A stretch of DNA of 64,000 bases. It comes from Haloferax gibbonsii ATCC 33959. GTDB lineage: Archaea; Halobacteriota; Halobacteria; Halobacteriales; Haloferacaceae. Position numbers and translations under genes: made by a program. Where the stretch lies: assembly GCF_000336775.1 (NCBI RefSeq), contig NZ_AOLJ01000025.1, positions 62,001 to 126,000 on the forward strand. The letters are read 5' to 3'. Shown here piece by piece: positions 1 to 64,000 of the stretch (positions are counted from its first letter, which is position 1; every line of letters begins with the position of its first letter). The notes under the pieces were generated by a model. It did no database searches. It was not told the DNA's origin and saw only the letters and a program-made list of their open reading frames with translations.

Positions 1-58
1 GTTCCAGTCCCGCGTGCTCGTCGGAAGAAAGGTCTTGCTCGGCTTCGCTCGCGCTCAT
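1..58 (-). CDS. Unknown protein, N-terminal fragment cut by window edge
   Basis: A reading frame starts at an ATG at 58 and runs leftwards out of the window. Only 19 residues are visible (MSASEAEQDLSSDEHAGLE). They are acidic and hydrophilic, as usual for the N-terminus of a haloarchaeal cytoplasmic protein. No domain can be recognised from so short a piece. The next gene on the same strand ends 25 bases upstream at 84, so the two may be co-transcribed. Confidence 0.5.
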   Translation of the reverse strand, partial: MSASEAEQDLSSDEHAGLE

Positions 59-83
59 ACCACCTACACGTCGTGCGAGCGGT

Positions 84-836
84 TTAATCCTGACGTTCGA
101 CCGGTTCGAAGGCGGTCTGACACGGCGGGCCGTCGGCGAATTCGTAGGCGAATTCCGCCTCGCCGAGCGTGATGACCGACGACGAGCGCGTGCCGAACCG
201 ACCCTCCGGGTCGTGGACGCAGACGCCGAAGTCGTGGTCGCCCAGCGCCGCCTTCGCCCGCTCGCGCCACGCAGTCACCGACTCGTCGGGCTCGGGCTGG
301 AGCGCCTCCTCCAATCGCCGGGCGTTGTCGGCCTGCCGCTCCCCAACTTCGGGCCGTCGCTCGGGGACGAACCACGAGTCGGGCGTGCCGACGTTGACGA
401 CCACGCGGACGCCGGGGTCGAAGTTCCGAACCGAGACGCTGCCGTCCCACTCGAAGAACAGCGCGGCGTTCTCGTCGGCGACGACGAGGTTGAAGCCGTC
501 GTAGGTGTGGTCGTCGACCGCGTGTTCGACGAACCGGGCGGCGTCCTCGGCGGTCTCACGGCGGAGCGCGTCGCGGACGAGGCGGCCCCGGGAACGCTCG
601 CCGCCCCCCGCGACCTCGACCCAGCGGTTGGTGATGCCGACGAAGACGCCGGCGTCGTTGTAGCCGACCCACGTCCCGCCCGCCTCGGCGTCCCGCGGGG
701 CGACGATTGCGGGGCCGTCGCCGTCGTCCCATCGCCGTGGCGGTTCGGCGGGCCTGCCGAGTTGCTCGTCGCGGTTGGCGGCGACGACAACCGGCGCGTC
801 TTCGAACACCTGCCACGCGAGGATGAGTGTGCACAC
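84..836 (-). CDS. NRDE (TANGO2/DUF833) family protein
   Basis: 250 residues from a GTG start that gives Met-Cys-Thr-Leu-Ile at the N-terminus. The frame stays open 37 codons further upstream, but the family begins exactly at M-C-T, so the GTG at 836 is preferred. The NRDE motif is present as ANRDEQ at about residue 20, followed by GGTWVGYNDAGVFVGITNR, both typical of this family. Cys2 is in the position of an N-terminal nucleophile, as in Ntn hydrolases; an enzymatic role is inferred only. Animal TANGO2 relatives have been linked to membrane traffic and lipid or heme handling; the role in archaea is unknown. Confidence 0.85.
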   Translation of the reverse strand: MCTLILAWQVFEDAPVVVAANRDEQLGRPAEPPRRWDDGDGPAIVAPRDAEAGGTWVGYNDAGVFVGITNRWVEVAGGGERSRGRLVRDALRRETAEDAARFVEHAVDDHTYDGFNLVVADENAALFFEWDGSVSVRNFDPGVRVVVNVGTPDSWFVPERRPEVGERQADNARRLEEALQPEPDESVTAWRERAKAALGDHDFGVCVHDPEGRFGTRSSSVITLGEAEFAYEFADGPPCQTAFEPVERQD

Positions 837-947
837 GAGGAGAGAGTAGGCACCCGGCGCAGAAAAACACCGGCTCCGACTGCTGACCCGGCCTCCGGCT
901 CCCGGTCCAGTACCTGATTCGGCTCCCGAACGACCGGGAAACGCCAC

Positions 948-1097
948 TCACTCGTCGGACCGCTCGTCGAGTTTCGTTTCCAGTTCCGCCACTCGGCGTT
1001 CGAGGCCGCCGGCGAGGAGAAGTATCAACAGGAGGGGAACGGCGACGACCAGCACGTGTGGGAACTCCGTCGAGAGCCAGTACGGGAGGAGGGACAT
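948..1097 (-). CDS. Small single-pass membrane protein (49 aa)
   Basis: The frame runs from ATG at 1097 to TGA at 948-950 and encodes 49 residues. A hydrophobic segment covers about residues 12-28 (FPHVLVVAVPLLLILLLAGG), followed by a charged amphipathic tail (LERRVAELETKLDERSDE) that could form a short coiled coil. It lies between the folate fusion gene and the NRDE gene on the same strand. Function unknown. The clean membrane segment and acidic tail support a real gene, but it is short and not confirmed by homology. Confidence 0.55.
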   Translation of the reverse strand: MSLLPYWLSTEFPHVLVVAVPLLLILLLAGGLERRVAELETKLDERSDE

Positions 1098-1164
1098 ACG
1101 CGAATCGAATCAAGTGTGTGACAAGAATTTGTCGAAGCGCGGGACCTGAGCCGGCAGCCGTGTC

Positions 1165-3636
1165 TCAGTCTTCGCTCTCCGAGTCGCCTTCGAACCGGCT
1201 CGGGTCCCGCGAGGCGAGCGCGACGTTCACGGCCGCGACGTTCTCCGGCACGTCGTGGACGCGGACGATGTCGGCCCCGCGGTCGGCGGCGATGGTCGTG
1301 CCCGCGACGGTCGCCGCGAGGTTGTCGCCCGGCTCCTCGCCGACGAGCGAGAACATCGACTTGTGGGAGTGGCCGACGAGAATCGGACAGCCGAGCGCGG
1401 CGAACTCGTCGGCGCGCCCGAGGAGTTCGAAGTTCTCGGCCTTCGACTTCCCGAAGCCGAGACCGGGGTCGACGATGAGGTTCCGCCGGGGGATGCCCGC
1501 CTTCTCGGCGAGTAACACCAGTTCGGTCAGTTCGTCGATGACGTCCTCGACCACGTCGTCGTAGTCGACCTCGCGGGACGGGTCGACCGGCGCGTCGATG
1601 CTGTGCATCACGATGACGGGCGTGTCGCGCTCGGCCGCGAGAAAGCGCATCTCGGGGTCTTCGAGGCCGGTCACGTCGTTGAGGATGTCCGCGCCGGCGT
1701 CGAGGGCGGCCTCGCCGACGGCCGCCTTCCGGGTGTCGACCGAGACGAGCACGTCGAGGTCGGCGATGGCCTCGATGACGGGCGCGACGCGGCGAATCTC
1801 CTCGTCGACCGGGACCTCGTCCGCGCCGGGACGGGTGCTCTCGCCGCCCACGTCGATGATGTCTACCCCGGCGTCGACCATCGCCCGCGCCTGTTCGACG
1901 GCGTCGTCGATGTCGTAGAACTCCCCGCCGTCGTGGAAGCTGTTCGGCGTCACGTTCAGGATACCCATGACGGCCGTGCCGTCGTCCCACGGGTACTCGC
2001 CGGCGTCGTCGCGGTCGGTGCCGCTCGCGCCGAACGCCTCCCGAATCTCCGCTGCGACCCCCGCGAGCGCGTACGGCCGGGCTTCGAGGGCCGCCGTCAG
2101 TCGCTCGAACTGGTCGAGCGTCCCGGTCAGGACCACGTCGACGAGTTCGCCGCCGAACTCGTGGCCCGAGACGGCGCAGTCGCCGCCGACGGACAGCAGT
2201 TCCTCGCGGAGCACTCGGGCCTGTCGGCGCTGGACGCGGGTGTGGACAGTTCGATTGACCGCCCGCTTCGCGCGCGCCCCCCGGTCGGCGGCGTCCGACA
2301 CGTTCGCGCGTTCGAGCGTCCGGCGAGCGTCGTCGAGGGTGCGGTGGGATTTCGGGACGACCGCCCGCGTCCACGTCGTGCGCGCCTCGGCGACGACGTA
2401 CAGCGAGCCGACGACGAGCACGCAGTCGTCCGGGGCGGCGCGGGCGCGCGCCCGGTCGAGCGCCGAGGCGACCGCGCCGCCGGTCTCCACTTCGGGGCCG
2501 TCGAGTCGCTCGAAGACGGACGACAGAATCTCGGGGTCTTCGCCCCGCGAGATGTCCGCCTTGCAGGTGACGACCGACGCGACCTCCGGGAGCGCTCCGA
2601 CCATCTCGCTGTGGTCCTTGTCGTGCATCGCCCCGTAGACGAGGTGGAGGTCGTCGTAGTCGAACTCGTCGAGGACGGTGGCGACCTGCGCGCAGGCGTC
2701 GGGGTTGTGCGCGCCGTCGAGGACGACCGTCGGCTCCGTGCCCATGACCTCGAACCGACCCGGCCAGTGGGCGTTTCGGAGGCCGCGGTGAATCGCCTCC
2801 TCGTCGATGTCGGGGCGGACCTGCCGGGCGATCGAAACGGCGATACCGGCGTTTTGCGCCTGATACGCGCCCAAAAGCGGGATTCGAACGTCGAGCGTCT
2901 CGTCGTCGGTCTCGACGGTGACGGCGGCCTCCTGGTGGTTGACGCGGCCGCCGTAGGAGGCGCGAACGTCGGCTTCGGAGCCGGCGTCGCCGACGGTCAG
3001 CACGTCGCCGACCTCCTCGCGGATGACCGACAGCGCCTCGCCGGTCGCCCCGGTTACGAGCGGTGCGTCGGCGGGCGCGACGGCCGCTTTCGTCTTCGCG
3101 ATTTCCGCGACGGTATCGCCGAGGACGGCGGTGTGTTCGAGCGAGACGTTGGTGACGGCGCTGGCGACCGGGTCGACGGCGCTCGTCGCGTCGAGTTCGC
3201 CGCCCATCCCGACTTCGAGGACCGCCACGTCCACGTCCGCGCGGTCGAAGTACCACAGCGCGAGCGCGGTCACGGTCTCGAAAAAGGTCAGCGGCTCGCC
3301 GTCGGCGGCCCGCTCGACGAGGTACGGCTTGGCTTCGGCCACGAACGTCGACAGCGCGGCCTTCGGAATCTTCCGGCCGTCGACGCGGATTCGCTCCCGC
3401 ACGTCGTCGAAGTGCGGCGAGGTGTAGAGGCCGACGTGCGCGCCCGACTCGCGCAGTATCGCGTCGACCATCCGGGCGGTGCTTCCTTTGCCGTTCGACC
3501 CCGCGACCTGCACGAACGACACGCCTTCGTGGGGGTCGCCGAGGTGAGAGAGCAACCGCTGAATCGACTCGGTCCCCGGCTTGACCTGAAACCGCCGGAG
3601 GTCGAAAAGGAAGTTCACCGCCTCGTGGTACTCCAT
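1165..3636 (-). CDS. folCP: Bifunctional dihydrofolate synthase / dihydropteroate synthase (FolC-FolP fusion)
   Basis: 823 residues. The N-terminal half (about 1-415) is a Mur-ligase-type FolC with the ATP loop GSNGKGS at 46-52 and conserved blocks around VLEVGMGGELDATSAVDP and LDGAHNPDA. It adds glutamate to dihydropteroate or folate. After a linker of about 130 residues, the C-terminal part (from about 550) is dihydropteroate synthase, with the hallmarks GILNVTPNSFHDGG, DVGGESTRPGA, DPGLGFGKS and VGHSHKS; it joins the pterin to p-aminobenzoate. Such a fusion is known from Haloferax. The start at MEYHEAVNF is preferred over the longer frame because homology begins there. Confidence 0.95.
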   Translation of the reverse strand: MEYHEAVNFLFDLRRFQVKPGTESIQRLLSHLGDPHEGVSFVQVAGSNGKGSTARMVDAILRESGAHVGLYTSPHFDDVRERIRVDGRKIPKAALSTFVAEAKPYLVERAADGEPLTFFETVTALALWYFDRADVDVAVLEVGMGGELDATSAVDPVASAVTNVSLEHTAVLGDTVAEIAKTKAAVAPADAPLVTGATGEALSVIREEVGDVLTVGDAGSEADVRASYGGRVNHQEAAVTVETDDETLDVRIPLLGAYQAQNAGIAVSIARQVRPDIDEEAIHRGLRNAHWPGRFEVMGTEPTVVLDGAHNPDACAQVATVLDEFDYDDLHLVYGAMHDKDHSEMVGALPEVASVVTCKADISRGEDPEILSSVFERLDGPEVETGGAVASALDRARARAAPDDCVLVVGSLYVVAEARTTWTRAVVPKSHRTLDDARRTLERANVSDAADRGARAKRAVNRTVHTRVQRRQARVLREELLSVGGDCAVSGHEFGGELVDVVLTGTLDQFERLTAALEARPYALAGVAAEIREAFGASGTDRDDAGEYPWDDGTAVMGILNVTPNSFHDGGEFYDIDDAVEQARAMVDAGVDIIDVGGESTRPGADEVPVDEEIRRVAPVIEAIADLDVLVSVDTRKAAVGEAALDAGADILNDVTGLEDPEMRFLAAERDTPVIVMHSIDAPVDPSREVDYDDVVEDVIDELTELVLLAEKAGIPRRNLIVDPGLGFGKSKAENFELLGRADEFAALGCPILVGHSHKSMFSLVGEEPGDNLAATVAGTTIAADRGADIVRVHDVPENVAAVNVALASRDPSRFEGDSESED

Positions 3637-3793
3637 ACGCGTGAGAAACCGGACGGTGGGCTTAGGCCTAACGCTCCACGTCACTCCTGCGACACGACGC
3701 CGGTCGCCCGACAGCCCCGACCGCCACCGCTGTCATCGGCGACGCTCCGCGGGCGACCCGGAACGTCACCGGAGTGCGCTTAACGCGCCGGAG

Positions 3794-4219
3794 TCAGTCG
3801 ATGTGAACGACGAGCACCGGGCGTTTGGCGTTCTCGATGACGCGCTCGGTGACGCTCCCGAGCGACGTGAGTTTGTCGCGACCGGTCCGCCCGTGGGTTC
3901 CCATGACGACCACGTCGACGTCGTGTTCGTCGGCGTAGTCGAGGATGACCCGGTGCGGCACGCCGTCGCGGATTGCGGTCGCCGTCGAGGCCTTCCCCTC
4001 GCACTTCTCGGCGCACCGCTCGACCGCCTGTACCGCGTCGTCGCGGAGCGACTGGATGACCGCGTCCTGTTGGTCGCCGCCGGCGGCGAGGTACACCCGC
4101 TGGTCGACGACCGACAGCACGTGAATCTTCGACTCCGCGTCGGCGAGTTCGAGCGCGTGTTCGACCGCCTGCATCGTCCCCTCGCTCCCGTCGGTCGGCA
4201 CCAGGATGTGTTCGTACAT
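3794..4219 (-). CDS. Universal stress protein, UspA family
   Basis: 141 residues forming one complete Usp domain. It opens with MYEHILVPTDGS and ends with the ATP-binding pattern GTHGRTG...LGSVTERVI followed by RPVLVVH. The spacer between the glycine pair and the Gly-Ser is ten residues by my count, one more than the usual G-2x-G-9x-G(S/T). It is a monocistron in the cytoplasm. A 13-base palindrome lies 34 bases upstream of the start (4253-4265) and may be an operator. The exact stress or ligand cannot be inferred. Confidence 0.92.
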   Translation of the reverse strand: MYEHILVPTDGSEGTMQAVEHALELADAESKIHVLSVVDQRVYLAAGGDQQDAVIQSLRDDAVQAVERCAEKCEGKASTATAIRDGVPHRVILDYADEHDVDVVVMGTHGRTGRDKLTSLGSVTERVIENAKRPVLVVHID

Positions 4220-4252
4220 ACCTCTGTGTTCGCCTCGCCGACACTTGAAGGG

Positions 4253-4265
4253 ACACCGTCGGTGT
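4253..4265. promoter_or_regulatory. Palindrome upstream of usp gene
   Basis: ACACCG-T-CGGTGT is a perfect inverted repeat with six-base arms and a one-base centre. It sits 34-46 bases before the start of the minus-strand universal stress gene, where the BRE/TATA region of a leaderless promoter would be. It is a candidate regulator site; no binding protein is known. Confidence 0.4.
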
Positions 4266-4391
4266 TAGGACGTGGGAACGGTCTCGGGGCGTCTGGAAGT
4301 GAGAGAGGAGATGCCCAGTCGTGCCCAAAATCGCGCGAGACTCACATTCGTTCGTCTCACTGACTTCCGTCACTAATCGTGGCGGAAACAC

Positions 4392-4460
4392 CGAAGCACT
4401 CCCTCCGGTCGTGCTTCGAGCTTTAGACGCTCCTTCGCTCCGCTCAGTCGTGTCTAAAGC
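4392..4460. repeat. Two adjacent inverted repeats at the 3' end of purNH
   Basis: The first hairpin has perfect 8-base arms CGAAGCAC (4392-4399) and GTGCTTCG (4411-4418) with an 11-base loop. The second has perfect 9-base arms GCTTTAGAC (4420-4428) and GTCTAAAGC (4452-4460) around a 23-base loop and reaches into the last codons of purNH. On the purNH transcript both would fold next to the stop codon, so a role in 3'-end formation or RNA stability is possible. No long T tract follows. Confidence 0.6.
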
Positions 4461-6021
4461 ACCGCTGCCCGGTGAAGACCATCGCAATCCCGCGCTCGTC
4501 GCACGCCTCGATGACGTCCTCGTCGTTCACCGAGCCGCCGGGCTGGATGACCGCCTCGATGCCCGCGTCGGCCGCCTTCTCCACGCCGTCCGGGAACGGG
4601 AAGAACGCGTCGGAGGCCATGACGGCACCCTGCGCGTCTTTGCCCTCGGCGTGTTCCTCAGCCTTCATCGCGGCGAGTTCGACCGCGTCGACGCGGGAGA
4701 CCTGCCCCATGCCGACGCCGACCGTCTCGGTCCCCTTGGCGAAGAGGATGCCGTTGGACTTCACGTGCTTCAGGACCTTCCACGCGAACAGCATCGTCTC
4801 CAACTGCTCGTCCGTGGGTTCGGTCTCGGTGACGACTTCGAGGTCGTCCAGCGTCGGCGTCCAGAGGTCGCGCTCTTGGACGAGTCGCCCGCCGACGAGC
4901 GCCTTTTCGGTGTACGTCTCGGTCCGCTCGCCGAGTTCGCCCACATCGAGGACGCGGAGGTTCTTCTTCTCGGTCAGCACGTCGAGCGCGTCGTCGGTGT
5001 AGCCGGGCGCGACGACGACTTCCTTGAACGAGTCGATGATGAGTTCGGCCGTCTCGGCGTCGCACTCGCGGTTGAGCGCGACGATGCCGCCGAAGGCGCT
5101 CATCGGGTCGGTGGCGAGGGCGTCGGCGTAGGCCTCCGCGAGCGTGTCGGCGGTGGCGCAGCCGGCGGGGTTCGTGTGCTTGATGACCGCCGCGGCGGGC
5201 TCGTCGAACTCCTTGATGATGTTCAGCGCGCCGTCGGCGTCGTTGTAGTTGTTGTACGAAAGCCCCTTCGCGCCCTCGTTGAGCTGGGGCGCGCCGACGA
5301 CCGACGCCTCGTCGCACGTCTCGTCCACGTAGACCGCGGCGTCCTGGTGCGGGTTCTCGCCGTAGCGGAGTTCGTCGTAGCGGTCCTCGGAGGTGACGCG
5401 GCGCTCGGGCAGCCCGGCGTCGACGTCGCCCTCGACGGTGACGGAATCGTCTTCGACCGTCACGCGGCCCTCGGCGAACCAGCGGACTGCGCGCGGGTAG
5501 GCCTTGAACTCGGCGTCGTAGAGGACGCGCGATTTGAGGTCGTCGGCGTCGTCGTCGGTGTAGACCGGAACGGCCTCCTGCGTGACGATGGGGCCGGCGT
5601 CGACCTCCTCGTTGACGACGTGGACCGTACAGCCGGTCGTCTTGACGCCGGCGTCGAGCACCTGTTCGTGGGCGTCCATGCCGGGGAACGCGGGGAGCAG
5701 CGACGGGTGGACGTTGAGCGTCGTCGGCGCGGCGTCGAGGAACGTCGAGGTGAGCACGCGCATGTAGCCGTCGAGGCAGACGAGGTCGAAGTCGTAGTCC
5801 GCGAGGGCGTCGAGGATGCGCTCCTCGTGGGACTCGCGGGCCTCGTCGTCGCCGCGCTCGACGACTTCGCTGGGGATGCCGTGTTCGTCCGCCCAGTCGA
5901 GGACGGGCGCGTCGGCGCTGTTCGAGACGACGACGCCGAGTTCCGCCCCGCCGGGGGCGCGGTCGGCGACGTTGCGAAGGTTTCGTCCGCGGTTGCTCGC
6001 GAGACCGGCGATGGTGACCAT
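4444..6021 (-). CDS. purNH: GAR transformylase / AICAR transformylase fusion (PurN-PurH)
   Basis: 525 residues in two parts. Residues 1 to about 195 are PurN-like, with VTIAGLASNRGRNL and the catalytic stretch NVHPSLLPAFPGMDAHEQ followed by VNEEVDAGPI; it formylates glycinamide ribonucleotide. Residues about 210-525 are the AICAR formyltransferase domain of PurH, with YGENPHQ, SYNNYNDADGA, the catalytic Lys-His in IKHTNPAG, and SDAFFPF. The N-terminal IMP-cyclohydrolase domain of bacterial PurH is absent; in haloarchaea that step is done by PurO. The start at MVTIAGLAS is chosen because PurN homology begins there. It is divergent from purB across 189 bases. Confidence 0.95.
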   Translation of the reverse strand: MVTIAGLASNRGRNLRNVADRAPGGAELGVVVSNSADAPVLDWADEHGIPSEVVERGDDEARESHEERILDALADYDFDLVCLDGYMRVLTSTFLDAAPTTLNVHPSLLPAFPGMDAHEQVLDAGVKTTGCTVHVVNEEVDAGPIVTQEAVPVYTDDDADDLKSRVLYDAEFKAYPRAVRWFAEGRVTVEDDSVTVEGDVDAGLPERRVTSEDRYDELRYGENPHQDAAVYVDETCDEASVVGAPQLNEGAKGLSYNNYNDADGALNIIKEFDEPAAAVIKHTNPAGCATADTLAEAYADALATDPMSAFGGIVALNRECDAETAELIIDSFKEVVVAPGYTDDALDVLTEKKNLRVLDVGELGERTETYTEKALVGGRLVQERDLWTPTLDDLEVVTETEPTDEQLETMLFAWKVLKHVKSNGILFAKGTETVGVGMGQVSRVDAVELAAMKAEEHAEGKDAQGAVMASDAFFPFPDGVEKAADAGIEAVIQPGGSVNDEDVIEACDERGIAMVFTGQRCFRHD

Positions 6022-6073
6022 GTGAGAAAGGGGACTCGCGGCCCTCAAAGTGGTTGCGGTCCTCGACGGCAAT

Positions 6074-6093
6074 ATATACTCGATTGTGTATAT
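6074..6093. promoter_or_regulatory. AT-rich promoter element of purNH with inverted repeat
   Basis: ATATAC (6074-6079) and GTATAT (6088-6093) form an inverted repeat around eight bases in the only AT-rich part of the purNH-purB spacer. On the minus strand it supplies TATA-like sequence 53-72 bases before the purNH start, so purNH would have a short leader. Confidence 0.45.
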
Positions 6094-6132
6094 GTGCGAC
6101 GACACGCAGCCGCAGAGCGCGTCTGAGTGGGC

Positions 6133-6150
6133 ATACTTGTGCGCAAGTAT
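6133..6150. promoter_or_regulatory. Perfect palindrome between purNH and purB
   Basis: ATACTTG-TGCG-CAAGTAT is an 18-base inverted repeat with seven-base arms. It lies between the two divergent purine genes, 61 bases before the purB start and upstream of its TATA-like element, so a shared activator or repressor could act on both. The core TTGTGCG resembles elements near purL. Confidence 0.5.
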
Positions 6151-6180
6151 CGCCTCCGCGGCGGCGACGAACCCCCGGCG

Positions 6181-6186
6181 TTTAAC
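6181..6186 (+). promoter_or_regulatory. TATA-like element of purB (leaderless)
   Basis: TTTAAC is centred 27 bases before the purB ATG. That spacing puts the transcript start at the start codon, as is normal for haloarchaeal leaderless mRNAs. Confidence 0.5.
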
Positions 6187-6210
6187 CTCCCCCATCGTGA
6201 CGACTCAGAC

Positions 6211-7602
6211 ATGACCGACGCCGACCGGCACGACCCGCTGTACGCGGTGTCCCCGCTCGACGGGCGATATGCCTCCCGAACCGCACCCCTCGCGCCGCAC
6301 GTCAGCGAGGCCGCCCTCATGCGCGCCCGCGTTGAAGTCGAAGTGGAGTACCTCCTCGCGCTCGCCGACCTCGACGCGACGCCGCTTTCGTTCTCCGAGA
6401 GCGAGCGCGCCGACCTCCGAGCGCTCTACGAGGCGTTCGACGCCGACGACGCCGACCTCGTGAAACGGCTCGAAGTCGAGGGCGCGGAAGGCTTCTCGGC
6501 GACGAATCACGACGTGAAGGCCGTCGAGTACTTCATCCGAACCGAGACCGACGAGTCGGTCCACCCGTGGATTCACTTCGGGCTCACCTCCGAGGACGTG
6601 AACAACCTCGCCCAGCGTCTCATGGTGAAGGGCGCGGTCGAGGAGGTCCTCGTGCCCGAACTCCGCGACACCCGCGACGAACTCGTCTCGCTCGCGCGGG
6701 AGTTCCGCGACGTGCCCATGCTCGCGCGCACTCACGGGCAGCCCGCGACCCCGACGACGTTCGGCAAGGAGATGGCCGTCTACGCCGCCCGTCTCGGTCG
6801 GACGCTCGCCCGCGTCGAGGCCGCGACCGACGAACTCGCCGGCAAGCTCGCGGGCGCGTCGGGCGTCTACGCCGCCCACGTCGCCGCCTACCCCGACGTG
6901 GACTGGCGGGCGTTCTCCCGCGAGTTCGTCGGGTCGCTCGGCCTCGAACACACCGCGCTCGCCACGCAGGTCAACCCCTGCGACGACCTCGCGGCGCTGT
7001 TCGACGCCGTCCGCGGCGTCAACAACGTCCTCGTCGACCTCGACCGCGACGCGTGGCTCTACGTCTCCGACCGCTATCTGGGACAGGAGGCCGTCGAGGG
7101 CGAGACCGGCTCGTCGACGATGCCGCACAAGGTCAACCCCATCGACTTCGAGAACTCCGAGGGCAACCTCTCGAAGGCCAACGCGGACCTGACGTTCCTC
7201 GCCGACTACGTGACGACCTCGCGCCTCCAGCGCGACCTCTCGGACTCCACGGTCAAGCGGAACATCGGCGCGGCGTTCGCCCACTGCCTCATCGGCTACA
7301 AGAAGACCCAGACCGGCCTCGGCAAGGTCGTCCCGAACGAGCAGGTCATGCGCGACGAACTCGACGACACGCCGGCCATCATCGGCGAGGCCGTCCAGAC
7401 GATTCTCCGCCGCGAGGGCGACACGCAGGCCTACGAGCGAGTGAAGGAGCTCACCCGCGGCCGCGAGGTGACCCTCGACGACTTCCACGACCTCTTCGCG
7501 GACCTCGACGTTGACGAGGAAACTCGCGAGGAACTGCTCGCGCTCACGCCCGCGACGTACGTCGGTCTCGCGGACGAACTCGTCGACGACATCGAGAACT
7601 GA
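6211..7602 (+). CDS. purB: Adenylosuccinate lyase
   Basis: 463 residues of the fumarase/aspartase superfamily. It cleaves SAICAR to AICAR in purine synthesis and adenylosuccinate to AMP. Visible hallmarks are the opening YAVSPLDGRYAS, the histidine region LARTHGQPATPTTFGKE, and the superfamily signature GSSTMPHKVNPIDFEN. Length is normal. The start at MTDADRHDP is chosen because the family opening follows directly and a TATA-like TTTAAC lies 27 bases upstream. It is divergent from purNH, which makes the AICAR-consuming enzyme of the same pathway. Confidence 0.96.
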   Translation: MTDADRHDPLYAVSPLDGRYASRTAPLAPHVSEAALMRARVEVEVEYLLALADLDATPLSFSESERADLRALYEAFDADDADLVKRLEVEGAEGFSATNHDVKAVEYFIRTETDESVHPWIHFGLTSEDVNNLAQRLMVKGAVEEVLVPELRDTRDELVSLAREFRDVPMLARTHGQPATPTTFGKEMAVYAARLGRTLARVEAATDELAGKLAGASGVYAAHVAAYPDVDWRAFSREFVGSLGLEHTALATQVNPCDDLAALFDAVRGVNNVLVDLDRDAWLYVSDRYLGQEAVEGETGSSTMPHKVNPIDFENSEGNLSKANADLTFLADYVTTSRLQRDLSDSTVKRNIGAAFAHCLIGYKKTQTGLGKVVPNEQVMRDELDDTPAIIGEAVQTILRREGDTQAYERVKELTRGREVTLDDFHDLFADLDVDEETREELLALTPATYVGLADELVDDIEN

Positions 7603-7862
7603 ACCGTCGACCGGGTCGTCGGAACGTCGGCCCGGCGAAGCGGTACGCTATTTGCTGCGGTCGGTCGAACGCGTCGCTGAGCCGAGCGACCGTCAGGAGA
7701 AAACCGAGACCGCCTCAGAAGCCGACGGGCACGGGGTATCGGCTTCGGTGCGGTTCGGGCACGGGTTCGGCGAGCGCCGGCACGGTTGGGCTGGACAGGC
7801 TGGTCCGCGCGAGGCGGTTCGTCATGGGCTGGTGCGACGACGCAGGGCGCTCACCGTGGCTG

Positions 7863-7871
7863 AATTATTTA
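7863..7871 (+). promoter_or_regulatory. TATA-like element of gdh
   Basis: AATTATTTA lies 48-56 bases before the annotated gdh ATG (7919). With the usual 27-base spacing, transcription would start near 7894, which is at an in-frame GTG (7895). Confidence 0.55.
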
Positions 7872-7885
7872 CTCATCATAGAATA
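7870..7885. promoter_or_regulatory. TrmB-like operator candidate before gdh
   Basis: The sequence TACT-N7-GAATA differs by one base from the TACT-N7/8-GAGTA motif reported for the sugar-responsive regulator TrmB of Halobacterium. It begins inside the TATA element and ends before the predicted transcript start, where a bound protein would repress. This is a pattern match only. Confidence 0.4.
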
Positions 7886-7918
7886 AGTCTTTTGGTGGGG
7901 TGGTGCATTGGTGGGGGT

Positions 7919-8992
7919 ATGAAAGCAATCGCCGTCAGGCGCGGGGAAGACAAACCGGTCGTCATCGAGAAGCCGCGACCGGAACCCGACGTCGGGGAGG
8001 CGCTCGTCCGAACGCTTCGGGTCGGCGTGGACGGGACGGACCACGAGGTCATCGCCGGCGGCCACGGGGGGTTCCCCGAGGGCGAAGACCACCTCGTGCT
8101 CGGCCACGAGGCGGTCGGTATCGTCGTCGACCCGAACGGCACCGAACTGGAGGAAGGCGACATCGTCGTGCCGACGGTCCGCCGCCCCCCGGCGTCCGGG
8201 ACGAACGAGTACTTCGAGAAGGACCAACCCGACATGGCTCCCGACGGGATGTACGCCGAGCGCGGTATCGTCGGCGCGCACGGGTTCATGTCCGAGTACT
8301 TCACCAGCCCGTCGGACTACCTCGTCCGCATCCCGCGCTCGCAGGCCGAACTCGGCTTCCTCATCGAGCCCATCTCCATCACCGAGAAGGCCCGCGAGCA
8401 CGCCTACGCGAGCCGCTCCGCGTTCGACTGGACCCCCTCGTCGGCGCTCGTCCTCGGCAACGGGAGCCTCGGACTCCTGACGCTCGCCATGCTGAAAGCC
8501 GACGATAAGGGCTACGAGGACCTCTACTGCCTCGGTCGACGCGACCGCCCCGACCCGACCATCGACATCATGGAGAAGCTCGGCGCGACCTACGTCGACT
8601 CCCGCGAGACCTCGGTCGAGGAGATTCCGGACGCACACGAGCACATGGACTTCATCTACGAGGCGACCGGGTTCCCCAAACACGCCATCCAGTCGGTGCA
8701 GGCGCTCGCGCCGAACGGCGTCGCCGCGCTCCTCGGCGTCCCGAGCGACTGGGAGTTCGAGGTCGACGCCGGCGCGTTCCACCGCGAGATGGTTCTCCAC
8801 AACAAGGCGCTCGTCGGCAGCGTCAACTCCCACGTCAAGCACTTCGAGGCCGCGACCGTGACGTTCACCAAGCTCCCGCGGTGGTTCCTCCGCGACCTCG
8901 TCACCGGCGTCCACCCGCTTTCGGAGTTCGAAGCAGCATTCGAAGACGACGACACCACTATAAAAACGGCCATCGAATTCGATACTGTATGA
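7919..8992 (+). CDS. gdh: Glucose 1-dehydrogenase
   Basis: 357 residues of the zinc-dependent medium-chain dehydrogenase type, closely like the Haloferax glucose dehydrogenase of the semi-phosphorylative Entner-Doudoroff pathway. It oxidises glucose to gluconolactone with NAD(P)+. Visible are the N-terminal catalytic domain with GTDHEVIAGGHGGFPEGEDHLVLGHEAVG, where Asp replaces the usual cysteine zinc ligand, and the nucleotide-binding region around LVLGNGSLGLLTLAML. A second start, GTG at 7895, is in frame eight codons upstream and fits the promoter spacing. Its stop overlaps the start of gfcR, the regulator of glucose and fructose breakdown. Confidence 0.95.
   Translation: MKAIAVRRGEDKPVVIEKPRPEPDVGEALVRTLRVGVDGTDHEVIAGGHGGFPEGEDHLVLGHEAVGIVVDPNGTELEEGDIVVPTVRRPPASGTNEYFEKDQPDMAPDGMYAERGIVGAHGFMSEYFTSPSDYLVRIPRSQAELGFLIEPISITEKAREHAYASRSAFDWTPSSALVLGNGSLGLLTLAMLKADDKGYEDLYCLGRRDRPDPTIDIMEKLGATYVDSRETSVEEIPDAHEHMDFIYEATGFPKHAIQSVQALAPNGVAALLGVPSDWEFEVDAGAFHREMVLHNKALVGSVNSHVKHFEAATVTFTKLPRWFLRDLVTGVHPLSEFEAAFEDDDTTIKTAIEFDTV
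8959..8966 (+). promoter_or_regulatory. Internal leaderless promoter of gfcR
   Basis: TATAAAAA lies inside the last codons of gdh and is centred 26-27 bases before the gfcR ATG, the exact spacing for a leaderless transcript. It would let gfcR be expressed independently of gdh. Confidence 0.6.
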
Positions 8993-9621
8993 AGAACGTC
9001 GACGACCTCATCGCCAGCGCGGCGGAGCTCGCGGACCGTGGCCTCTCGAAGGGCGAGATTGCCGACGAGTTGAACGTCTCCCGCGAGACCGCAAGCTGGC
9101 TGGTCGAACGGAGCGGCGCGGCGACCGAACCCGAACCCCAGGTAGAGCCCGACGGCCCCGACGACATCCACGTCGATTGGAACGCCATCGGCAGCGGCGG
9201 CAAGCGTCTCACCTACGTCGGGCGCGCGCTCGCCGACCTGCTCATGGAGACGAACGGCGAGGCCGACGTGACCGTCGGTATCGAGAAGGCGGGCGTCCCC
9301 CTCGCGACCTCCGTCTCGCGCGAACTCGAAACGACCCTCGCCGCCTACTCGCCCGCGAAACACCAGTGGGACGAAGGCGACATCGAGGACCTCGGCGGCG
9401 GCTTCTCCCGGAACTTCGCCCCCGTCGAGGGACGGAACTGCTTCATCGTCGACGACACGGTGACGAGCGGTACGACCCTCCGCGAGACTATCGACGCCAT
9501 CCGCTCCGAGGGCGGCGAACCCCTCGCGTGCGTGGTCATCGTCGACAAGCAGGGCGTCGAAGAGATAGACGGCGTCCCGGTTCACTCGCTCATCAACGTC
9601 GTCCGCGTCGGCGAGCAGTAA
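8989..9621 (+). CDS. gfcR: GfcR, PRTase-like transcription regulator of sugar catabolism
   Basis: 210 residues. The N-terminus (about 1-45) is a helix-turn-helix (DLIASAAELADRGLSKGEIADELNVSRETASWL). The rest resembles orotate phosphoribosyltransferase PyrE, with the PRPP-binding motif CFIVDDTVTSGTT at about 150. In Haloferax volcanii this protein, once annotated as PyrE-like, activates genes for glucose and fructose breakdown. The phosphoribosyltransferase fold probably senses a ligand rather than acting as an enzyme (inference). The ATG overlaps the gdh stop (ATGA), and a TATA box inside gdh offers a separate promoter. Confidence 0.92.
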   Translation: MKNVDDLIASAAELADRGLSKGEIADELNVSRETASWLVERSGAATEPEPQVEPDGPDDIHVDWNAIGSGGKRLTYVGRALADLLMETNGEADVTVGIEKAGVPLATSVSRELETTLAAYSPAKHQWDEGDIEDLGGGFSRNFAPVEGRNCFIVDDTVTSGTTLRETIDAIRSEGGEPLACVVIVDKQGVEEIDGVPVHSLINVVRVGEQ

Positions 9622-9717
9622 CGCCCAGCACGGGCCGCCGCGCAGTCGGAGTCGGCCCTGCGGACCGAACCCACCGGCGACGCAACTCCTTTGTCCGCCC
9701 GGCGGTTATCTGGGCGC

Positions 9718-10062
9718 ATGACGTTCCAACCGGAGAGCTTGGACCCAGAGGAAGTACAGTCCCGCGTCGACGAAGCCGTCGCGGACAACCGCGTCGTCCT
9801 GTTCATGAAGGGTAACCGCCTGATGCCGCAGTGCGGCTACTCCGCGAAGGCGGTCGACCTCATCTCCCAGTACGTCGACGAGTTCGAGACCGTCGACGTG
9901 CTGCCCGCGCTCCCGCACTACCGCGAGGCGCTCAAGGAGAAAAGCGACTGGGAGACCATCCCCCAGACGTTCGTCGACGGCGAGTTCGTCGGCGGCAGCG
10001 ACATCCTCGAAGAGCTCGACGAGCGCGGCGAACTCGAAGCGACGCTGACCGGCGCGAACTGA
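9718..10062 (+). CDS. Monothiol glutaredoxin-like protein
   Basis: 114 residues with a glutaredoxin fold. The active site is CGYS with a single cysteine, as in the monothiol class that carries or delivers iron-sulfur clusters. The cis-proline region TIPQTFVDGEFVGGSDIL binds the thiol partner. Haloarchaea use gamma-glutamylcysteine rather than glutathione, so the natural partner may be that thiol (inference). Start chosen at MTFQPESLD, just before the domain. It stands alone between gfcR and an unknown gene. Confidence 0.92.
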   Translation: MTFQPESLDPEEVQSRVDEAVADNRVVLFMKGNRLMPQCGYSAKAVDLISQYVDEFETVDVLPALPHYREALKEKSDWETIPQTFVDGEFVGGSDILEELDERGELEATLTGAN

Positions 10063-10143
10063 CCGCCGGAAGCGACCCCGGCAGACCGCCGGACCGCGGC
10101 CCGACGCCGACTTCTTATCTGTCGCCTAACGAGAAGGGGAGGC

Positions 10144-10151
10144 CATATAAG
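10144..10151 (+). promoter_or_regulatory. TATA box of the unknown gene at 10231
   Basis: CATATAAG is the clearest TATA box in the 168-base spacer. Transcription would start near 10174 and give a leader of about 55 bases, so this gene is not leaderless. Confidence 0.5.
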
Positions 10152-10230
10152 CCTCGAACTCGTACATGCACACAGGTATCGCCATCCGGGTGCGCCCGCA
10201 CCGTGGCTCTCGTCGATACCGAAGCCAACA

Positions 10231-10797
10231 ATGTCAGGCCGCGTATATCGACTCCATTCGACGTTGGAACTGCCACTCGAAGACGTGATGGACTACTTCG
10301 AAAACGACCCAGAACTGCCGCCTGAGGTCGAGAACGTAGACATCACCCGCCGAAACAACACCCTCATCATCAAAGCCGTCTCCGCCGACGACAACCTCAG
10401 CAAGTACACGCCGACGGCCCAGTTGAAAGCGAGCGTGACGGAAAATCGCGTCTACGAGGAAGAGCCGCCCCGAGCGGGCGCGCCCAACTGGGGAGACGAC
10501 GAAGAAGAGGAGATACCCTCCGAACTCGTCGAGTTCGCCTGCTTCAAAGGCGACCTCGAAACCGTGCTCCAGAACACGGCGCTCCAGTACCCGATGTTCC
10601 TCGTCCTCCGCGAGATCGCAATGCTCTCGGAGAAGGGGACGCTGACCGCTATCACCGAGGAAAGCGACGAACTCCAGGCGACGCGCATCGTCGAGGGCGA
10701 AGTCCGCGCCGCCTCCGTCGAAGTCGTCGAGAACCCCCAGCAGAACGGGTCCTCGGACAGCGGAATCAACTGGCGCGACAACAAGTTCATCTCCTAA
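10231..10797 (+). CDS. Conserved haloarchaeal protein of unknown function
   Basis: 188 residues, acidic, no signal peptide or membrane segment. It opens SGRVYRLHSTLELPLEDVMDYFEND and has an acidic patch GDDEEEEIPSELVEFACFKGDLETVLQNTALQYPMFLVLREIAML. I recognise it only as a type widespread in haloarchaea (probably a DUF7110-type protein, from memory). It may have an alpha/beta core followed by a disordered tail (NPQQNGSSDSGIN). Neighbours give no clue to its role. Confidence 0.85.
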   Translation: MSGRVYRLHSTLELPLEDVMDYFENDPELPPEVENVDITRRNNTLIIKAVSADDNLSKYTPTAQLKASVTENRVYEEEPPRAGAPNWGDDEEEEIPSELVEFACFKGDLETVLQNTALQYPMFLVLREIAMLSEKGTLTAITEESDELQATRIVEGEVRAASVEVVENPQQNGSSDSGINWRDNKFIS

Positions 10798-10901
10798 CCG
10801 CGTCGTATCTTCCCACCCCGTCACCGCCGAGCCACGTGAGTCAGCGGCCCAAATCGTGTTCGGCGGTATCACGCATCACACTAATCCTCGGGCAAAAAGC
10901 A

Positions 10902-10930
10902 TTTACACCGCCTAATTAGATGTAATTACA
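10902..10930 (+). promoter_or_regulatory. Promoter with paired palindromes before the first PAPS-reductase-like gene
   Basis: TTTACA (10902-10907) is centred about 30 bases before the ATG at 10935. Between it and the start codon lie CTAATTAG (10912-10919) and TGTAATTACA (10921-10930), both perfect palindromes, sharing TAATTA as a direct repeat nine bases apart. A protein bound there would block initiation, so they look like a repressor operator. The paralogue at 12047 lacks them. Confidence 0.5.
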
Positions 10931-10934
10931 CATC

Positions 10935-11912
10935 ATGTCGGAAGCCGAAGCCTTCCCGGACTACCTCGACGTCGACTACACCGACGGCGAGGGCGAGACG
11001 CCGGAGGACTACCCGAGTATCGAGGACAAGATCGAGAAGGCCATCGAGGTCACGAAGCAGGGACTCGAGCAGTACGAGAACCCCGCCGTGATGTGGACCG
11101 GTGGCAAGGACTCCACGCTCACGCTCTACTTCATCAAGGAGGTCGCAGAGCGCTACGACCTCGAAGTCCCGCCGGCGGTCTTCATCGACCACTACCAGCA
11201 CTTCGACGAGATCATGGACTTCGTCAAGCACTGGGCCGACGAGTGGGACCTCGACGTCATCTGGGCCCGCAACGAGGACGTCGGCGCGTACGTCGACGAG
11301 AACGGCCTCGAACCCGGCGACGACATCCCCGTCTCGGAACTCTCCGAGCACAACCAGCACCACATCCGCAACATCCTCGAGTACGAAGAGGACACCTTCC
11401 CCTTCCTGCTCGACACCTACGTCGGCAACCACCTGCTGAAGACCGTCGCGCTCAACGACACGCTCGAGGAGTACGACATCGACGGCGTCATCTCCGGCGT
11501 CCGCTGGGACGAACAGGAAGCCCGCGCCGACGAGACGTTCTTCAGCCCCCGTCACAACCCCGACATCTACCCCCCGCACGACCGCATTCAACCCATCCTC
11601 CAGTTCGAAGAGAGCGCCGTCTGGGACGCCTTCTGGTACTTCGCGGTCCCGGACACCGTCGAGAACTACCCCGAGGACGGCTACGTCCCCACGAGTGACA
11701 CCGACCTCCCCGAGGGCGTCACGCAGGAGGACGTTCCCGTCTCGCCGAAGTACTTCGCCGGCTTCCGGAGTCTCGGCAGCGAGGTCTCGACCGACAAGTC
11801 CGCCGAGGAACCGGCGTGGCTGCAGGACATGGAGAACACGACCGAGCGCGCGGGCCGCGCCCAGGACAAAGAGGACCTGATGGAGCGCCTGCGCGACCTC
11901 GGCTACATGTGA
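10935..11912 (+). CDS. PAPS reductase / CysD-like PP-loop protein, copy 1
   Basis: 325 residues of the adenine nucleotide alpha-hydrolase family. The PP-loop is TGGKDST at about residue 55, followed by YFIKEVAERYDLEVPPAVFIDH, and further on SGVRWDEQEARADETFFSPRH, which parallels the GARRDEEKSRAKE region of the sulfate adenylyltransferase small subunit. It probably activates or reduces a sulfur compound, but substrate and partner cannot be told. It is strongly similar over its whole length to the next gene, including the shared C-terminus RAQDKEDLMERLRDLGYM. The two are about 135 bases apart and look like a tandem duplication. Confidence 0.88.
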   Translation: MSEAEAFPDYLDVDYTDGEGETPEDYPSIEDKIEKAIEVTKQGLEQYENPAVMWTGGKDSTLTLYFIKEVAERYDLEVPPAVFIDHYQHFDEIMDFVKHWADEWDLDVIWARNEDVGAYVDENGLEPGDDIPVSELSEHNQHHIRNILEYEEDTFPFLLDTYVGNHLLKTVALNDTLEEYDIDGVISGVRWDEQEARADETFFSPRHNPDIYPPHDRIQPILQFEESAVWDAFWYFAVPDTVENYPEDGYVPTSDTDLPEGVTQEDVPVSPKYFAGFRSLGSEVSTDKSAEEPAWLQDMENTTERAGRAQDKEDLMERLRDLGYM

Positions 11913-12046
11913 AGTCGGTCGACGGCTAACCCGACGAGACGTTCTTTTTCGACGCTGGCTCCCCGACGCCGACTGCAGAGAGTGACCGCGACTGCGACTG
12001 TCTCGCAGCGGAAACAGGGATATCCTCAGCGAGCGACATCTGTGGC

Positions 12047-13000
12047 ATGAGCCTCGCGTTCCCCGACTATCTCGACCTCGACTACGCCGACGGCCGAGAC
12101 CAGACCGCCGCCGACTACCCGACGCTCGAAGACAAACTCCAGAAAGCGGCCGCGGTGACCGCGACCGCCCTCGAACAGTACGAGCGCCCGGCCGTCATGT
12201 GGACCGGCGGCAAGGACTCCACGCTCGTCCTCTACGTCGTCCGCGAGGTCGCCGCCGACATGGGCGTTCCCGTCCCGCCCGTCGTCTTTATCGACCACTT
12301 CGAGCACTTCGACGAGACCGAGGCGTTCGTCCGCGAGTGGGCCGACCGATGGGGCCTCGACCTCGTCGTCGCCCGCAACGAGGACTTCGCGCGACTCGGC
12401 GCGTCGCCCGGCGACGAGATTCCCCTCTCGGAGCTCGGCGACGACACCCGCCGCGAACTCGCCCGCCTCGGCTACGAGGGCGAGACCATCGTCCTCGACG
12501 CCGACACCTTCGAGGGCAACCACCTGCTGAAGACCGTCGCGCTCAACGACACGCTCGAAGACCGCGGCTTCGACGGCGTCTTCTCGGGCGTCCGCTGGGA
12601 CGAACAGGAAGCCCGCGCCGACGAGACGTTCTTCAGCCCTCGTCACGACTCCGAGAGATATCCGCCGCACGACCGCGTCCACTCCATCCTCCAGTTCGAG
12701 GAGGCCGACGTGTGGGCGGCGTTCTGGAACTACATCGTCCCCGACTCGGTCGAGGGCTACCCGGCGGGCCACGTCCCCGCCGCTCTCGACGACCTCCCGG
12801 AGGGCGTCGAACCCGCCGACCTCCCCGTCTCGCCGAAGTACTTCGAGGGCTACCGCTCGCTCGGCACCGAATCCGGCTCCGCGAAGTCCGACGACCGACC
12901 CGCGTGGGTGCAGGACCTCGGCGCGAGCGCGGAACGCGAGGGGCGCGCGCAGGACAAAGAGGACCTGATGGGTCGGCTTCGCGACTTGGGTTACATGTAA
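12047..13000 (+). CDS. PAPS reductase / CysD-like PP-loop protein, copy 2
   Basis: 317 residues, a paralogue of the gene just upstream. It has the same PP-loop (MWTGGKDSTLVLY), the same SGVRWDEQEARADETFFSPRH block and the same RAQDKEDLMGRLRDLGYM end. It differs in the stretch of about 30 residues before GNHLLKTVALNDTLED, where copy 1 has a longer insert. The palindromes before copy 1 are missing here; GGATATCC about 25 bases upstream may serve as the TATA region. It may have specialised for another substrate or expression condition. It is followed 72 bases later by a third PP-loop protein. Confidence 0.88.
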   Translation: MSLAFPDYLDLDYADGRDQTAADYPTLEDKLQKAAAVTATALEQYERPAVMWTGGKDSTLVLYVVREVAADMGVPVPPVVFIDHFEHFDETEAFVREWADRWGLDLVVARNEDFARLGASPGDEIPLSELGDDTRRELARLGYEGETIVLDADTFEGNHLLKTVALNDTLEDRGFDGVFSGVRWDEQEARADETFFSPRHDSERYPPHDRVHSILQFEEADVWAAFWNYIVPDSVEGYPAGHVPAALDDLPEGVEPADLPVSPKYFEGYRSLGTESGSAKSDDRPAWVQDLGASAEREGRAQDKEDLMGRLRDLGYM

Positions 13001-13072
13001 TGCGAGCTGCTCGAAACGAGTCCGCGGCGTCCACACCGTAGCGCCTATCTCCCCCAACACGCTATCGCCTCC

Positions 13073-13783
13073 ATGACAGCCGAGTGGGTCAGCCTCTTTT
13101 CGGGCGGGAAGGACTCCTCGTGGGCGCTCTACCGCGCGCTCGAGGAGGGTCTGAACGTCACCCGTCTTCTGACCGTCCACCCCAGCGACGACTCGTACAT
13201 GTACCACGTGCCGGCGACCGACCTCGCCGCGCTCGCCGCCGAAAGCACCGGCATCGAACTCGTCGAGGTCCACCCCGGCGACCTCGAAGCGACCGACGCC
13301 GACGACTCGGGCGCGCAGGGCGACGCCGAACTCGAACCCCTCGAAGCGGCGCTGTCGGACCTCCAATCCAAGATCGACCTCGCGGGCGTCACGGCTGGAG
13401 CCATCGAAAGTGAGTTCCAGACCAACCGGATTCAGGCGATGTGCGACCGCCTCGGAATCGACCTGTTCGCCCCGCTGTGGCAGGAAGACCCCCGCGAACT
13501 CGGCGACGCCATGCTCGAGGCGGGCTTCGAAATCACCATCATCCAGGTCGCGGCCCACGGCCTCGACGAGTCGTGGCTCGGCCGGACGCTCGACGCCGAC
13601 GCGCTCGACGAACTGGAGGCGCTCAACGAGCAGTACGGCGTCCACATCCTCGGCGAGGGCGGCGAGTTCGAGACGCTCGTCACCGACGGCCCGCACATGG
13701 ACCGCCCCATCGAACTGGAGTACGAGACGGAGTGGGAGGGGACTCACGGCAGGCTCCGCATCACCGACGCGTACCTCGGCTAA
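13073..13783 (+). CDS. dph6: Diphthine-ammonia ligase (Dph6 family)
   Basis: 236 residues of the DUF71/ATP-PPase family. It makes the last step of diphthamide on elongation factor 2, adding an amide with ATP and ammonia. The PP-loop is SLFSGGKDSSWAL at residues 8-20, and family blocks GAIESEFQTNRIQAMCDRLGI, PLWQEDPRELGDAMLEAGF and LGEGGEFETLVTDGP are clear. Length is normal for the archaeal single-domain form. It is the third PP-loop protein in a row. A tandem 18-base repeat separates it from the convergent nucleotidyltransferase gene. Confidence 0.92.
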   Translation: MTAEWVSLFSGGKDSSWALYRALEEGLNVTRLLTVHPSDDSYMYHVPATDLAALAAESTGIELVEVHPGDLEATDADDSGAQGDAELEPLEAALSDLQSKIDLAGVTAGAIESEFQTNRIQAMCDRLGIDLFAPLWQEDPRELGDAMLEAGFEITIIQVAAHGLDESWLGRTLDADALDELEALNEQYGVHILGEGGEFETLVTDGPHMDRPIELEYETEWEGTHGRLRITDAYLG

Positions 13784-13791
13784 GAAAGAGC

Positions 13792-13834
13792 GTCCGCGGT
13801 TACAGTTCGGACCGCGGTTACAGTTCGGACCGCG
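13792..13834. repeat. Tandem 18-base repeat between convergent genes
   Basis: Copies at 13792-13809 and 13810-13827 (unit GACCGCGGTTACAGTTCG; one mismatch) are followed by seven bases of a third at 13828-13834. The repeat fills most of the 57 bases between the dph6 stop and the end of the nucleotidyltransferase gene. Confidence 0.85.
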
Positions 13835-13840
13835 TTCGCG

Positions 13841-14809
13841 TTACTGGCCGTTCGTCAGCCGCGAGTGCGCCCCGATGAGGGCGTTCGAGAGGTCGAGGCT
13901 CTCGATGTGCGTCTCCTCGTCGACGATGGAGTTCTTCAGCTCCGCGTTTCGGATGACCGCGCCGGGGAAGACCACGGACTCTTCGAGCACGGAGTCTTCG
14001 ACCACCGCGTTGGCCATCACGTGGACGTTGGTGCCGACCTCGGTGTTCGTGAGCGTCGCCGACTCGTGGACGAAGTTCTCGCCGCCGAGGTACCACGCCA
14101 CGGCGTCGAGGTAGCTCTGGGGCGTGCCGATGTCGAACCACGCGCCGTCGAACGTGTAGGCGAACACGTCGCCGTTCTGCTGGAGCCACTGCATGAACCA
14201 GCCGGGCTCGTCGGGGTTGTTGTCGCCGGAGAGATACTCGTCGAACTTGGGCAGGTCGTCCGCCGGGAAGGCGTAGCAGGCGATGGAGACGAGCGTGCTC
14301 TTGGGGTCTTCGGGCTTCTCCTGGAAGTTGATGACGCGGTCGCCGTCGAGTTCGACGAGGCCGTAGGACTTCGCGCGCTCCTTGTCGCCCACGTCGTAGG
14401 CGGCGAGACACGGCTCGTTTTTCTCGTAGAAGAAGTCCACGAAGTCGCCCACGTCGAAGCTGATGAGGTTGTCGCCCGCGATGACGACGAGGTCCTCTTC
14501 GACCTCCTCGCGGTCGATGAGCTGGGCGAGCGCGCCCACGACGCCGAACTTCTCGTCTTCCTCGCTGGTGTCTTCGACCGACAGCGTCGGCTTTTCGAAC
14601 GGCGATTCGTCGATGTACTCCTCGAACGCGCCGGCGAAGCGCTCGTTCGTGCTCACGAACACCTCAGAGACCCGGTCGTCGGCTTCCAGGTCTTCGAAGA
14701 TGGTGTCGATGACCGTCTGGTCGCCGACGGGCAAGAACATCTTGGGTCGGTGTTTGGTAATCGGCCACAGACGCGTTGCGTACCCACCGGCAAGGACGAC
14801 TGCCTTCAT
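13841..14809 (-). CDS. Sugar-1-phosphate nucleotidyltransferase
   Basis: 322 residues. The N-terminal Rossmann-like domain has the nucleotide loop MKAVVLAGGYATRLWPITKHRPKMFLPV at 1-28, GDNLISFDVGDFVDF, and YGLVELDGDRVINFQEKP, as in glucose-1-phosphate thymidylyl- or uridylyltransferases. From about residue 245 a hexapeptide-repeat left-handed beta-helix follows (VHESATLTNTEVGTNVHVMANAVVEDSVLEESVVFPGAVI). It makes an NDP-sugar for glycosylation or the cell surface; the base and sugar cannot be read from sequence. Start chosen at MKAVVLAGG, where the domain begins. Confidence 0.9.
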   Translation of the reverse strand: MKAVVLAGGYATRLWPITKHRPKMFLPVGDQTVIDTIFEDLEADDRVSEVFVSTNERFAGAFEEYIDESPFEKPTLSVEDTSEEDEKFGVVGALAQLIDREEVEEDLVVIAGDNLISFDVGDFVDFFYEKNEPCLAAYDVGDKERAKSYGLVELDGDRVINFQEKPEDPKSTLVSIACYAFPADDLPKFDEYLSGDNNPDEPGWFMQWLQQNGDVFAYTFDGAWFDIGTPQSYLDAVAWYLGGENFVHESATLTNTEVGTNVHVMANAVVEDSVLEESVVFPGAVIRNAELKNSIVDEETHIESLDLSNALIGAHSRLTNGQ

Positions 14810-14889
14810 ATCCCCCAAATCCCGCCACGTGGACAAGGCCTTTTTGCATCCTCTCTATTCTGCTGACACTTCCGGGCGGAAGGCGGCGC

Positions 14890-14904
14890 AAGGGATTTTC
14901 CCTT
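14890..14904. promoter_or_regulatory. Palindrome over the TATA position of the HTH/zinc-ribbon gene
   Basis: AAGGGA-TTT-TCCCTT is a perfect 15-base inverted repeat whose centre is 27 bases before the ATG at 14924. That is exactly where the TATA element of a leaderless promoter should be. A DNA-binding dimer here would shut off the gene, which itself encodes a small HTH regulator, so autoregulation is plausible. Confidence 0.55.
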
Positions 14905-14923
14905 CGACTCCCAATCGAGCGAT

Positions 14924-15223
14924 ATGACAGCCCGGGAGTCCGACACGACGGCCCGCCAGCGCATCGCCGACGCCCTCCGCGACGACCCCGCGACGGCCTC
15001 CGAGCTTTCGGCGAGCGTCGGCGTCTCGGTGTCGTCGGTGTACGGCCACCTCCAGCACGTCGCTCAAACAGTCCACGGAGCGGACGGCGAGCAGTTCCTC
15101 GTCGCGCCGCCGGAGTGCAAACACTGCGGCTTCAGCGCCTTCGACGACCCCGTGAACTACCCCTCGCGGTGCCCGGAGTGTCGAAGCGAGGGCATCGAAG
15201 AGGCCGTGTTCAAAATCGAGTAG
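14924..15223 (+). CDS. HTH and zinc-ribbon transcription regulator
   Basis: 99 residues. Residues about 10-55 form a winged-helix or HTH domain (RQRIADALRDDPATASELSASVGVSVSSVYGHLQHVAQTV). Residues about 65-90 are a zinc ribbon with CKHC and CPEC knuckles. This HTH plus zinc-ribbon arrangement is a known archaeal predicted-regulator family (COG3357 type). Targets are unknown. A palindrome on its own TATA position suggests it may control itself. It converges on the SRA-HNH gene with only nine bases between the stops. Confidence 0.88.
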   Translation: MTARESDTTARQRIADALRDDPATASELSASVGVSVSSVYGHLQHVAQTVHGADGEQFLVAPPECKHCGFSAFDDPVNYPSRCPECRSEGIEEAVFKIE

Positions 15224-15232
15224 TCGGTCGGT

Positions 15233-16078
15233 CTAAAACGACGCCACGGTCCGATTGTGGTAGTCGAGGGAGTCGGCGTCGAGGTCGTGGTCCTCGCGGA
15301 CCGAAAGCGAGGTGCCGTCCAACTCGCGTTCGTAGGCGTGGGCGATAGTGTACGTCTCGGGGTCGACGGCTATCATTCCGTAGTCGAAGTCAGCGTGGTG
15401 GTCCGGACAGAGAACGAGGAGATTCGCCTCGACGTCCGGGCCGTCGTGGGGCCGCCCGAGCGGTTTGAGATGGTGCGCCTCCGCGTAGCCGTCGTGGACT
15501 CCTCGACGGCGACGCTCTCCACAGACCTGGCACGTGTGAGAGTACCGCTCTTTCAACTCGGTCGCAAGCGCCGTGTTTCGAATGATTCGGCTTCGCGTCG
15601 TCGCGGTGCGTTCCGCGGGCGCGAGGTCCGCCGCGGCTTCTTCCTCGTCGATCCGCTCTCGCCTCTCGTGACGGCGGCGGAGCACGAACCGGTAGACGTC
15701 CCTGTCGTCTCCCTCGAACGGGCCGTGCGCGTAGTCGACGACTTCGACCTGACCCTGGTACTCCCAGTCAGCCCCGGCCGATCCTCGATGGAAGAAAAAT
15801 ATCGGTAACGGATGGTGTTTGGCCCGCGCGAGGAACTTGTTGCCACCGGTGAGCGTCTGGTCGCCGGTCCGCCCCTCTCCGATGTACGTGAACTGGCCGC
15901 CGGTCACGTCGTCGCCGTACGGTCCGGTATCGCTCGAAAAGAGGCGGAGATACCGCTGGTCGTCGTCGTCGTAGCAGATTTCGATGCCGCGGCCCGTCAT
16001 TCCGCGGTCGAATCGGGACCGGAGTTCCGACCCGCTCAACCGCTCTCCGGGTTCGAGCGAGAGCCCTGCGAGTTTCAC
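15233..16078 (-). CDS. SRA-like / HNH endonuclease, probably modification-dependent
   Basis: 281 residues. Residues about 26-135 look like an SRA (YDG) domain, the fold that flips out a modified cytosine: YGDDVTGGQFTYIGEGRTGDQ, LTGGNKFLARA, then a beta-strand region ending DVYRFVLRR. Residues 180-235 are an HNH nuclease with CQVC, the catalytic pair H202-H203 in AEAHHLKPLG, Asn219, and CPDHHADFD. Bacterial SRA-HNH proteins act as type IV restriction enzymes on 5-methylcytosine or related DNA. The GTG start has a TATA-like CCTTTTTC 27 bases upstream on the minus strand. No methyltransferase is next to it. Confidence 0.85.
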   Translation of the reverse strand: MKLAGLSLEPGERLSGSELRSRFDRGMTGRGIEICYDDDDQRYLRLFSSDTGPYGDDVTGGQFTYIGEGRTGDQTLTGGNKFLARAKHHPLPIFFFHRGSAGADWEYQGQVEVVDYAHGPFEGDDRDVYRFVLRRRHERRERIDEEEAAADLAPAERTATTRSRIIRNTALATELKERYSHTCQVCGERRRRGVHDGYAEAHHLKPLGRPHDGPDVEANLLVLCPDHHADFDYGMIAVDPETYTIAHAYERELDGTSLSVREDHDLDADSLDYHNRTVASF

Positions 16079-16147
16079 GACGGAACCGACGGACGAGTCA
16101 CGAAAAAGGGTTCCCCACGATGGTTCGTTGCCACCGGGCGGTGCCGC

Positions 16148-16831
16148 TTATGCCGCGTCTAACTCGTCCAAGAGCGTCCGCGCCGCCGCCGACGAGGAGC
16201 CGGGACCGCGCGCGGTGATGAGGTCGCCGTCGACCGTGACGCTGGTGTCGCTGTCGAGTTCGGCGTCCCAGACGCCGCCGGCGGCCTTCACCTCGTCTTC
16301 GACCCAGTACGGGAGCTTTCGGCCGTCGGGCATCAGGTCGTTTTCGTCGACGATGCCTTCCTCCCACTCGTTGGGGAAGCCGGTGACCTCGCGTCCCTCG
16401 ACGAGGAACGAGCCGTCGGCCTCGCGGGTGAACCCGAGGATGCCGACCGCGTGACAGACGACGAGCGCCTTCGAGTCGTCGCCGGCGACCGCCTGCAAGA
16501 GCGCCTGTCGGGCGTGTCGGTCCTGATTGACGTCCCACGCGGTTCCGTGGCCGCCGGGGAACACCACGGCGTCGTACTCGCGGGCGTCGACCTGCGCAAT
16601 CGGCTCCGGATTCTGCAGTCGCTCGTCGTTCTCGTGGACCTCGACGACGCGTTCGGCGAGTTCCTCGCCGACCTCCTCGGGGTCGATAGAGCGCTCGTCG
16701 ACGACCGGCGGCGCGCCCGTCGGCGTCGCGACCGTCACGTCCACTCCGGCGTCGGTCAGGGTAGTGAGCGGCTCGATGCATTCCTCTCCCCAGTAGCCGT
16801 CTTCGCTGACGATGAAAAGCGCCGATGTCAT
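16148..16831 (-). CDS. DJ-1/PfpI family protein
   Basis: 227 residues of the class I glutamine-amidotransferase-like superfamily. The nucleophile elbow is the cysteine in ALVVCHAVGIL, with an acidic residue near the N-terminus in GYWGEECIEPL and the block FPGGHGTAWDVNQ. Related proteins act as Hsp31-type chaperones, glyoxalases or deglycases that remove methylglyoxal damage; which one applies here cannot be told. Start chosen at MTSALFIVSEDG. It lies upstream of the SRA-HNH gene on the same strand with a 69-base gap. Confidence 0.9.
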   Translation of the reverse strand: MTSALFIVSEDGYWGEECIEPLTTLTDAGVDVTVATPTGAPPVVDERSIDPEEVGEELAERVVEVHENDERLQNPEPIAQVDAREYDAVVFPGGHGTAWDVNQDRHARQALLQAVAGDDSKALVVCHAVGILGFTREADGSFLVEGREVTGFPNEWEEGIVDENDLMPDGRKLPYWVEDEVKAAGGVWDAELDSDTSVTVDGDLITARGPGSSSAAARTLLDELDAA

Positions 16832-16933
16832 CGCTCCCGGGTACGGTCCGGCCACAAAAAGGCCCCGCGGAGGCGGAAATCCGCGGGGGAGGGCGGCGCG
16901 ACGGTGAGGCGTCGCGGCCGCGTCGGTGTCGGG

Positions 16934-17500
16934 TCAGTCGTCGCCGTGTTCGTCGACGATGACGACTTCGCCGTCTTCGACGGTGACGTTGATGAGCGTC
17001 TTGACGTGGTGGTCCGAGTCGTCGAGTTCGTTCGGGCCGGCCTTCTTGATGATGGCGACGGTGTCGACGACGTCCGCGCCGATGTGGTCGAGCGCGTCGA
17101 GGACGGCCTTCATCGTGCCGCCGGTCGAGAGCACGTCGTCGAGGACGAGCACGCGGTCGCCCTCGTTCACGTCGTTGATGAACATGTCGCCCTCGGAGTA
17201 GCCCGTCTGCTGGTGGAGCGAGACCTCGCCGTCGAGGCCGTACTCGCGCTTGCGGATGACGACGAGCGGGATGTCCGTCATGAGCGAGACGGCCGTCGAG
17301 ATGTGGATGCCCATCGCCGCGGGCGTGACGATTTTGTCCACGTCTTCGAGGTTCGCCTTGCGGATGATCTTGATGACGATCTCGCGCAGGAGCCCCGGTT
17401 TCAGCATCGGAACGCCGTCGCTGATGGGGTGGACGAAGTACTCGTAATCTCCTTTTTCGATGATCGGCGCGTCGAGAAGGGACTGACGCAACTGGTCCAT
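16934..17500 (-). CDS. hpt: Hypoxanthine phosphoribosyltransferase (archaeal Hpt)
   Basis: 188 residues of the type I phosphoribosyltransferase fold. The PRPP-binding motif is [14 protein letters not shown], and the base-side region is [26 protein letters not shown]. It salvages hypoxanthine, and possibly guanine or adenine, to nucleotides using PRPP. This archaeal form resembles adenine phosphoribosyltransferase in length. Start chosen at [12 protein letters not shown]; the frame stays open 22 codons further but without family resemblance. It complements the de novo purine genes found elsewhere in the window. Confidence 0.9.
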
Positions 17501-17660
17501 GGCGCTCGTTTCCCCGGTTAGGCATAAAATGTGGCGGTTCGATGGCTCTCGGACACGCCGACCCACGTCTCGCGGTATCGACTACCGCGGACCGACCGAC
17601 GCCGAGCGCGACCGCTCTCCGACGACGGTCTCCGCACGGAGCGCGCCGCTCCGTGGACGG

Positions 17661-18083
17661 TTACATCCCGCCGAGAAGTTGTGACGCGGTCTTCACCAGC
17701 GGTTCGACGGTTTCGTCGGGCTCGACGAAAAGCAGCATGCCACGGCCGCCGCAGTAGACCTGCAACACGCCGTAGCCGTCGCGTTCCTCGAACCGGTACT
17801 CGACGCTGTTCTGTACCGGACTAAGCCCGGAAAACAGCCCGCGCTCCATGAACTCGCGCCGAGTCTCCTCGGCGAGCGAACTCAGGTGCGTCACGAGTTC
17901 GTCGCGACTCCCGAAGTCCTCGCGGACCGACTCCCCGACGTGAAACAGGTCGAAGGCCGTCGCACCGTAGACGGCGACCAGAGAGACTGCCCCCTTCGCA
18001 GTCCCCCGAAGCGCGTCCATCGCGACCTCGCTGTCGGGCCCCGGTCCGTTGACGGATGCCATCCGTGACGGGTCGATTATCAT
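17661..18083 (-). CDS. Unknown protein, translation probably coupled to a leader ORF
   Basis: 140 residues if started at the ATG at 18083; an inner ATG at 18062 is also possible. It has a mixed alpha/beta pattern with VAMDALRGTAKGAVSLVAVYG, a segment LFHVGESVREDFGSRDELVTHLSSLAEE, and a glycine-rich end LQVYCGGRGMLLFVEPDE. It is less acidic than its neighbours; I do not recognise the family. The nearest promoter (18172-18179) would start the transcript at 18148, at the ATG of a different frame that ends across this gene's ATG. Confidence 0.7.
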   Translation of the reverse strand: MIIDPSRMASVNGPGPDSEVAMDALRGTAKGAVSLVAVYGATAFDLFHVGESVREDFGSRDELVTHLSSLAEETRREFMERGLFSGLSPVQNSVEYRFEERDGYGVLQVYCGGRGMLLFVEPDETVEPLVKTASQLLGGM

Positions 18084-18148
18084 TCGTTTCCCCCCTTGCC
18101 CTGACGCTGCGCGTCTCCCTGCCCGGAGCGCGCGCCTGGACGTATCAT
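18080..18148 (-). CDS. Candidate leaderless 22-codon leader ORF
   Basis: The ATG at 18148 is exactly 27 bases behind the centre of TTTATAAT on the minus strand, so a leaderless transcript would start on it. The frame encodes 22 residues beginning MIRPGARSGQGDAQ, basic and Gly-rich, and its TGA overlaps the ATG of the next frame (ATGA at 18083-18080). Ribosomes finishing it could restart on the main gene. It has no known homologue. Confidence 0.4.
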   Translation of the reverse strand: MIRPGARSGQGDAQRQGKGGNE

Positions 18149-18171
18149 AGATGTCCGATTGTGAGTCAGTA

Positions 18172-18179
18172 TTATAAAT
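18172..18179 (-). promoter_or_regulatory. TATA box of the 18148/18083 gene
   Basis: On the minus strand this reads TTTATAAT, a strong archaeal TATA box. Its centre is 27 bases before the ATG at 18148. Confidence 0.6.
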
Positions 18180-18530
18180 TTGAGGGTCACACTGGAGGTA
18201 ATAATTCGCCCCCGCCAAATCCGGCCGGAGACCACCTGAAACCGCCGTCTACTGCGAGACCTGACTCCCTGATTTGACCCCGGTCTCGAGGACGGCGTTT
18301 CGACCCCCTCGTGGCTGGTAGGAACCGTTACGAAACGTGTCCGCGAGCGCGATATCGCACAAACACATCGATTTTTAATGAACTACAGTACTCGAATTTT
18401 CAGTTATCTCATCTCAAAACCAACAGACAGCGTAGTGGTTCGGGGTCGGTTCCGCCTTCTCCAGCATTCTAGGACGATTCGACAAATATTATCCTTTCAT
18501 TTTGTCGATTGGCTACAAAACCCGATTGAA

Positions 18531-18536
18531 ATATAA
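18531..18536 (+). promoter_or_regulatory. TATA box before the TrkA-N / APC permease operon
   Basis: ATATAA in the context GAAATATAAGC. Transcription would begin near 18560, giving a leader of about 40 bases before the ATG at 18602. The likely leader contains an imperfect inverted repeat with GTGAC and GTCAC arms. Confidence 0.5.
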
Positions 18537-18601
18537 GCTTCCGTCCCATAGATAGCGTGAGTGACCGAACGCTGCGCCCAGTTTGAGTCACGACCATACC
18601 C

Positions 18602-19030
18602 ATGATACACCAACCACTCGTACTCGGTGGAGAGCACGCGGGTCGCGCGCTCGCCGAGCGACTACTGGAGGAGTACGAATCCGTCACGTTCATCGACGAG
18701 AACGAGGCAGTGGTCGCCCACGCGATCGAACGCGGTATCGACGCGCGAGTCGCGGCGTTCGACGAGCCACAGTCCCTCCGAACCGCGTGGAACGCAGACG
18801 CGGACGCGGTCATCGTCGTGGGGCGGGTCGACCCGACGAACCTGCTTCTCACGCAGGCCTCGCGGACGACGTTCGACGTCGACCGAATCACCGTACTCGT
18901 TAACGACCCGCAGAACACGGACGTGTTCGAGGACCTCGGTGTGGAAGTCATCTGCGCCACGTCGCTCGTCACTGACATGGTCGTCGGGTCGAGCGCCGAA
19001 CCGGCAGAGGACGCCCGAGCGGGAGGATAA
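18602..19030 (+). CDS. Stand-alone TrkA-N (RCK-type) nucleotide-binding protein
   Basis: 142 residues, a single Rossmann domain of the TrkA-N type without the C-terminal TrkA-C domain. The nucleotide loop is LVLGGEHAGRALAERLL and the acidic residue ending the second strand is in VTFIDENEAVV. Such domains bind NAD(H) or ATP and gate potassium channels or transporters from the cytoplasmic side. It is followed after two bases by an APC permease, so it may regulate that permease. The same pairing occurs again at 39508-41645. Confidence 0.85.
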   Translation: MIHQPLVLGGEHAGRALAERLLEEYESVTFIDENEAVVAHAIERGIDARVAAFDEPQSLRTAWNADADAVIVVGRVDPTNLLLTQASRTTFDVDRITVLVNDPQNTDVFEDLGVEVICATSLVTDMVVGSSAEPAEDARAGG

Positions 19031-19032
19031 AC

Positions 19033-21234
19033 GTGGAAAAAACGCTCGAACGAGACCTCGGTCTCTTCTCGGTGCTCGCGATCAGTATCGGGGCGATGGT
19101 CGGCAGCGGAATCTTCATTTTACCGGCGCTTGCGATCGACATCGCGGGTCCCGCGGTTATCCTGGCGTACTTGATCGCCGGCATTCTCGTGCTGCCCGCG
19201 GCGCTGTCGAAATCCGAGATGGCGACGGCGATGCCCGAAGCCGGCGGCACCTACCTGTTCATCGAGCGAGGGATGGGCCCACTGTTGGGAACCATCGCCG
19301 GTATCGGCACGTGGTTCTCGCTCTCGTTCAAGGGTGCGCTCGCACTCGTCGGCGGCGTGCCGTACCTGCTGTTGCTGTTCGACGTCCCCTCCACGGTCGT
19401 CACGCCGGTCGCGCTCGCGCTCGCGGCGCTCCTCGTCGTCGTCAACCTCGTCGGGGCGAAACAGACCGGGAGGCTACAGGTCGGAATCGTCGCCATCATG
19501 CTCGTCGCGCTCGTCTGGTTCGTCCTCGGCGGGACGCCGACCGTCGAGTCGACGAACTTCCGTCCGTTCTTCAACGGCGGAGTCGGCGGCTTGCTCACCG
19601 CGACCGGTCTCGTGTTCGTCTCCTACGCGGGCGTGACGAAAGTAGCGAGCGTCGCCGAAGAGGTCGAAGACCCCGACCGAAACATCCCGCTCGGCATCCT
19701 CGGGTCGCTCGGGTTCACGACGGTCCTCTACGTCCTCATCGTCGCCGTGATGGTCGGAGTCACCGACCGCGGCGTCCTCGCCGAGAGCGCGACGCCGATG
19801 GCGCTCGCCGCGGAGGCGTCGCTCGGAACCGCCGGCGTCGTCGCCGTCGTCGTGGCTGCGGTCCTCGCGCTGGTCAGTACCGCGAACGCCGGGGTTCTCT
19901 CCTCGTCGCGGTACCCGTTCGCGATGAGCCGAGACAAACTCGCCCCGCCGTCGCTGTCGACGATTAGCGACCGGTTCGGAACCCCGAGCACGTCGATTAC
20001 CCTCACGGGCGTCGTGCTGTTGCTCCTCATCGCGTTCGTTCCGCTGCTCGACATCGCGAAGCTCGCGAGCGCGTTCCAGCTCCTCGTGTTCGTCCTCATC
20101 AACCTCGCCGTCGTCGCGTTCCGAGAGGGACACGTCGAGTACGAACCGTCGTTCACCTCGCCGCTGTACCCGTGGATGCAGGTGTTCGGCGCGGTCAGCG
20201 GTCTCGTCCTCCTCACGCAGATGGGGACCGTCCCGCTCGTCGGCGCGGTCGTTCTCACAATCGCGGGCGCCCTCTGGTTCTTCGTCTACGCCCGGTCTCG
20301 CGTCGACCGCGAGGGCGCGGCCGCCGACGCTGTTCGCCAAGAGGTCAGCCGCAACGCGGTCGAACGAGCCGAAGCGGCCATCCAAGCGCACCGCGACGAG
20401 TACCACGCCCTCGTGGCGATTTCGCACGACATCTCGAAAGCCAGAGAGCGGGCGCTGATTCAGGTGGCTTCGAGGCTCGCTCGCGCCAACGACGGGCGGG
20501 TCACGGTCGCGCGGTTCGAGACGGTGCCGGACCAGACGTCCTTGGCCTACGCGTCAGCGGTCGAATCGCCCGCAGACGTCGAGTTCGAACGACAGACCGA
20601 CGAGCTCGACGACGAGTTCGGCGTGCCGATACGGTGCGGCACCATCGTCACCCACGACACGCGACACGCGGTCGTCAACTACGCCGACAACCAGGACGTC
20701 GACTTCCTCCTCGTAGAGCACCCGACGGGGACAAAGCGCGTGAGCGAGCGGCTCTTCGGAACCGACACGTCGTGGATTCTCCGCCACGCACCCTGCGAAG
20801 CCGGTCTACTCAAGGGACCCGAACTCGACGGGATTCACACCGTCGAACTGCTCGCGAGCCAGGGGCCGTACGACCCGACGAAAGTCGCCGTCGCGGACGC
20901 GCTGGCGAGCGAGTCCGAGGGTCGAATCCACCTGAGCCACTGCGGGGACACCACCGACTCGGCGGCCCGGCGACAGTCCCTCGAACAGTACAAAGCCGAC
21001 ATCGCGGAGCTGTGTAGCGCTCCCGTCGAGATGGGGACGCTCTCCACGGACGGTGGCCGCCACGCCCCGTCGACCGAGAGCGACCTCCTCGTTGTGGCCG
21101 CCGACGAGTGGAACGGGGCGTCGGACGCGAAGGCGGTCATCGACGAGTGGAGCGGTTCGGTACTCGCGGTTCACGGTCAGGACGCGGCTCGGCGCGGGCG
21201 ACTCATGCGCGCGCTCGACCGTCGGTTGTTCTGA
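19033..21234 (+). CDS. APC-family amino acid permease with C-terminal universal-stress domains
   Basis: 733 residues from a GTG start two bases after the previous stop. Residues 1 to about 430 form 12 membrane segments of the amino acid-polyamine-cation superfamily, with the family opening GAMVGSGIFILPALA and PEAGGTYLFIERGMGPLLG. Residues about 450-733 are soluble and contain two Usp-like halves (VALVAISHDISKARERALIQVASRLA-type start with nucleotide loops degenerate). The tail likely binds a nucleotide and adjusts transport under stress. The amino acid carried is unknown. An Lrp/AsnC regulator lies 89 bases downstream. Confidence 0.9.
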   Translation: MEKTLERDLGLFSVLAISIGAMVGSGIFILPALAIDIAGPAVILAYLIAGILVLPAALSKSEMATAMPEAGGTYLFIERGMGPLLGTIAGIGTWFSLSFKGALALVGGVPYLLLLFDVPSTVVTPVALALAALLVVVNLVGAKQTGRLQVGIVAIMLVALVWFVLGGTPTVESTNFRPFFNGGVGGLLTATGLVFVSYAGVTKVASVAEEVEDPDRNIPLGILGSLGFTTVLYVLIVAVMVGVTDRGVLAESATPMALAAEASLGTAGVVAVVVAAVLALVSTANAGVLSSSRYPFAMSRDKLAPPSLSTISDRFGTPSTSITLTGVVLLLLIAFVPLLDIAKLASAFQLLVFVLINLAVVAFREGHVEYEPSFTSPLYPWMQVFGAVSGLVLLTQMGTVPLVGAVVLTIAGALWFFVYARSRVDREGAAADAVRQEVSRNAVERAEAAIQAHRDEYHALVAISHDISKARERALIQVASRLARANDGRVTVARFETVPDQTSLAYASAVESPADVEFERQTDELDDEFGVPIRCGTIVTHDTRHAVVNYADNQDVDFLLVEHPTGTKRVSERLFGTDTSWILRHAPCEAGLLKGPELDGIHTVELLASQGPYDPTKVAVADALASESEGRIHLSHCGDTTDSAARRQSLEQYKADIAELCSAPVEMGTLSTDGGRHAPSTESDLLVVAADEWNGASDAKAVIDEWSGSVLAVHGQDAARRGRLMRALDRRLF

Positions 21235-21323
21235 CCCCGGCGGACAGTTCACCGCGTTCCGCGCGTTCGTCGGTGGTTTACGCGACCAAAACACATATTT
21301 TCAGGAGCCCCATTGGTCGGCTC

Positions 21324-21803
21324 ATGGCGTCGACATCCATCGACGAGCTCGATAGATACATCCTTTATGCGCTGCAGAAAGACGCGCGACACACGTCGGG
21401 AAACGATATCGCGTCCGCACGTAACGTCTCTTCGAGCACGGTTCGAAACCGGATTTCGAAGCTCGAATCGAGCGGGATTATCCGGGGGAGCCACCTCGAC
21501 ATCGACTACGAGGCGCTCGGCTACCAGCTCCACACGATCATCTTCTGTACGGCGCCGATTTCGAAGCGAGAAGAACTCGCGAAGAACGCCCTCTCGGTCG
21601 AGGGAGTCATCTCGGTTCGGGAGATCATGTCCGGCGAGAAGAACGTCCACATCGTCGCGCTCGGTCGAAACAGCGACGACCTGAGTCGCATCGGGCGCGA
21701 ACTCAGCGATATGGGGTTCGAGATTGCGGAAGAAGAGATAATCCGCAACGAGTACACCTGTCCCTACAGCCCGTTCGCCGGAGACTCGACGAACGAGCCG
21801 TAA
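21324..21803 (+). CDS. Lrp/AsnC-family transcription regulator
   Basis: 159 residues. An AsnC-type HTH covers residues 5-60 (IDELDRYILYALQKDARHTSGNDIASARNVSSSTVRNRISKLESSGIIRG), followed by an effector domain of the RAM or related type. In archaea such proteins sense amino acids. Its place between an amino acid permease and the Mrp operon suggests local control of transport, which is inference. A TATA-like ACATATTTT (around 21290-21298) about 30 bases before the ATG supports a leaderless start at MASTSIDEL. Confidence 0.9.
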   Translation: MASTSIDELDRYILYALQKDARHTSGNDIASARNVSSSTVRNRISKLESSGIIRGSHLDIDYEALGYQLHTIIFCTAPISKREELAKNALSVEGVISVREIMSGEKNVHIVALGRNSDDLSRIGRELSDMGFEIAEEEIIRNEYTCPYSPFAGDSTNEP

Positions 21804-21915
21804 CCCCGGATGTCGACGCCGTTTCAGCGGTCTCGATTGGACACTGCGACCCGCGTCTGACCGTCGGATAGCGGAAAGGGTTTTGCTTGGCTTTCGCTAC
21901 AGACACGTAGTACCA

Positions 21916-21972
21916 ATGAGCCAGTATCGAACGTCCCGACGAATCGTCCGGTCCGACTTCGGAGGTGGCTGA
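21916..21972 (+). CDS. Candidate 18-codon leader ORF before mrpE
   Basis: The frame encodes MSQYRTSRRIVRSDFGGG, basic and unlike the acidic proteome. Its TGA shares one base with the mrpE ATG (TGATG), and GGAGGTGG (21961-21968) just before it is a good Shine-Dalgarno site for mrpE. The promoter is weak: GGTTTTGCTT ends about 26 bases upstream. It could be a translated leader coupled to the antiporter operon. Confidence 0.35.
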   Translation: MSQYRTSRRIVRSDFGGG

Positions 21973-23066
21973 TGCCCGATACGAGTTCCCGTATTCTCGT
22001 TCCGGTCGGAGAGTCGTCCACGTTCCGGAACACCGTCGCATACGCGGTCCGCGAGGCGCGGCGCATCGCCTCGGAGACCGGCGAAGAATCGACCGTTCAC
22101 TTCGTGTACCCCGTCCGATGGCAACTGGTCGACGAGAGCGAGCGTTCAGCGGCCGACGCCGTCGCCGAAACCCTCGAACGGGCGCGCGTCTGGGCGAACG
22201 ACGACCTCGACTACGACGACGACGGCGACCTCGACGCCGAGGACGTCTCGGTCTCTATCGAAACCGCCGTCGTCGGCGAGGACCGATACCTCTTCTCACC
22301 GAACGATTTCGCCGAAGTACTCCTCGAGTACGCTCGTGACCGCGGCCTCGACCGCATCGTTCTCGACCCGGAGTACCAACCCGGCGGGAGCGCACCGATG
22401 CTCCAGCCCCTCGAGTTCGAACTCGCGCGGTCGGGGCTACTGGTCGAGGAAGCGCCGGTCGACCGCGTCGTCGAGCGCAGCCGACTTCCCAGCCGAGCGA
22501 ACGTCTCGAAGGCCCTCGCGATGTTCGGCGTCTCGTTCGGGTTCTACCTCCTCCTCGCGGGCGTCTTCGACACGTTCAACCTCGTCACCGGCGCGGTCTC
22601 CGCCGGCGTCGTGACGGCGGTCTTCGCGCGCATCTCGTTCGTGAACACGCCGTCCGCGACCGGAAGCGTCGCCCGAATCGCCCGCTTTCTCCTCTACGTT
22701 CCCTACCTGTTGTGGGAGATCGTGAAGGCCAACTTCTCCGTGGCCTACATCATCCTCCACCCGGACCTCCCCATCGACCCGGAGATGCAGCGGTACCGGG
22801 CGGCGATTTGGGGTGACCTCTCGGTGACGACCCTCGCGAACAGCATCACGCTCACGCCGGGGACCCTGACCGTCGATATGGACCGCGACAGTCTCATCAT
22901 TCACTCGCTCACCGGCTCCGCCCGAGACGGGCTCGCGGGCGGCGCGCTCGAACGCGCCGTTCGGTTCGTCTTCTACGGACGCTCGGCGGCTCGTATCCCG
23001 ACGCCCGCAGAGCGCGGGACGATAGCCTCGTGGACCGACGACGACCAAACGGACGGTGACGAGTGA
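21972..23066 (+). CDS. mrpE: Mrp antiporter subunit E with N-terminal universal-stress domain
   Basis: 364 residues. Residues 1 to about 165 are Usp-like (SSRILVPVGESSTFRNTVAYAVREARRIASE, later LEYARDRGLDRIVLDPEYQ). Residues about 175-340 are MrpE/MnhE, with membrane segments at MFGVSFGFYLLLAGVFDTFNLVTGAVSAGVVTAVF and FLLYVPYLLWEIVKANFSVAYIIL, and the conserved NSITLTPGTLTVD. MrpE is an accessory subunit of the multi-subunit Na+/H+ antiporter in the cell membrane. The fusion is unusual compared with bacterial MrpE of about 160 residues. It heads the nine-gene operon, with gene overlaps throughout. Confidence 0.92.
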   Translation: MPDTSSRILVPVGESSTFRNTVAYAVREARRIASETGEESTVHFVYPVRWQLVDESERSAADAVAETLERARVWANDDLDYDDDGDLDAEDVSVSIETAVVGEDRYLFSPNDFAEVLLEYARDRGLDRIVLDPEYQPGGSAPMLQPLEFELARSGLLVEEAPVDRVVERSRLPSRANVSKALAMFGVSFGFYLLLAGVFDTFNLVTGAVSAGVVTAVFARISFVNTPSATGSVARIARFLLYVPYLLWEIVKANFSVAYIILHPDLPIDPEMQRYRAAIWGDLSVTTLANSITLTPGTLTVDMDRDSLIIHSLTGSARDGLAGGALERAVRFVFYGRSAARIPTPAERGTIASWTDDDQTDGDE

Positions 23067-23356
23067 CGATGCTCGGACAGCTCTCGACGTTCGAGACGGT
23101 GTTACTCGGTGCCGCGGGCGCGTTCATCACGTTCGCGGTCGTCCTCCTGTACCGCGTCGTCCGCGGACCGACGATGGAAGACCGCGTCATCGCGATCAAC
23201 GCCATCGGGACGAACACGGTCGTCGTGTTGGCGCTCGTCGCCGCCGCGTTCGGTCTCTCCGGATTCCTGGACGTCGCGCTCGTGTACGCGCTCTTGAACT
23301 TCCTCGCCAGCATCGCCATCTCCAAGTTCATCGTCGAGCGCGGGGGTGTCCTCTGA
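23063..23356 (+). CDS. mrpF: Mrp antiporter subunit F
   Basis: 97 residues with three membrane segments, the MrpF/MnhF size and pattern. The conserved loop is RVVRGPTMEDRVIAINAIGTNTVVVLAL. The GTG at 23063 overlaps the mrpE stop (GTGA); an ATG at 23069 two codons on is the alternative. It is a small membrane subunit needed for assembly of the Na+/H+ antiporter complex. Confidence 0.92.
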   Translation: MTMLGQLSTFETVLLGAAGAFITFAVVLLYRVVRGPTMEDRVIAINAIGTNTVVVLALVAAAFGLSGFLDVALVYALLNFLASIAISKFIVERGGVL

Positions 23357-23357
23357 G

Positions 23358-23675
23358 ATGACGCCCCTCGAATACCTCGTCGTGGGACTCGTCCTCGCGG
23401 GCGTCTTCTTCAGTTTCGTCGCGGTCGTCGGAATCATCCGACTGCCCGACCTCTACACCCGCGCCCACGCGACTTCGAAGAGCGATACGCTCGGAACGGT
23501 GCTCTCCCTCGGCGGAATCGCGCTCCTGTTCGGCGCGGAGGTCTCCGCCGTCAAGACGGTCTTGCTTCTGTTGTTCATGCTCATCACTAACCCGACGGCC
23601 GCTCACGCCATCGCACGGGCGGCCCACGACCAAGGTATCGAACCGTGGACCGCGAGCGATGAGGAGGGCGACTGA
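23358..23675 (+). CDS. mrpG: Mrp antiporter subunit G
   Basis: 105 residues with three membrane segments and the family motif GIIRLPDLYTRAHATSKSDTLGT. It starts one base after the mrpF stop. A GTG at 23346 would extend it by four residues into mrpF, but the ATG fits the family better. It is a small subunit of the membrane antiporter. Confidence 0.93.
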   Translation: MTPLEYLVVGLVLAGVFFSFVAVVGIIRLPDLYTRAHATSKSDTLGTVLSLGGIALLFGAEVSAVKTVLLLLFMLITNPTAAHAIARAAHDQGIEPWTASDEEGD

Positions 23676-23677
23676 AC

Positions 23678-24214
23678 GTGCAGTTACTCCTCTACGGCGT
23701 GTTGCTGACGTTCGTCGTCTTCGCCGCGCTCGCCGTGGCCTTCCTCCGAGACATCCTCAGCGCGATTATCGCGTTCGCCGGGTTCAGTTTCGGCGTCGCA
23801 ATCGTCTACATCCTCCTCAGAGCGCCCGACGTCGCGCTGACGGAAGCGGCCGTCGGGGCGGGTGTCACGACGGTGTTGTTCCTCCTGGCAATCGTCCGAA
23901 CGGTCCGGCCGGGCGGGGACCGACTCTTCGAGCGCGTCGCGTGGGGGCCCGCGATAATCGCGACCGGTCTCGTGGGCGTGTTGCTCACGACGGTTCGGTC
24001 GCTCCCCACTATCGGCGACCCGACCTCGCCGGTCGCGACCTCGGAGATCACCCGGTATTACCTCGAAAACGCCTATCCGCAGACCGAAGTCGAAAACGTC
24101 GTGACGGCGATTTTGGCCGCCTACCGCGGGTTCGACACGCTCGGTGAGGCCGCGGTCGTTCTCGCGGCGGGGCTCGCGGTCCTCGTCGTCCTCCGCAAGG
24201 AGGTGTACGTATGA
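23678..24214 (+). CDS. Mrp antiporter subunit with DUF4040 domain (split-off MrpA C-terminal part)
   Basis: 178 residues from a GTG start. It has four to five membrane segments. Residues 1-90 match the hydrogenase-like MbhD/DUF4040 unit (AFLRDILSAIIAFAGFSFGVAIVYILLRAPDVALTEAAVGAGVTT). The rest resembles the MbhE unit with a membrane segment near the C-terminus. In many bacteria these units are the C-terminal end of the large MrpA protein; here they form a separate gene, as in other archaeal Mrp and Mbh operons. The stop overlaps the next start (ATGA). Confidence 0.9.
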   Translation: MQLLLYGVLLTFVVFAALAVAFLRDILSAIIAFAGFSFGVAIVYILLRAPDVALTEAAVGAGVTTVLFLLAIVRTVRPGGDRLFERVAWGPAIIATGLVGVLLTTVRSLPTIGDPTSPVATSEITRYYLENAYPQTEVENVVTAILAAYRGFDTLGEAAVVLAAGLAVLVVLRKEVYV

Positions 24215-24675
24215 GCGCCACCGACGGCTCTCTCAGCGCGTACGTCGAGAGTACGATTATCATGACGACGGTTCGCGTCGTCAGCCCGTTCGTGTTCACG
24301 TTCGGGCTGTTCGTCATGTTCCACGGCGCGGAGTCCGCCGGCGGCGGGTTCCAGGGCGGCGCGATCGTCGCGTCGAGCATCATCATGCTCGCGTTCGCGT
24401 TCGGTATCGAGCCGACGCGCGAGTGGCTCGACGACAGCGTCATCCGACTCCTCGTCGGCGTCGGCGCGACGACGTTCGTCGGTATCGGAATCGGTGCGCT
24501 CGCGTTCGACGGGGCGTTCCTGGAGTACGCCGCCTACGGTATCAGCCACGGCGTGAAGTACGGTATCGAACTCGTCGAACTCGGCATCGGCGCAATCGTC
24601 GCGGGCGTCATCGTCTCGCTGTTCATGAACCTCGCGGGTGGATTCAACCACGACTCCGGAGGTGACGACGCGTGA
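24211..24675 (+). CDS. mrpB: Mrp antiporter subunit B
   Basis: 154 residues with four membrane segments. The MrpB/MnhB motif GLFVMFHGAESAGGGFQGGAIVASSIIMLAFAFG is complete. The ATG overlaps the previous stop by four bases, and its own stop overlaps the next GTG, so translation along the operon is coupled. Confidence 0.94.
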   Translation: MSATDGSLSAYVESTIIMTTVRVVSPFVFTFGLFVMFHGAESAGGGFQGGAIVASSIIMLAFAFGIEPTREWLDDSVIRLLVGVGATTFVGIGIGALAFDGAFLEYAAYGISHGVKYGIELVELGIGAIVAGVIVSLFMNLAGGFNHDSGGDDA

Positions 24676-25031
24676 TCGACCTCCTCACGACGCACTACAA
24701 CTACGTCGCGAGCATCCTGCTGTTCGGTATCGGACTCTACGTCGTCATGGGCAGTCCGAACCTCGTCAAGAAGATCATCGGTATGAACATCTTCCAGGTC
24801 GGCATCTTCCTGTTTTTCGTGACGACCGGGTACGTCGACGGCGGGGCTCCGCCCGTGGTCGGCCACGGCGAAGAGACGTTCGTGAGCCCGCTTCCGCACG
24901 TGCTCATCCTGACGGCTATCGTCGTCGGGGTGAGCCTGACGGCGGTCGCGCTCGCGCTCGTCATCCGCATCTACGACGGCTACGGTTCGCTGGACGAAGA
25001 CGTCATCAAGGAGGTGCAGGTCGATGACTGA
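24672..25031 (+). CDS. mrpC: Mrp antiporter subunit C
   Basis: 119 residues from a GTG start overlapping the mrpB stop. It is a NuoK-like protein with three membrane segments: LLFGIGLYVVMGSPNLVKKIIGMNIFQVGIFLFFV and HVLILTAIVVGVSLTAVALALVIRIY. The C-terminus DEDVIKEVQVDD overlaps the next gene by eight bases. Confidence 0.94.
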   Translation: MIDLLTTHYNYVASILLFGIGLYVVMGSPNLVKKIIGMNIFQVGIFLFFVTTGYVDGGAPPVVGHGEETFVSPLPHVLILTAIVVGVSLTAVALALVIRIYDGYGSLDEDVIKEVQVDD

Positions 25032-26502
25032 CGCGCTCGTCCTCCTCGTGGTCGTCCCCATCGCCGCGTCGCTGTTCCCCGTCGCTCTCGGGGGCCGGTT
25101 CGAGCGAATCGGTTGGTTCGTCGCGGCCGCGATGGGCCTCGTCCACCTCGGACTCTCCGCGACCGTCGCGGCGCGGGTTCTCGACGTCGGCCGGATCTCG
25201 TACGCCGTCGGTGGGTTCGAACCGCCGTTCGGCATCGAACTCGTCGCCGACGGCATCTCCGCGCCGCTGCTCGTGCTCGTGTCGCTTTCGACGCTCGGCG
25301 TGCTCGCTTACGCCCGCCGCGCGGGGCCGCACTCGAACGCGTTCTACAGCGAACTCGCACTGCTCACGGCCGGCATCTCCGGCGTCTTCGCGACCGCGGA
25401 CGTGTTCAACCTGTACGTCTTCCTGGAGATTACGGGACTCGCGACCTACGCCCTCGTCGCCAGCGGTCGGTCGCCGAGCGCGGCGTTAGCGAGCCTCAAG
25501 TACCTGTTCGTCGGGACCATCGGCGCGTCCCTCTACCTGCTCGGCGTCGGGTACCTCTACATCATGACGGGGACGCTCAACATGGCGGACCTCACCGAGG
25601 CGGTCGCGTCTGTCGGCTACTCCTCGCCAGCGATACTGACGAGCTTCGGGCTCATCGTGACAGGCCTCCTGGTCAAGGTCGCCGTCTTCCCGCTGCACAC
25701 GTGGCAGCCCGGTGCCTACGCCGAGTCGCCCGACACCGTCAGCGCGTACATCTCCGCGCTCGTCTCGACGGCGGCCGGCTACGCGCTCGTCCGCATCATC
25801 TACGCGGTGTACACGACCGAGTTCCTCGACGAGGTCTCGCTCGCCGGCGACGCCCTCGTGGCGCTCGCGTCGGTGAGTATCGTCGTCGGGGCGGTCCTCG
25901 CGGTCATGCAGTCCGACCTCAAACGCATGCTCGCGTACTCCTCGGTCTCGCAGTTCGGTCTGGTCGTCGCCGCGATCGGCCTCGCGAACGAGACGGCGCT
26001 CGTCGGAGCGGTCGTCCACCTCGTCGGCCACGCGGTGATGAAAGGCGGGCTGTTCCTCACCGTCGGCGTATTCGCCACCGGTCTCGGCGTGCGGACGGTC
26101 GAGGACTTCGCGGGACTCGCCGCGAAGGCACCGGTGTCGAGCGCGGCGTTCGCCGTGCTCGCCTTCTCGATGGTCGGCATCCCGCCGGCCGTCGGGTTCG
26201 TCGGGAAGTGGAACATCGTCGTCGGTGCGGTCGAAGCCGGCGCGTGGTCCGTCGCGGCCGTCGTCGTGGTGAGCACGCTTCTCACCCTCGCGTACTTCGG
26301 CCGGGTCATCGAGCGAATGTACTTCACCGCGCCCGAACCCGAGGCTGACGCCGTCTCGACCGACGGCGGAAACGAAACCGTCGAGGTGTCGTTCGGCATG
26401 CGCGCGGTCGTCGTCGTCTCGGCGGTCGCCGCGGTGGTGCTCGGCGTTCTCGGCTCCGACCTCATCACCGTCATCCAACCGGCACTGGAGGTGTACTTCT
26501 AA
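25024..26502 (+). CDS. mrpD: Mrp antiporter subunit D, proton-pumping type (first of three)
   Basis: 492 residues with about 14 membrane segments, in the NuoL/M/N antiporter-like family. The hallmarks are FLEITGLATYALVASGRSPSAALASLKYLFVGTIGASLYLLG, the lysine region VKVAVFPLHTWQPGAYAESPDTVSAYISALVSTAAGYALVR, and DLKRMLAYSSVSQFGLV. It is one of the proton or sodium channels of the complex. A hydrophilic loop with EPEADAVSTDGGNETVEVS lies before the last membrane segment. Confidence 0.94.
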   Translation: MTDALVLLVVVPIAASLFPVALGGRFERIGWFVAAAMGLVHLGLSATVAARVLDVGRISYAVGGFEPPFGIELVADGISAPLLVLVSLSTLGVLAYARRAGPHSNAFYSELALLTAGISGVFATADVFNLYVFLEITGLATYALVASGRSPSAALASLKYLFVGTIGASLYLLGVGYLYIMTGTLNMADLTEAVASVGYSSPAILTSFGLIVTGLLVKVAVFPLHTWQPGAYAESPDTVSAYISALVSTAAGYALVRIIYAVYTTEFLDEVSLAGDALVALASVSIVVGAVLAVMQSDLKRMLAYSSVSQFGLVVAAIGLANETALVGAVVHLVGHAVMKGGLFLTVGVFATGLGVRTVEDFAGLAAKAPVSSAAFAVLAFSMVGIPPAVGFVGKWNIVVGAVEAGAWSVAAVVVVSTLLTLAYFGRVIERMYFTAPEPEADAVSTDGGNETVEVSFGMRAVVVVSAVAAVVLGVLGSDLITVIQPALEVYF

Positions 26503-28215
26503 ATGACAGACGTTTTCTCACTGAGACCGCTCGCGGCGGTGCTAGCCGCGGCGGTCGGTATCGTCACTATCGTCGCATCGAAACGCAGTCCCAACGTCAG
26601 GGAGGGCTTCACCGTCCTCTCTGCGGTCTCCGCACTGGGTATCGTCGCAAGCATGGTTCCGGGGGTTCTCAACGGGACGACGTACGTCACCGACCTCGGG
26701 ACGTTCGTCCCCGGAGTTCGGTTCGTCCTCCGGGCCGACCCGCTCGGGATGATATTCGCCCTGCTCGCGAGCCTCCTGTGGCTCATCACGAGCTTCTACA
26801 GCATCGGCTACATGCGCGGGCTGGACGAACACGCCCAGACGCGGTACTTCGCGGCCTTCGCGGGGAGCGTCAGCGCCGCCCTCGGCGTCGCGTTCGCCTC
26901 GAACCTCATCGTCCTGTACGTCTTCTACGAGCTGTTGACGGTGGCGACGTATCCGCTCGTCACGCACGACGAGACCGAGGAGGCCCGAAAGGCCGGTCGG
27001 AAGTACCTCGCGTACACCTTCGGTGGCGGGGTCGCCGCCCTGGCCGGGACGGCGCTCGTGTTCTTGACGACCGGAACCGTCGAGTTCTCCGCTGGCGGCA
27101 TCGCCGCGCTCGCGAACGCCGACCCGGTCGTCGCGCGGGCCGCGTTCGCGCTGCTCGTCGCCGGCTTCGGCGTGAAGGCCGCGCTCATGCCGGTCCACTC
27201 GTGGCTCCCCGACGCGATGGTCGCCCCGACCCCGGTCTCCGGGTTGCTCCACGCCGTCGCGGTCGTCAAAAGCGGCGTGTTCGGTATCGCCCGCGTCATC
27301 CTCGACGTGTACGGTCCCGACGCAGTCGGCTCGCTCGGAGTCGGCCTTCCGCTCGCCGCGGTCGCCGCGTTCACCATCGTCGTCGCGAGTATCATCGCTC
27401 TCCGACAGGACAACCTCAAACGGCGGTTGGCGTACTCGACGGTCAGCCAGCTCTCGTACATCGTCCTCGGGTTGGCCCTACTCTCCCCCGCGGCGCTCGT
27501 CGGCGGGCTGCTCCACATCCCCGCCCACGCGTTCATGAAGCTCACTCTGTTCTTCTGTGCGGGCGTGATTCACGTCGAGACGCACACCGACGATATCAGC
27601 GATATGGCGGGAATCGGCCGGCGGATGCCGCTGACGATGATTGCGTTCACCGTCGCGAGCCTCGGGATGGCCGGCCTGCCGCTGGTCGCCGGGTTCGTCA
27701 GCAAGTGGTACCTCCTCATCGGGAGCATCGAGACGGGACAGACGGTCTTCGTGTTCGTGCTCTTGGCGTCCGGCCTGTTGAATATCGGCTACTTCTGGCC
27801 GGTCATCTACCAGGCGTTCTTCCAGACGCCGGAGGACTCGGACGCGAAACCGCTCATCGAGTTCCCCATCGGCGGCGTGCGGGCAGTCACCGACGGCGGG
27901 TCGAAAGACTCGGTCGCCGAGGGTGAGCAGTACGCCGTCGACCGGAATCCGAGCGACCACGTCGCCGTGGCCGACGGCGAGTCCGACCACGACGCCGCGA
28001 CCGACGGCGAACCCGACCACGACCACCACCACGGCGGCGCACCGGCCGGCGGGTGGGAACGTCGTCGACTCGGCACCGAGAGCACGTGGTTCATGATGGC
28101 CCCGATTACGATTGCCGCGGCCGGCGCAATCGTCCTCGGGGTCGTTCCCCAGACGGCGGTGTTCCTCGCGCTCGTCCAGCGCGTCGTCGCCGACGTGACG
28201 GGGGTGGTGTTCTGA
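26503..28215 (+). CDS. Mrp antiporter large subunit, NuoL/M/N family (second of three), with Asp/His-rich loop
   Basis: 570 residues, starting directly after the previous stop. It has about 14 membrane segments and the family blocks FYELLTVATYPLVTHDETEEARKAGRKYLAYT, KAALMPVHSWLPDAMVAPTPVSGLLHAVAVVKSGVFGI and DNLKRRLAYSTVSQLSYIVLG. Between membrane segments near residues 460-515 is a long hydrophilic insert, rich in Asp and His (VADGESDHDAATDGEPDHDHHHGG), which could bind metal ions. It is the second large ion-translocating subunit. Confidence 0.93.
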   Translation: MTDVFSLRPLAAVLAAAVGIVTIVASKRSPNVREGFTVLSAVSALGIVASMVPGVLNGTTYVTDLGTFVPGVRFVLRADPLGMIFALLASLLWLITSFYSIGYMRGLDEHAQTRYFAAFAGSVSAALGVAFASNLIVLYVFYELLTVATYPLVTHDETEEARKAGRKYLAYTFGGGVAALAGTALVFLTTGTVEFSAGGIAALANADPVVARAAFALLVAGFGVKAALMPVHSWLPDAMVAPTPVSGLLHAVAVVKSGVFGIARVILDVYGPDAVGSLGVGLPLAAVAAFTIVVASIIALRQDNLKRRLAYSTVSQLSYIVLGLALLSPAALVGGLLHIPAHAFMKLTLFFCAGVIHVETHTDDISDMAGIGRRMPLTMIAFTVASLGMAGLPLVAGFVSKWYLLIGSIETGQTVFVFVLLASGLLNIGYFWPVIYQAFFQTPEDSDAKPLIEFPIGGVRAVTDGGSKDSVAEGEQYAVDRNPSDHVAVADGESDHDAATDGEPDHDHHHGGAPAGGWERRRLGTESTWFMMAPITIAAAGAIVLGVVPQTAVFLALVQRVVADVTGVVF

Positions 28216-29957
28216 TGTCGACAGCCACACTCCTGCCGCCGGCGTTCGTCGTGCTCGCGGTCGCGCTCGTCATGCCGTTCGTCTCGCGTCGGGTCGGGCA
28301 CGCCCTGGGCGTGCTCTCGACCGGCGGGGTGGCCGTCTGGTCGCTTCTCGCCCCGGCCGGCGCACACCTGCCGGTGACGTTCCTCGGCTTCGACGCCGTG
28401 TTGTTCAACGTCGACGAGTTCTCCCGGTTGATGGGGATTATCTTCGGCCTCATCGGCGCGGCCGCCGTCCTCTACTCGTACTCGTCGGACGCGCGGAACA
28501 TCCAGACGGCCTACGCCCTCGGTTACGTGGGGACGAGCCTCGGCGCGGTCTTCGCCGGCGACTGGCTCACCATGGTGTTCTTCTGGGAACTCATGGCGGT
28601 CACGAGCACGCTTCTCGTCTGGGACTACGGCGGCGAAGCGGTGCGCGCGGGCTACCGCTACGCGATTGCCCACGGGCTCGGCGGCAGCCTGCTCATGGGC
28701 GCTATCGTCTGGCACTACGTCGAGGTGGGGTCGTTCCTCTTCTCGGCGACCGGCGGTATCGCGGCCGGCGTTCCGGCCGCGCTCGCGGCGCTCGGTATCG
28801 GCGTCAACGTCGGATACGTCGGGTTGCACACGTGGCTTCCCGACACGTATCCGCGTCCCCACTTCGCCGCGAGCGTCTTCCTGTCGGTCTACACGACGAA
28901 GACCGGGGTTTACGGCCTCGCTCGCGCGTTCCCCGACGGGAACCTCGCAATCGCGTACATGGGGACCGCGATGGCCGTCGTCGGCGTCGGCTACGCGCTC
29001 ATGCAAAACGACATGCGACGGCTCCTGGCGTACCACATCCAGTCGCAGGTCGGGTACATGGTCGCCGGCGTCGGCATCGGCACGGCGCTCGCGACCGCCG
29101 GCGCGTTCGCGCACGTCTACAACCACATCCTCTACAAGGCGCTGTTGTTCATGACCGCCGGCGTCGTCCTCTCGCGGACCGGCGAAGAGAACCTCAAGTA
29201 CCTGGGGAACCTCCGCGGGGCGTTGCCGGCGACCGCGCTCGCGTTCACCGTCGCCGCCCTCTCGATTAGCGGCTTCCCCGGCTTCAACGGGTTCGTCAGC
29301 AAGGGCATGATTACCGCCGCCGCCCACAAGGAGCATCTGGACGGCATCTTCTACCTCCTCCTCGCCGGGGGCGTCGGAACGTTCATGTCGTTCATCAAGT
29401 TCGGCTACTACGCGTTCTTCCGCGATGCGGACCGCGACTGGTCGCTCGACCGCGCCGGGACGGGCCAGTCGGTCGCGATGCTCAGCGTCGCGGGGCTCTG
29501 TGTCGCCTTCGGGCTGTACCCAGACGCGCTGTTCGCGATACTGCCCGGAAGCACCGCCGACGCGCACCCCTTCACGCTCAGCCACCTCGGCGAAGGGTTC
29601 GCGCTCGCCGTGCTCGGGGTCGTCGGCTTCGTGGTCGTGAAGAAACCGCTCTCGAAGGTCGGAGACGTGCCGGACGTCGACGCCGTGTTGAATCCCGCTG
29701 TCTTCTACGGCACCCGCGCGCTGGTTCGCGGCTCGACCGGTCTCTTCGCCGCCGTCGACCGCGTCGTCTCGACCGCGTCCTACGACGTCGCGGGCGCGAT
29801 TGCGAACCCGTACCCCGCGTTGCGTCGGGTCGCCGGCGGCCTCGGACGGACCGAGGCGGACTCGATTACCGTCGGGAGCCTTCGCGCGACGATTGCGACG
29901 AGTATCGCACTCGTCGTGTTGATACTCGGCGGCGTGCTCGTCGGACTACTCGCGTAG
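28215..29957 (+). CDS. Mrp antiporter large subunit, NuoL/M/N family (third of three)
   Basis: 580 residues; the ATG shares a base with the previous stop (TGATG). It has about 14-15 membrane segments, with FFWELMAVTSTLLVWDYGGEAVRAGYRYAIAHGLGGSLLMGA, the block YVGLHTWLPDTYPRPHFAASVFLSVYTTKTGVYGLARAF, and NDMRRLLAYHIQSQVGYMVAG. Two further membrane segments lie at the C-terminus. It may stand for the N-terminal part of MrpA, with the 23678 gene supplying the C-terminal part. It ends the operon and converges on coaBC 25 bases away. Confidence 0.92.
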   Translation: MSTATLLPPAFVVLAVALVMPFVSRRVGHALGVLSTGGVAVWSLLAPAGAHLPVTFLGFDAVLFNVDEFSRLMGIIFGLIGAAAVLYSYSSDARNIQTAYALGYVGTSLGAVFAGDWLTMVFFWELMAVTSTLLVWDYGGEAVRAGYRYAIAHGLGGSLLMGAIVWHYVEVGSFLFSATGGIAAGVPAALAALGIGVNVGYVGLHTWLPDTYPRPHFAASVFLSVYTTKTGVYGLARAFPDGNLAIAYMGTAMAVVGVGYALMQNDMRRLLAYHIQSQVGYMVAGVGIGTALATAGAFAHVYNHILYKALLFMTAGVVLSRTGEENLKYLGNLRGALPATALAFTVAALSISGFPGFNGFVSKGMITAAAHKEHLDGIFYLLLAGGVGTFMSFIKFGYYAFFRDADRDWSLDRAGTGQSVAMLSVAGLCVAFGLYPDALFAILPGSTADAHPFTLSHLGEGFALAVLGVVGFVVVKKPLSKVGDVPDVDAVLNPAVFYGTRALVRGSTGLFAAVDRVVSTASYDVAGAIANPYPALRRVAGGLGRTEADSITVGSLRATIATSIALVVLILGGVLVGLLA

Positions 29958-29977
29958 TCCCGAGCCGGGCCGGGTCG

Positions 29978-29983
29978 TTTTTT
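29978..29983 (+). terminator. T tract ending the Mrp operon
   Basis: Six T residues follow a GC-rich stretch 20 bases after the last Mrp stop, inside the 25-base gap before the convergent coaBC end. Oligo-T tracts are the usual archaeal termination signal. Confidence 0.45.
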
Positions 29984-31140
29984 CACGAGAGTTCCGTTTT
30001 CAGTTCGTCAGCGACGCGCGCGCCGAGCCCGTCTTTCGACCCGACGTACTCGCTCGTCTCGTCGGCGCGGACGACGAGCGCGCGGGTCTCGTCCGCGCCC
30101 ATGACGGAGGCGTCGTTGGCGACGACGAACGCGAGGCCGACGCGGTCCATGATGCGGCGGGCCTCGCCGACCATCGCCTCGTCGTCGCCGGTCGTCTCGG
30201 CTTTGAAGCCGACGATGGTGAGGTCGGGATGCGAACCGCGGACCGCGTCGATGAGCTTCGGCGCGGGTTCGAGGTCGAGCGTGCGCGCCTCGCCGGAGCG
30301 AATCTTCTGGTCGGCCGCCTCGACGGTGAAATCGGAGATGGCGGCCGCGGAGACGAGCGCGTCGGCGTCGGCGTCGACCGCGGCCTCGACGGCCTCCAGC
30401 ATCTCGGCCGCCGACTCGACGGCGAGCACGTCGGCGTAGTGTACGTCGTCGCCGTCGTGGACGAGCGTCACGTCCGCGCCGCGAATCGCGAGCGCGCGGG
30501 CGACGGCGCGACCCGTGCGACCGGAGGCGCGGTTCGAGAGGGTTCGAATGGGGTCGATGGATTCGGTCGTCGCGCCGGCGGTGACGACGACCGACTTCCC
30601 GGCGAGCGACTGTTCGGTCGTCGCCGTCGCCACGCCGGTGACGATGGCCTCCTCGGTGGCGATTTTCGCCTTCCCCTCCTCGACGCGCGGGTCGACGAAC
30701 TCCACGCCCCACGACCGCACCCGCTCGATGGCGTCGAGGACGCCGGGGTGGTCGTACATGGGCTCGTGCATCGCGGGCGCGACGACGACCGGGACGCCCG
30801 CGCCGATGGCGGTGGTCGCGGTGGTCGTCACGGGGGAGTCGTCGACGGCGGCGGCTATCTTGCCGACCGTGTTGGCGGTCGCGGGCGCGACGAGGAACAC
30901 GTCGGCCCAACCTTCGCGGCCGCAGAGTTCGACGTGTTCGACGCGGCCGGTAATCTCGGTCACGACGTCGTTGTCGGTGGCGAACTCGACGGCCCACGGG
31001 TGGATGATTCCCGTCGCGGCGTCGGTCATCACCGCGCGGACCGACGCGCCCCGCCGTCGGAGTTCGTGCGCCAACTCGACGACTTTCACGGCCGCGATAC
31101 TCCCCGTCACCCCGAGCGCGACGTTCACACCTTCGAGCAT
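29983..31140 (-). CDS. coaBC: Phosphopantothenoylcysteine decarboxylase / phosphopantothenate-cysteine ligase
   Basis: 385 residues, the fused coenzyme A enzyme. Residues 1 to about 180 are the flavin-dependent decarboxylase CoaC: VALGVTGSIAAVKVVELA, the histidine region, APATANTVGKIA and VVVAPAMHEPMY. Here PAMH stands where bacterial enzymes have PAMN. Residues about 190-385 are the ligase CoaB: VVVTAGATTESIDPIRTLSNRASG, AAAISDF and VGFKAETT. It converts 4'-phosphopantothenate to 4'-phosphopantetheine in two steps. Start at MLEGVNVALG. Confidence 0.94.
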   Translation of the reverse strand: MLEGVNVALGVTGSIAAVKVVELAHELRRRGASVRAVMTDAATGIIHPWAVEFATDNDVVTEITGRVEHVELCGREGWADVFLVAPATANTVGKIAAAVDDSPVTTTATTAIGAGVPVVVAPAMHEPMYDHPGVLDAIERVRSWGVEFVDPRVEEGKAKIATEEAIVTGVATATTEQSLAGKSVVVTAGATTESIDPIRTLSNRASGRTGRAVARALAIRGADVTLVHDGDDVHYADVLAVESAAEMLEAVEAAVDADADALVSAAAISDFTVEAADQKIRSGEARTLDLEPAPKLIDAVRGSHPDLTIVGFKAETTGDDEAMVGEARRIMDRVGLAFVVANDASVMGADETRALVVRADETSEYVGSKDGLGARVADELKTELS

Positions 31141-31227
31141 TCACTCGTCTCTGCGCCCGCTATCGGTTAAAAGGATTCGCGTCCGCGCGGGGTGGTCTCG
31201 GACCGCACCCGCGCGAATCGGAGTCGG

Positions 31228-32004
31228 TTATTCGTCGAGTCGCCCGAGTTCGTCGTCGACGAGGCTCGGGTGCGTGCGCTGGGGCTCGTCGTGCGGTTCG
31301 GCGAAGAACTCGCGCATGACCTCGCGGGACTCGCGCTCGCGGCGGGCGCGCTCGTCGGCGTCTATCTCCTCGCAGGCCGGCGGCACCTCGCGGCCGCGGT
31401 CGGTGAAGTAGCCGGTCGGCGCGACCCAGTCGTTGTAGAACGCCGTCCCCGAATCGTGGACCAGCGTGATGGCCGTCTCCGCGGCGTCGCCGGCGGCGAC
31501 GACCGCCTGGTGGTAAATCTCGGTCAGTCGCCCCGCGGCGTAGATGCCGGGGACGGCGGTCCGGCCGAGGTCGTCCACGTCGACGTAGGTCTTCGACCCG
31601 GCGGCGCGGAGGTCGACGCCCGTGTCTTCGAGGTACGACGCGTCGGACCACGACGCCGCGACGACCCGCGACGCCTCGACGGTCTCTTCGCCGTCGTCGG
31701 TCTCGACGGTCGCGCGGAACAGCGGGTCGTCGTCGCCGAGCACGTCGAGGTCGGTGACCCGGCCCGTCAGTCGGTCCGCGCCGTTTCGGTCGGCCTGTTC
31801 GGAGAGCAGGTCGGTGAACAGTCGACTGTTGACGCCCGCCGGGAAGCCGGGGACGTTTTCGAGGTGGGCGTTTCGGCGAACGATCGGCTCGCCGTCGTTG
31901 ACGACGAGGGTGTCGAGGCCGGCGCGCGCGAGGAACGTCGCGGCGGTGAGGCCAGCGACGCCGCCGCCGACGACGAGCGCGTCTCGTGGATTCGTCTCGC
32001 TCAT
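31228..32004 (-). CDS. FAD-dependent oxidoreductase, thioredoxin-reductase-like without CxxC
   Basis: 258 residues. The FAD loop is ALVVGGGVAGLTAATFLARAG at about 9-29, and the second FAD motif is VPGIYAAGRLTEIYHQAVVAAGDAAETA, as in thioredoxin reductases. The whole NADPH domain and the redox CxxC are missing, which explains the short length (thioredoxin reductases have about 310 residues). After the second FAD motif there is a haloarchaeal tail with FYNDWVAPTGYFTDRGREVPPACEEID. It probably oxidises or reduces a small molecule directly on the flavin; substrate unknown. Confidence 0.85.
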   Translation of the reverse strand: MSETNPRDALVVGGGVAGLTAATFLARAGLDTLVVNDGEPIVRRNAHLENVPGFPAGVNSRLFTDLLSEQADRNGADRLTGRVTDLDVLGDDDPLFRATVETDDGEETVEASRVVAASWSDASYLEDTGVDLRAAGSKTYVDVDDLGRTAVPGIYAAGRLTEIYHQAVVAAGDAAETAITLVHDSGTAFYNDWVAPTGYFTDRGREVPPACEEIDADERARRERESREVMREFFAEPHDEPQRTHPSLVDDELGRLDE

Positions 32005-32085
32005 GCCGTGCGATAGCTCAGCGGCGAGTAAAACCGTGCGGATGTCGCCGAAGTCTGCCGAATCCCGTGCCGCGCGAGACGCGCG

Positions 32086-33054
32086 CTACCGCCCCAGCGA
32101 CGCGCTCGGGTCGTTGAGCCAGCGGTTCTCGGCCGCCTCGACGCTGACGAGCCCCGCGGAGTCGCCTTCCGGGGTCATCCGGACGCGAAGCCGCCAGCGA
32201 CCGTCCGAGAGCGCCTCGCCGTCGATGAAGCGCACCGCCCGCCCGGGCGTCCGTCGGAGGAGCGACACGGCGATGGGGAGCGTCGGAATCCGGCCGGTCC
32301 GCTCCGCGAGCGCGTAGTCGCCGAAGGTGAGTTCCCACGTCCGAGAGCTGTCGTCGCCGTCGGTCCGAGCGTCGGTACGGGCGTTCGTGGGGACGTCAGT
32401 TTCGGACATCCCGCCGGTCCCGACATCGGCCTCGGCGTCGGGAATCGGCCGTACCGAGTAGCCCTCGACGAAGCCGGCCGTTTCGAGGTGCCCGAGCGTC
32501 GCGTCAACCGGGTTCGGCGTCGCAGTCGGACAAAACAGGTCCGCGGCCGCCTCGACGACCGCCCGCTGCTCGGCGGGCGAGAGGCGGACGTCCAGTTCGC
32601 TCATCAGGCTCCACACCAAGGTGAGACAGAAGTCGTCGTGGTCGTCGACGACCTCGGCCAGCGTGAGGTACGTCTCCATCGCGGCGGTCTCGGCCTCCCG
32701 GTGGCCGAGTTCCGACAGCGCCTCGAACAGCGCGCCCGCGGTGTCGTGACAGAAGGCACTGTAGCGGGTGTAGTCGTCTTCCGACCCCGCTGCGGCCGAC
32801 CGAGGCGGCCCCTTCGACACCTCGTACACCTGCGGGTCGTCGTACGGGATGTTCGGGTCGTATCGCCGAAGCGCCGCCCGGTAGTCTCTCGTCAGTTCCG
32901 CGGCCGCCCCGGCGGTGCGCCGGTCCGGAAACCGCCGGCCCGTCGCGGCACCGGGCTCCGAACCAGTGCGACCGCACACTATCGCGTAGTCGCCGTCGGG
33001 ACGCGCCAGCGACCGAATCTCGGCCCTGACGTCCCGAAGCGTCCCCCCCACCAT
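32086..33054 (-). CDS. Conserved haloarchaeal protein of unknown function
   Basis: 322 residues, soluble. The N-terminal part (about 1-75) starts MVGGTLRDVRAEIRSLARPDGDYAIVCGRTG and ends with RYDPNIPYDDPQVYEV, a compact domain seen in several haloarchaeal proteins (from memory, a DUF7551/DUF7552-like layout). The middle is helical (FCHDTAGALFEALSELGHREAETAAMETYLTLAEVV), and the end is beta-rich (TWELTFGDYALAERTGRIPTLPIAVSLLRR). A disordered Thr/Asp stretch separates them. A longer frame upstream lacks family resemblance. It is divergent from the SRPBCC gene. Confidence 0.8.
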   Translation of the reverse strand: MVGGTLRDVRAEIRSLARPDGDYAIVCGRTGSEPGAATGRRFPDRRTAGAAAELTRDYRAALRRYDPNIPYDDPQVYEVSKGPPRSAAAGSEDDYTRYSAFCHDTAGALFEALSELGHREAETAAMETYLTLAEVVDDHDDFCLTLVWSLMSELDVRLSPAEQRAVVEAAADLFCPTATPNPVDATLGHLETAGFVEGYSVRPIPDAEADVGTGGMSETDVPTNARTDARTDGDDSSRTWELTFGDYALAERTGRIPTLPIAVSLLRRTPGRAVRFIDGEALSDGRWRLRVRMTPEGDSAGLVSVEAAENRWLNDPSASLGR

Positions 33055-33173
33055 CTCGGCTCTAGGTCGAGACACCGGCCGATTATAGGTTGCGATTGCG
33101 ACGGCTGTCGGTCCCGCGGGAACGGGCGACGCGGCCCACAAGGCTTTGGTCCCGCCGACCCCATTCGACGCTC

Positions 33174-33710
33174 GTGGACGAGATAGCCGTCAGCACCGTC
33201 GTCTACCTGCCCCCCGAGGAGATATACGAGTTCCTCGTGGACTTCCCGCGGTACGCCGACTACTCGAAGCACCTGCGAGACGTGCGACAGTCGGGCGACG
33301 GGTCGCCGGGCACGCGGTACGCCCTGTACTTTTCGTGGTGGAAGCTCACCTACACCGCCGAGTCGAAGGTGACGGACGTCACCCCGCCGACGCGCATCGA
33401 CTGGACCATCACCAAGGACGTCCACGCCGTCGGCCGCTGGCGGGTGGAGGAACTCGACGACCTGCCCGACGGGGCCCCGTCGGACGCCGACACCGCCTGT
33501 CGCGTCTTCTTCGAGGTCGAGTACGACCCCGACAGCGTCTCCGCGGGCGACATCGACCTCCCGCGGTTCGTCTCGCTGGGCTGGGTCATCGACAAACTCC
33601 GACCGGTGCTCCAGAAGGAGGCCGAGCGAATCGTCGAGCGAATCGTCGCCGACATCGAGGGGCGGCCGCGGCGCGTTGAACTCACGATACACGCGAAACC
33701 GGGGCCGTGA
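33174..33710 (+). CDS. SRPBCC (START/polyketide-cyclase-like) protein
   Basis: 178 residues from a GTG start. The pattern VDEIAVSTVVYLPPEEIYEFLVDFPRYADYSKHLRDVRQSGDGSPGTRYALYF is typical of the helix-grip fold, which holds a hydrophobic ligand such as a lipid or polyketide. The end is a long helix (LGWVIDKLRPVLQKEAERIVERIVADIEGRPRR). No ligand can be named. It lies just upstream of the trkA gene, with 85 bases between. Confidence 0.87.
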   Translation: MDEIAVSTVVYLPPEEIYEFLVDFPRYADYSKHLRDVRQSGDGSPGTRYALYFSWWKLTYTAESKVTDVTPPTRIDWTITKDVHAVGRWRVEELDDLPDGAPSDADTACRVFFEVEYDPDSVSAGDIDLPRFVSLGWVIDKLRPVLQKEAERIVERIVADIEGRPRRVELTIHAKPGP

Positions 33711-33775
33711 GCGACGGTGGCCGGGGTATTCGCGAAGGGAAATGCACATACGCGCCCGCCGTCCAACACAGGGGT

Positions 33776-33805
33776 ATGACAGGGGCTGGTCTCTGGTGCG
33801 CGTGA
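33776..33805 (+). CDS. Candidate nine-codon leader ORF before trkA
   Basis: ATG at 33776 begins MTGAGLWCA, and its TGA overlaps a GTG at 33802 (GTGA) from which trkA could start. The AT-richer ACATAC near 33745-33750 is a weak TATA candidate about 28 bases upstream. Very short, so chance cannot be excluded. Confidence 0.25.
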   Translation: MTGAGLWCA

Positions 33806-35133
33806 TAATCATCGGTGCCGGACAGGTCGGGTCGTCCATCGCGGCCGACCTCGACGAGACCCACGAGGTCGTCGTCATCGACTGCGACCCGGAGCGCGTC
33901 GACGAACTGAACTACTCGCTCGACGTGCTGGCGCTCCACGGCGACGGAACCTCCGTGGACACGCTCGAAGAGGCCGACGTCGAGCGCGCCGACATGGTCA
34001 TCGCCTCGACCGACGACGACGAGACGAACATCGTCGCCTGCGCGACCGCCAAGGCCATCTCGAACGCGTTCACCATCGCCCGCGTCAAGAACACGGAGTA
34101 CCTCCGGACGTGGCAGCGCTCGGAGAAGGCGTTCGGCATCGACTTCATGGTCTGTACGAACCTGCTCGCCGCGGAGTCCATCGTCCGCGTCGTCGGCCTC
34201 CCCGCCGCCCGCGACGTGGACCCCTTCGCGGGCGGGCAGGTCCAGATGGCCGAGTTCGAAGTCGACGAGGAGAGCCCCGTCGCCAACCAGACCGTGAGCG
34301 AGGCCGACCGGTTCGACTCGCTGACCTTCGCGGCCATCCTCCGCGACGGCGAGGTCACCATCCCCCGCGGGGACTCCGTCATCGGCCCCGGCGACCGCGT
34401 CGTCGTCATCGGCAGCCCCAAGAGCGTCCAAGGGTTCGCCAGTTCCGTCTCGCCGGACGAACCGCCGGGAACCGCCGAGGAGGTCGTCATCGTCGGCGGG
34501 AGCGAAATCGGCTACCACGTCGCCCGCCTGCTCGAAGAGCGCGGCTTCAAGCCCAGACTCATCGAGTACGACGCGGAGCGCGCCCGCGAACTCGCGGAGA
34601 TGCTTCCGGGGACCATCGTCATGGAGAGCGACGCGACCGACGTGGACTTCCTCGAACGCGAGTACATCGGCGACGCCGACCTGCTCGTCTCGGCGCTCGA
34701 CTCCGACGAGAAGAACCTGCTCGTGTCGCTGCTCGCCGCCCGCCTCGGCGTCGAACGCACCGTCGCCGTCATCGACACGACGCCGTACGTGGACCTGTTC
34801 GAGGCCGTCGGCGTCGACGTGGGCGTCAGCCCCCGCGAGGTCGTCGCCGAAGAGATAACGCGGTTCACCCGCGAGGGCGGCGCGGAGAACGTCGCACTCA
34901 TCGAATCGGACAAGGCCGAGGTGCTCGAAATCGAAATCGACGCCGAGAGCGTCCTCGCCGGCAAGCCGATTCGGGAGTCGGTCGCGACGCTCCCCGAAGG
35001 CGTCGTCATCGGCGCGATAACCCGCCGTCGCGAGTTCATCACCCCCCGCGGGGACACCGTCATCGAACCCGGCGACCACGTCGTCGTCTTCGTCGATAGC
35101 TGCGTCATCGACGACGTGGGACCAAACCTGTAA
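33796..35133 (+). CDS. trkA: TrkA, potassium uptake regulatory protein with two RCK units
   Basis: 445 residues. Two TrkA-N Rossmann domains (RVIIIGAGQVGSSIAADL at 2-20 and VIVGGSEIGYHVARLLEERG at about 225-245) are each followed by a TrkA-C domain (ends near 215 and 445). This is the full-length bacterial layout. It binds NAD(H) or ATP in the cytoplasm and gates the TrkH pore. The GTG at 33796 gives the usual MRVIIIGAG; a GTG at 33802 is possible. The TrkH gene follows 121 bases downstream on the same strand. Confidence 0.93.
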   Translation: MRVIIIGAGQVGSSIAADLDETHEVVVIDCDPERVDELNYSLDVLALHGDGTSVDTLEEADVERADMVIASTDDDETNIVACATAKAISNAFTIARVKNTEYLRTWQRSEKAFGIDFMVCTNLLAAESIVRVVGLPAARDVDPFAGGQVQMAEFEVDEESPVANQTVSEADRFDSLTFAAILRDGEVTIPRGDSVIGPGDRVVVIGSPKSVQGFASSVSPDEPPGTAEEVVIVGGSEIGYHVARLLEERGFKPRLIEYDAERARELAEMLPGTIVMESDATDVDFLEREYIGDADLLVSALDSDEKNLLVSLLAARLGVERTVAVIDTTPYVDLFEAVGVDVGVSPREVVAEEITRFTREGGAENVALIESDKAEVLEIEIDAESVLAGKPIRESVATLPEGVVIGAITRRREFITPRGDTVIEPGDHVVVFVDSCVIDDVGPNL

Positions 35134-35254
35134 GTCGGTCCGTCGCCGCACGGCCCCTCGTTCTGCGCCGAACACTCGACCCCGTCACGTCGTCGCGCGG
35201 GCGACCGCGAACCCGAACAGGGAAGAACCCGGCGCTCGGTACGTTAGTCCACGG

Positions 35255-36859
35255 ATGAAATTGCGGGTCGATTACAGAGCCAGCCTGCGTCTCGTGGGGA
35301 CCGTCCTGAAGTATCTCGCGGTCCCTCTTTGTTTCCCGCTCGTGGTCGCGCTGTACTACGGCGAGTCGGTGCTCCCGTTCGTCGTCACGATGGCCGTCAC
35401 GGTCCTCGTCGGCGCGGGGCTCGAACGGCTCGCCGACGAGCCCGACATCGGGGCCCGCGAGGGCTTCCTGATGGTCGCGGTGACGTGGCTGGCCGTCACG
35501 ATTGTCGGCGCGATACCGTTTCTCATCGAGGCCCACGGCATCCCCTTCCTCGCGTCGCCCATCCACCCCGAGTCGACCCTCGGGAGCCCGGTGAACGCGC
35601 TGTTCGAGACGATGAGCGGCTTCACCACGACCGGGGCGACGGTGCTCGGCGACATCTCGTTTAACTCCCACACCCGCGGCATCATGATGTGGCGACAGCT
35701 CACCCAGTGGCTCGGCGGGATGGGTATCGTCGTCCTCGCGGTCGCCATCCTCCCCGAACTCTCCGTGGGTGGCGCACAGCTGATGGACGCGGAAGCGCCC
35801 GGCCCCGGCATCGAGAAACTCACCCCGCGCATCGCCGAGACGGCCCGCGCGCTCTGGGGCGCGTACCTCGGCCTCACGGTGCTCGAAATCGTCCTCCTCT
35901 ACGGCCTGCACGTCACCGGCAACGCCCCGAACATGGACGTGTACAACGCCATCGCCCACGGGCTGACGACGATGCCGACCGGCGGGTTCTCCCCGGAGGC
36001 CCGCAGCATCGAGGCGTTTTCGGCGGCCGCGCAGTGGGTCATCGTTCCCTTCATGGTCGCCGCCGGGACCAACTTCGCGCTCTTCTGGCACGTCCTCACG
36101 GGCGAGCCGAAGCGGCTGTTCCGGGACACCGAGTTCAAGTCCTACCTCGGCGTCATCGGGGTCATCTCGGCCATTCTCGCCGGAATTCTCTTCCTCGGCG
36201 ACGGCCTCATGTCCGTCGCGCCGGCGGGCGAGACCTACGACCAACTCTACCTCGAAGGTATCCGCACGGCCATCATCGGCAACGTCGAACCCGCGGTCCG
36301 CCAGTCGGTGTTTCAGGTCGTCTCTATCGTCACGACGACCGGCTACGCCAGCATCGACTTCAACGCGTGGAGCGCGCCGACGCAGTACGGCCTCCTCTTC
36401 GCGATGTTCATCGGCGGCTCCGGCGGGTCGACCGGCGGCGCGGTCAAAATCGTCCGCTGGTACGTCATCGTGAAATCGCTCCGCCGAGAGCTGTTCACGA
36501 CGGCCCACCCCGAGGCGGTCCGCCCGGTCAGGCTCGCGGGCCGCGCGGTCGACGAGCGGGCCATCCGCGGCATCTACGCCTTCACGCTCCTGTACCTCGT
36601 GCTCTTTTTCGTCTCGACCGGTCTGCTCCACCTCGACGCCGCGCGAACCGGCTTCGACGTGAGCATCCTCGAAACGATGAGCGCCGTCGCCGCGACCCTC
36701 GGGAACGTCGGGCCGGGCTTCGGCATCGTCGGCCCGATGGGGAGCTATCTCGACTTCTCCAACGGCTCGAAGCTGTACATGGTGCTTCTCATGTGGGTGG
36801 GCCGACTGGAGATTCTCCCCGTGTTGGTCATCTTCACGCCAGAGTACTGGCGGCGATAG
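35255..36859 (+). CDS. trkH: TrkH, potassium uptake pore subunit (first copy)
   Basis: 534 residues with about 12 membrane segments arranged as four membrane-pore-membrane units. The selectivity loops are visible as FETMSGFTTTGATVLG, AIAHGLTTMPTGGFSPEARSIE, VVSIVTTTGYASIDFNAW and VAATLGNVGPGFGIVGPMG. LFAMFIGGSGGSTGGAVKIVRWYV is the conserved stretch near the third pore. It moves K+ into the cell together with TrkA, which matters for a salt-in halophile. The second TrkH lies convergently 32 bases downstream. Confidence 0.94.
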   Translation: MKLRVDYRASLRLVGTVLKYLAVPLCFPLVVALYYGESVLPFVVTMAVTVLVGAGLERLADEPDIGAREGFLMVAVTWLAVTIVGAIPFLIEAHGIPFLASPIHPESTLGSPVNALFETMSGFTTTGATVLGDISFNSHTRGIMMWRQLTQWLGGMGIVVLAVAILPELSVGGAQLMDAEAPGPGIEKLTPRIAETARALWGAYLGLTVLEIVLLYGLHVTGNAPNMDVYNAIAHGLTTMPTGGFSPEARSIEAFSAAAQWVIVPFMVAAGTNFALFWHVLTGEPKRLFRDTEFKSYLGVIGVISAILAGILFLGDGLMSVAPAGETYDQLYLEGIRTAIIGNVEPAVRQSVFQVVSIVTTTGYASIDFNAWSAPTQYGLLFAMFIGGSGGSTGGAVKIVRWYVIVKSLRRELFTTAHPEAVRPVRLAGRAVDERAIRGIYAFTLLYLVLFFVSTGLLHLDAARTGFDVSILETMSAVAATLGNVGPGFGIVGPMGSYLDFSNGSKLYMVLLMWVGRLEILPVLVIFTPEYWRR

Positions 36860-36891
36860 CGCCGAAAAACAGGAGTCAGTGCCGCTTTTCG

Positions 36892-38553
36892 TCAGGGATT
36901 CAGCCCGTAGATGACCGACCGGGCGAACACCAACACCGGGATGATTTCGAGGCGACCGACCCACATGTTGAAGAGGAACATCGTCTCGACCCACGGGTTC
37001 ATCCACGGGCCGGTGATGCCCGTCGAGATGCCGACGTTCCCCTGCGCGGACGCGACTTCGAACAGCGCGTCGGCGTAGGTGAACTCCGGCCCGGCGAGGT
37101 TCACGAGGAGGACGCTCGACCCGACGAGCAACAGCAGCCAGAGCATCGAGACGATGGCCGCCTCGGAGAACTCGCGGTCCATCTCGGTCCGCGAGAGCCG
37201 GCGGCCGTTCATCTCGATGTTGACGATTGCGCTCTCGGGGAGGAAGACGCGGGAGAACTGCCAGCGGATGCCGCGGGCGATGGTGTAGCCGCGGATGATT
37301 TTGATGCCGCCGACGGTCGACCCGGCGGCCCCGCCGAGGGTCATCGCCCCCGACAGCAGAATCTTCCCGCCGTCTGACCACTCGCCGAGCGGCGCGGCCT
37401 GAAAGCCGGTGCAGGTGAGCGCGCTCACCCAGTGGAACGCGGCGTCGCGGACGGCGTCCGACTCCGCCCCGCCGACGACGCCCGAGAGCCCGAAGTAGTC
37501 GGCGGTCTCGACGAACGCCGACCCCGCGGTCGCGGGGAGACTGACGAGGTTCTGGACGGCCAGCGCGACCGCGCCGACGGCGAAGAGGACGAGGAGCCAA
37601 CGCGTCTGGAGGTCGCCCCAGAGGCGGTCGACGTCGCGGTTCTTCAGGACGGCGTAGTGGACGGGGAAGGCGATTGCGCCCAGCGCCATGATGGGGAGCA
37701 ACACCGTCTCGATGAGCGGCGAGTCGTACGTCCCGATGGAGCCGTCGGTGACGGCGAACCCGCCGGTCGACAGGCCGGTCATCGCGTGGTTGAGCGCCTG
37801 CCACGCCGCCTCCCACAGCGGGAGCGCGGCCCCGTAGTCGCTGGCGCGGATGGCGAAAAAGAGGACGACCACCGACAGGAGCGTGTAGCCGACGAAAATC
37901 TTCCACACCGTCCGGACCGTCGAGACGACGCTCGGGTGAATCTTCTCCTCTCTGGCCTCGCCGCGGTAGAGCGCGTAGCTCCCGCTGCCGGGCCGCGAGA
38001 GGATGGAGACGGTGAGGACGATGACGCCCACGCCGCCGACCCACTGGATGAGCGAGCGCCACCACTGAATCGTCCGCGGGAGCGACGGTTCGTGGATGCC
38101 CATCGTGAGTCCGCTGCCGGTCCACCCGCTCATGCTCTCGAACAGGGCGTGTAAGGGGTCGCGGAAGTAGACGAGGCTCGACTGGGCGTAGTCGACCCCC
38201 GCGGGAACGAGCGCCGTGAACACGCTCTGTGGGGCGAACTGCGCCGTGAGGAAGAAGGGAAGCGACCCGAAGGCGGCGGTGGCGAACCAGCCCGCGGCGG
38301 CGATTATCATCCCGTGTTTCATGCGGGGCGCGGGGGCGTCTTCGAACGCCTTCCGCGCGCCCAGCCCGACGAACGCCGTCGCGCCCCCGGCGACGAGGAA
38401 CGCGAGGGCGGCGTACCACTCGCCGAAGCCGACCGCGACGAGGACCGACGCGGTCATCAGCGCCGACTCCATGGCGAGGAGCGAGCCCACGTCGCGGCCG
38501 ATGACCGCGAGGTCGGCGGGCCATCCCGAGACGGTTCGTCCGCGGCGGGGCAT
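36892..38553 (-). CDS. trkH: TrkH, potassium uptake pore subunit (second copy)
   Basis: 553 residues with about 12 membrane segments. Pore loops are FESMSGWTGSGLTMG, ALNHAMTGLSTGGFAVTDGSIG, ALTCTGFQAAPLGEWS and VASAQGNVGISTGITGPWMNPW. Compared with copy 1, the first and third loops lack the Thr-Thr-Gly pattern (TGSG and CTGF), so ion selectivity or affinity may differ (inference). Its ATG overlaps the stop of the trkA gene upstream (ATGA), so the pair is translationally coupled. Confidence 0.93.
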   Translation of the reverse strand: MPRRGRTVSGWPADLAVIGRDVGSLLAMESALMTASVLVAVGFGEWYAALAFLVAGGATAFVGLGARKAFEDAPAPRMKHGMIIAAAGWFATAAFGSLPFFLTAQFAPQSVFTALVPAGVDYAQSSLVYFRDPLHALFESMSGWTGSGLTMGIHEPSLPRTIQWWRSLIQWVGGVGVIVLTVSILSRPGSGSYALYRGEAREEKIHPSVVSTVRTVWKIFVGYTLLSVVVLFFAIRASDYGAALPLWEAAWQALNHAMTGLSTGGFAVTDGSIGTYDSPLIETVLLPIMALGAIAFPVHYAVLKNRDVDRLWGDLQTRWLLVLFAVGAVALAVQNLVSLPATAGSAFVETADYFGLSGVVGGAESDAVRDAAFHWVSALTCTGFQAAPLGEWSDGGKILLSGAMTLGGAAGSTVGGIKIIRGYTIARGIRWQFSRVFLPESAIVNIEMNGRRLSRTEMDREFSEAAIVSMLWLLLLVGSSVLLVNLAGPEFTYADALFEVASAQGNVGISTGITGPWMNPWVETMFLFNMWVGRLEIIPVLVFARSVIYGLNP

Positions 38554-39233
38554 CAGTGGTCCTCGTAGTGGCCGAACACGTCGGTCACGTCGGGCGTCGC
38601 GCCCTTCGCGGAGTAGACCGTCAGGAGGTCGCCCGAACCGATGGTCGTGTTCCCGCGGGGCGTCACGGGGTCGTCGTCGCCCTCGCGCTCGATAGCGACT
38701 ATGAGGGTGTCGCCGTCGAGGAGGTTCTCCTGGGCAGCCTCCTGAATCGTCATCCCCGTAATCGGCGCGTCCTCGTCGACGCGGATTTCGAACACCTCGG
38801 CGTGCTCGCCGATGCGCATGTAGTCGACGATGGACGGGCGCTTGACCGCCCGATAGAGGTACTCCGCGATGAGTCGCTGGGGGTTCTCCATCGTGTTGAC
38901 GCCGATTTGGCGGTAGAGGCTCATGTGCTCGGGGTTGTGGACGACGGAGACGATGTCGGGGATGTCGAGCTCCTTCGCCAGAAGGCAGACCATGATGTTG
39001 GTCGCGTCCTTGTCCGTCGTCGTGATGATGGCGTCGGCGCGGTCCGCGCCGGCCTCGTCGAGCGTCTGTTTGACCGTGGCGTCGTCGTTGAGGACGAGGC
39101 AGTCGAACGTCGCGGCGGCCGCCTCGGCCTTCGCCTCGTCGCGCTCGACGACGACGACCTCGTTGCCGCCCTCGGTGGCGATTTCGATGAGCGGCGTGCC
39201 GATGTTGCCCGCACCGACGACGATGATGTACAT
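38553..39233 (-). CDS. trkA: TrkA, potassium uptake regulatory protein with one RCK unit
   Basis: 226 residues: one TrkA-N domain (MYIIVVGAGNIGTPLIEIATEGGNEVVVVERDE, about 1-125) and one TrkA-C domain (about 140-220). It is half the size of the copy at 33796 and would form a larger ring by oligomerising. It is coupled to the TrkH gene by a four-base overlap. Having a single-unit and a double-unit TrkA back to back suggests two separate K+ systems. Confidence 0.93.
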   Translation of the reverse strand: MYIIVVGAGNIGTPLIEIATEGGNEVVVVERDEAKAEAAAATFDCLVLNDDATVKQTLDEAGADRADAIITTTDKDATNIMVCLLAKELDIPDIVSVVHNPEHMSLYRQIGVNTMENPQRLIAEYLYRAVKRPSIVDYMRIGEHAEVFEIRVDEDAPITGMTIQEAAQENLLDGDTLIVAIEREGDDDPVTPRGNTTIGSGDLLTVYSAKGATPDVTDVFGHYEDH

Positions 39234-39427
39234 GACGTTCCGGCGTGCGCATCGGGTGGTGGAAAAACTGTCGGCATGTCGTTTCGTTGGTCAAACGGGG
39301 ACTTTCCGCGCAAACAGCTACCGAATGAGGCGTCGCCGCGTGTTCGGTCACCCTACTGGAGGGTAAACCGAGTGTTCGTCCAGCCCGCCCGCGCGTCTAC
39401 GGCGTCTCGGTCGGGGTGGTGGACCGG

Positions 39428-39435
39428 ATATTTAT
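39428..39435 (+). promoter_or_regulatory. TATA box before the second APC permease
   Basis: ATATTTAT is centred about 29 bases before the ATG at 39461. That ATG opens a 16-codon frame, not the permease frame. Confidence 0.55.
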
Positions 39436-39460
39436 CAACAGATGTGGTATATGTGGACAC

Positions 39461-39511
39461 ATGACGGTCCCGGCCAGTCGGTCCCGCGACCAAGCGAGGG
39501 TCCGCCCGTGA
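39461..39511 (+). CDS. Candidate leaderless 16-codon leader ORF before APC permease
   Basis: The frame encodes MTVPASRSRDQARVRP and starts where a leaderless transcript from the TATA box at 39428-39435 would begin. Its TGA overlaps the GTG at 39508 (GTGA), a good start for the permease. It is basic, unlike the proteome. In-frame permease ATGs at 39442 and 39451 lie too close to the TATA box to be in the transcript. Confidence 0.4.
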   Translation: MTVPASRSRDQARVRP

Positions 39512-40893
39512 GTCACTCGGGCGGGCGCGAACCGACGGTGAGTCTCAGTCTGCTCGACGCGACGATGGTCGGAATCGGCGCGATGATCGGCGCGGGAATC
39601 TTCGTGTTGACGGGGCTTGCAGTCGATATCTCCGGCCCGGCGGCCATCGTCGCGTTCGCCCTCAACGGCGGCGTGACGACCTTCACGGCGCTTTCGTACG
39701 CCGAACTCGCGGCCGCGATTCCGCGAAACGGCGGCGGGTACGCGTACGTCCGCGAGGTGTTTTCCGCACCCGTCGCCTTCGTCATGGGGTGGACGCGGTG
39801 GTTCACGTACATGATCGCGGGGTCGCTGTACGCGCTCGGGTTCGCCTCGAACTTCGTCGAGTTCGGGCACATCTACGGCTACGCCCTTCCGGGGCCGCCG
39901 GTCCTGTACGCGCTCGGGGCCGTCGTGACGCTCGTGGCGCTCAACGCCCTCTCGACGGAAGCCTCGGGACGGGGCGAGACAGCCATCACGCTACTCAAAA
40001 TCGCTATCCTCGGCGTGTTCGTCGCGTTCGGTCTCACGGCCGCGGACGCGGGGGAGTTCGACCCGCTTTTCACCGAGGGAGCGCTGTCGGTCCTCCCCGC
40101 GATGGGGCTGACGTTCATCGCGTTTCAGGGGTACGACCTCATCGCCACCGTCACCGAGGAAGTCGAGAACCCGCAGGTGAACATCCCGCGGGCCATCCTC
40201 CTCTCGGTCGCCGTCACCGTGGTCGTCTACCTGTTCGTCGTCTTCGTCGCCATCGGGACGCTCGGCGCGGACGGGCTCGCTGGCGCGGGCGAGACGGCAA
40301 TCGCGCAGGCGGCGGAGGGCTTCATGCCGACGTTCCCGATAGTCGGAACGGGCGCGGCGCTCATCGCCTTCGGGGCGGTCTTTTCGACCATCTCGGCGCT
40401 CAACGCGGTCGTCATCGGGTCGTCCCGAGTGGCGTTCGCCATGGGCCGCGAGCGACAGTTACCCGCCCGCCTCGGCCGGTTCCACCACCGGTACGGGACG
40501 CCGCTCGTCGCCATTCTCGCGTCGGCCGTGGTGATGCTCGTCGCCGTCCTCGTCGTTCCCATCCGCATCGTCGGGAACCTTGCGAGCCTGTTCTCGCTTC
40601 TGGGGTTCATCATCGTCAACTACGCGTTGATTCGGCTTCGGCGGCGACAGCCGAACCTACAGCGACCTTTCGAAGTGCCGCTGTACCCCGTCACTCCGGT
40701 CCTCGGCATCGTCTGTAACGTGCTTTTGGGCCTCTTTATCGACTGGTTCACCTGGGTGCTGGCCATCGGTTGGCTCGTCGTCGGCGGCGGCGTCTACCTC
40801 CTCTTGTCGAGGCGCGACGACGTCGGCCCGGCGGGACCGCCCGAGATTCAGGACCCGGAGCCGATTGAACCGGCGGAGGGAGCCGACGACTGA
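39508..40893 (+). CDS. APC-family amino acid permease (second copy)
   Basis: 461 residues if started at the GTG at 39508; the frame is open from an ATG at 39442. It has 12 membrane segments with the superfamily opening DATMVGIGAMIGAGIFVLTGLAVDISGPAAIV and SYAELAAAIPRNGGGYAYVRE, and the block AFQGYDLIATVTEEVENPQVNIPRAI. The hydrophilic acidic end is short, without stress-protein domains, unlike the permease at 19033. A TrkA-type protein follows 89 bases on, repeating the pairing seen at 18602-21234. Substrate unknown. Confidence 0.88.
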   Translation: MSHSGGREPTVSLSLLDATMVGIGAMIGAGIFVLTGLAVDISGPAAIVAFALNGGVTTFTALSYAELAAAIPRNGGGYAYVREVFSAPVAFVMGWTRWFTYMIAGSLYALGFASNFVEFGHIYGYALPGPPVLYALGAVVTLVALNALSTEASGRGETAITLLKIAILGVFVAFGLTAADAGEFDPLFTEGALSVLPAMGLTFIAFQGYDLIATVTEEVENPQVNIPRAILLSVAVTVVVYLFVVFVAIGTLGADGLAGAGETAIAQAAEGFMPTFPIVGTGAALIAFGAVFSTISALNAVVIGSSRVAFAMGRERQLPARLGRFHHRYGTPLVAILASAVVMLVAVLVVPIRIVGNLASLFSLLGFIIVNYALIRLRRRQPNLQRPFEVPLYPVTPVLGIVCNVLLGLFIDWFTWVLAIGWLVVGGGVYLLLSRRDDVGPAGPPEIQDPEPIEPAEGADD

Positions 40894-40982
40894 CCGACGA
40901 ATCGACCCGAGAGTCCGAAGACTACCCGCCGACGAAACACCGCACCGAGACGACTACTACACGCCGACACCAATTCACACGC

Positions 40983-41645
40983 ATGCCCGACCCAGTAACA
41001 CACGATTTACGCGTCGTCGTCGCCGGCGGTGGAGAGTTGGGCCTTCGGACGGCCGAACTCCTCTCCGACCGGGGCCACGACGTGGTCATCGTCGAGGCGG
41101 ACCCGGACCGAATCCCGGACGTCGCCGACAAGTACATCGCCACCGTCATCGAGGGGGACGCCTCCCGCCCGGAGATACTCAGACAGGCCCAACCCGAGCG
41201 GAGCGACGTGGTGGCCGCACTCACCGACGACGAGTCGACCAACTTCGCCGTCTGCCTGGCCGCGCAGCGGATGTCGGACGTTCGGACCGTCATGCGAATC
41301 ACCGGGACGCCGGACGAACTCTACGAGGAGTTCGTGGACGGACTCGTCTTCCCAGAGCGACTCGGCGCGCGGGCGGCGACCAACGAAATCGCGAACGGCG
41401 GCGTTCGAACTATCGAAGACATCGGTGGCAACGTCGAAATCGTGGAGGTCGAAGTCGCCGAAGACGCGCCCGTCGCCGGCAAGCGACTCGACGAGGTTCG
41501 GCTCCCACAGGGGAGTCTCATCATCGTCGACTATCAGGGGAACCGAATCGGCGGCCCCGACACCGTCCTCGAAGCCGGTCACCGCTACGTGCTCGGCGTC
41601 GAGTCGGACGTGGCCGACGAAGTGATGAATCTGTTTCGGGGATAG
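40983..41645 (+). CDS. TrkA-type regulatory protein next to APC permease
   Basis: 220 residues with a TrkA-N domain (LRVVVAGGGELGLRTAELLSDRGHDVVIVEADPDRI, about 9-125) and a TrkA-C domain (about 135-218). The loop is GGGELG. There is no TrkH next to it; the neighbour is an amino acid permease, so it may regulate that transporter, or act in trans on the TrkH proteins upstream. Same strand as the permease. Confidence 0.88.
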   Translation: MPDPVTHDLRVVVAGGGELGLRTAELLSDRGHDVVIVEADPDRIPDVADKYIATVIEGDASRPEILRQAQPERSDVVAALTDDESTNFAVCLAAQRMSDVRTVMRITGTPDELYEEFVDGLVFPERLGARAATNEIANGGVRTIEDIGGNVEIVEVEVAEDAPVAGKRLDEVRLPQGSLIIVDYQGNRIGGPDTVLEAGHRYVLGVESDVADEVMNLFRG

Positions 41646-41723
41646 TCCACCCGCGACGACGACCGACGACGCGGAACCGAGCGACTCGGTCGGCGCTCGG
41701 TGCCGTGAAAAGCCGTTCTCGTG

Positions 41724-42995
41724 TTAGTTCTCGACCGCGGACGCGGCGCGGACGATGGTCTCCTCGCCGAACTTCGGCCCGATGAGTTGGAGACCGACCG
41801 GGAGACCGTCGGTCTCGCCCGCCGGCACCGAGATGGCGGGGAGGTTCGCGAGGTTCACCGGCACGGTGTTCGCGTCGGCGAGGTACATCTGCAGCGGGTC
41901 GTCGAGGCTCTCGCCGAGTTCGAACGGCGGGACCGGCATCGTCGGCGACGCGACCACGTCCACGTCCTCGAACGCCTCGTCGAAGTCCTGTTTGACCCAC
42001 GCGCGGGCGTCCTGCGCCTTCGCGTAGTACTTGTCGTGGTAGCCCGCGGAGAGGGCGTACGTGCCGAGGAGGATGCGGCGTTTGACCTCGGAGCCGAAGC
42101 CGTCCTCGCGGGCGCGGGCGAACGCCTCGTTCCAGTTACCGTCGTAACCGCCGGACTTGCCGTAGCGGACCCCGTCGAAGCGGGCGAGGTTCGACGACGC
42201 CTCGGACATGGCGATGACGTAGTAGGCGGCGACGGCCTTCTCGACGGACGGCATGCTGACCTCGCGGTACTCCGCGCCCTGCGCTTCGAGTTCGTCGAGC
42301 GCGGCCCAGAACGCCGCTTCGACGCCCTCGTCCGCGCCCTCGACGAACTCGGTCGGGACGCCGATGGTGAGCCCCTCGACGTCGCCGTCGGCGGCCGCGG
42401 CGTAGTTCGAGTCGGCACCGGCGTCGCGGGTCGTGCCGTCCCGGTCGTCGGGGCCGGCGATGACGTCGAGGAGCGCGGCGGCGTCCTCGACGGTCGGCGC
42501 GATGGGGCCGATCTGTTCGAGGGAGTTCGCGTAGGCGACGAGGCCGTACCGCGAGACGAGGCCGTAGGTCGGCTTGATGCCGACGACGCCGCAGAACGCC
42601 GCGGGACAGCGGATGGAGCCGCCGGTGTCGGTGCCGAGCGCGAGGTCGGCCTCGCCGGCGGCGACGGCGGCCGCGGAGCCGCCGGAGGAGCCGCCGGGGA
42701 CGCGGGACTCGTCGACGGGGTTCTTCGTCGGGCCGAACGCCGAGGTCTCGGTCGTCGTCCCCATGCCGAACTCGTCCATGTTGGCCTTGCCGACGATGGT
42801 CGCGCCGGCGTCCTTCAGGAGTTCGACGACGGTCGCGTCGTACGGCGGGACGTAGTCTTCGAGCATCGCGGAGCCGCAGGTCGTCCGCAGCCCCTCCGTG
42901 GAGATGTTGTCCTTGACGGCGACCGTCTTGCCGGCCAGCGGGCCGTCGTCGGAGCCGTCGAGCGTCTCTTTCGTGATGAAGGCGTTCAGCGACAT
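41724..42995 (-). CDS. gatA: Asp/Glu-tRNA amidotransferase subunit A
   Basis: 423 residues of the amidase-signature family. The catalytic triad Lys28 (TVAVKDNI), Ser103 (in PGGSSGGS) and Ser127 (DTGGSIRCPA) shows the family spacing of 75 and 24 residues. It releases ammonia from glutamine and feeds it to GatB to amidate mischarged Asp-tRNA(Asn) (and Glu-tRNA in some organisms). It is slightly shorter than bacterial GatA (about 480). It begins directly after the gatC stop; gatB is not in this window. Confidence 0.94.
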   Translation of the reverse strand: MSLNAFITKETLDGSDDGPLAGKTVAVKDNISTEGLRTTCGSAMLEDYVPPYDATVVELLKDAGATIVGKANMDEFGMGTTTETSAFGPTKNPVDESRVPGGSSGGSAAAVAAGEADLALGTDTGGSIRCPAAFCGVVGIKPTYGLVSRYGLVAYANSLEQIGPIAPTVEDAAALLDVIAGPDDRDGTTRDAGADSNYAAAADGDVEGLTIGVPTEFVEGADEGVEAAFWAALDELEAQGAEYREVSMPSVEKAVAAYYVIAMSEASSNLARFDGVRYGKSGGYDGNWNEAFARAREDGFGSEVKRRILLGTYALSAGYHDKYYAKAQDARAWVKQDFDEAFEDVDVVASPTMPVPPFELGESLDDPLQMYLADANTVPVNLANLPAISVPAGETDGLPVGLQLIGPKFGEETIVRAASAVEN

Positions 42996-43274
42996 CTACG
43001 ACACCCGCGGGCCCTTGAAGAAGCCGTCTTCGGTCTCAGCGGCGTTCGAGAGCGCCTCCTCTTGGGTGAGGCCCTCGCGGACCTCGTCGGGGCGCATCAC
43101 GTTCACCAGTTCGTCCTCGCGGTCGACTTCGGGGACCTCGTCGAGGGCGTCGAAGTAGCCGAGGATGTCCGCGAACTGCGCCGCGAACTCCTCGACCTCG
43201 TCCTCGTCGAGGTCGACCCGCGCCAACTCGGCGACGTGTCGAACCTCGTCGGCGTCGACGGGCGTATCGCTCAT
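42996..43274 (-). CDS. gatC: Asp/Glu-tRNA amidotransferase subunit C
   Basis: 92 residues, the usual GatC size, with VRHVAELARVDLDEDEVEEFAAQFADILGYFDALDEVPE and the ending VMRPDEVREGLTQEEALSNAAETEDGFFKGPRV. It wraps around GatA and stabilises the complex. It abuts gatA without a gap. The start at MSDTPVDAD is preferred over an open upstream stretch. Confidence 0.93.
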   Translation of the reverse strand: MSDTPVDADEVRHVAELARVDLDEDEVEEFAAQFADILGYFDALDEVPEVDREDELVNVMRPDEVREGLTQEEALSNAAETEDGFFKGPRVS

Positions 43275-43423
43275 GTATCGGAGGTGACGGAGACCGGGAG
43301 TAAGAGTTTCGGTGTGGGTCGTTTCCTCCGGTCCGCGGGGTGGGACCGCCCGGGCGAGCTCGCCGACGAGACGACTGGAACCGACCCTGCGAACACGGCT
43401 CATTCCGTCCTTCTGCCGCCGTC

Positions 43424-43433
43424 AGATATAAGT
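43424..43433. promoter_or_regulatory. TATA box between gatC and tfb
   Basis: AGATATAAGT can be read as a TATA box on the plus strand about 66 bases before the tfb ATG, giving a leader of about 40 bases. The same AT stretch could serve the minus strand (ACTTATATCT), but that is about 155 bases before gatC. Confidence 0.5.
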
Positions 43434-43494
43434 AACGAGGGTCAATACGAATAGACGGAGAACGACCGTTCCCAGTTGCTTCTCTCGCACACAA

Positions 43495-44493
43495 ATGACA
43501 GAAAGTGTCCGACGTTTCACGACCGGCAACGCGCGCGTGCGCAATGAGAATACGAAAGATACCGAGCAGACCGACGCCGAGCGGGAGCAGACGCTCTCGT
43601 GTCCCGAGTGTGACTCGGAGAGTCTCGTCGCCGACTCCGAACACGGCGAGACGGTCTGTGAGGACTGCGGCCTCGTCGTGGAGGAAAACGAGATAGACCA
43701 CGGCCCCGAGTGGCGCGCGTTCAACTCCTCGGAGAAAGACCAGAAGTCCCGCGTCGGCGCGCCCACGACGAACATGATGCACGACAAGGGGCTGTCGACC
43801 AACATCGGTTGGCAGAACAAAGACGCCTACGGGCGCTCGCTGTCGTCCCGCCAGCGCGAGAAGATGCAGCGACTTCGCACGTGGAACGAGCGGTTCCGCA
43901 CCCGCGACTCCAAGGAGCGCAACCTGAAGCAGGCGCTCGGCGAAATCGACCGCATGGCCTCCGCGCTCGGCCTCCCGGATAACGTCCGCGAGACCGCCTC
44001 GGTCATCTATCGCCGCGCGCTCGACGACGACTTGCTCCCCGGCCGCTCCATCGAGGGCGTCGCCACGTCGGCGCTGTACGCCGCCGCCCGCATGGCCGAC
44101 ACCCCGCGGTCGCTCGACGAGATTACGAGCGTCTCGCGCGTCGAGAAGGACGAAATCGCCCGCACCTACCGCTACGTCGTCCGCGAGCTGAAGCTCGAAA
44201 TCAAGCCCGCCGACCCCGAGCAGTACGTCCCGCGGTTCGCCAGCGAACTCGGCCTCTCCGACGAGTCCGAGCGGCGCGCCCGACAGCTCTTGAAGAACGC
44301 CAAAGAACAGGGTGTCCACTCGGGCAAGTCCCCCGTCGGCCTCGCCGCCGCCGCCGTCTACGCGGCCTCGCTTCTCACCAACGAGAAGGTGACGCAGAAC
44401 GAGGTCTCCGAGGTCGCAAACATCTCCGAGGTCACCATCCGCAACCGCTACCACGAACTCCTCGAAGCCGAAGAGCAGGTCCAACTGCCCTAA
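43495..44493 (+). CDS. tfb: Transcription initiation factor TFB (TFIIB homologue)
   Basis: 332 residues. The N-terminal zinc ribbon is LSCPECDSESLVADSEHGETVCEDCGLVVEENEIDHGPEWRAF, followed by the B-finger/linker with WQNKDAYGRSLSSRQREKMQRLRTWNERF. Two cyclin-like repeats follow (about 130-225 and 230-325), which contact TBP and the BRE. It recruits RNA polymerase to the TATA box. Haloarchaea carry several TFB copies with different promoter preference; which one this is cannot be told here. The first 30 residues are acidic and probably disordered. Confidence 0.95.
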   Translation: MTESVRRFTTGNARVRNENTKDTEQTDAEREQTLSCPECDSESLVADSEHGETVCEDCGLVVEENEIDHGPEWRAFNSSEKDQKSRVGAPTTNMMHDKGLSTNIGWQNKDAYGRSLSSRQREKMQRLRTWNERFRTRDSKERNLKQALGEIDRMASALGLPDNVRETASVIYRRALDDDLLPGRSIEGVATSALYAAARMADTPRSLDEITSVSRVEKDEIARTYRYVVRELKLEIKPADPEQYVPRFASELGLSDESERRARQLLKNAKEQGVHSGKSPVGLAAAAVYAASLLTNEKVTQNEVSEVANISEVTIRNRYHELLEAEEQVQLP

Positions 44494-44524
44494 CCCGGCC
44501 GGTTCGTTCGGTTCGCGCCGCCGC

Positions 44525-44571
44525 GTCTCGCTTCGCTTCGTTTCGTCTCGCTCCGTTTCGTCTCGTTTCGC
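44525..44571. repeat. Low-complexity TTCG/TCTCG tract after tfb
   Basis: A run of alternating TCTCG, TTCG and TTTCG units (for example TCTCGCTTCGCTTCGTTTCG) fills most of the spacer between the tfb stop and the Nudix gene. On the plus strand it gives U-rich RNA just behind tfb, so it may double as a termination region. Confidence 0.6.
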
Positions 44572-44604
44572 AACAGCCATGCCGCTCGCTCCGGAGCCAC
44601 AGCC

Positions 44605-45084
44605 ATGGAGACGACCCGACATTTCACCTCGACCGTGTACATCGTCAACGACGGTGCGGTGGCGCTTCACCGACACGAGCGCCTCGGCATCCGCATCCCG
44701 CCGGGCGGCCACGTCGACCGCGACGAACTCCCCCACGAGGCCGGCCTCCGCGAGGTCCGCGAGGAGACGGGTCTCGACCCCGAACTCGTCGACGACACGC
44801 CGTCCGTCCCCGCGCCCGACGGCCGGGCGCTCCCCCAGCCCCGCCAGCAGATGCTCTACGACATCAACGTCCACGGCGACGGCTCGGTCGGTCACCAGCA
44901 CATCGACCACATCTTCTACGCCCGCGTGGACTCCCGCGACATCGACCCCGCGGCGGGCGAGGCCGACCCCGAGGTCTGGTCGTGGTACGACGAGTCGGCC
45001 CTCCGCGAGAGCGACCTCGACCCCGACACGGTGCAGTTCGCGCTGGAGGCCATCGAGGTCGTCGGCGACGAGACGGAGAACTGA
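44605..45084 (+). CDS. Nudix hydrolase
   Basis: 159 residues. The Nudix box GX5EX7REUXEEXGU is complete: GHVDRDELPHEAGLREVREETGL at about residues 33-55. It cleaves a nucleoside diphosphate linked to another group and needs a divalent metal. The region after the box (QQMLYDINVHGDGSVGHQHIDHIFYARV) resembles the NUDT/ADP-ribose-type hydrolases, but the substrate is unsure. Start chosen at METTRHFTS. The 3' end is part of a perfect 17-base tandem duplication that includes the stop codon. Confidence 0.9.
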   Translation: METTRHFTSTVYIVNDGAVALHRHERLGIRIPPGGHVDRDELPHEAGLREVREETGLDPELVDDTPSVPAPDGRALPQPRQQMLYDINVHGDGSVGHQHIDHIFYARVDSRDIDPAAGEADPEVWSWYDESALRESDLDPDTVQFALEAIEVVGDETEN

Positions 45085-45104
45085 GTCAGACGGAGAACTG
45101 AGTC
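45071..45104. repeat. Perfect 17-base tandem duplication over a stop codon
   Basis: AGACGGAGAACTGAGTC occurs at 45071-45087 and again at 45088-45104 without mismatch. The first copy holds the last codons and TGA of the Nudix gene. A recent slippage or duplication is likely. Confidence 0.9.
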
Positions 45105-45135
45105 GAACGGAGCGACGAGACCGACCGGGACCGAC

Positions 45136-46227
45136 CTACTCTACTAGCGATTCGACGTACCGCTGGACGTGATTCTCCATCCGCCGCTTGAACCCCGCCT
45201 GCCGCGCGAGCCGGTCGAGTTCGCGCGAGGCGTAGGTCCCGTACTGGACCGCCTTCTTGTCCGCTTCCGCGACCGACTCGGGGAGCACGCCGCTCGCGGC
45301 CTCCCTGAGCGCGACCTTCCGCCGGTCGCCGTCGACGAGCAACTGGCCGGGAAGCGGGAGCGCCGCCGAGACCACGCGGTCGTGGAGCAGCGGCGCGACG
45401 GGTTCGACCCCGGCGGCGCGGAGGACGAGCAGGTCGCGTTCGAGCTGGTCGGGGAGCGTGAGAATCAGCTCGCGGGCCGCCCCGCGGACGGTTTCGGCCT
45501 CGACGCGCGGGTCGTCGGGGGCCTTCTGGACCTTCGCGTAGCCGCCGAACAGTTCGTCCGCGCCCTGTCCGACCGCGAGGCGGTCGTAGCCGTCTTCGGC
45601 GACCCGCTCGGCGAGCAGGTACAGGGGAAGGACGATTTGCACGTCCATCGGGTTCGTCCGTCCGAGCGCGGCGACGATTTCCGGGACGGCGCGTTCGAGC
45701 GCCTCGTGGGTGAGTTCGACCACGGCGAGGTCGCGGTCCATCGCGGCGGCGGCCTCGCGGGCGGCGGCGACGTCGTGGGAGCCCTCGAAGCCGGCGACGT
45801 AACAGGGGGCGTCGGGGACGCCGGCCGCGACGACCGCGGAGTCGACGCCGCCGGAGAAGGCCACGGCGAGGCCGTCGTCATCGACCGACTGAACCGAGTC
45901 GAAGACGGCCTCGCGGACGCGTTCGAGCGCGGCGTCGCGGTCGGTGGCTGCCGGCGGGTCGGGGAGCGACCAGACGCGTTCGTCGTCGCCGGCGGCCTCG
46001 CCGGTCGTCTCGCGGGCGTGACCGGCGGGGACGGCGACCGGGTCGTCGAGGTCGCGGTGGTCGAACGACCACCGCTCTGGGTCGTCGCGCTCGGAGAAGA
46101 GGGGCTGGCGACCGAGCACGTCGCGGACGAGTCGGCCGTCGAGTTCGCCCGCGAATCCCGCGGTTCCGGGGAGCGGGTCGCGCTCGCCGAGGGCGCGCCG
46201 GACGAGGTCGGGGGACGCGCCGCGCAT
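45136..46227 (-). CDS. Asparagine-synthase-like ATP-PPase, without active glutaminase domain
   Basis: 363 residues. The synthetase domain (about 110-350) has the PP-loop GLAVAFSGGVDSAVVAAGV and the conserved DRLAVGQGADELFGGYAK. The N-terminal ~95 residues are only a remnant of the class II glutaminase, without Cys at position 2 (it reads MRGASPD), so it would need free ammonia or another amine donor. The true substrate could be aspartate or another carboxylate; asparagine synthase is the best guess. Its ATG overlaps the PHP gene stop (ATGA), so the two genes are co-translated. Confidence 0.85.
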   Translation of the reverse strand: MRGASPDLVRRALGERDPLPGTAGFAGELDGRLVRDVLGRQPLFSERDDPERWSFDHRDLDDPVAVPAGHARETTGEAAGDDERVWSLPDPPAATDRDAALERVREAVFDSVQSVDDDGLAVAFSGGVDSAVVAAGVPDAPCYVAGFEGSHDVAAAREAAAAMDRDLAVVELTHEALERAVPEIVAALGRTNPMDVQIVLPLYLLAERVAEDGYDRLAVGQGADELFGGYAKVQKAPDDPRVEAETVRGAARELILTLPDQLERDLLVLRAAGVEPVAPLLHDRVVSAALPLPGQLLVDGDRRKVALREAASGVLPESVAEADKKAVQYGTYASRELDRLARQAGFKRRMENHVQRYVESLVE

Positions 46228-46910
46228 CAAAAGAGGTCCGTCAGGGCGTGTTTCAGGCGCCGGGTCGCGCCGCCCGCGGCCTGCCGGAACGAGATACGCC
46301 ACGGGGTCTTGTTGCCGACGACGCTGGTTCGCCCCTCGGCGACGGCCGAGAGGATGGCGTCCGCGCTTCGGGTGTCGGTGCCGACCTCGGTGACGGCCTG
46401 TCCGACCATCTCCGCGATGTGGGCGTCGCTCCCGGCCGTCATCGGGAGGTTCCGCCGCTTGGCGAACCGCTCGGCGCGCTGGTTGGCGATGCCGGTGAGG
46501 AGCCGCGAGTTGTAGATCTCGATGGCGTCGGCGCTGGCCAGTTGCGCGCTGGAGATGTGCGGGGCGACGCCGTGACGCGACTTCTGGAAGGGGTGCGGGA
46601 CGACGGCGATGCCGCCGGCGTCGTGGATGCGGTCGAGCGTCTCGTCGTACGACAACCCCGCTGGAATCAGTTCCTCGACGCCGAGCGCGAGGACGTGGCC
46701 CGCGGCGCAGGTGACTTCCATCCCGGGGATGCCGACCAGTCCGTAGTCGGCCGCGAGTTCCGCGGCTTCGAGGCTGGCGTCTATCTCGTCGTGGTCGGTC
46801 ACGGCGAGGGCGTCCAAGCCGACCGCGACCGCCTGTTCGAGGAGGTACTCGATTGGGTCCCGGCCGTCGTAGGACAGAGACGAATGCGAGTGCAACTCGA
46901 CCGATAACAC
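46227..46910 (-). CDS. PHP-domain phosphoesterase
   Basis: 227 residues. The PHP motifs are VELHSHSSLSYDG (metal His pair), VTDHDEIDASLEAA, GIPGMEVTC, VVPHPFQKSRHG and TAGSDAHIAEMV. This is a metal-dependent phosphoesterase, related to histidinol phosphatase and the polymerase PHP domain. The GTG start has TAAAAAAG on the complementary side (46933-46940) about 27 bases upstream on the minus strand, which fits a leaderless GTG. It is coupled to the asparagine-synthase-like gene. Confidence 0.88.
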   Translation of the reverse strand: MLSVELHSHSSLSYDGRDPIEYLLEQAVAVGLDALAVTDHDEIDASLEAAELAADYGLVGIPGMEVTCAAGHVLALGVEELIPAGLSYDETLDRIHDAGGIAVVPHPFQKSRHGVAPHISSAQLASADAIEIYNSRLLTGIANQRAERFAKRRNLPMTAGSDAHIAEMVGQAVTEVGTDTRSADAILSAVAEGRTSVVGNKTPWRISFRQAAGGATRRLKHALTDLF

Positions 46911-46932
46911 ACCGTCTCCTAACGATGGAGGC

Positions 46933-46940
46933 TAAAAAAG
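46933..46940 (-). promoter_or_regulatory. TATA-like element of the PHP gene
   Basis: On the minus strand this reads CTTTTTTA, centred about 27 bases before the GTG at 46910, the leaderless spacing. Confidence 0.5.
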
Positions 46941-47106
46941 CGCCCCGGTCCCGGTGTGATTGGCGTGTTGACCTCACGCACGGCTTCCGGTGGGGTATCG
47001 GAGCACGCCGCCGTTGATGACACCGACGCGAGAGACCGTCCGCGTCCGCGGACACTCCGCGCGCGCCGACATACCGCCGAAACTGGTCGAGATGTAAGAA
47101 TACAGA

Positions 47107-47114
47107 AATAATAT
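47107..47114 (+). promoter_or_regulatory. TATA box before the CBS gene
   Basis: AATAATAT is centred about 28 bases before the GTG at 47139, which opens an 11-codon frame. The CBS gene itself starts at 47180. Confidence 0.5.
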
Positions 47115-47138
47115 CGCGGGCGACGAACGTGTCGAACG

Positions 47139-47174
47139 GTGGCGTACCCACACCGCGTGGTTCCACCGGAGTGA
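47139..47174 (+). CDS. Candidate leaderless 11-codon leader ORF before CBS gene
   Basis: The GTG at 47139 falls at the transcript start predicted from the TATA box. The frame encodes MAYPHRVVPPE and stops five bases before the CBS gene ATG. GGAG at 47168-47171, just inside its stop, could act as Shine-Dalgarno for that ATG. Confidence 0.3.
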   Translation: MAYPHRVVPPE

Positions 47175-47179
47175 GAGAG

Positions 47180-47614
47180 ATGACCGTACGAGACATCGCA
47201 CGACCGAGAGACGAACTGGTGACAGCGAGGGAAGACACGCCGATTCGAGAGCTGGCGAAGCTGATGGAGGACCGAAAGGTCGGTTCGGTCGTCGTCGCTG
47301 ACGGCGACGACATCCGGGGTATCGTGACCGACCGCGACATCGCGCTCAAGTGCGTCGCCGCCGGCGGCGACACGAGCGGGATGACGGCGAGAGACGCGAT
47401 GACCGAGCGACCGTTCACCGTCGACGCCGACGTGGGCGTCTTCGACCTGTTCCGGCAGATGCGGGAACACGGCGTCCGGCGCGCGCCGATAACCGACGGC
47501 GGCAGGCTGACGGGTATCGTCACGATGGACGACCTGCTCGTGTTGCTCCAAGACGAGATGCACGAGCTGACGGAGATAATCCGCGCCGAGTCGCCGCCGT
47601 ACACGCCCGCGTGA
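47180..47614 (+). CDS. CBS-domain protein
   Basis: 144 residues with two CBS motifs (about 1-60 and 70-130): VRDIARPRDELVTAREDTPIRELAKLMEDRKVGSVVVAD, then DAMTERPFTVDADVGVFDLFRQMREHGVRRAPITDGGRLTGIVTMDDL. The pair forms a Bateman module that binds adenine nucleotides. No catalytic domain is attached, so it acts as a soluble sensor; partners are unknown. ATG at 47180 chosen because the CBS pattern starts there. Short overlap-free gap of 96 bases to purL. Confidence 0.88.
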   Translation: MTVRDIARPRDELVTAREDTPIRELAKLMEDRKVGSVVVADGDDIRGIVTDRDIALKCVAAGGDTSGMTARDAMTERPFTVDADVGVFDLFRQMREHGVRRAPITDGGRLTGIVTMDDLLVLLQDEMHELTEIIRAESPPYTPA

Positions 47615-47655
47615 GTCGGATGCGGGCGACGACGGCGACTCCGACCACATTTTAC

Positions 47656-47691
47656 GCACGTTCGTGCACATAGAAAGGGTTTACAATGTGC
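47656..47691. promoter_or_regulatory. Inverted repeats and promoter of purL
   Basis: GCACG-TT-CGTGC (47656-47667) is a 12-base palindrome. GCACAT (47666-47671) and ATGTGC (47686-47691) form a second inverted pair around the TATA element TTTACAAT (47680-47687), which is 27 bases before the purL ATG. They may be operator sites; the ATGTGC/TGTGCG core also occurs before purNH. Confidence 0.45.
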
Positions 47692-47710
47692 GTTCTGACC
47701 ATACCAGTGA

Positions 47711-49819
47711 ATGACGCTTTCCGACGCGGACCGCGACCTCGTCGTCGCCGAACTCGGTCGAGACCCGACGCCGGCCGAGGAGATACTCTTCGAAAACCTC
47801 TGGAGCGAACACTGCGCCTACCGGTCGTCTCGCCCGCTTCTGTCGGCGTTCGACTCGGAGGGCGACCAGGTCGTCATCGGTCCCGGTGACGACGCCGCGG
47901 TCGTCGCTCTGGACGACGACACCTACATCACGCTCGGTATCGAGAGCCACAACCACCCCTCCTACGTCGACCCCTACGACGGCGCGGCCACGGGCGTCGG
48001 CGGCATCGTCCGCGACACCCTCTCGATGGGCGCGTACCCCATCGCGCTCGCCGACTGCCTCTACTTCGGCGACTTCGACCGCGAGCACTCGCGGTACCTC
48101 CTCGACGGCGTCGTCGAGGGCATCGCCGACTACGGCAACGCCATCGGCGTCCCGACGGTGACCGGTTCGACCTCGTTCCACGAGAACTACGAGGGCAACC
48201 CGCTCGTCAACGTCGCCTGCGTCGGCCTCCTCTCGGCCGACCGCCTCGTCACGGCCGAAGCGCAGAAGGCGGGTAACAAACTCGTTCTCGTCGGCAGTTC
48301 GACCGGCCGCGACGGCCTCGGCGGCGCGTCCTTCGCCAGCGAGGACCTCGCGGAGGACGCCGAGACCGAAGACCGGCCCGCGGTGCAGGTCGGCGACCCC
48401 TACACGGAGAAACTGCTCATCGAGTGCAACGAGGCGCTCATCGACGAGGACCTCGTCGAGTCCGCCCGCGACCTCGGGGCCGCCGGTCTCGGCGGCGCGT
48501 CCTCCGAACTCGTCGCCAAGGGCGGTTTCGGCGCGGAAATCGACCTCGAGAAGGTCCACCAGCGCGAGCCGAACATGAACGCCTTCGAGATTCTCCTCTC
48601 GGAGTCCCAAGAGCGCATGTGCTACGAGGTGACCCCCGAGAACGTCGAGCGCGTGCAGGAACTCGCCGCCCGCTTCGACCTCGGGAGCGCCGTCATCGGC
48701 GAGGTCGCCGAGGGCAACTACGTCTGCACCTTCGACGGCGAACCCGTCGTCGACGTGCCGCCGGAGTTCCTCGCGGAGGGCGCGCCGATGAACGACCTCG
48801 ACTCGGTCGAACCCGAGTCGGCGACGCGCGACCTGCCCGCGTTCGACCTCGAAGCGGCGTTCGAGGCGGTCGTCGCCGACCCCAACACGGCGTCGAAGCG
48901 CTGGGTCTACCGCCAGTACGACCACGAGGTCGGCCTGCGGACGGCCCGCCGCCCCGGCGACGACGCGGCGCTCCTCGACGTGCCCGAGGCCGACACGAAA
49001 CTCGCGTTCACCGGCGGTGCGGACCCCAACTGGACGACCGCCGCGCCCTACGACGGCGCGCGCGCGGTCGCCTTCGAGAACGCGACCAACCTCGCCGCGA
49101 AGGGCGCGTCGCCCCTCGCGACGGTCGACTGCCTCAACGGCGGCAACCCCGAGAAGCCCGACGTGTACGGCGGCTTCAAGGGCATCGTCGACGGCCTCGC
49201 CGACATGTGCCGGGCGCTTTCGGTCCCGGTCGTCGGCGGCAACGTCTCGCTGTACAACGACTCCGTCTCCGGCCCGATTCCGCCGACGCCGACGCTGGCG
49301 ATGGTCGGCAAGGCGGACGGCTCCTCGCCCGGCCTCTCGCTTTCGGGCGAGGGCGACCTGTTCCTCGTCGGCCACTCCGGCGGGGCGCTCGGCGGCTCGG
49401 CGGTCCTCGAACACGCCGGCGGCTCCGACGCCTTCCCGGGGCTCCCCGAGGACGCCGACGCCGCGACGGCGGTCGAGACGATTCAGGCCGTCGCCGCGGA
49501 CGAGGCGACCGTCGCGGTCCACGACGTGAGCCACGGCGGCCTCGCGGTCGCGCTGGCCGAGATGGTCACCGAGGAGGTCGGCGCGGACGTGTCCGTCGCC
49601 GACTACGTCTCGCTGTTCGAGGAGACGCCCGGTCGTGTCGTCGTCGAGACGACCGACGAGGCCGCGCTCCGCGACCTCGCGGGCGACGTGCCCGTCGTCG
49701 ACCTCGGAACGACGACCGACGACGCGACGCTCTCGGTCGCGGTCGACGGCGACGAGGCCGCCTACGACGCGGCCGATATCGCCGATCTGCGCGACGTGCT
49801 GGCTCGCGAACTCGACTGA
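47711..49819 (+). CDS. purL: Phosphoribosylformylglycinamidine synthase, large subunit
   Basis: 702 residues of the small PurL type that works with separate PurQ and PurS. Hallmarks are [15 protein letters not shown] near the start, the ATP/metal stretch [48 protein letters not shown], and a second half with [24 protein letters not shown] and [18 protein letters not shown]. It makes formylglycinamidine ribonucleotide from FGAR, glutamine-derived ammonia and ATP. A TATA-like TTTACAAT 27 bases before the ATG supports a leaderless transcript. purQ and purS are not near. Confidence 0.96.
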
Positions 49820-49866
49820 ACCGAAACTAAACTGAAAAAACGCGGTGCCGCGTCACACCGCTTTCG

Positions 49867-50838
49867 CTACGGTTCGAGGACGACTTTTCCGCTGCTCTTT
49901 CTGGCTTCGATGTACTCGTGGGCCGCCGCGGCGTCTTCGAGGGCGAACGTCTCGCCGACGACCACGTCGAGTTCGCCCGCGGCGAGCAGTTCGGACAGTT
50001 CCGGCACCGCGCCGAGAATCGACTCGGGACGCTGCTGCATGGCGCTTCCGAGGTGGAAGCCGATGACCGACTTGTTCTCGAACAGCAGGCGCGTCGGGTC
50101 CGCCTCGGCCGCGTCGCCGGACGCCGCGCCGTAGGTGACGAGTCGGCCGAAGTCGGCGAGGGCGTCCAGACTGCGCCGGAACGTCTCGCCGCCGACGCCG
50201 TCGAGGACGAGGTCGACGCCCGCGCCGTCGGTCTCGTCGGCGACGACCTCGCGGAAGTCCTCCTCGGTGTACTGGATGCCGTGGTCGAGTCCGAGGTCGG
50301 CCGCGAGGTCGAGTTTCTCCTCGGTGCTGGCCGTGCCGAACGTCTCGACGCCGGCGTGGGCGGCGAGTTGGACCGCCGCGGTGCCGACGCCGCCGGCGGC
50401 CGCCTGAATCAGCACGCGCTCGTCGTCGTCGAGGTCGCCCCACTCGTGGAGGCAGTTGTACGCGGTGAGGAACTGGACCGGGAAGCCGGCGGCCTCGGCG
50501 AACGACATCGACTCGGGCACGTCGAACAGCGTCGGGGCCGGCGTGGTGACGTACTCGGCGTACGCCCCGCCGCCGGTCATGGCGACGACGCGCTCGCCGA
50601 CCTCGCGGCCGACGCCGTCGCCGACCGCGTCGATAGTCCCCGCGGCCTCCATCCCCGGCGTGTACGGCGGCTCCGGGCCGTCTCGGTAGGTCCCGCGCCG
50701 CTGCATGATGTCGGCGAAGTTGATGCCGGCGGCCTCGACGGCGATGCGGACCTCGCCCGGCCCCGGCTCGGGCGTCTCGGTCTCGCGCAGTTCGAGGCTG
50801 TCGGAGCTTCCGTACTCGGTGACGACGATAGATTTCAC
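49867..50838 (-). CDS. NAD(P)H:quinone oxidoreductase, zinc-independent MDR family
   Basis: 323 residues. Typical stretches are MKSIVVTEYGSSDSLELRE, the substrate-side NFADIMQRRGTYRDGPEPPYTPGMEAAG, and the NADPH loop VLIQAAAGGVGTAAVQLAAHAG followed by GVDLVLDGVGGETFRRSLDAL. It lacks the zinc ligands of alcohol dehydrogenases and resembles quinone reductase QOR/zeta-crystallin. It reduces quinones or enones with NADPH. It stands alone, convergent with purL across 47 bases. Confidence 0.92.
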   Translation of the reverse strand: MKSIVVTEYGSSDSLELRETETPEPGPGEVRIAVEAAGINFADIMQRRGTYRDGPEPPYTPGMEAAGTIDAVGDGVGREVGERVVAMTGGGAYAEYVTTPAPTLFDVPESMSFAEAAGFPVQFLTAYNCLHEWGDLDDDERVLIQAAAGGVGTAAVQLAAHAGVETFGTASTEEKLDLAADLGLDHGIQYTEEDFREVVADETDGAGVDLVLDGVGGETFRRSLDALADFGRLVTYGAASGDAAEADPTRLLFENKSVIGFHLGSAMQQRPESILGAVPELSELLAAGELDVVVGETFALEDAAAAHEYIEARKSSGKVVLEP

Positions 50839-50923
50839 GCCGGGTCGTAGCGCCGGGGGTCGTAAAAGCGGAGAGAACGCGGAAGTTCGTACAAATTGCC
50901 GGTTCCGGGGGTCCCGAGCGCGC

Positions 50924-51097
50924 TTACGCCAGCGCCAGCGGGAGGCCGAACACGACGACGAGGCCGACGACGAGAACGAGGATACCGGTCGTGACCTGAC
51001 TCATCGAGAAGTCCTGCATCGGGGAGGTGACGCGGGCGTCCTCGTCCGCGTGGTGGTCGTCGTGTCCGTGGTCGCCGTGGTCGTGGTCGTCGCTCAT
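50924..51097 (-). CDS. Small His/Asp-rich membrane protein (57 aa)
   Basis: 57 residues. The first 22 residues are very rich in His and Asp (MSDDHDHGDHGHDDHHADED), which suggests divalent metal binding. One membrane segment follows at about 36-56 (TGILVLVVGLVVVFGLPLALA). Similar small proteins occur widely in haloarchaea (from memory, a DUF7550-like type). It may be a metal-binding or stress accessory protein; the role is unknown. No signal peptidase site is evident. Confidence 0.75.
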   Translation of the reverse strand: MSDDHDHGDHGHDDHHADEDARVTSPMQDFSMSQVTTGILVLVVGLVVVFGLPLALA

Positions 51098-51233
51098 ACG
51101 CGGGGCGACGGGTTCGCGGTACAAAAACGCACCTAACCGTCGTCCGCGGACGGCGCGACCGCCGCGGCCGACGAGTCGGCAGCCAGTCGCGGGAGAACGC
51201 CTCGCCGGACGGGGCAGGACCGGAACAGCACGG

Positions 51234-51389
51234 TCAGGTCCGGGACAGATACAGCACGACCACAAACGCGAGCGCGAGCGGGAGGAACGGAATCGCGGCG
51301 TCGAGCGGGACCAGAAGCGCCACTATCGCGGCCATCACCACGAACTCGACGACCACCAGCAGGCTGAGTAGCTCGGCTGAATCCACCAT
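51234..51389 (-). CDS. Small two-helix membrane protein (51 aa)
   Basis: The frame runs from ATG at 51389 to TGA at 51234-51236. It encodes 51 residues that are almost all hydrophobic, with two membrane segments (about 8-28 and 32-48) around the turn PLDAAIPFLP, ending YLSRT. Codon use matches the neighbours. I know no family. The open frame, the matching composition and the membrane pattern support it, but a chance frame cannot be ruled out. Confidence 0.5.
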   Translation of the reverse strand: MVDSAELLSLLVVVEFVVMAAIVALLVPLDAAIPFLPLALAFVVVLYLSRT

Positions 51390-51578
51390 CGTTCGGACTG
51401 GAATCGCGTCGTGGTTCTCACGGACGGGTCATCAAGGTGGCTCTACCGCGGGGAACGGCGAGGGAACCGGCTCAGTCTCGCGGTCACCGGGCGACTCGTC
51501 GAGGTGGTCGGAATCCCGCCCACCACCTGCCGTAGTCGAAACGGTGAAACGGCTCTTTCGCCAACGATTCGGTAGCGA

Positions 51579-52391
51579 ATGCTCACGAAGCGCATCATCC
51601 CCTGTATCGACGTCGACCTCGACGAGGACGGGAACCCGGCCGTCTACACCGGCGTCAACTTCGAGGACCTGAAGTACACGGGCGACCCGGTCGAGATGGC
51701 CAAACTGTACAACGAGGCGGGCGCGGACGAGTTCGTCTTCCTCGACATCACCGCCTCCGCAGAGGGGCGCGAGACGATGCTCGACACCGTCTCGAAGGTC
51801 GCAGACGAGGTGTTCATCCCGCTGACCGTCGGCGGCGGTATCCGCACCCGCGACGACATCAAAGAGACGCTCCGCGCCGGCGCGGACAAGGTCTCTATCA
51901 ACACCGCGGCGCTCCAGAACCCCGACCTCATCGAGGAGGGCGCGCGCTCCTTCGGCAGCCAGTGCATCGTCATCTCGGTGGACGCCCGGCGACGCTACGA
52001 CGAGGACGGCGAGCACTACGTCGAGGTCGACGGCGAGTCCTGCTGGTTCGAGTGTACGGTCAAAGGCGGCCGCGAGGGAACCGGCGTCGACGTGGTCGAG
52101 TGGGCCCGCGAGGCCGAATCGCGCGGCGCGGGCGAGCTGTTCATCAACTCCATCGACGCCGACGGGACGAAAGACGGCTACGACATCCCGCTGACGAAGG
52201 CCGTCTGCGACAGCGTCTCGACGCCCGTCATCGCCTCCTCCGGCTGTGGCGGCCCCGAAGACATGTACGAGGTCTTCAGCGAGGCCGGCGCGGACGCCGG
52301 TCTCGCCGCCTCCATCTTCCACTTCGACGAGTACACCATTCGGGACGTCAAGGAGTACCTCGACGAGCGCGACGTGCCGGTGCGACTGTAA
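51579..52391 (+). CDS. hisF: Imidazole glycerol phosphate synthase, HisF subunit
   Basis: 270 residues forming a TIM barrel. The start [15 protein letters not shown] has the first catalytic aspartate (Asp11), and ISVDARRRY carries the second (near residue 130). The phosphate sites [11 protein letters not shown] and [12 protein letters not shown] are complete. With HisH it closes the imidazole ring in histidine synthesis and releases AICAR, linking to the purine genes. HisH is not in the window. Length is slightly more than bacterial HisF (about 255). Confidence 0.96.
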
Positions 52392-52464
52392 GCGTCCGCG
52401 TCCCTTCTCCGACACTCTTCGTCTCTCTTCGCTCTTCTTCGTCCCTCTTTCCGCGCCCGCCGCC

Positions 52465-52512
52465 GGCCCCGCCCGCCACTGACCCTGCCCGCCACCGACC
52501 CTGCCCGCCGGT
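52465..52512. repeat. Three tandem copies of a 16-base unit after hisF
   Basis: GGCCCCGCCCGCCACT (52465-52480), GACCCTGCCCGCCACC (52481-52496) and GACCCTGCCCGCCGGT (52497-52512) are related by a few changes. They lie in a pyrimidine-rich spacer between hisF and the DUF1684 gene. Confidence 0.7.
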
Positions 52513-52575
52513 CGTGCGCCCCCCGCACAGTCGGAACTAATCTTAACCCGCTCGCGCGCCGTATCTCGACCCGAG

Positions 52576-53136
52576 ATGACCGACGACGCGTGGCTCGACG
52601 CCCTCCGAACGCACCGCGAAGAGAAGGACCGCTATCTCGCCGCGGACCGAAACTCGCCGATTCCGCCGGACCAGCGGGAGTTCTTCGACGGCCTCGACTA
52701 CTTCGACCCCGACCCCGCCCTCCGGTTCGAACTCGAACTCCGGGCGTACGACGACCCCGAGCGCATCACCATCGGCACCTCGACCGACGGCGAGCGCGAG
52801 TACCTCGCGTGGGGGCGCTTCGAGTTCGAGGTCGACGGAGAGGCATACTCCCTCGACGCCTATCGCGCCGACGCCGACGAGGACCGCCTGTGGGTTCCCT
52901 TCCGCGACGAGACGAACACCGAGGAGACCTACGGGGCCGGCCGCTACCTCGACCTCGAAGCCGCGGACCGGACCGACGACGGTCGGTGGGTCGTCGACTT
53001 CAACGACGCGTACAACCCGTTTTGCGCCTACTCGCCGCGCTACGAGTGTCCGCTCGTCCCGATGGAGAACTGGCTCGAAGTCCGTATCGAAGCCGGCGAG
53101 AAGGACTACGAGGGACCGGGCGGCGGAGACGAGTAA
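52576..53136 (+). CDS. DUF1684 family protein
   Basis: 186 residues. The family signature is clear: PFRDETNTEETYGAGRYLDLEAADRTDDGRWVVDFNDAYNPFCAYSPRYECPLVPMENWLEVRIEAGEK. It opens with a charged helix (WLDALRTHREEKDRYLA) and FFDGLDYFDPDPALRFELELRA. The function of DUF1684 is not known; the Cys in CAYSP and in YECPL are conserved. It has no signal peptide. TATA-like TCTTAAC about 30 bases before the ATG supports a leaderless start. Confidence 0.88.
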   Translation: MTDDAWLDALRTHREEKDRYLAADRNSPIPPDQREFFDGLDYFDPDPALRFELELRAYDDPERITIGTSTDGEREYLAWGRFEFEVDGEAYSLDAYRADADEDRLWVPFRDETNTEETYGAGRYLDLEAADRTDDGRWVVDFNDAYNPFCAYSPRYECPLVPMENWLEVRIEAGEKDYEGPGGGDE

Positions 53137-53187
53137 CCGAGAAACGCGCCGCTCACGGTCGGAGCGAAACGAGAGAGAACCCGCAGA

Positions 53188-53478
53188 TTACGCGTCGATA
53201 CCGGCGCGGTAGGCGTCGGTGAAGTCGTCGGCGGTGCGCTGGACGCCGCGGGCGGCCTCCGCGAGCGCGTCGAGGGGGTCGACGCCGGGCTCCGTCTTGA
53301 TGGAGAGGACGGGGTCCGTCTGTCCGCCGGACTGCTCGGGGTTCACGTCGTAGGTCGCGGCCGTGACGGTGTCGGTCTGGAGGAGTTCGCCCTTCAGGAC
53401 GTTCATGAAGGTGTGGTCCTCGCCGCCGATTTCGATGCGGAGTTCCTCGTCGGTCTTGTCGATGACCCGCAGTTCCAT
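53188..53478 (-). CDS. rpoL: DNA-directed RNA polymerase subunit L
   Basis: 96 residues of the Rpo11/RpoL family. The sequence [35 protein letters not shown] is typical, and the end is a long helix. With RpoD it forms the alpha-like assembly platform of the archaeal RNA polymerase. The leaderless TATA-like TTAAAAC (minus strand) is centred about 28 bases before the ATG and lies on the stop codon of the upstream MBL gene. Confidence 0.94.
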
Positions 53479-53504
53479 GGCTCTCCGTTCCCTCCAGCGG
53501 CGTT

Positions 53505-54497
53505 TTAACGTTTCGTCTCGGGGACCGCGACCAGTTCGTCGAAGTCCGGGTCCGCGTCGAGGAGTTCGTACCGCCCGTCGCCGTCTGGGGCCGCGACGAC
53601 GCCCTCGGCGACGAGGTGGTCCAAGTGGGCGAACGCCTCGCCGGGGCCGTGGAGGATGTGGATGGCCGAGAGGTCGCCGAACAGGCGCGCGCTCACGGTC
53701 CACGCGTCGGCCGGGCCGTGTTCGTCGAGGACCGAGACGACGCGCTCGGTGCGCTCGCGGTGGTGCTCGGCGATGACGCGCGCCCGGCCGGCGGGGTCGT
53801 CGATGGGGTCGCGGTGGCCGGGCCACGCCCGCGCGAAGTCGAGGTCGACGAGGCGCGCGAGGCTGTCGAGGTAGGTTTCGAGCGGGCGGTCGACCCGGAG
53901 GTCCGCGCCGCCGACGTTCGGGGTGTACTTCGGGAGAATCGCGTCGCCGACGAACGCCTCGCGGCCGCGCTCGCCGTCGAAGGCGAAGGCGCTCAGCCCC
54001 GCGGCGTGGCCGGGGAGGTGGACGACTTCGAGGTCGCCGTCGCCGGCGGCGATGCGGTCGCCGTCCTCGACGGGCGTCACGTCGACCCGGTCGCCTCGGA
54101 GGTCGTCGTGGCCGTCGAGGAACGCGGTCACTTCGGCGAGCGGTTCCTCGGGAATACGCCACTCCCCGAAGCGGCGCTCGCGAATCTCGCGCTCGGCCGC
54201 GATGGCGTCTGGGTCGCCCGCGACGATGCCCGCGTCGTCGGCGTGGACGTACACCGGCGCGCCGCTTTCGGCCTGCAGTTCGCCCGCGAGACCGGCGTGG
54301 TCGGCGTGCCAGTGGGTGAGGACGATTGCTTCGAGGTCGGCGACCCCGTAGCCGGCCGCGTCGAGTCCCTCGCGGAGGTCTCGGCGAACCGAGTCGGTCG
54401 CGACGCCGGCGTCGACCAGCGTCGGCCGGTCGCCGGGGAGGAGGTAGGCGTTGTTCAAGCCCTCGAAGACGGTGTTACCCAGCCGTATCCGTTCCAT
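53505..54497 (-). CDS. Metallo-beta-lactamase-fold hydrolase
   Basis: 330 residues. The metal motif is [15 protein letters not shown] (HxHxDH), followed by [29 protein letters not shown] and AWPGHRDPI. The last ~70 residues form a winged-helix-like tail ([34 protein letters not shown]) seen in LACTB2-like proteins. It probably hydrolyses a thioester, ester or phosphodiester; substrate unknown. Start chosen at [13 protein letters not shown], with a longer frame upstream ignored. Confidence 0.9.
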
Positions 54498-54664
54498 GCG
54501 GCCACCTGGCCGTCGAGCTTCATGATTATTCCGAATGGTCTTGGCGGCCCCAGCGTCCCGCGGTTTGTCGGGAGGTCGCCGTCGACCGGTCCGTTGACGG
54601 CCCGGCTTGCCGACCGAACGCCCGGTACATTCAAAAGCCGGCGTTGCATCGAATCGCACGTCGA

Positions 54665-55816
54665 ATGCCGGTGGACTTCTACGAACTCCTCGGGGTCGAA
54701 CGCGACGCCGAGACGGCGGAGATAAAGCAGGCCTTTCGTCAGCGCGCTCGGGAGTACCACCCCGACGTCAACGACGACGAGCGAGCGACCGCGCAGTTCA
54801 CCGTCGTCCGGAAGGCCTACGAAGTCCTCACCGACGACGCCGAGCGCGCCGACTACGACCGGATGGGTCACGGGACGTACGTCGAGAAGCGCCTCGACGG
54901 TCTGACGAAGTTCAAATACCCCGGGAAAGCCGGAGAGGACGGCGGTTCCGGCGGGTCGAACGCCGGCGACCGGTCGACTTCGAGTCGGTCGTCGGGGCGG
55001 TCGTCTTCGTCCACAACATCGTCTTCGTCCTCGTCGTCCTCGTCGCGGTCCACTTCTTCGTCGTCCCGGTCGTCGTCCTCCCGACGGTCGAGTTCCGGAC
55101 GCGCGTCGTCTTCGTCCTCGACCGCGAGTTCGTCGCGGTCGAATCGGACGAGTCGCTCGCGCACCTCGGGGTCGGCTTCCTCGTCGTCCTCGTCGCGGTC
55201 CACGGGCTCCACACAGTCGACCACCGCGGGCGGGTCCTCGCGCACCCGCGCCCGAAACTCGCAGTCCGGTCGGACGGGGACGACCGGCCGGTTCGAACGC
55301 GAGCGCGGCGGGTCCGAGTCGGCGGCCGCGACCGCGTCCGGGTCGACGAACCCGCTTTGGTACGGGTGGGGCGTCTCGCTCCTCGCGCTCCTCGCGTACC
55401 TCGGCGGCTTCGCGTGGCACCTCGCGGGCGACGGCGCGGGATTCGTGACCGCGCTCGCGTCGCTCGACACCGCCGCGCCCGCCGCTGGACTCCTCGCGTC
55501 GTCGCCGCTGTCGCTGCCGAGCCTCGCGGCCCTGCAAGCCGCGGCCTCGACGTCGACGCCGACGGTGCTCGTCTTCCCGGTCGCGGCGGCGCTGCTCGCC
55601 GTCTCGCTCGCCGCTGTCATCGCTCGGTTCGGCCACGCGTGGACCACGTGGTTCTACGCGCTCGCGGCGACCGTGCCGCTGGCGCTCGTGGCGGCCGGCG
55701 CGGTCGGCGTCGGGCGACCCGTCGCGGTCGACCTCCTCGGGTTCGTCGTCTGTCCGCTCCTCGGAGCCGGCGGATTCGTCGTCGACGCGGGTCGGTATCT
55801 CTTCGCCTCGCGGTAA
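54665..55816 (+). CDS. J-domain protein with long Ser-rich linker and membrane-spanning C-terminus
   Basis: 383 residues. A J domain covers 1-70 (MPVDFYELLGVERDAETAEIKQAF, HPD at 32-34, KAYEVLTDDAERADYDRMG), which stimulates an Hsp70 (DnaK). Residues about 92-228 are a low-complexity linker rich in Ser, with scattered Arg and Thr and few acidic residues, unlike a haloarchaeal proteome. Residues about 230-380 hold three or four membrane segments (WGVSLLALLAYLGGFAWHLAG, VLVFPVAAALLAVSLAAVIARF, FYALAATVPLALVAAGAVGV). It would recruit DnaK to the membrane. The same frame is used before and after the linker, so a frameshift is unlikely. Confidence 0.88.
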   Translation: MPVDFYELLGVERDAETAEIKQAFRQRAREYHPDVNDDERATAQFTVVRKAYEVLTDDAERADYDRMGHGTYVEKRLDGLTKFKYPGKAGEDGGSGGSNAGDRSTSSRSSGRSSSSTTSSSSSSSSSRSTSSSSRSSSSRRSSSGRASSSSSTASSSRSNRTSRSRTSGSASSSSSSRSTGSTQSTTAGGSSRTRARNSQSGRTGTTGRFERERGGSESAAATASGSTNPLWYGWGVSLLALLAYLGGFAWHLAGDGAGFVTALASLDTAAPAAGLLASSPLSLPSLAALQAAASTSTPTVLVFPVAAALLAVSLAAVIARFGHAWTTWFYALAATVPLALVAAGAVGVGRPVAVDLLGFVVCPLLGAGGFVVDAGRYLFASR

Positions 55817-55878
55817 CGTCTCGAACCGCGGCGTCGCCGTCGCCCACGATTTTTGTCGTTCGCGTCCGACGGTTCGGT

Positions 55879-56553
55879 ATGGCCATCCCGACCGACTCGG
55901 TCCGGCGGTTCCGACTCCGCGGCGTGAACGCGTACCTCGTCTCCGACGGCTCGGAGACGGTGCTCGTCGACGCCGGGACGCCGCGGGACCGCGGCCGACT
56001 CCTCCGCGGTCTCGCCCGCGTGGACCTCGACCCCGGCGCTATCGACCGGGTGCTCGTGACCCACTTCGACCTCGACCACGTCGGGACGCTCGCCTCGCTC
56101 AGCCTCCGCGACGACGTGCCGATTCACCTCGCCGAGCCGGACGCCTCGCACCTGACCGGCGCGTCGAAGCCGTCGCTCCGGTCGGCGAAGGGCGCGGCGC
56201 AGCGCGTGCTCACGTCGTTTCTCGACCGACCGACGAACCCCGTGGAGGTCGTCCGCGACGGCGACGAGCTCGGCGGCTTCGTCGCGTATCGGACGCCCGG
56301 ACACACTCCCGGTCACACCGCGTTCGTCCACGAGGACCACGGCGTCGCGTTCGTCGGCGACATGGTCCGCGAGTCGAACGGGAGCCTCGGGCTGTTGCCG
56401 GGGGTACTCGCGACCGACGCCGCGGAGAACAGGCGGAGCGTCCGCGAGTTCGTGGCACGCTGTCCGCCGGTCGACGTGGTCGCCATGGGACACGGCGAAC
56501 CGGTCACGGCGTACGGATACGGCGCGCTGAAGCGACTCGCGGACAGGCTCTAA
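55879..56553 (+). CDS. Metallo-beta-lactamase-fold hydrolase with HxDxDH motif
   Basis: 224 residues. The motif reads VTHFDLDHVGTL, so Asp stands where the second His of HxHxDH is usual. The rest of the metal set is present: TPGHTPGHTAFVHEDHG, VGDMVRES, MGHGEPV. It resembles hydroxyacylglutathione-hydrolase-like proteins. The change could alter metal content, and it occurs elsewhere in haloarchaea as far as I recall. TATA-like GATTTTTG about 26 bases before the ATG suggests a leaderless transcript. Confidence 0.87.
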   Translation: MAIPTDSVRRFRLRGVNAYLVSDGSETVLVDAGTPRDRGRLLRGLARVDLDPGAIDRVLVTHFDLDHVGTLASLSLRDDVPIHLAEPDASHLTGASKPSLRSAKGAAQRVLTSFLDRPTNPVEVVRDGDELGGFVAYRTPGHTPGHTAFVHEDHGVAFVGDMVRESNGSLGLLPGVLATDAAENRRSVREFVARCPPVDVVAMGHGEPVTAYGYGALKRLADRL

Positions 56554-56964
56554 TCCGACAGCGACCGCTCTCGGGAGGTATTACGCGGTCGCGTGACGGC
56601 GAGAAACCGAGCTGTCGCTCGCGTCTGAGTTAAGAGCGGGGACCGCGGCCGAGCGCAGGTCCCCGGACTGACCAAGCCACTGTGAGGAGCACCAGTCTCA
56701 CAGCTGCCTGACGCGCCCGGCGGAAGTGAATCGAACCACGCGCGTCAACACCACGTTGGACACTAGTTGTAAAAAGTCCTTTGTTATCGCCAATTAGAAC
56801 CACGCCCTCCAGAACGACTGGATAAATATGCTCTTATGTGAGTCATATAGCCGCATCAACTGAACATATCGTAACCTTCATGGTTGTTACTGGACGAACG
56901 AACGGCAGAATCGTGAAGAATCTATCGAATCCGCGGACGACGGTCGAATACGGCGGAAAATACG
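56554..56964. other. Long intergenic region with stems and AT-rich stretch
   Basis: 411 bases without a convincing protein gene. The first 195 hold four perfect stem pairs (see the candidate RNA feature). From about 56755 the sequence becomes AT-rich with stretches such as GATAAATATG and CATATAG, unlike the rest of the window. These could be promoter elements, or the trace of inserted or decayed DNA. Confidence 0.6.
56561..56750 (+). ncRNA. Candidate structured RNA with four perfect stems
   Basis: Four perfect stems follow in order: GCGACCGC/GCGGTCGC (56561-56568 with 56585-56592), CGGGGACC/GGTCCCCG (56637-56644 with 56658-56665), CTGTGAG/CTCACAG (56680-56686 with 56697-56703) and TGACGCGC/GCGCGTCA (56709-56716 with 56740-56747). 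The last is followed at once by ACA (56748-56750), which recalls the end of an H/ACA guide RNA. The strand is not certain, and no known RNA family was recognised. The first stem could also be the end of the upstream gene transcript. Confidence 0.35.
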
Positions 56965-57591
56965 CTATCTGACCAGGTACGGGTCCGCTCCGGGCATGAA
57001 GCGACCGAGGTCTGACTCGCGGCGGAAGTCGGTCGACTGGAGCTCCAGCAGGCCGGCGACGAGTTCGTCGTGGTCGCCGTCGTCCCACTCGTCGGGGTCC
57101 TTGATGGGCAACACGAGAAAGCCGCTCCCGCGGAGTTCTTTCCCGTGGAGCGTCTCCATGTCGACGTCGGTCTTCCAGCCGACGGACGTGTAGTTGTTCA
57201 GGACGTGCTTCGTCGCCACCGCGCCGACCGGCAGGAGGACGTGGGCGGCGATGGCGCGGAGTTCCGCGTCGAAAAAGCGCTCCATGTCGGTGTAGTCGGC
57301 CGCCGACGGCGTCCCGTCCGGCACGCACATATGCAGATACGAGAAGAACGTGCGGTTCACCGTCGGTTCGTCGCCCGCCTCGACCAGCAACTCGCCGTCT
57401 TCGAGCGCCGGGAACAGTCTGTCGCCCGCATCCCCCGAAAAGGGGATACCGGTCTCGATGCCCCCGTGGACGCCGGGGTGGTCGCCGATGACGTGGAAGT
57501 CGGCGTTGGCGTCGCCGTAGCCGGGGACGTACCGGTCACACGACGGTCGCATGTCGAACGGGTTTCTCGTGCGGTCGGTTACGTTTCTCAC
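56965..57591 (-). CDS. Uracil-DNA glycosylase superfamily protein
   Basis: 208 residues. The stretch VIGDHPGVHGGIETGIPFSGDAGDRLFPAL matches the active-site region GEAPGxxExxxGxPFxGxxG of family 4/5 uracil-DNA glycosylases. Further on RTFFSYLHMCVPDG and LLPVGAVATKHVLNNYT fit the fold (equivalent of the TNxxxCxP block and the loop before the catalytic region). The iron-sulfur cysteines of family 4 are not all evident. It may repair deaminated cytosine or a related lesion. GTG at 57591 has a weak TTTACC TATA 26 bases upstream; an ATG at 57552 is the alternative start. Confidence 0.82.
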   Translation of the reverse strand: MRNVTDRTRNPFDMRPSCDRYVPGYGDANADFHVIGDHPGVHGGIETGIPFSGDAGDRLFPALEDGELLVEAGDEPTVNRTFFSYLHMCVPDGTPSAADYTDMERFFDAELRAIAAHVLLPVGAVATKHVLNNYTSVGWKTDVDMETLHGKELRGSGFLVLPIKDPDEWDDGDHDELVAGLLELQSTDFRRESDLGRFMPGADPYLVR

Positions 57592-57715
57592 GGTACTCTC
57601 TGTGGGAGCGGTCGGTAAAGAAGACGTGGTTCGCCCCGATATCGTACACGAACGAGCGTGAGGGACGCGTCGAGAGAGAACGTCGTCCGCGCGGTCGCCC
57701 CGCCGAGGGCCTCGG

Positions 57716-58189
57716 TCAGAGTTCGACGCCCGAGGGGATGAGGCTCTGGCTCCGCAGGAGCGTCCCGTCGCCGTCGTAGACGAGGAACGTCGATTTCTCG
57801 AAGGTCTCGAAGTGGTCGCCCTCGATGGCCACGTCGACGCGGTAGCGGCCCTCGTCGTCGCCCGCGGCGCGCCCGTACTCGCGGGCCGCGCGGATGAAGT
57901 CCAACACGTCGTCGGCGCGGGCGTTGAGTTCGAGGACGTAGTCGCCGGTGAGTCGGTCCGTCACGCTCACGACGCCTCGGGCGTCGGAGTCGTCGACGGA
58001 GTCTTGCAGCCGAAAGGAGACGTCCAGTTCCTCCGCGGCGAGCACGTCGCCGCTGGTCGAGAGGAACCGCGACCGGAGCTCCTCGGCCGGGCCGTAGAAG
58101 TCGATAGATACCGTCGGTTGGCGAGGGTCGCCGTCGTCCTCGTACCAATCGACATCGCGGACATCGAGTTCGAAGTAGTCACGCCGCAT
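57716..58189 (-). CDS. Conserved haloarchaeal protein, probably DUF5793-like
   Basis: 157 residues, acidic, soluble, with alternating strands and helices. It begins MRRDYFELDVRDVDWYEDDG and has TVSIDFYGPAEELRSRFLS, ending with YDGDGTLLRSQSLIPSGVEL. I recall a haloarchaeal family with this opening (DUF5793) but cannot confirm it. No catalytic residues stand out. TATA-like GTTAATAGG on the minus strand is about 30 bases before the ATG. Confidence 0.8.
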   Translation of the reverse strand: MRRDYFELDVRDVDWYEDDGDPRQPTVSIDFYGPAEELRSRFLSTSGDVLAAEELDVSFRLQDSVDDSDARGVVSVTDRLTGDYVLELNARADDVLDFIRAAREYGRAAGDDEGRYRVDVAIEGDHFETFEKSTFLVYDGDGTLLRSQSLIPSGVEL

Positions 58190-58329
58190 TCCGTACTGTC
58201 GATTGTACTGCGCGGCCTATTAACGTGACGCCGCCGGACCCTCGTTCCGACGCCGAAACCGGCCGATTACGCCGGTTCGACGCGCTCTCGACGCAACGGT
58301 TATCGGCCGCCGCCGCGAGCGGACCGTAT

Positions 58330-58698
58330 ATGGAACCCGTCAACCTCGACGAGAGCTTCGCGTCGTTCGACGAGACGTGGGCCCCGAGAATCGCCGCGGA
58401 GCTGAACGACTACGCGGTGAAGGTCGCGAAACTCGACGGCGAGTTCGTCTGGCACGCCCACGACGAGACCGACGAGCTGTTCCTCGTCCGCGACGGGCGG
58501 CTTCGAATCGAGTTCCGCGACCGCGACGACGCGGTACTCGGGTCGGGCGACCTCCTCGTGGTCCCCCGCGGCGTCGAACACCGGCCCGTGGCGCTCGAAC
58601 CGACCGAGGTCCTCCTCGTCGAGCCGACCGAGACGCTCAACACCGGCGACGCCGAGGCGAGCGACCTGACTCACGGCGACCCCGAACGGCTCTCCTGA
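58330..58698 (+). CDS. Cupin-domain protein
   Basis: 122 residues. A small cupin barrel is visible: FVWHAHDETDELFLVRDGRLRIEF carries the first metal motif (HxH with Glu), and GDLLVVPRGVEHRPVA the second. It lacks other domains, so it is a cupin_2-type protein that may bind a metal and a small acid, or act as an isomerase or dioxygenase. A TATA-like GGTTATCGG 27 bases before the ATG supports the start; a longer frame from 58225 is less likely. Confidence 0.9.
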   Translation: MEPVNLDESFASFDETWAPRIAAELNDYAVKVAKLDGEFVWHAHDETDELFLVRDGRLRIEFRDRDDAVLGSGDLLVVPRGVEHRPVALEPTEVLLVEPTETLNTGDAEASDLTHGDPERLS

Positions 58699-58798
58699 GG
58701 GGTGGCCGGGCGTGTTCGTTCCCGACCGCGGCCCCGTCGTCTCGTCGGCCCGCCCCTACTGTCGGTAGTTTTTACCTGTCAGCCCGTGCGATTGTCCT

Positions 58799-59296
58799 AT
58801 GGTCTGGGTCCGCTCCGAACACGCGGGTGCGCTGGCCGTCGTCTCGACGTGGCTCTGTGCGCTCCTCCCGTGGAACGTCACGTACACGCCGAACCTCTCG
58901 GGCGTGAGCCTGCTTTTCGTCCGGTTCCCCTTCGCCGAGATTCAGTTCGCGTGGGGCCTCTCCAGCCGCGTCGCGGTCAGGAGCCCGCTGTCCGCGCTGT
59001 CGCTCCAGTCGGGACAGACCGTCGCGGTCGCCTACCAGGCGTGGGTCGTCGGCGCGGCCGTCCTGGCGCTCGCGGTCCTGTTCTCGCTGGTCTACTACCT
59101 GCGCGACGAGCGGGTCGAAGCCGGGCCGGTCGACCCCGTTCGGGTCCTCGGCGGCCTCCTCGGCGTCGTCGGCGTCGTCCTCGCCGCGTCGACGTATCTG
59201 CTCGCGACGCGCGGGCTTCCGGGCATCCCGCTCCCGCTCGGCGTCGTCATCTCGCTCGTTCTCGCCGGCGTGCTCCTGACGGTCGACCGGACCTGA
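58799..59296 (+). CDS. TIGR04206-type haloarchaeal membrane protein
   Basis: 165 residues with four membrane segments: about 10-25 (ALAVVSTWLCALLPW), 75-98 (VAYQAWVVGAAVLALAVLFSLVYYL), 110-132 (VRVLGGLLGVVGVVLAASTYLLA) and 140-160 (IPLPLGVVISLVLAGVLLTV). The start NVTYTPNLSGVSLLFVRFPFAEIQFAWG is typical of TIGR04206 proteins. Function unknown. A TATA-like GTTTTTACC 27 bases before the ATG fits a leaderless transcript. It lies just upstream of pilB3. Confidence 0.8.
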   Translation: MVWVRSEHAGALAVVSTWLCALLPWNVTYTPNLSGVSLLFVRFPFAEIQFAWGLSSRVAVRSPLSALSLQSGQTVAVAYQAWVVGAAVLALAVLFSLVYYLRDERVEAGPVDPVRVLGGLLGVVGVVLAASTYLLATRGLPGIPLPLGVVISLVLAGVLLTVDRT

Positions 59297-59398
59297 ACGC
59301 GAGCCGCGGGCCGGGTCGTTCTCGCCGAGTGACAGTCTCCCGCGCGGACCTTTTAAGTTCCAACCCCCCATACCTCCCGACCAACCAACCGGGTGACG

Positions 59399-61093
59399 AT
59401 GGCACGAGATATCACGAGCGAGACGAAGGCGACGCGCGACCCGCGGGGCGACCGAGGGGTGTTGAGACTCCTCGCCGACGGGGAGTTCGACGCCGCGACC
59501 GCCGAGACCCAGCGGCTCCTGCGCCGGACCGCGGAGATGCTCCGGGGGTCGAAGCTCGACGTGCTCCCGCTGACGCCGGACGACACGCCGCTCGGGACCT
59601 ACGAGATTCCCGAGGGCCACGAGGAGGTCGAGCGTTACTGGGTGAACGCCCCCTTCGCCTACGTCGTCGTCACCTACGACACGGACGCGACCGCCCACCA
59701 GTACCACACCGTCGAACCCGACCTCGACGAGTTCGAGGCGTCGCTGCTCGAACGCGTTCGAACCGACGTGCGCGACCCGCTTTTGTACCGCCGCGAGGCG
59801 GACCCGCGGACCGAGTCGGCGCTCGTCGAAGAGCTCCAGTCGCTTCTCGAACAGTACGGGCTGGAACTCGACATGAACACCTTCTACACGCTGTTGTACT
59901 ACCTCCGGCGGGACTTCCACGGCTACGGTCGCCTGGACCCGCTGATGAAGGACCCGCACATCGAGGACATCTCGTGTGACGGCTACGACCTGCCGCTTTT
60001 CGTCTACCACGACGAGTACACGGACATCGCCACCAACGTCTCGTTCGAGGCCGAGGAACTCGACAACTTCGTCATCCGCCTCGCCCAGCGCTCCGGCCAG
60101 CACATCAGCGTCGGCGACCCCGTGCTCGGGACGACGCTCCCGAACGGCGCGCGCGCCGAGTTGGCCCTCGGCGAGGAGGTCACCCCGCGCGGGTCGGCTT
60201 TCACCATCCGCCTCTACGCCGAAGAGCCGTTCACGCCCATCGACCTCGTTCGCTACGGCACGTTCTCCATCGAGCAGATGGCCTACCTGTGGCTCTGTAT
60301 CGAACACAACAAGAGCCTCATCTTCGCGGGCGGCACCGCCTCGGGGAAGACAACCTCGATGAACGCGGTGTCGATGTTCGTCCCCCCGCGGTCGAAGGTG
60401 CTGTCCATCGAGGACACCCGCGAACTCGCGCTCTACCACGATAACTGGCTGTCGTCTGTCACCCGCGAGCGCCTCCACGAAGGGACCGACATCTCGATGT
60501 ACGACCTGCTTCGCTCGGCGCTCCGGCACCGCCCCGAGTACATCATCGTCGGCGAGGTCCGCGGCGACGAGGCCGTGACGCTGTTCCAGGCGATGAACAC
60601 GGGGCACACGACGTTCTCGACGATGCACGCCGACAGCATCGAGACGGTCATCAACCGCCTCGAAAACGAGCCCATCAACGTCCCGCGCGCGATGGTGCAG
60701 TCGCTCGACCTGCTGTGCGTCCAGACGCTCACCCGCCACGACGGCGAGCGCGTCCGCCGCTCGCAGACCATCGGCGAAATCGGCGACATCGACCAGCGGA
60801 CCGGCGAACTCGACTACTCGTCGGCGTTCGCGTGGGAGCCAGAGACCGACACGTTCAGTCAGAACGACAGCTCGCTGCTCACCGAAATCCAGCGCGAGAA
60901 CGGCTGGTCGCGGACGGAGCTCCGTCGGGAACTCCGTCGCCGCGAGGTGTTCCTCAAGTACCTCCTCGACAAGGACGTCTCGGACTACCGGCGCTTTACC
61001 GCGCTCATCAACGAGTACTACGCGGACTCCGAGGACGTGATGCGGCGCGTCGAGGCCGACGAGGACATCGTCGACGCCGGCACGGAGGCCTGA
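59399..61093 (+). CDS. pilB3: Type IV pilus assembly ATPase (PilB3 type)
   Basis: 564 residues of the GspE/VirB11 secretion ATPase family. The Walker A loop is FAGGTASGKTTSMNAV (about 313), the Asp box is SIEDTRELAL, Walker B is YIIVGEVRGDEAV, and the His box is TGHTTFSTMHADS. The archaeal N-terminal domain (1 to about 170) is present. It powers assembly of adhesion pili at the cytoplasmic side of the membrane with PilC3. ATG at 59399 is chosen; a GTG two codons earlier is possible. TATA-like CTTTTAAG (59350-59357) gives a short leader. No pilin gene was seen nearby. Confidence 0.93.
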   Translation: MARDITSETKATRDPRGDRGVLRLLADGEFDAATAETQRLLRRTAEMLRGSKLDVLPLTPDDTPLGTYEIPEGHEEVERYWVNAPFAYVVVTYDTDATAHQYHTVEPDLDEFEASLLERVRTDVRDPLLYRREADPRTESALVEELQSLLEQYGLELDMNTFYTLLYYLRRDFHGYGRLDPLMKDPHIEDISCDGYDLPLFVYHDEYTDIATNVSFEAEELDNFVIRLAQRSGQHISVGDPVLGTTLPNGARAELALGEEVTPRGSAFTIRLYAEEPFTPIDLVRYGTFSIEQMAYLWLCIEHNKSLIFAGGTASGKTTSMNAVSMFVPPRSKVLSIEDTRELALYHDNWLSSVTRERLHEGTDISMYDLLRSALRHRPEYIIVGEVRGDEAVTLFQAMNTGHTTFSTMHADSIETVINRLENEPINVPRAMVQSLDLLCVQTLTRHDGERVRRSQTIGEIGDIDQRTGELDYSSAFAWEPETDTFSQNDSSLLTEIQRENGWSRTELRRELRRREVFLKYLLDKDVSDYRRFTALINEYYADSEDVMRRVEADEDIVDAGTEA

Positions 61094-61094
61094 G

Positions 61095-63221
61095 ATGGCC
61101 GCCGCGCAGTACCTGTACCTGCTCCCCCTCGTTCTCGCCGTCCTCCTCGTTCTCCCCGTCGTCCTGTCGCCGGTGAGCCGTTCGGCCGACCTCCTCGTCT
61201 CGCGGGTCGCCCTCTCCGTCTTCGGCTTCTACGTCGCCAACGAGAACCCCCGGCGCAGGGAGCAGCGAAACCAACTGCGAGCGGCCCACGTGAGCGTCAC
61301 CCACCGCGTGTACGCCTCGCGGACGCTCCTCATGGCGGCCGTCTTCGGCGTCGCCGGGAGCGTCTTCGGCGTCTATCTCGCCGCGGTGACCCTCGAAACG
61401 CTCGCCGTTCAGTCCGAGGCGATTCGCGAAGTTCTTCCGGCCGCCCTCGGCTTCCTCGGCGGGCTCACGAGCATCCAGGCGCTCCCGCTCCGCGACCTGT
61501 TTCTCGCGCTCTTGCTTTCGAGCGCGACGCTCGGGGCGCTCCTCGCGCTCGGCGTCTACTGGGGTCGGTGGTACGTCCTCACCGAGCGCGCCCGCACCCG
61601 CTCGTCGGAAATCGAGGCGACGCTCCCGCGGACGGTCGCGTTCGTCTTCGCGCTGTCGCGGTCGGGGATGCCGTTCCCGCAGGTGCTGGAGACGCTGGCC
61701 CGAAACGAGGCAATCTACGGCGAGGCGGCGCGGGAGGTCAGCATCGTCGTCCGCGACATGGACGCCTTCGGCACCGACGTGCTCTCCGCCCTCCAGACGA
61801 TGGCCACGCGGACGCCGAGTCCGAGCCTCGAAGAGTTCGCCGAGAACCTCGCCAGCGTGCTGGGGAGCGGTCGCAACCTCTCGTCGTTCCTCCAAGAGCA
61901 GTACGAGCGGTTTCAGGCGGAGGCGGAGGCTCAACAACAGCAGTATCTCGACCTCCTGTCGACGTTCGCCGAGGTGTACGTCACCGTCCTCGTGGCCGGG
62001 CCGCTGTTTTTCATCACCGTCCTCGTCGTCATCGGTCTCGTCCTCGCGGACACGCTGACGCTCATCCGAATCGTCGGCTACCTCGGCATCCCGCTGGCGA
62101 GTTTCGGCTTCGTCGTCTACATCGACAGCATCACCGAGTCGCTCCGGGGCGCGGCGGTCGCCGACGACGACGCGGAGACCGCGGGCGCGTCGCTCCGGCG
62201 CATCGACGCGACTGGCGGCGTCGGTTCGGCCCCGGCGACCGACGGCGGCGAGACCGACGCCGGAGGCGACCCGTGGCGCGCGAACCGCGAGCGACTCGCC
62301 GCCTACGACCGGTTCCGCGCGGTTCGCGACTGGTTCGACCGCCCGCTCGACACCCTCGGCCGCCATCCGCTCGCCACGCTCGCGCTCACCGTTCCGCTGG
62401 GGCTCGTCTGGGTCGCCCTGCGGACCACGTTCCCCGCGGACCCGACGCTCCTCGGCGTCGCCGACGCGGTGGACCAACACGTCGTGGAGGCCGCAATCGG
62501 CGCGCTCGTCGTCGTCTCGGCGTTTCACGAGCTTCGGAAGCGGCGGATTCGCGCCATCGAGCGGAGCATGCCCGACTTCCTCGACCGCCTCGCGAGCGTC
62601 AACGAGGCCGGGCTGACGGTCGTTCAGAGCCTCCGCCGGGTGTCCGCGTCGGACCTCGGCCCCCTCGGCGACGAGGTCGACCGAGCCGTCCGCGACATCG
62701 ACTGGGGGGCCGACGCCCAGACCGCGCTCCGGCGGATGGACCGCCGGACGACGAGCCCGATGGTGTCGCGGTCGGTGACGCTCATCACCAACGCGATGAG
62801 CGCGAGCGGCGACCTCGCGCCCGTGCTCCGCATCGCGGCCAACGAGGCCCAAGACAGCCGCCGACTCGCCCGCGAGCGGAACCAGGAGATGGTCACCTAC
62901 CTCCTCGTCATCTACATCTCGTTTCTCGTCTTCCTCGGCATCGTCGCCGCGTTGACGGTGTCGTTCATCCCGGCGGTCGAGCAGGCCAGCGCCGGTGCCA
63001 TCGGCTCCGGCGAGGTCGCGGGCGTCACCTCCGGCGCGTTCTCCGGCCTCCGCGACGTGAACACCGCCTCCTACACGCTGTTGTTCTTCCACGTCACGGC
63101 GATTCAGGGGCTCTGCTCGGGACTCATCGCCGGACAGCTCGGCGAGGGACAGGTCGCCGACGGGGTCAAACACGCCGCCGTCCTGCTCGTCATCACCTAC
63201 GTGACGTTCATGTTCATCTGA
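61095..63221 (+). CDS. pilC3: Type IV pilus membrane platform protein (PilC3 type, TadC-like)
   Basis: 708 residues, one base after the pilB3 stop. Two type II secretion F domains (about 175-300 and 500-640) alternate with membrane segments at about 5-25, 75-100, 120-175, 295-345, 425-445, 470-490, 595-625 and 665-705. The repeat ALSRSGMPFPQVLETLARNEAIYGEAAREVSIVVRDMDAFGTDVLSAL is the first half, and DFLDRLASVNEAGLTVVQSLRRV the second. It anchors the pilus in the membrane and receives force from PilB3. The loop about 350-400 is acidic and disordered. Confidence 0.93.
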   Translation: MAAAQYLYLLPLVLAVLLVLPVVLSPVSRSADLLVSRVALSVFGFYVANENPRRREQRNQLRAAHVSVTHRVYASRTLLMAAVFGVAGSVFGVYLAAVTLETLAVQSEAIREVLPAALGFLGGLTSIQALPLRDLFLALLLSSATLGALLALGVYWGRWYVLTERARTRSSEIEATLPRTVAFVFALSRSGMPFPQVLETLARNEAIYGEAAREVSIVVRDMDAFGTDVLSALQTMATRTPSPSLEEFAENLASVLGSGRNLSSFLQEQYERFQAEAEAQQQQYLDLLSTFAEVYVTVLVAGPLFFITVLVVIGLVLADTLTLIRIVGYLGIPLASFGFVVYIDSITESLRGAAVADDDAETAGASLRRIDATGGVGSAPATDGGETDAGGDPWRANRERLAAYDRFRAVRDWFDRPLDTLGRHPLATLALTVPLGLVWVALRTTFPADPTLLGVADAVDQHVVEAAIGALVVVSAFHELRKRRIRAIERSMPDFLDRLASVNEAGLTVVQSLRRVSASDLGPLGDEVDRAVRDIDWGADAQTALRRMDRRTTSPMVSRSVTLITNAMSASGDLAPVLRIAANEAQDSRRLARERNQEMVTYLLVIYISFLVFLGIVAALTVSFIPAVEQASAGAIGSGEVAGVTSGAFSGLRDVNTASYTLLFFHVTAIQGLCSGLIAGQLGEGQVADGVKHAAVLLVITYVTFMFI

Positions 63222-63306
63222 ACCGGCGCGGCTCGGCCGACGACCGGAGCCGCCGGCCGCGCCCGCGACCCGTGCGGTCTTTGTCTCGCCGCCTCGACCG
63301 ACCGGC

Positions 63307-63960
63307 ATGGACGGAGACGAACCCCGAGACGGGGTCCGCGAGACGTACGACCGCATCGCGTCGCACTTCGCGTCGACCCGCGAGTACCCGTGGCCCGAAG
63401 TCGAGTCGTTCGTCGCCGACGCGACCGAGTCGGGGGCGGCGGCCCGCGCGCTCGACCTCGGCTGCGGCAACGGCCGGCACGTGGAACTCCTCGCCGCGCA
63501 CGCCGAGGAAGTCGTCGGCCTCGACGTGAGCCGCGGCCTGCTCGACGAGGCGGTCGCGAGAGCGGCCGAGCGCGGCTTCGACGCCGGACTCGTGCAGGGC
63601 GACGCCTCGCGGCTCCCCTTCGCCGACGACGCCTTCGACCTCGCGGTGTACGTGGCGACGATTCACCACCTCGCGCCGCGGGCGGCGCGCGTGGCGAGCC
63701 TGAACGAACTCGCGCGCGTGCTCGACGCCGACGGCCGCGCGGTCGTCAGCGCGTGGAGCACCGCCCACGACACGTTCGACCGCGAGGACGGCTTCGACAC
63801 GACGGTCGACTGGACGCTCCCCGGCGGCGAGACGGTGCCCCGATTTTACCACATCTACGCGCCCGACGAGTTCGACGCCGACCTCGACGCGAGCGACCTC
63901 GCAGTCGTCGAATCGACGGTGTCCAGCGGGAACTGCTACGCCGTCGTCGCCGGCCGCTGA
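63307..63960 (+). CDS. SAM-dependent methyltransferase, class I
   Basis: 217 residues. The SAM motifs are ARALDLGCGNGRHVELL (motif I), VVGLDVSRGLLDEA, GDASRLPFADDAFDLAVYVATIHHLA and ELARVLDADGRAVVSAWS. The pattern resembles Trm9/ABH8-type tRNA methyltransferases and small-molecule methylases (VRETYDRIASHFASTREYPWPEVESF at the start is typical of the Trm9 group). A tRNA wobble uridine is possible but unproved. Start at MDGDEPRDG. It ends 40 bases before the window edge. Confidence 0.9.
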   Translation: MDGDEPRDGVRETYDRIASHFASTREYPWPEVESFVADATESGAAARALDLGCGNGRHVELLAAHAEEVVGLDVSRGLLDEAVARAAERGFDAGLVQGDASRLPFADDAFDLAVYVATIHHLAPRAARVASLNELARVLDADGRAVVSAWSTAHDTFDREDGFDTTVDWTLPGGETVPRFYHIYAPDEFDADLDASDLAVVESTVSSGNCYAVVAGR

Positions 63961-64000
63961 ACGTCGGTTGGGGATTGCGGGCGTCGCGGGCGCGGCTCGC

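Follow-up and report, generated by a model that had tools for sequence, protein, structure and literature searches.

The restriction enzymes closest to the protein described here are TagI from Thermocrispum agreste, ScoA3IV (Sco5333) and TbiR51I (Tbis1), which make up a family with an SRA domain followed by an HNH nuclease (PMC6212794). A CxxH variant of the zinc site, with His in place of Asp at one ligand, has been reported within this family. T. agreste is reported to have no C5-methyltransferase, and the authors of that study explained the tolerance of TagI by this feature of the host (PMC6212794). Among haloarchaeal systems, HHPV4I (HhiV4I) of Haloarcula virus HHPV4 has the order SRA-winged helix-HNH. 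HHPV4I acts through its DpnI-like winged helix, which reads Gm6ATC; it does not cut DNA with 5mC, 5hmC or g5hmC, and no binding to such DNA was detected (PMC10101028). In ScoMcrA (Sco4631), a sulfur-binding domain (SBD) precedes the SRA and HNH domains. EcoKMcrA (N-domain and HNH) and VcaM4I (EVE-HNH) likewise join a modification sensor to an HNH nuclease, but their sensors, NEco and EVE, differ from that of the protein studied here.

The window, a stretch of 64,000 nucleotides from Haloferax gibbonsii, carries an SRA-HNH gene on its minus strand (Table 1). The first-pass annotation had proposed a candidate type IV modification-dependent restriction enzyme, a proposal that both the sequence and the predicted fold back. 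The open reading frame is a real gene under purifying selection, since its dN/dS is mostly ~0.1 (0.09-0.12 against five of six Haloferax relatives, 0.25 against the closest), 17 other intact orthologs exist (45-99% identity), and the start codon is conserved together with a promoter-like, T-rich box ~24-30 bases before it in most orthologs. At this distance, the box would suit a haloarchaeal promoter whose transcript has little or no leader, suggesting that the gene has its own promoter and perhaps a leaderless mRNA.

Table 1. Features of the SRA-HNH gene and its borders (positions in the window)
Feature	Position	Strand	Basis or remark
SRA-HNH nuclease gene	15233..16078	-	281 aa; GTG start at 16078, stop 15233-15235
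Predicted SRA domain, residues 1-140	15659..16078	-	predicted-fold matches and sequence matches
Putative flipped-base pocket segment, Y54-G-D56-D57-...-Y65 (TagI Y55/D58/Y67)	15884..15919	-	alignment
Acidic/charged linker, residues 141-164	15587..15658	-	AlphaFold model, low confidence there
Predicted HNH (beta-beta-alpha-metal) nuclease domain, residues 165-281	15236..15586	-	Pfam, PDB and profile matches
HNH core, residues 183-239: predicted zinc ligands C183, C186, C224, H227; predicted catalytic residues H203, N219, H228, D232	15362..15532	-	
Conserved T-rich (TATA-like) box CTTTTTC, about 24-30 bases 5' of the start codon	16102..16108	-	
PF0610-like winged helix and zinc ribbon (HTH/zinc-ribbon) gene	14924..15223	+	convergent; one border of the site
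DJ-1/PfpI family gene	16148..16855	-	upstream, same strand; other border of the site

Several lines of evidence identify the N-terminal half as an SRA domain. The Pfam SAD_SRA model matches residues 52-137 with a value of 0.0036, which is below the Pfam cut-off. Since this match alone is sub-threshold, the assignment relies on the PADLOC mREase_IV match (3e-8, residues 43-113), on the match to the SRA domain of ScoMcrA in the PDB search, and on the predicted fold. When searched against its own genome, the SAD_SRA model does not recover the window SRA, so that absence by this model is no evidence of absence. AlphaFold drew on a shallow alignment of 8 sequences, and the resulting model has a mean pLDDT of 58, with values mostly of 75-84 in the SRA and about 50 in the HNH half. 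In this model, the SRA fold expected from the first-pass annotation is found: residues 5-140 best match the SRA of SUVH5 (Z 12.6, rmsd 2.8 over 126 residues), and the SUVH5 structures with 5mC or 5hmC DNA are the best fold matches overall (Z 12.3-12.6). The SRA of ScoMcrA (Z 11.1), MspJI (10.9), UHRF1 (10.7) and TagI (10.6) match as well. In addition, a profile built from the 18 orthologs aligns to TagI over residues 52-278, from the pocket to the C-terminus (E 2e-28), and gives weak matches to UHRF1 and SUVH6 that are in register at the pocket.

The alignment points to an aromatic/carboxylate pocket suited to a flipped modified cytosine. Y54, D57 (with D56 adjacent) and Y65 correspond to Y55, D58 and Y67 of TagI. 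Y54 and D56 are invariant among the 18 orthologs; four divergent members have N, K or S in place of D57, and two have F in place of Y65, while the Haloferax clade retains Y54, D56, D57 and Y65. The SRA motif GPY-D...YxGxGxxGDQxLxxGN is common to ScoMcrA and the window protein.

The C-terminal half is a complete HNH nuclease domain with a structural zinc site; the claim rests on sequence, since the model has low confidence in this half. Pfam HNH_2 matches residues 183-239 (E 3e-11), and in the PDB search this half is closest to TagI (6ghs, residues 147-276, E 7e-20). All active-site and zinc positions of TagI are filled in the alignment. The nuclease residues would be H203 (H229 in TagI), N219 (N245), H228 (H254) and D232 (D258, a further metal ligand), and the zinc ligands C183 (C210), C186 (C213), C224 (C250) and H227 (D253). 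The first-pass annotation had listed H202, H203, N219 and H227 as a complete HNH site. The site is indeed complete, but the TagI alignment makes H228 the second catalytic histidine and H227 the fourth zinc ligand. H202 occupies the place of A228 of TagI. H202, H203, N219, H227, H228 and D232 are all invariant among the 18 orthologs, as are the zinc-site cysteines C183, C186 and C224.

By its architecture, the protein is assigned to the TagI/ScoA3IV family, whose described members are bacterial. Like TagI, it has an SRA followed by an HNH domain, the same catalytic and pocket residues and a comparable length (281 versus 311), and its zinc site is of the CxxC...CxxH variant found in the TagI family. 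Unlike TagI, it is archaeal, its SRA identity is just about 20-25%, CxxH replaces CxxD, and it shares its genome with a C5-methyltransferase. Taking sequence, predicted fold and the analogy with TagI together, we consider it reasonably probable that the gene encodes a stand-alone, NTP-independent, C5-cytosine-dependent restriction endonuclease of the TagI/ScoA3IV kind. The N-terminal SRA would bind DNA and flip out a C5-modified cytosine (5mC and/or 5hmC, possibly in some contexts only) into the Tyr-Asp-Tyr pocket. The C-terminal HNH domains would then form a dimer that cleaves at a variable distance, and foreign DNA bearing the recognised mark would be broken. Base flipping, dimerisation, cutting at a distance and the preference for C5-modified cytosine are what we infer from TagI. 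Reading of C5-modified cytosine is suggested by the SRA fold, the pocket and the lack of any other sensor domain.

A methyltransferase gene in the same cell bears on the question of the target. The genome, that of Haloferax gibbonsii Ma2.38, encodes a C5-methyltransferase (G000:C22:280356-281396). Over 404 aa, this protein shares 100% identity with Dcm of Haloferax virus Halfgib1, and the 16 kb around its gene match the Halfgib1 record at 99.98-100%. This location coincides with the position published for the Halfgib1 provirus in Haloferax gibbonsii Ma2.38 (contig 22, nt 269,983-286,444), and Halfgib1 was recovered as an active, inducible provirus (PMC7911831). The methyltransferase motifs GPPCQ, ENV, QHRR and GNAV are intact. 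No cognate site can be deduced for the enzyme from its nearest plasmid relatives, which are <40% identical and carry no motif. HfxHg1_070, the neighbor of the Halfgib1 dcm gene, is annotated only as hypothetical; it matches the PADLOC REase_II model (3e-30) and looks like a type II restriction gene. A working restriction partner would require an active methyltransferase, so the Halfgib1 enzyme would be active if this partner works. The provirus, which lies outside the window, also carries a SIR2-TPR gene, HfxHg1_085, that matches defence models; the two genes (L050:9068-14293, contig 22 of G000) look like defence cargo of the virus.

One cell thus appears to hold a candidate C5-cytosine-triggered nuclease and an intact, predicted C5-methyltransferase. 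The first-pass annotation had argued that the tolerated specificity must differ from the marks made by the host's own systems, and the provirus-borne enzyme sharpens this point. Mutual exclusion between SRA-HNH genes and C5-methyltransferases, which the TagI host would lead one to expect, was not found among 391 haloarchaeal genomes: a C5-methyltransferase match is present in 9 of the 17 genomes with an intact full-length SRA-HNH gene versus 179 of the 374 others (Fisher p 0.8). Because no avoidance is seen, the explanation given for TagI fails here unless the methyltransferases are silent. Such inactivity was concluded for HVO_C0040 in H. volcanii (PMC5867850). Besides the Halfgib1 enzyme, five methyltransferases checked in haloarchaeal genomes keep the PC, ENV and QxR motifs. 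The same lack of avoidance indicates that the target is probably not 5mC in every context, but context-restricted 5mC, 5hmC or another mark. A tentative explanation for the coexistence of the nuclease and the proviral methyltransferase/restriction pair, which we regard as rather unlikely as it stands, is an SRA limited to certain contexts of C5-modified cytosine or to 5hmC. The nuclease would then be a chromosome-encoded barrier to entering viruses and mobile genes with C5-methyltransferases of other kinds, relatives of the provirus among them.

The main rival, which we hold to be the less likely, is an SRA-HNH nuclease whose SRA no longer reads 5mC or 5hmC in general. The SRA would instead recognise another mark, for example a cytosine modified in some uncommon way or context-dependent 4mC/6mA, or would serve as a DNA-binding module, and resident 5mC would be harmless. 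The SRA of HHPV4I offers a precedent, and the intact methyltransferase in the same genome, the absence of anti-correlation over the 391 genomes and the loss of D57 in divergent members all agree with such a change. HHPV4I, which is similar in its SRA and HNH domains (35% identity overall), retains the equivalents of Y54, D56 and Y65 and yet reads no C5-modified cytosine, so that the pocket motif alone is no proof of C5 reading. However, the residue that corresponds to D57 is Ser in HHPV4I, whereas the Haloferax clade keeps the full set of pocket residues. In addition, HHPV4I gives a Pfam DpnI_C match (2e-16) and the window protein gives none; in the alignment of the two proteins, the winged-helix insert between SRA and HNH is absent from the window protein, which has no other sensor to provide specificity. 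Recognition of 4mC or 6mA by an SRA domain is also not established in the literature surveyed.

The genomic setting is that of an inherited but dispensable gene. The HTH/zinc-ribbon and DJ-1 neighbors named in the first-pass annotation are correct by Pfam, and its placement of the gene outside any known defence island holds: the locus is a conserved chromosomal position common to several genera. At 14 of 18 loci, the gene lies between the PF0610-like and DJ-1 genes or at least keeps the PF0610-like neighbor. Within Haloferax, 9 of 15 genomes have the gene at this fixed site, while in the other six (G154, G040, G112, G244, G304, G261) the two flanking genes follow each other directly, at a distance of a few dozen bases; in G154, these flanks are 97-99% identical to those of the window. 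Across pairs of genomes, the distance between nucleases correlates with that between DJ-1 proteins (r 0.94) and with that for a nucleotidyltransferase gene (0.95) as closely as these two correlate with each other (0.93). All this is most simply read as vertical inheritance at a single Haloferacaceae site, with repeated loss. The SRA-HNH gene evolves faster than its neighbors, and its dS is ~2.5 times theirs in all but the closest pair, for which reason we consider that local allele exchange may have occurred at the locus. A mobile or viral origin was rejected, as tblastn found no relative in viral contigs and the locus itself looks vertical. Phage relatives of the protein are limited to HHPV4/HHPV3 (34-38%), plasmid matches are partial or of other architecture, and no near DNA match to the gene was found in the plasmid collection.

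A housekeeping nuclease for DNA maintenance would explain the fixed position across several genera and the vertical inheritance, seen in divergence that follows the neighbors so closely. We hold this to be improbable, since the gene is cleanly missing from the six Haloferax genomes, changes faster than the flanking genes and is frameshifted in two genomes, Halogeometricum pallidum (G358) and G303; furthermore, the SRA-HNH enzymes characterised in the literature surveyed are restriction enzymes. Clean presence and absence together with two frameshifted copies is the pattern of a dispensable defence gene.

A phosphorothioate-dependent nuclease like ScoMcrA, SprMcrA or EcoWI, the other kind of target suggested by the first-pass annotation, was rejected as highly improbable: the PT-restriction model NF045808 matches residues 165-242 and ScoMcrA is among the matches, but the NF045808 match covers the HNH part alone at 34.5 bits against a cut-off of 180, the part of ScoMcrA matched by the predicted N-terminal fold is its SRA region (chain 254-390) and not the sulfur-binding one, the HNH is nearer to that of TagI, a Pfam search of the protein gives no SBD match, and DndC was not found in the genome, though an enzyme against foreign phosphorothioate DNA would not need one.

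Halfgib1, HCTV-16 and Halogranum tailed virus 1 are haloviruses that encode C5-methyltransferases and are possible sources of marked DNA. Another virus, HFTV1, is reported to multiply poorly on Ma2.38 (PMC7921747). While the known SRA-HNH enzymes were described from bacteria, the present gene represents an archaeal lineage that occupies a stable site in the chromosome of organisms amenable to genetics. What is new is the fixed locus with vertical descent and repeated loss, and the life beside a proviral C5-methyltransferase, itself next to a putative type II restriction-enzyme gene. How a methylation-triggered nuclease and a cytosine methyltransferase are kept together in one cell thereby becomes a question that can be tested in the type strain. 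The gene is absent from the published restriction lists surveyed; as it also falls below the cut-off of the standard SRA model, such genes may have been overlooked in haloarchaea.

Related halves occur in other combinations. Relatives of the TagI-like HNH half of the window protein (about 50-60% identity to it) are joined to other N-terminal parts at six haloarchaeal loci (L021, L023, L025, L028, L030, L031); L028 has an EVE-like partner, L023 and L030 have partners with an HTH, and some partners belong to no known family. Conversely, SRA halves related to that of the window are joined to other HNH types in haloarchaea, and in two whole ORFs (L114, L115) a related SRA is followed by a putative PD-(D/E)XK nuclease (EVKS...IRKAIGQ, judged by eye) in place of the HNH. 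These sequences suggest that sensor and nuclease halves are exchanged freely in haloarchaea. A separate 246-aa protein (L051:9198-9938, G000:C25) carries an HNH motif at its N-terminal end and, after it, hydrophobic segments that probably span a membrane.

Two other regions of the window deserve mention. At 17661-18218, a 185-aa ORF gives no Pfam or NCBIfam match and is conserved beside a phosphoribosyltransferase gene in relatives. At 10935-13000, two PAPS-reductase-like genes (325 and 317 aa) stand in tandem, with a diphthamide-synthase-family gene beside them (13073-13783); outside Haloferax, relatives such as L040 may have one PAPS-reductase-like gene only.
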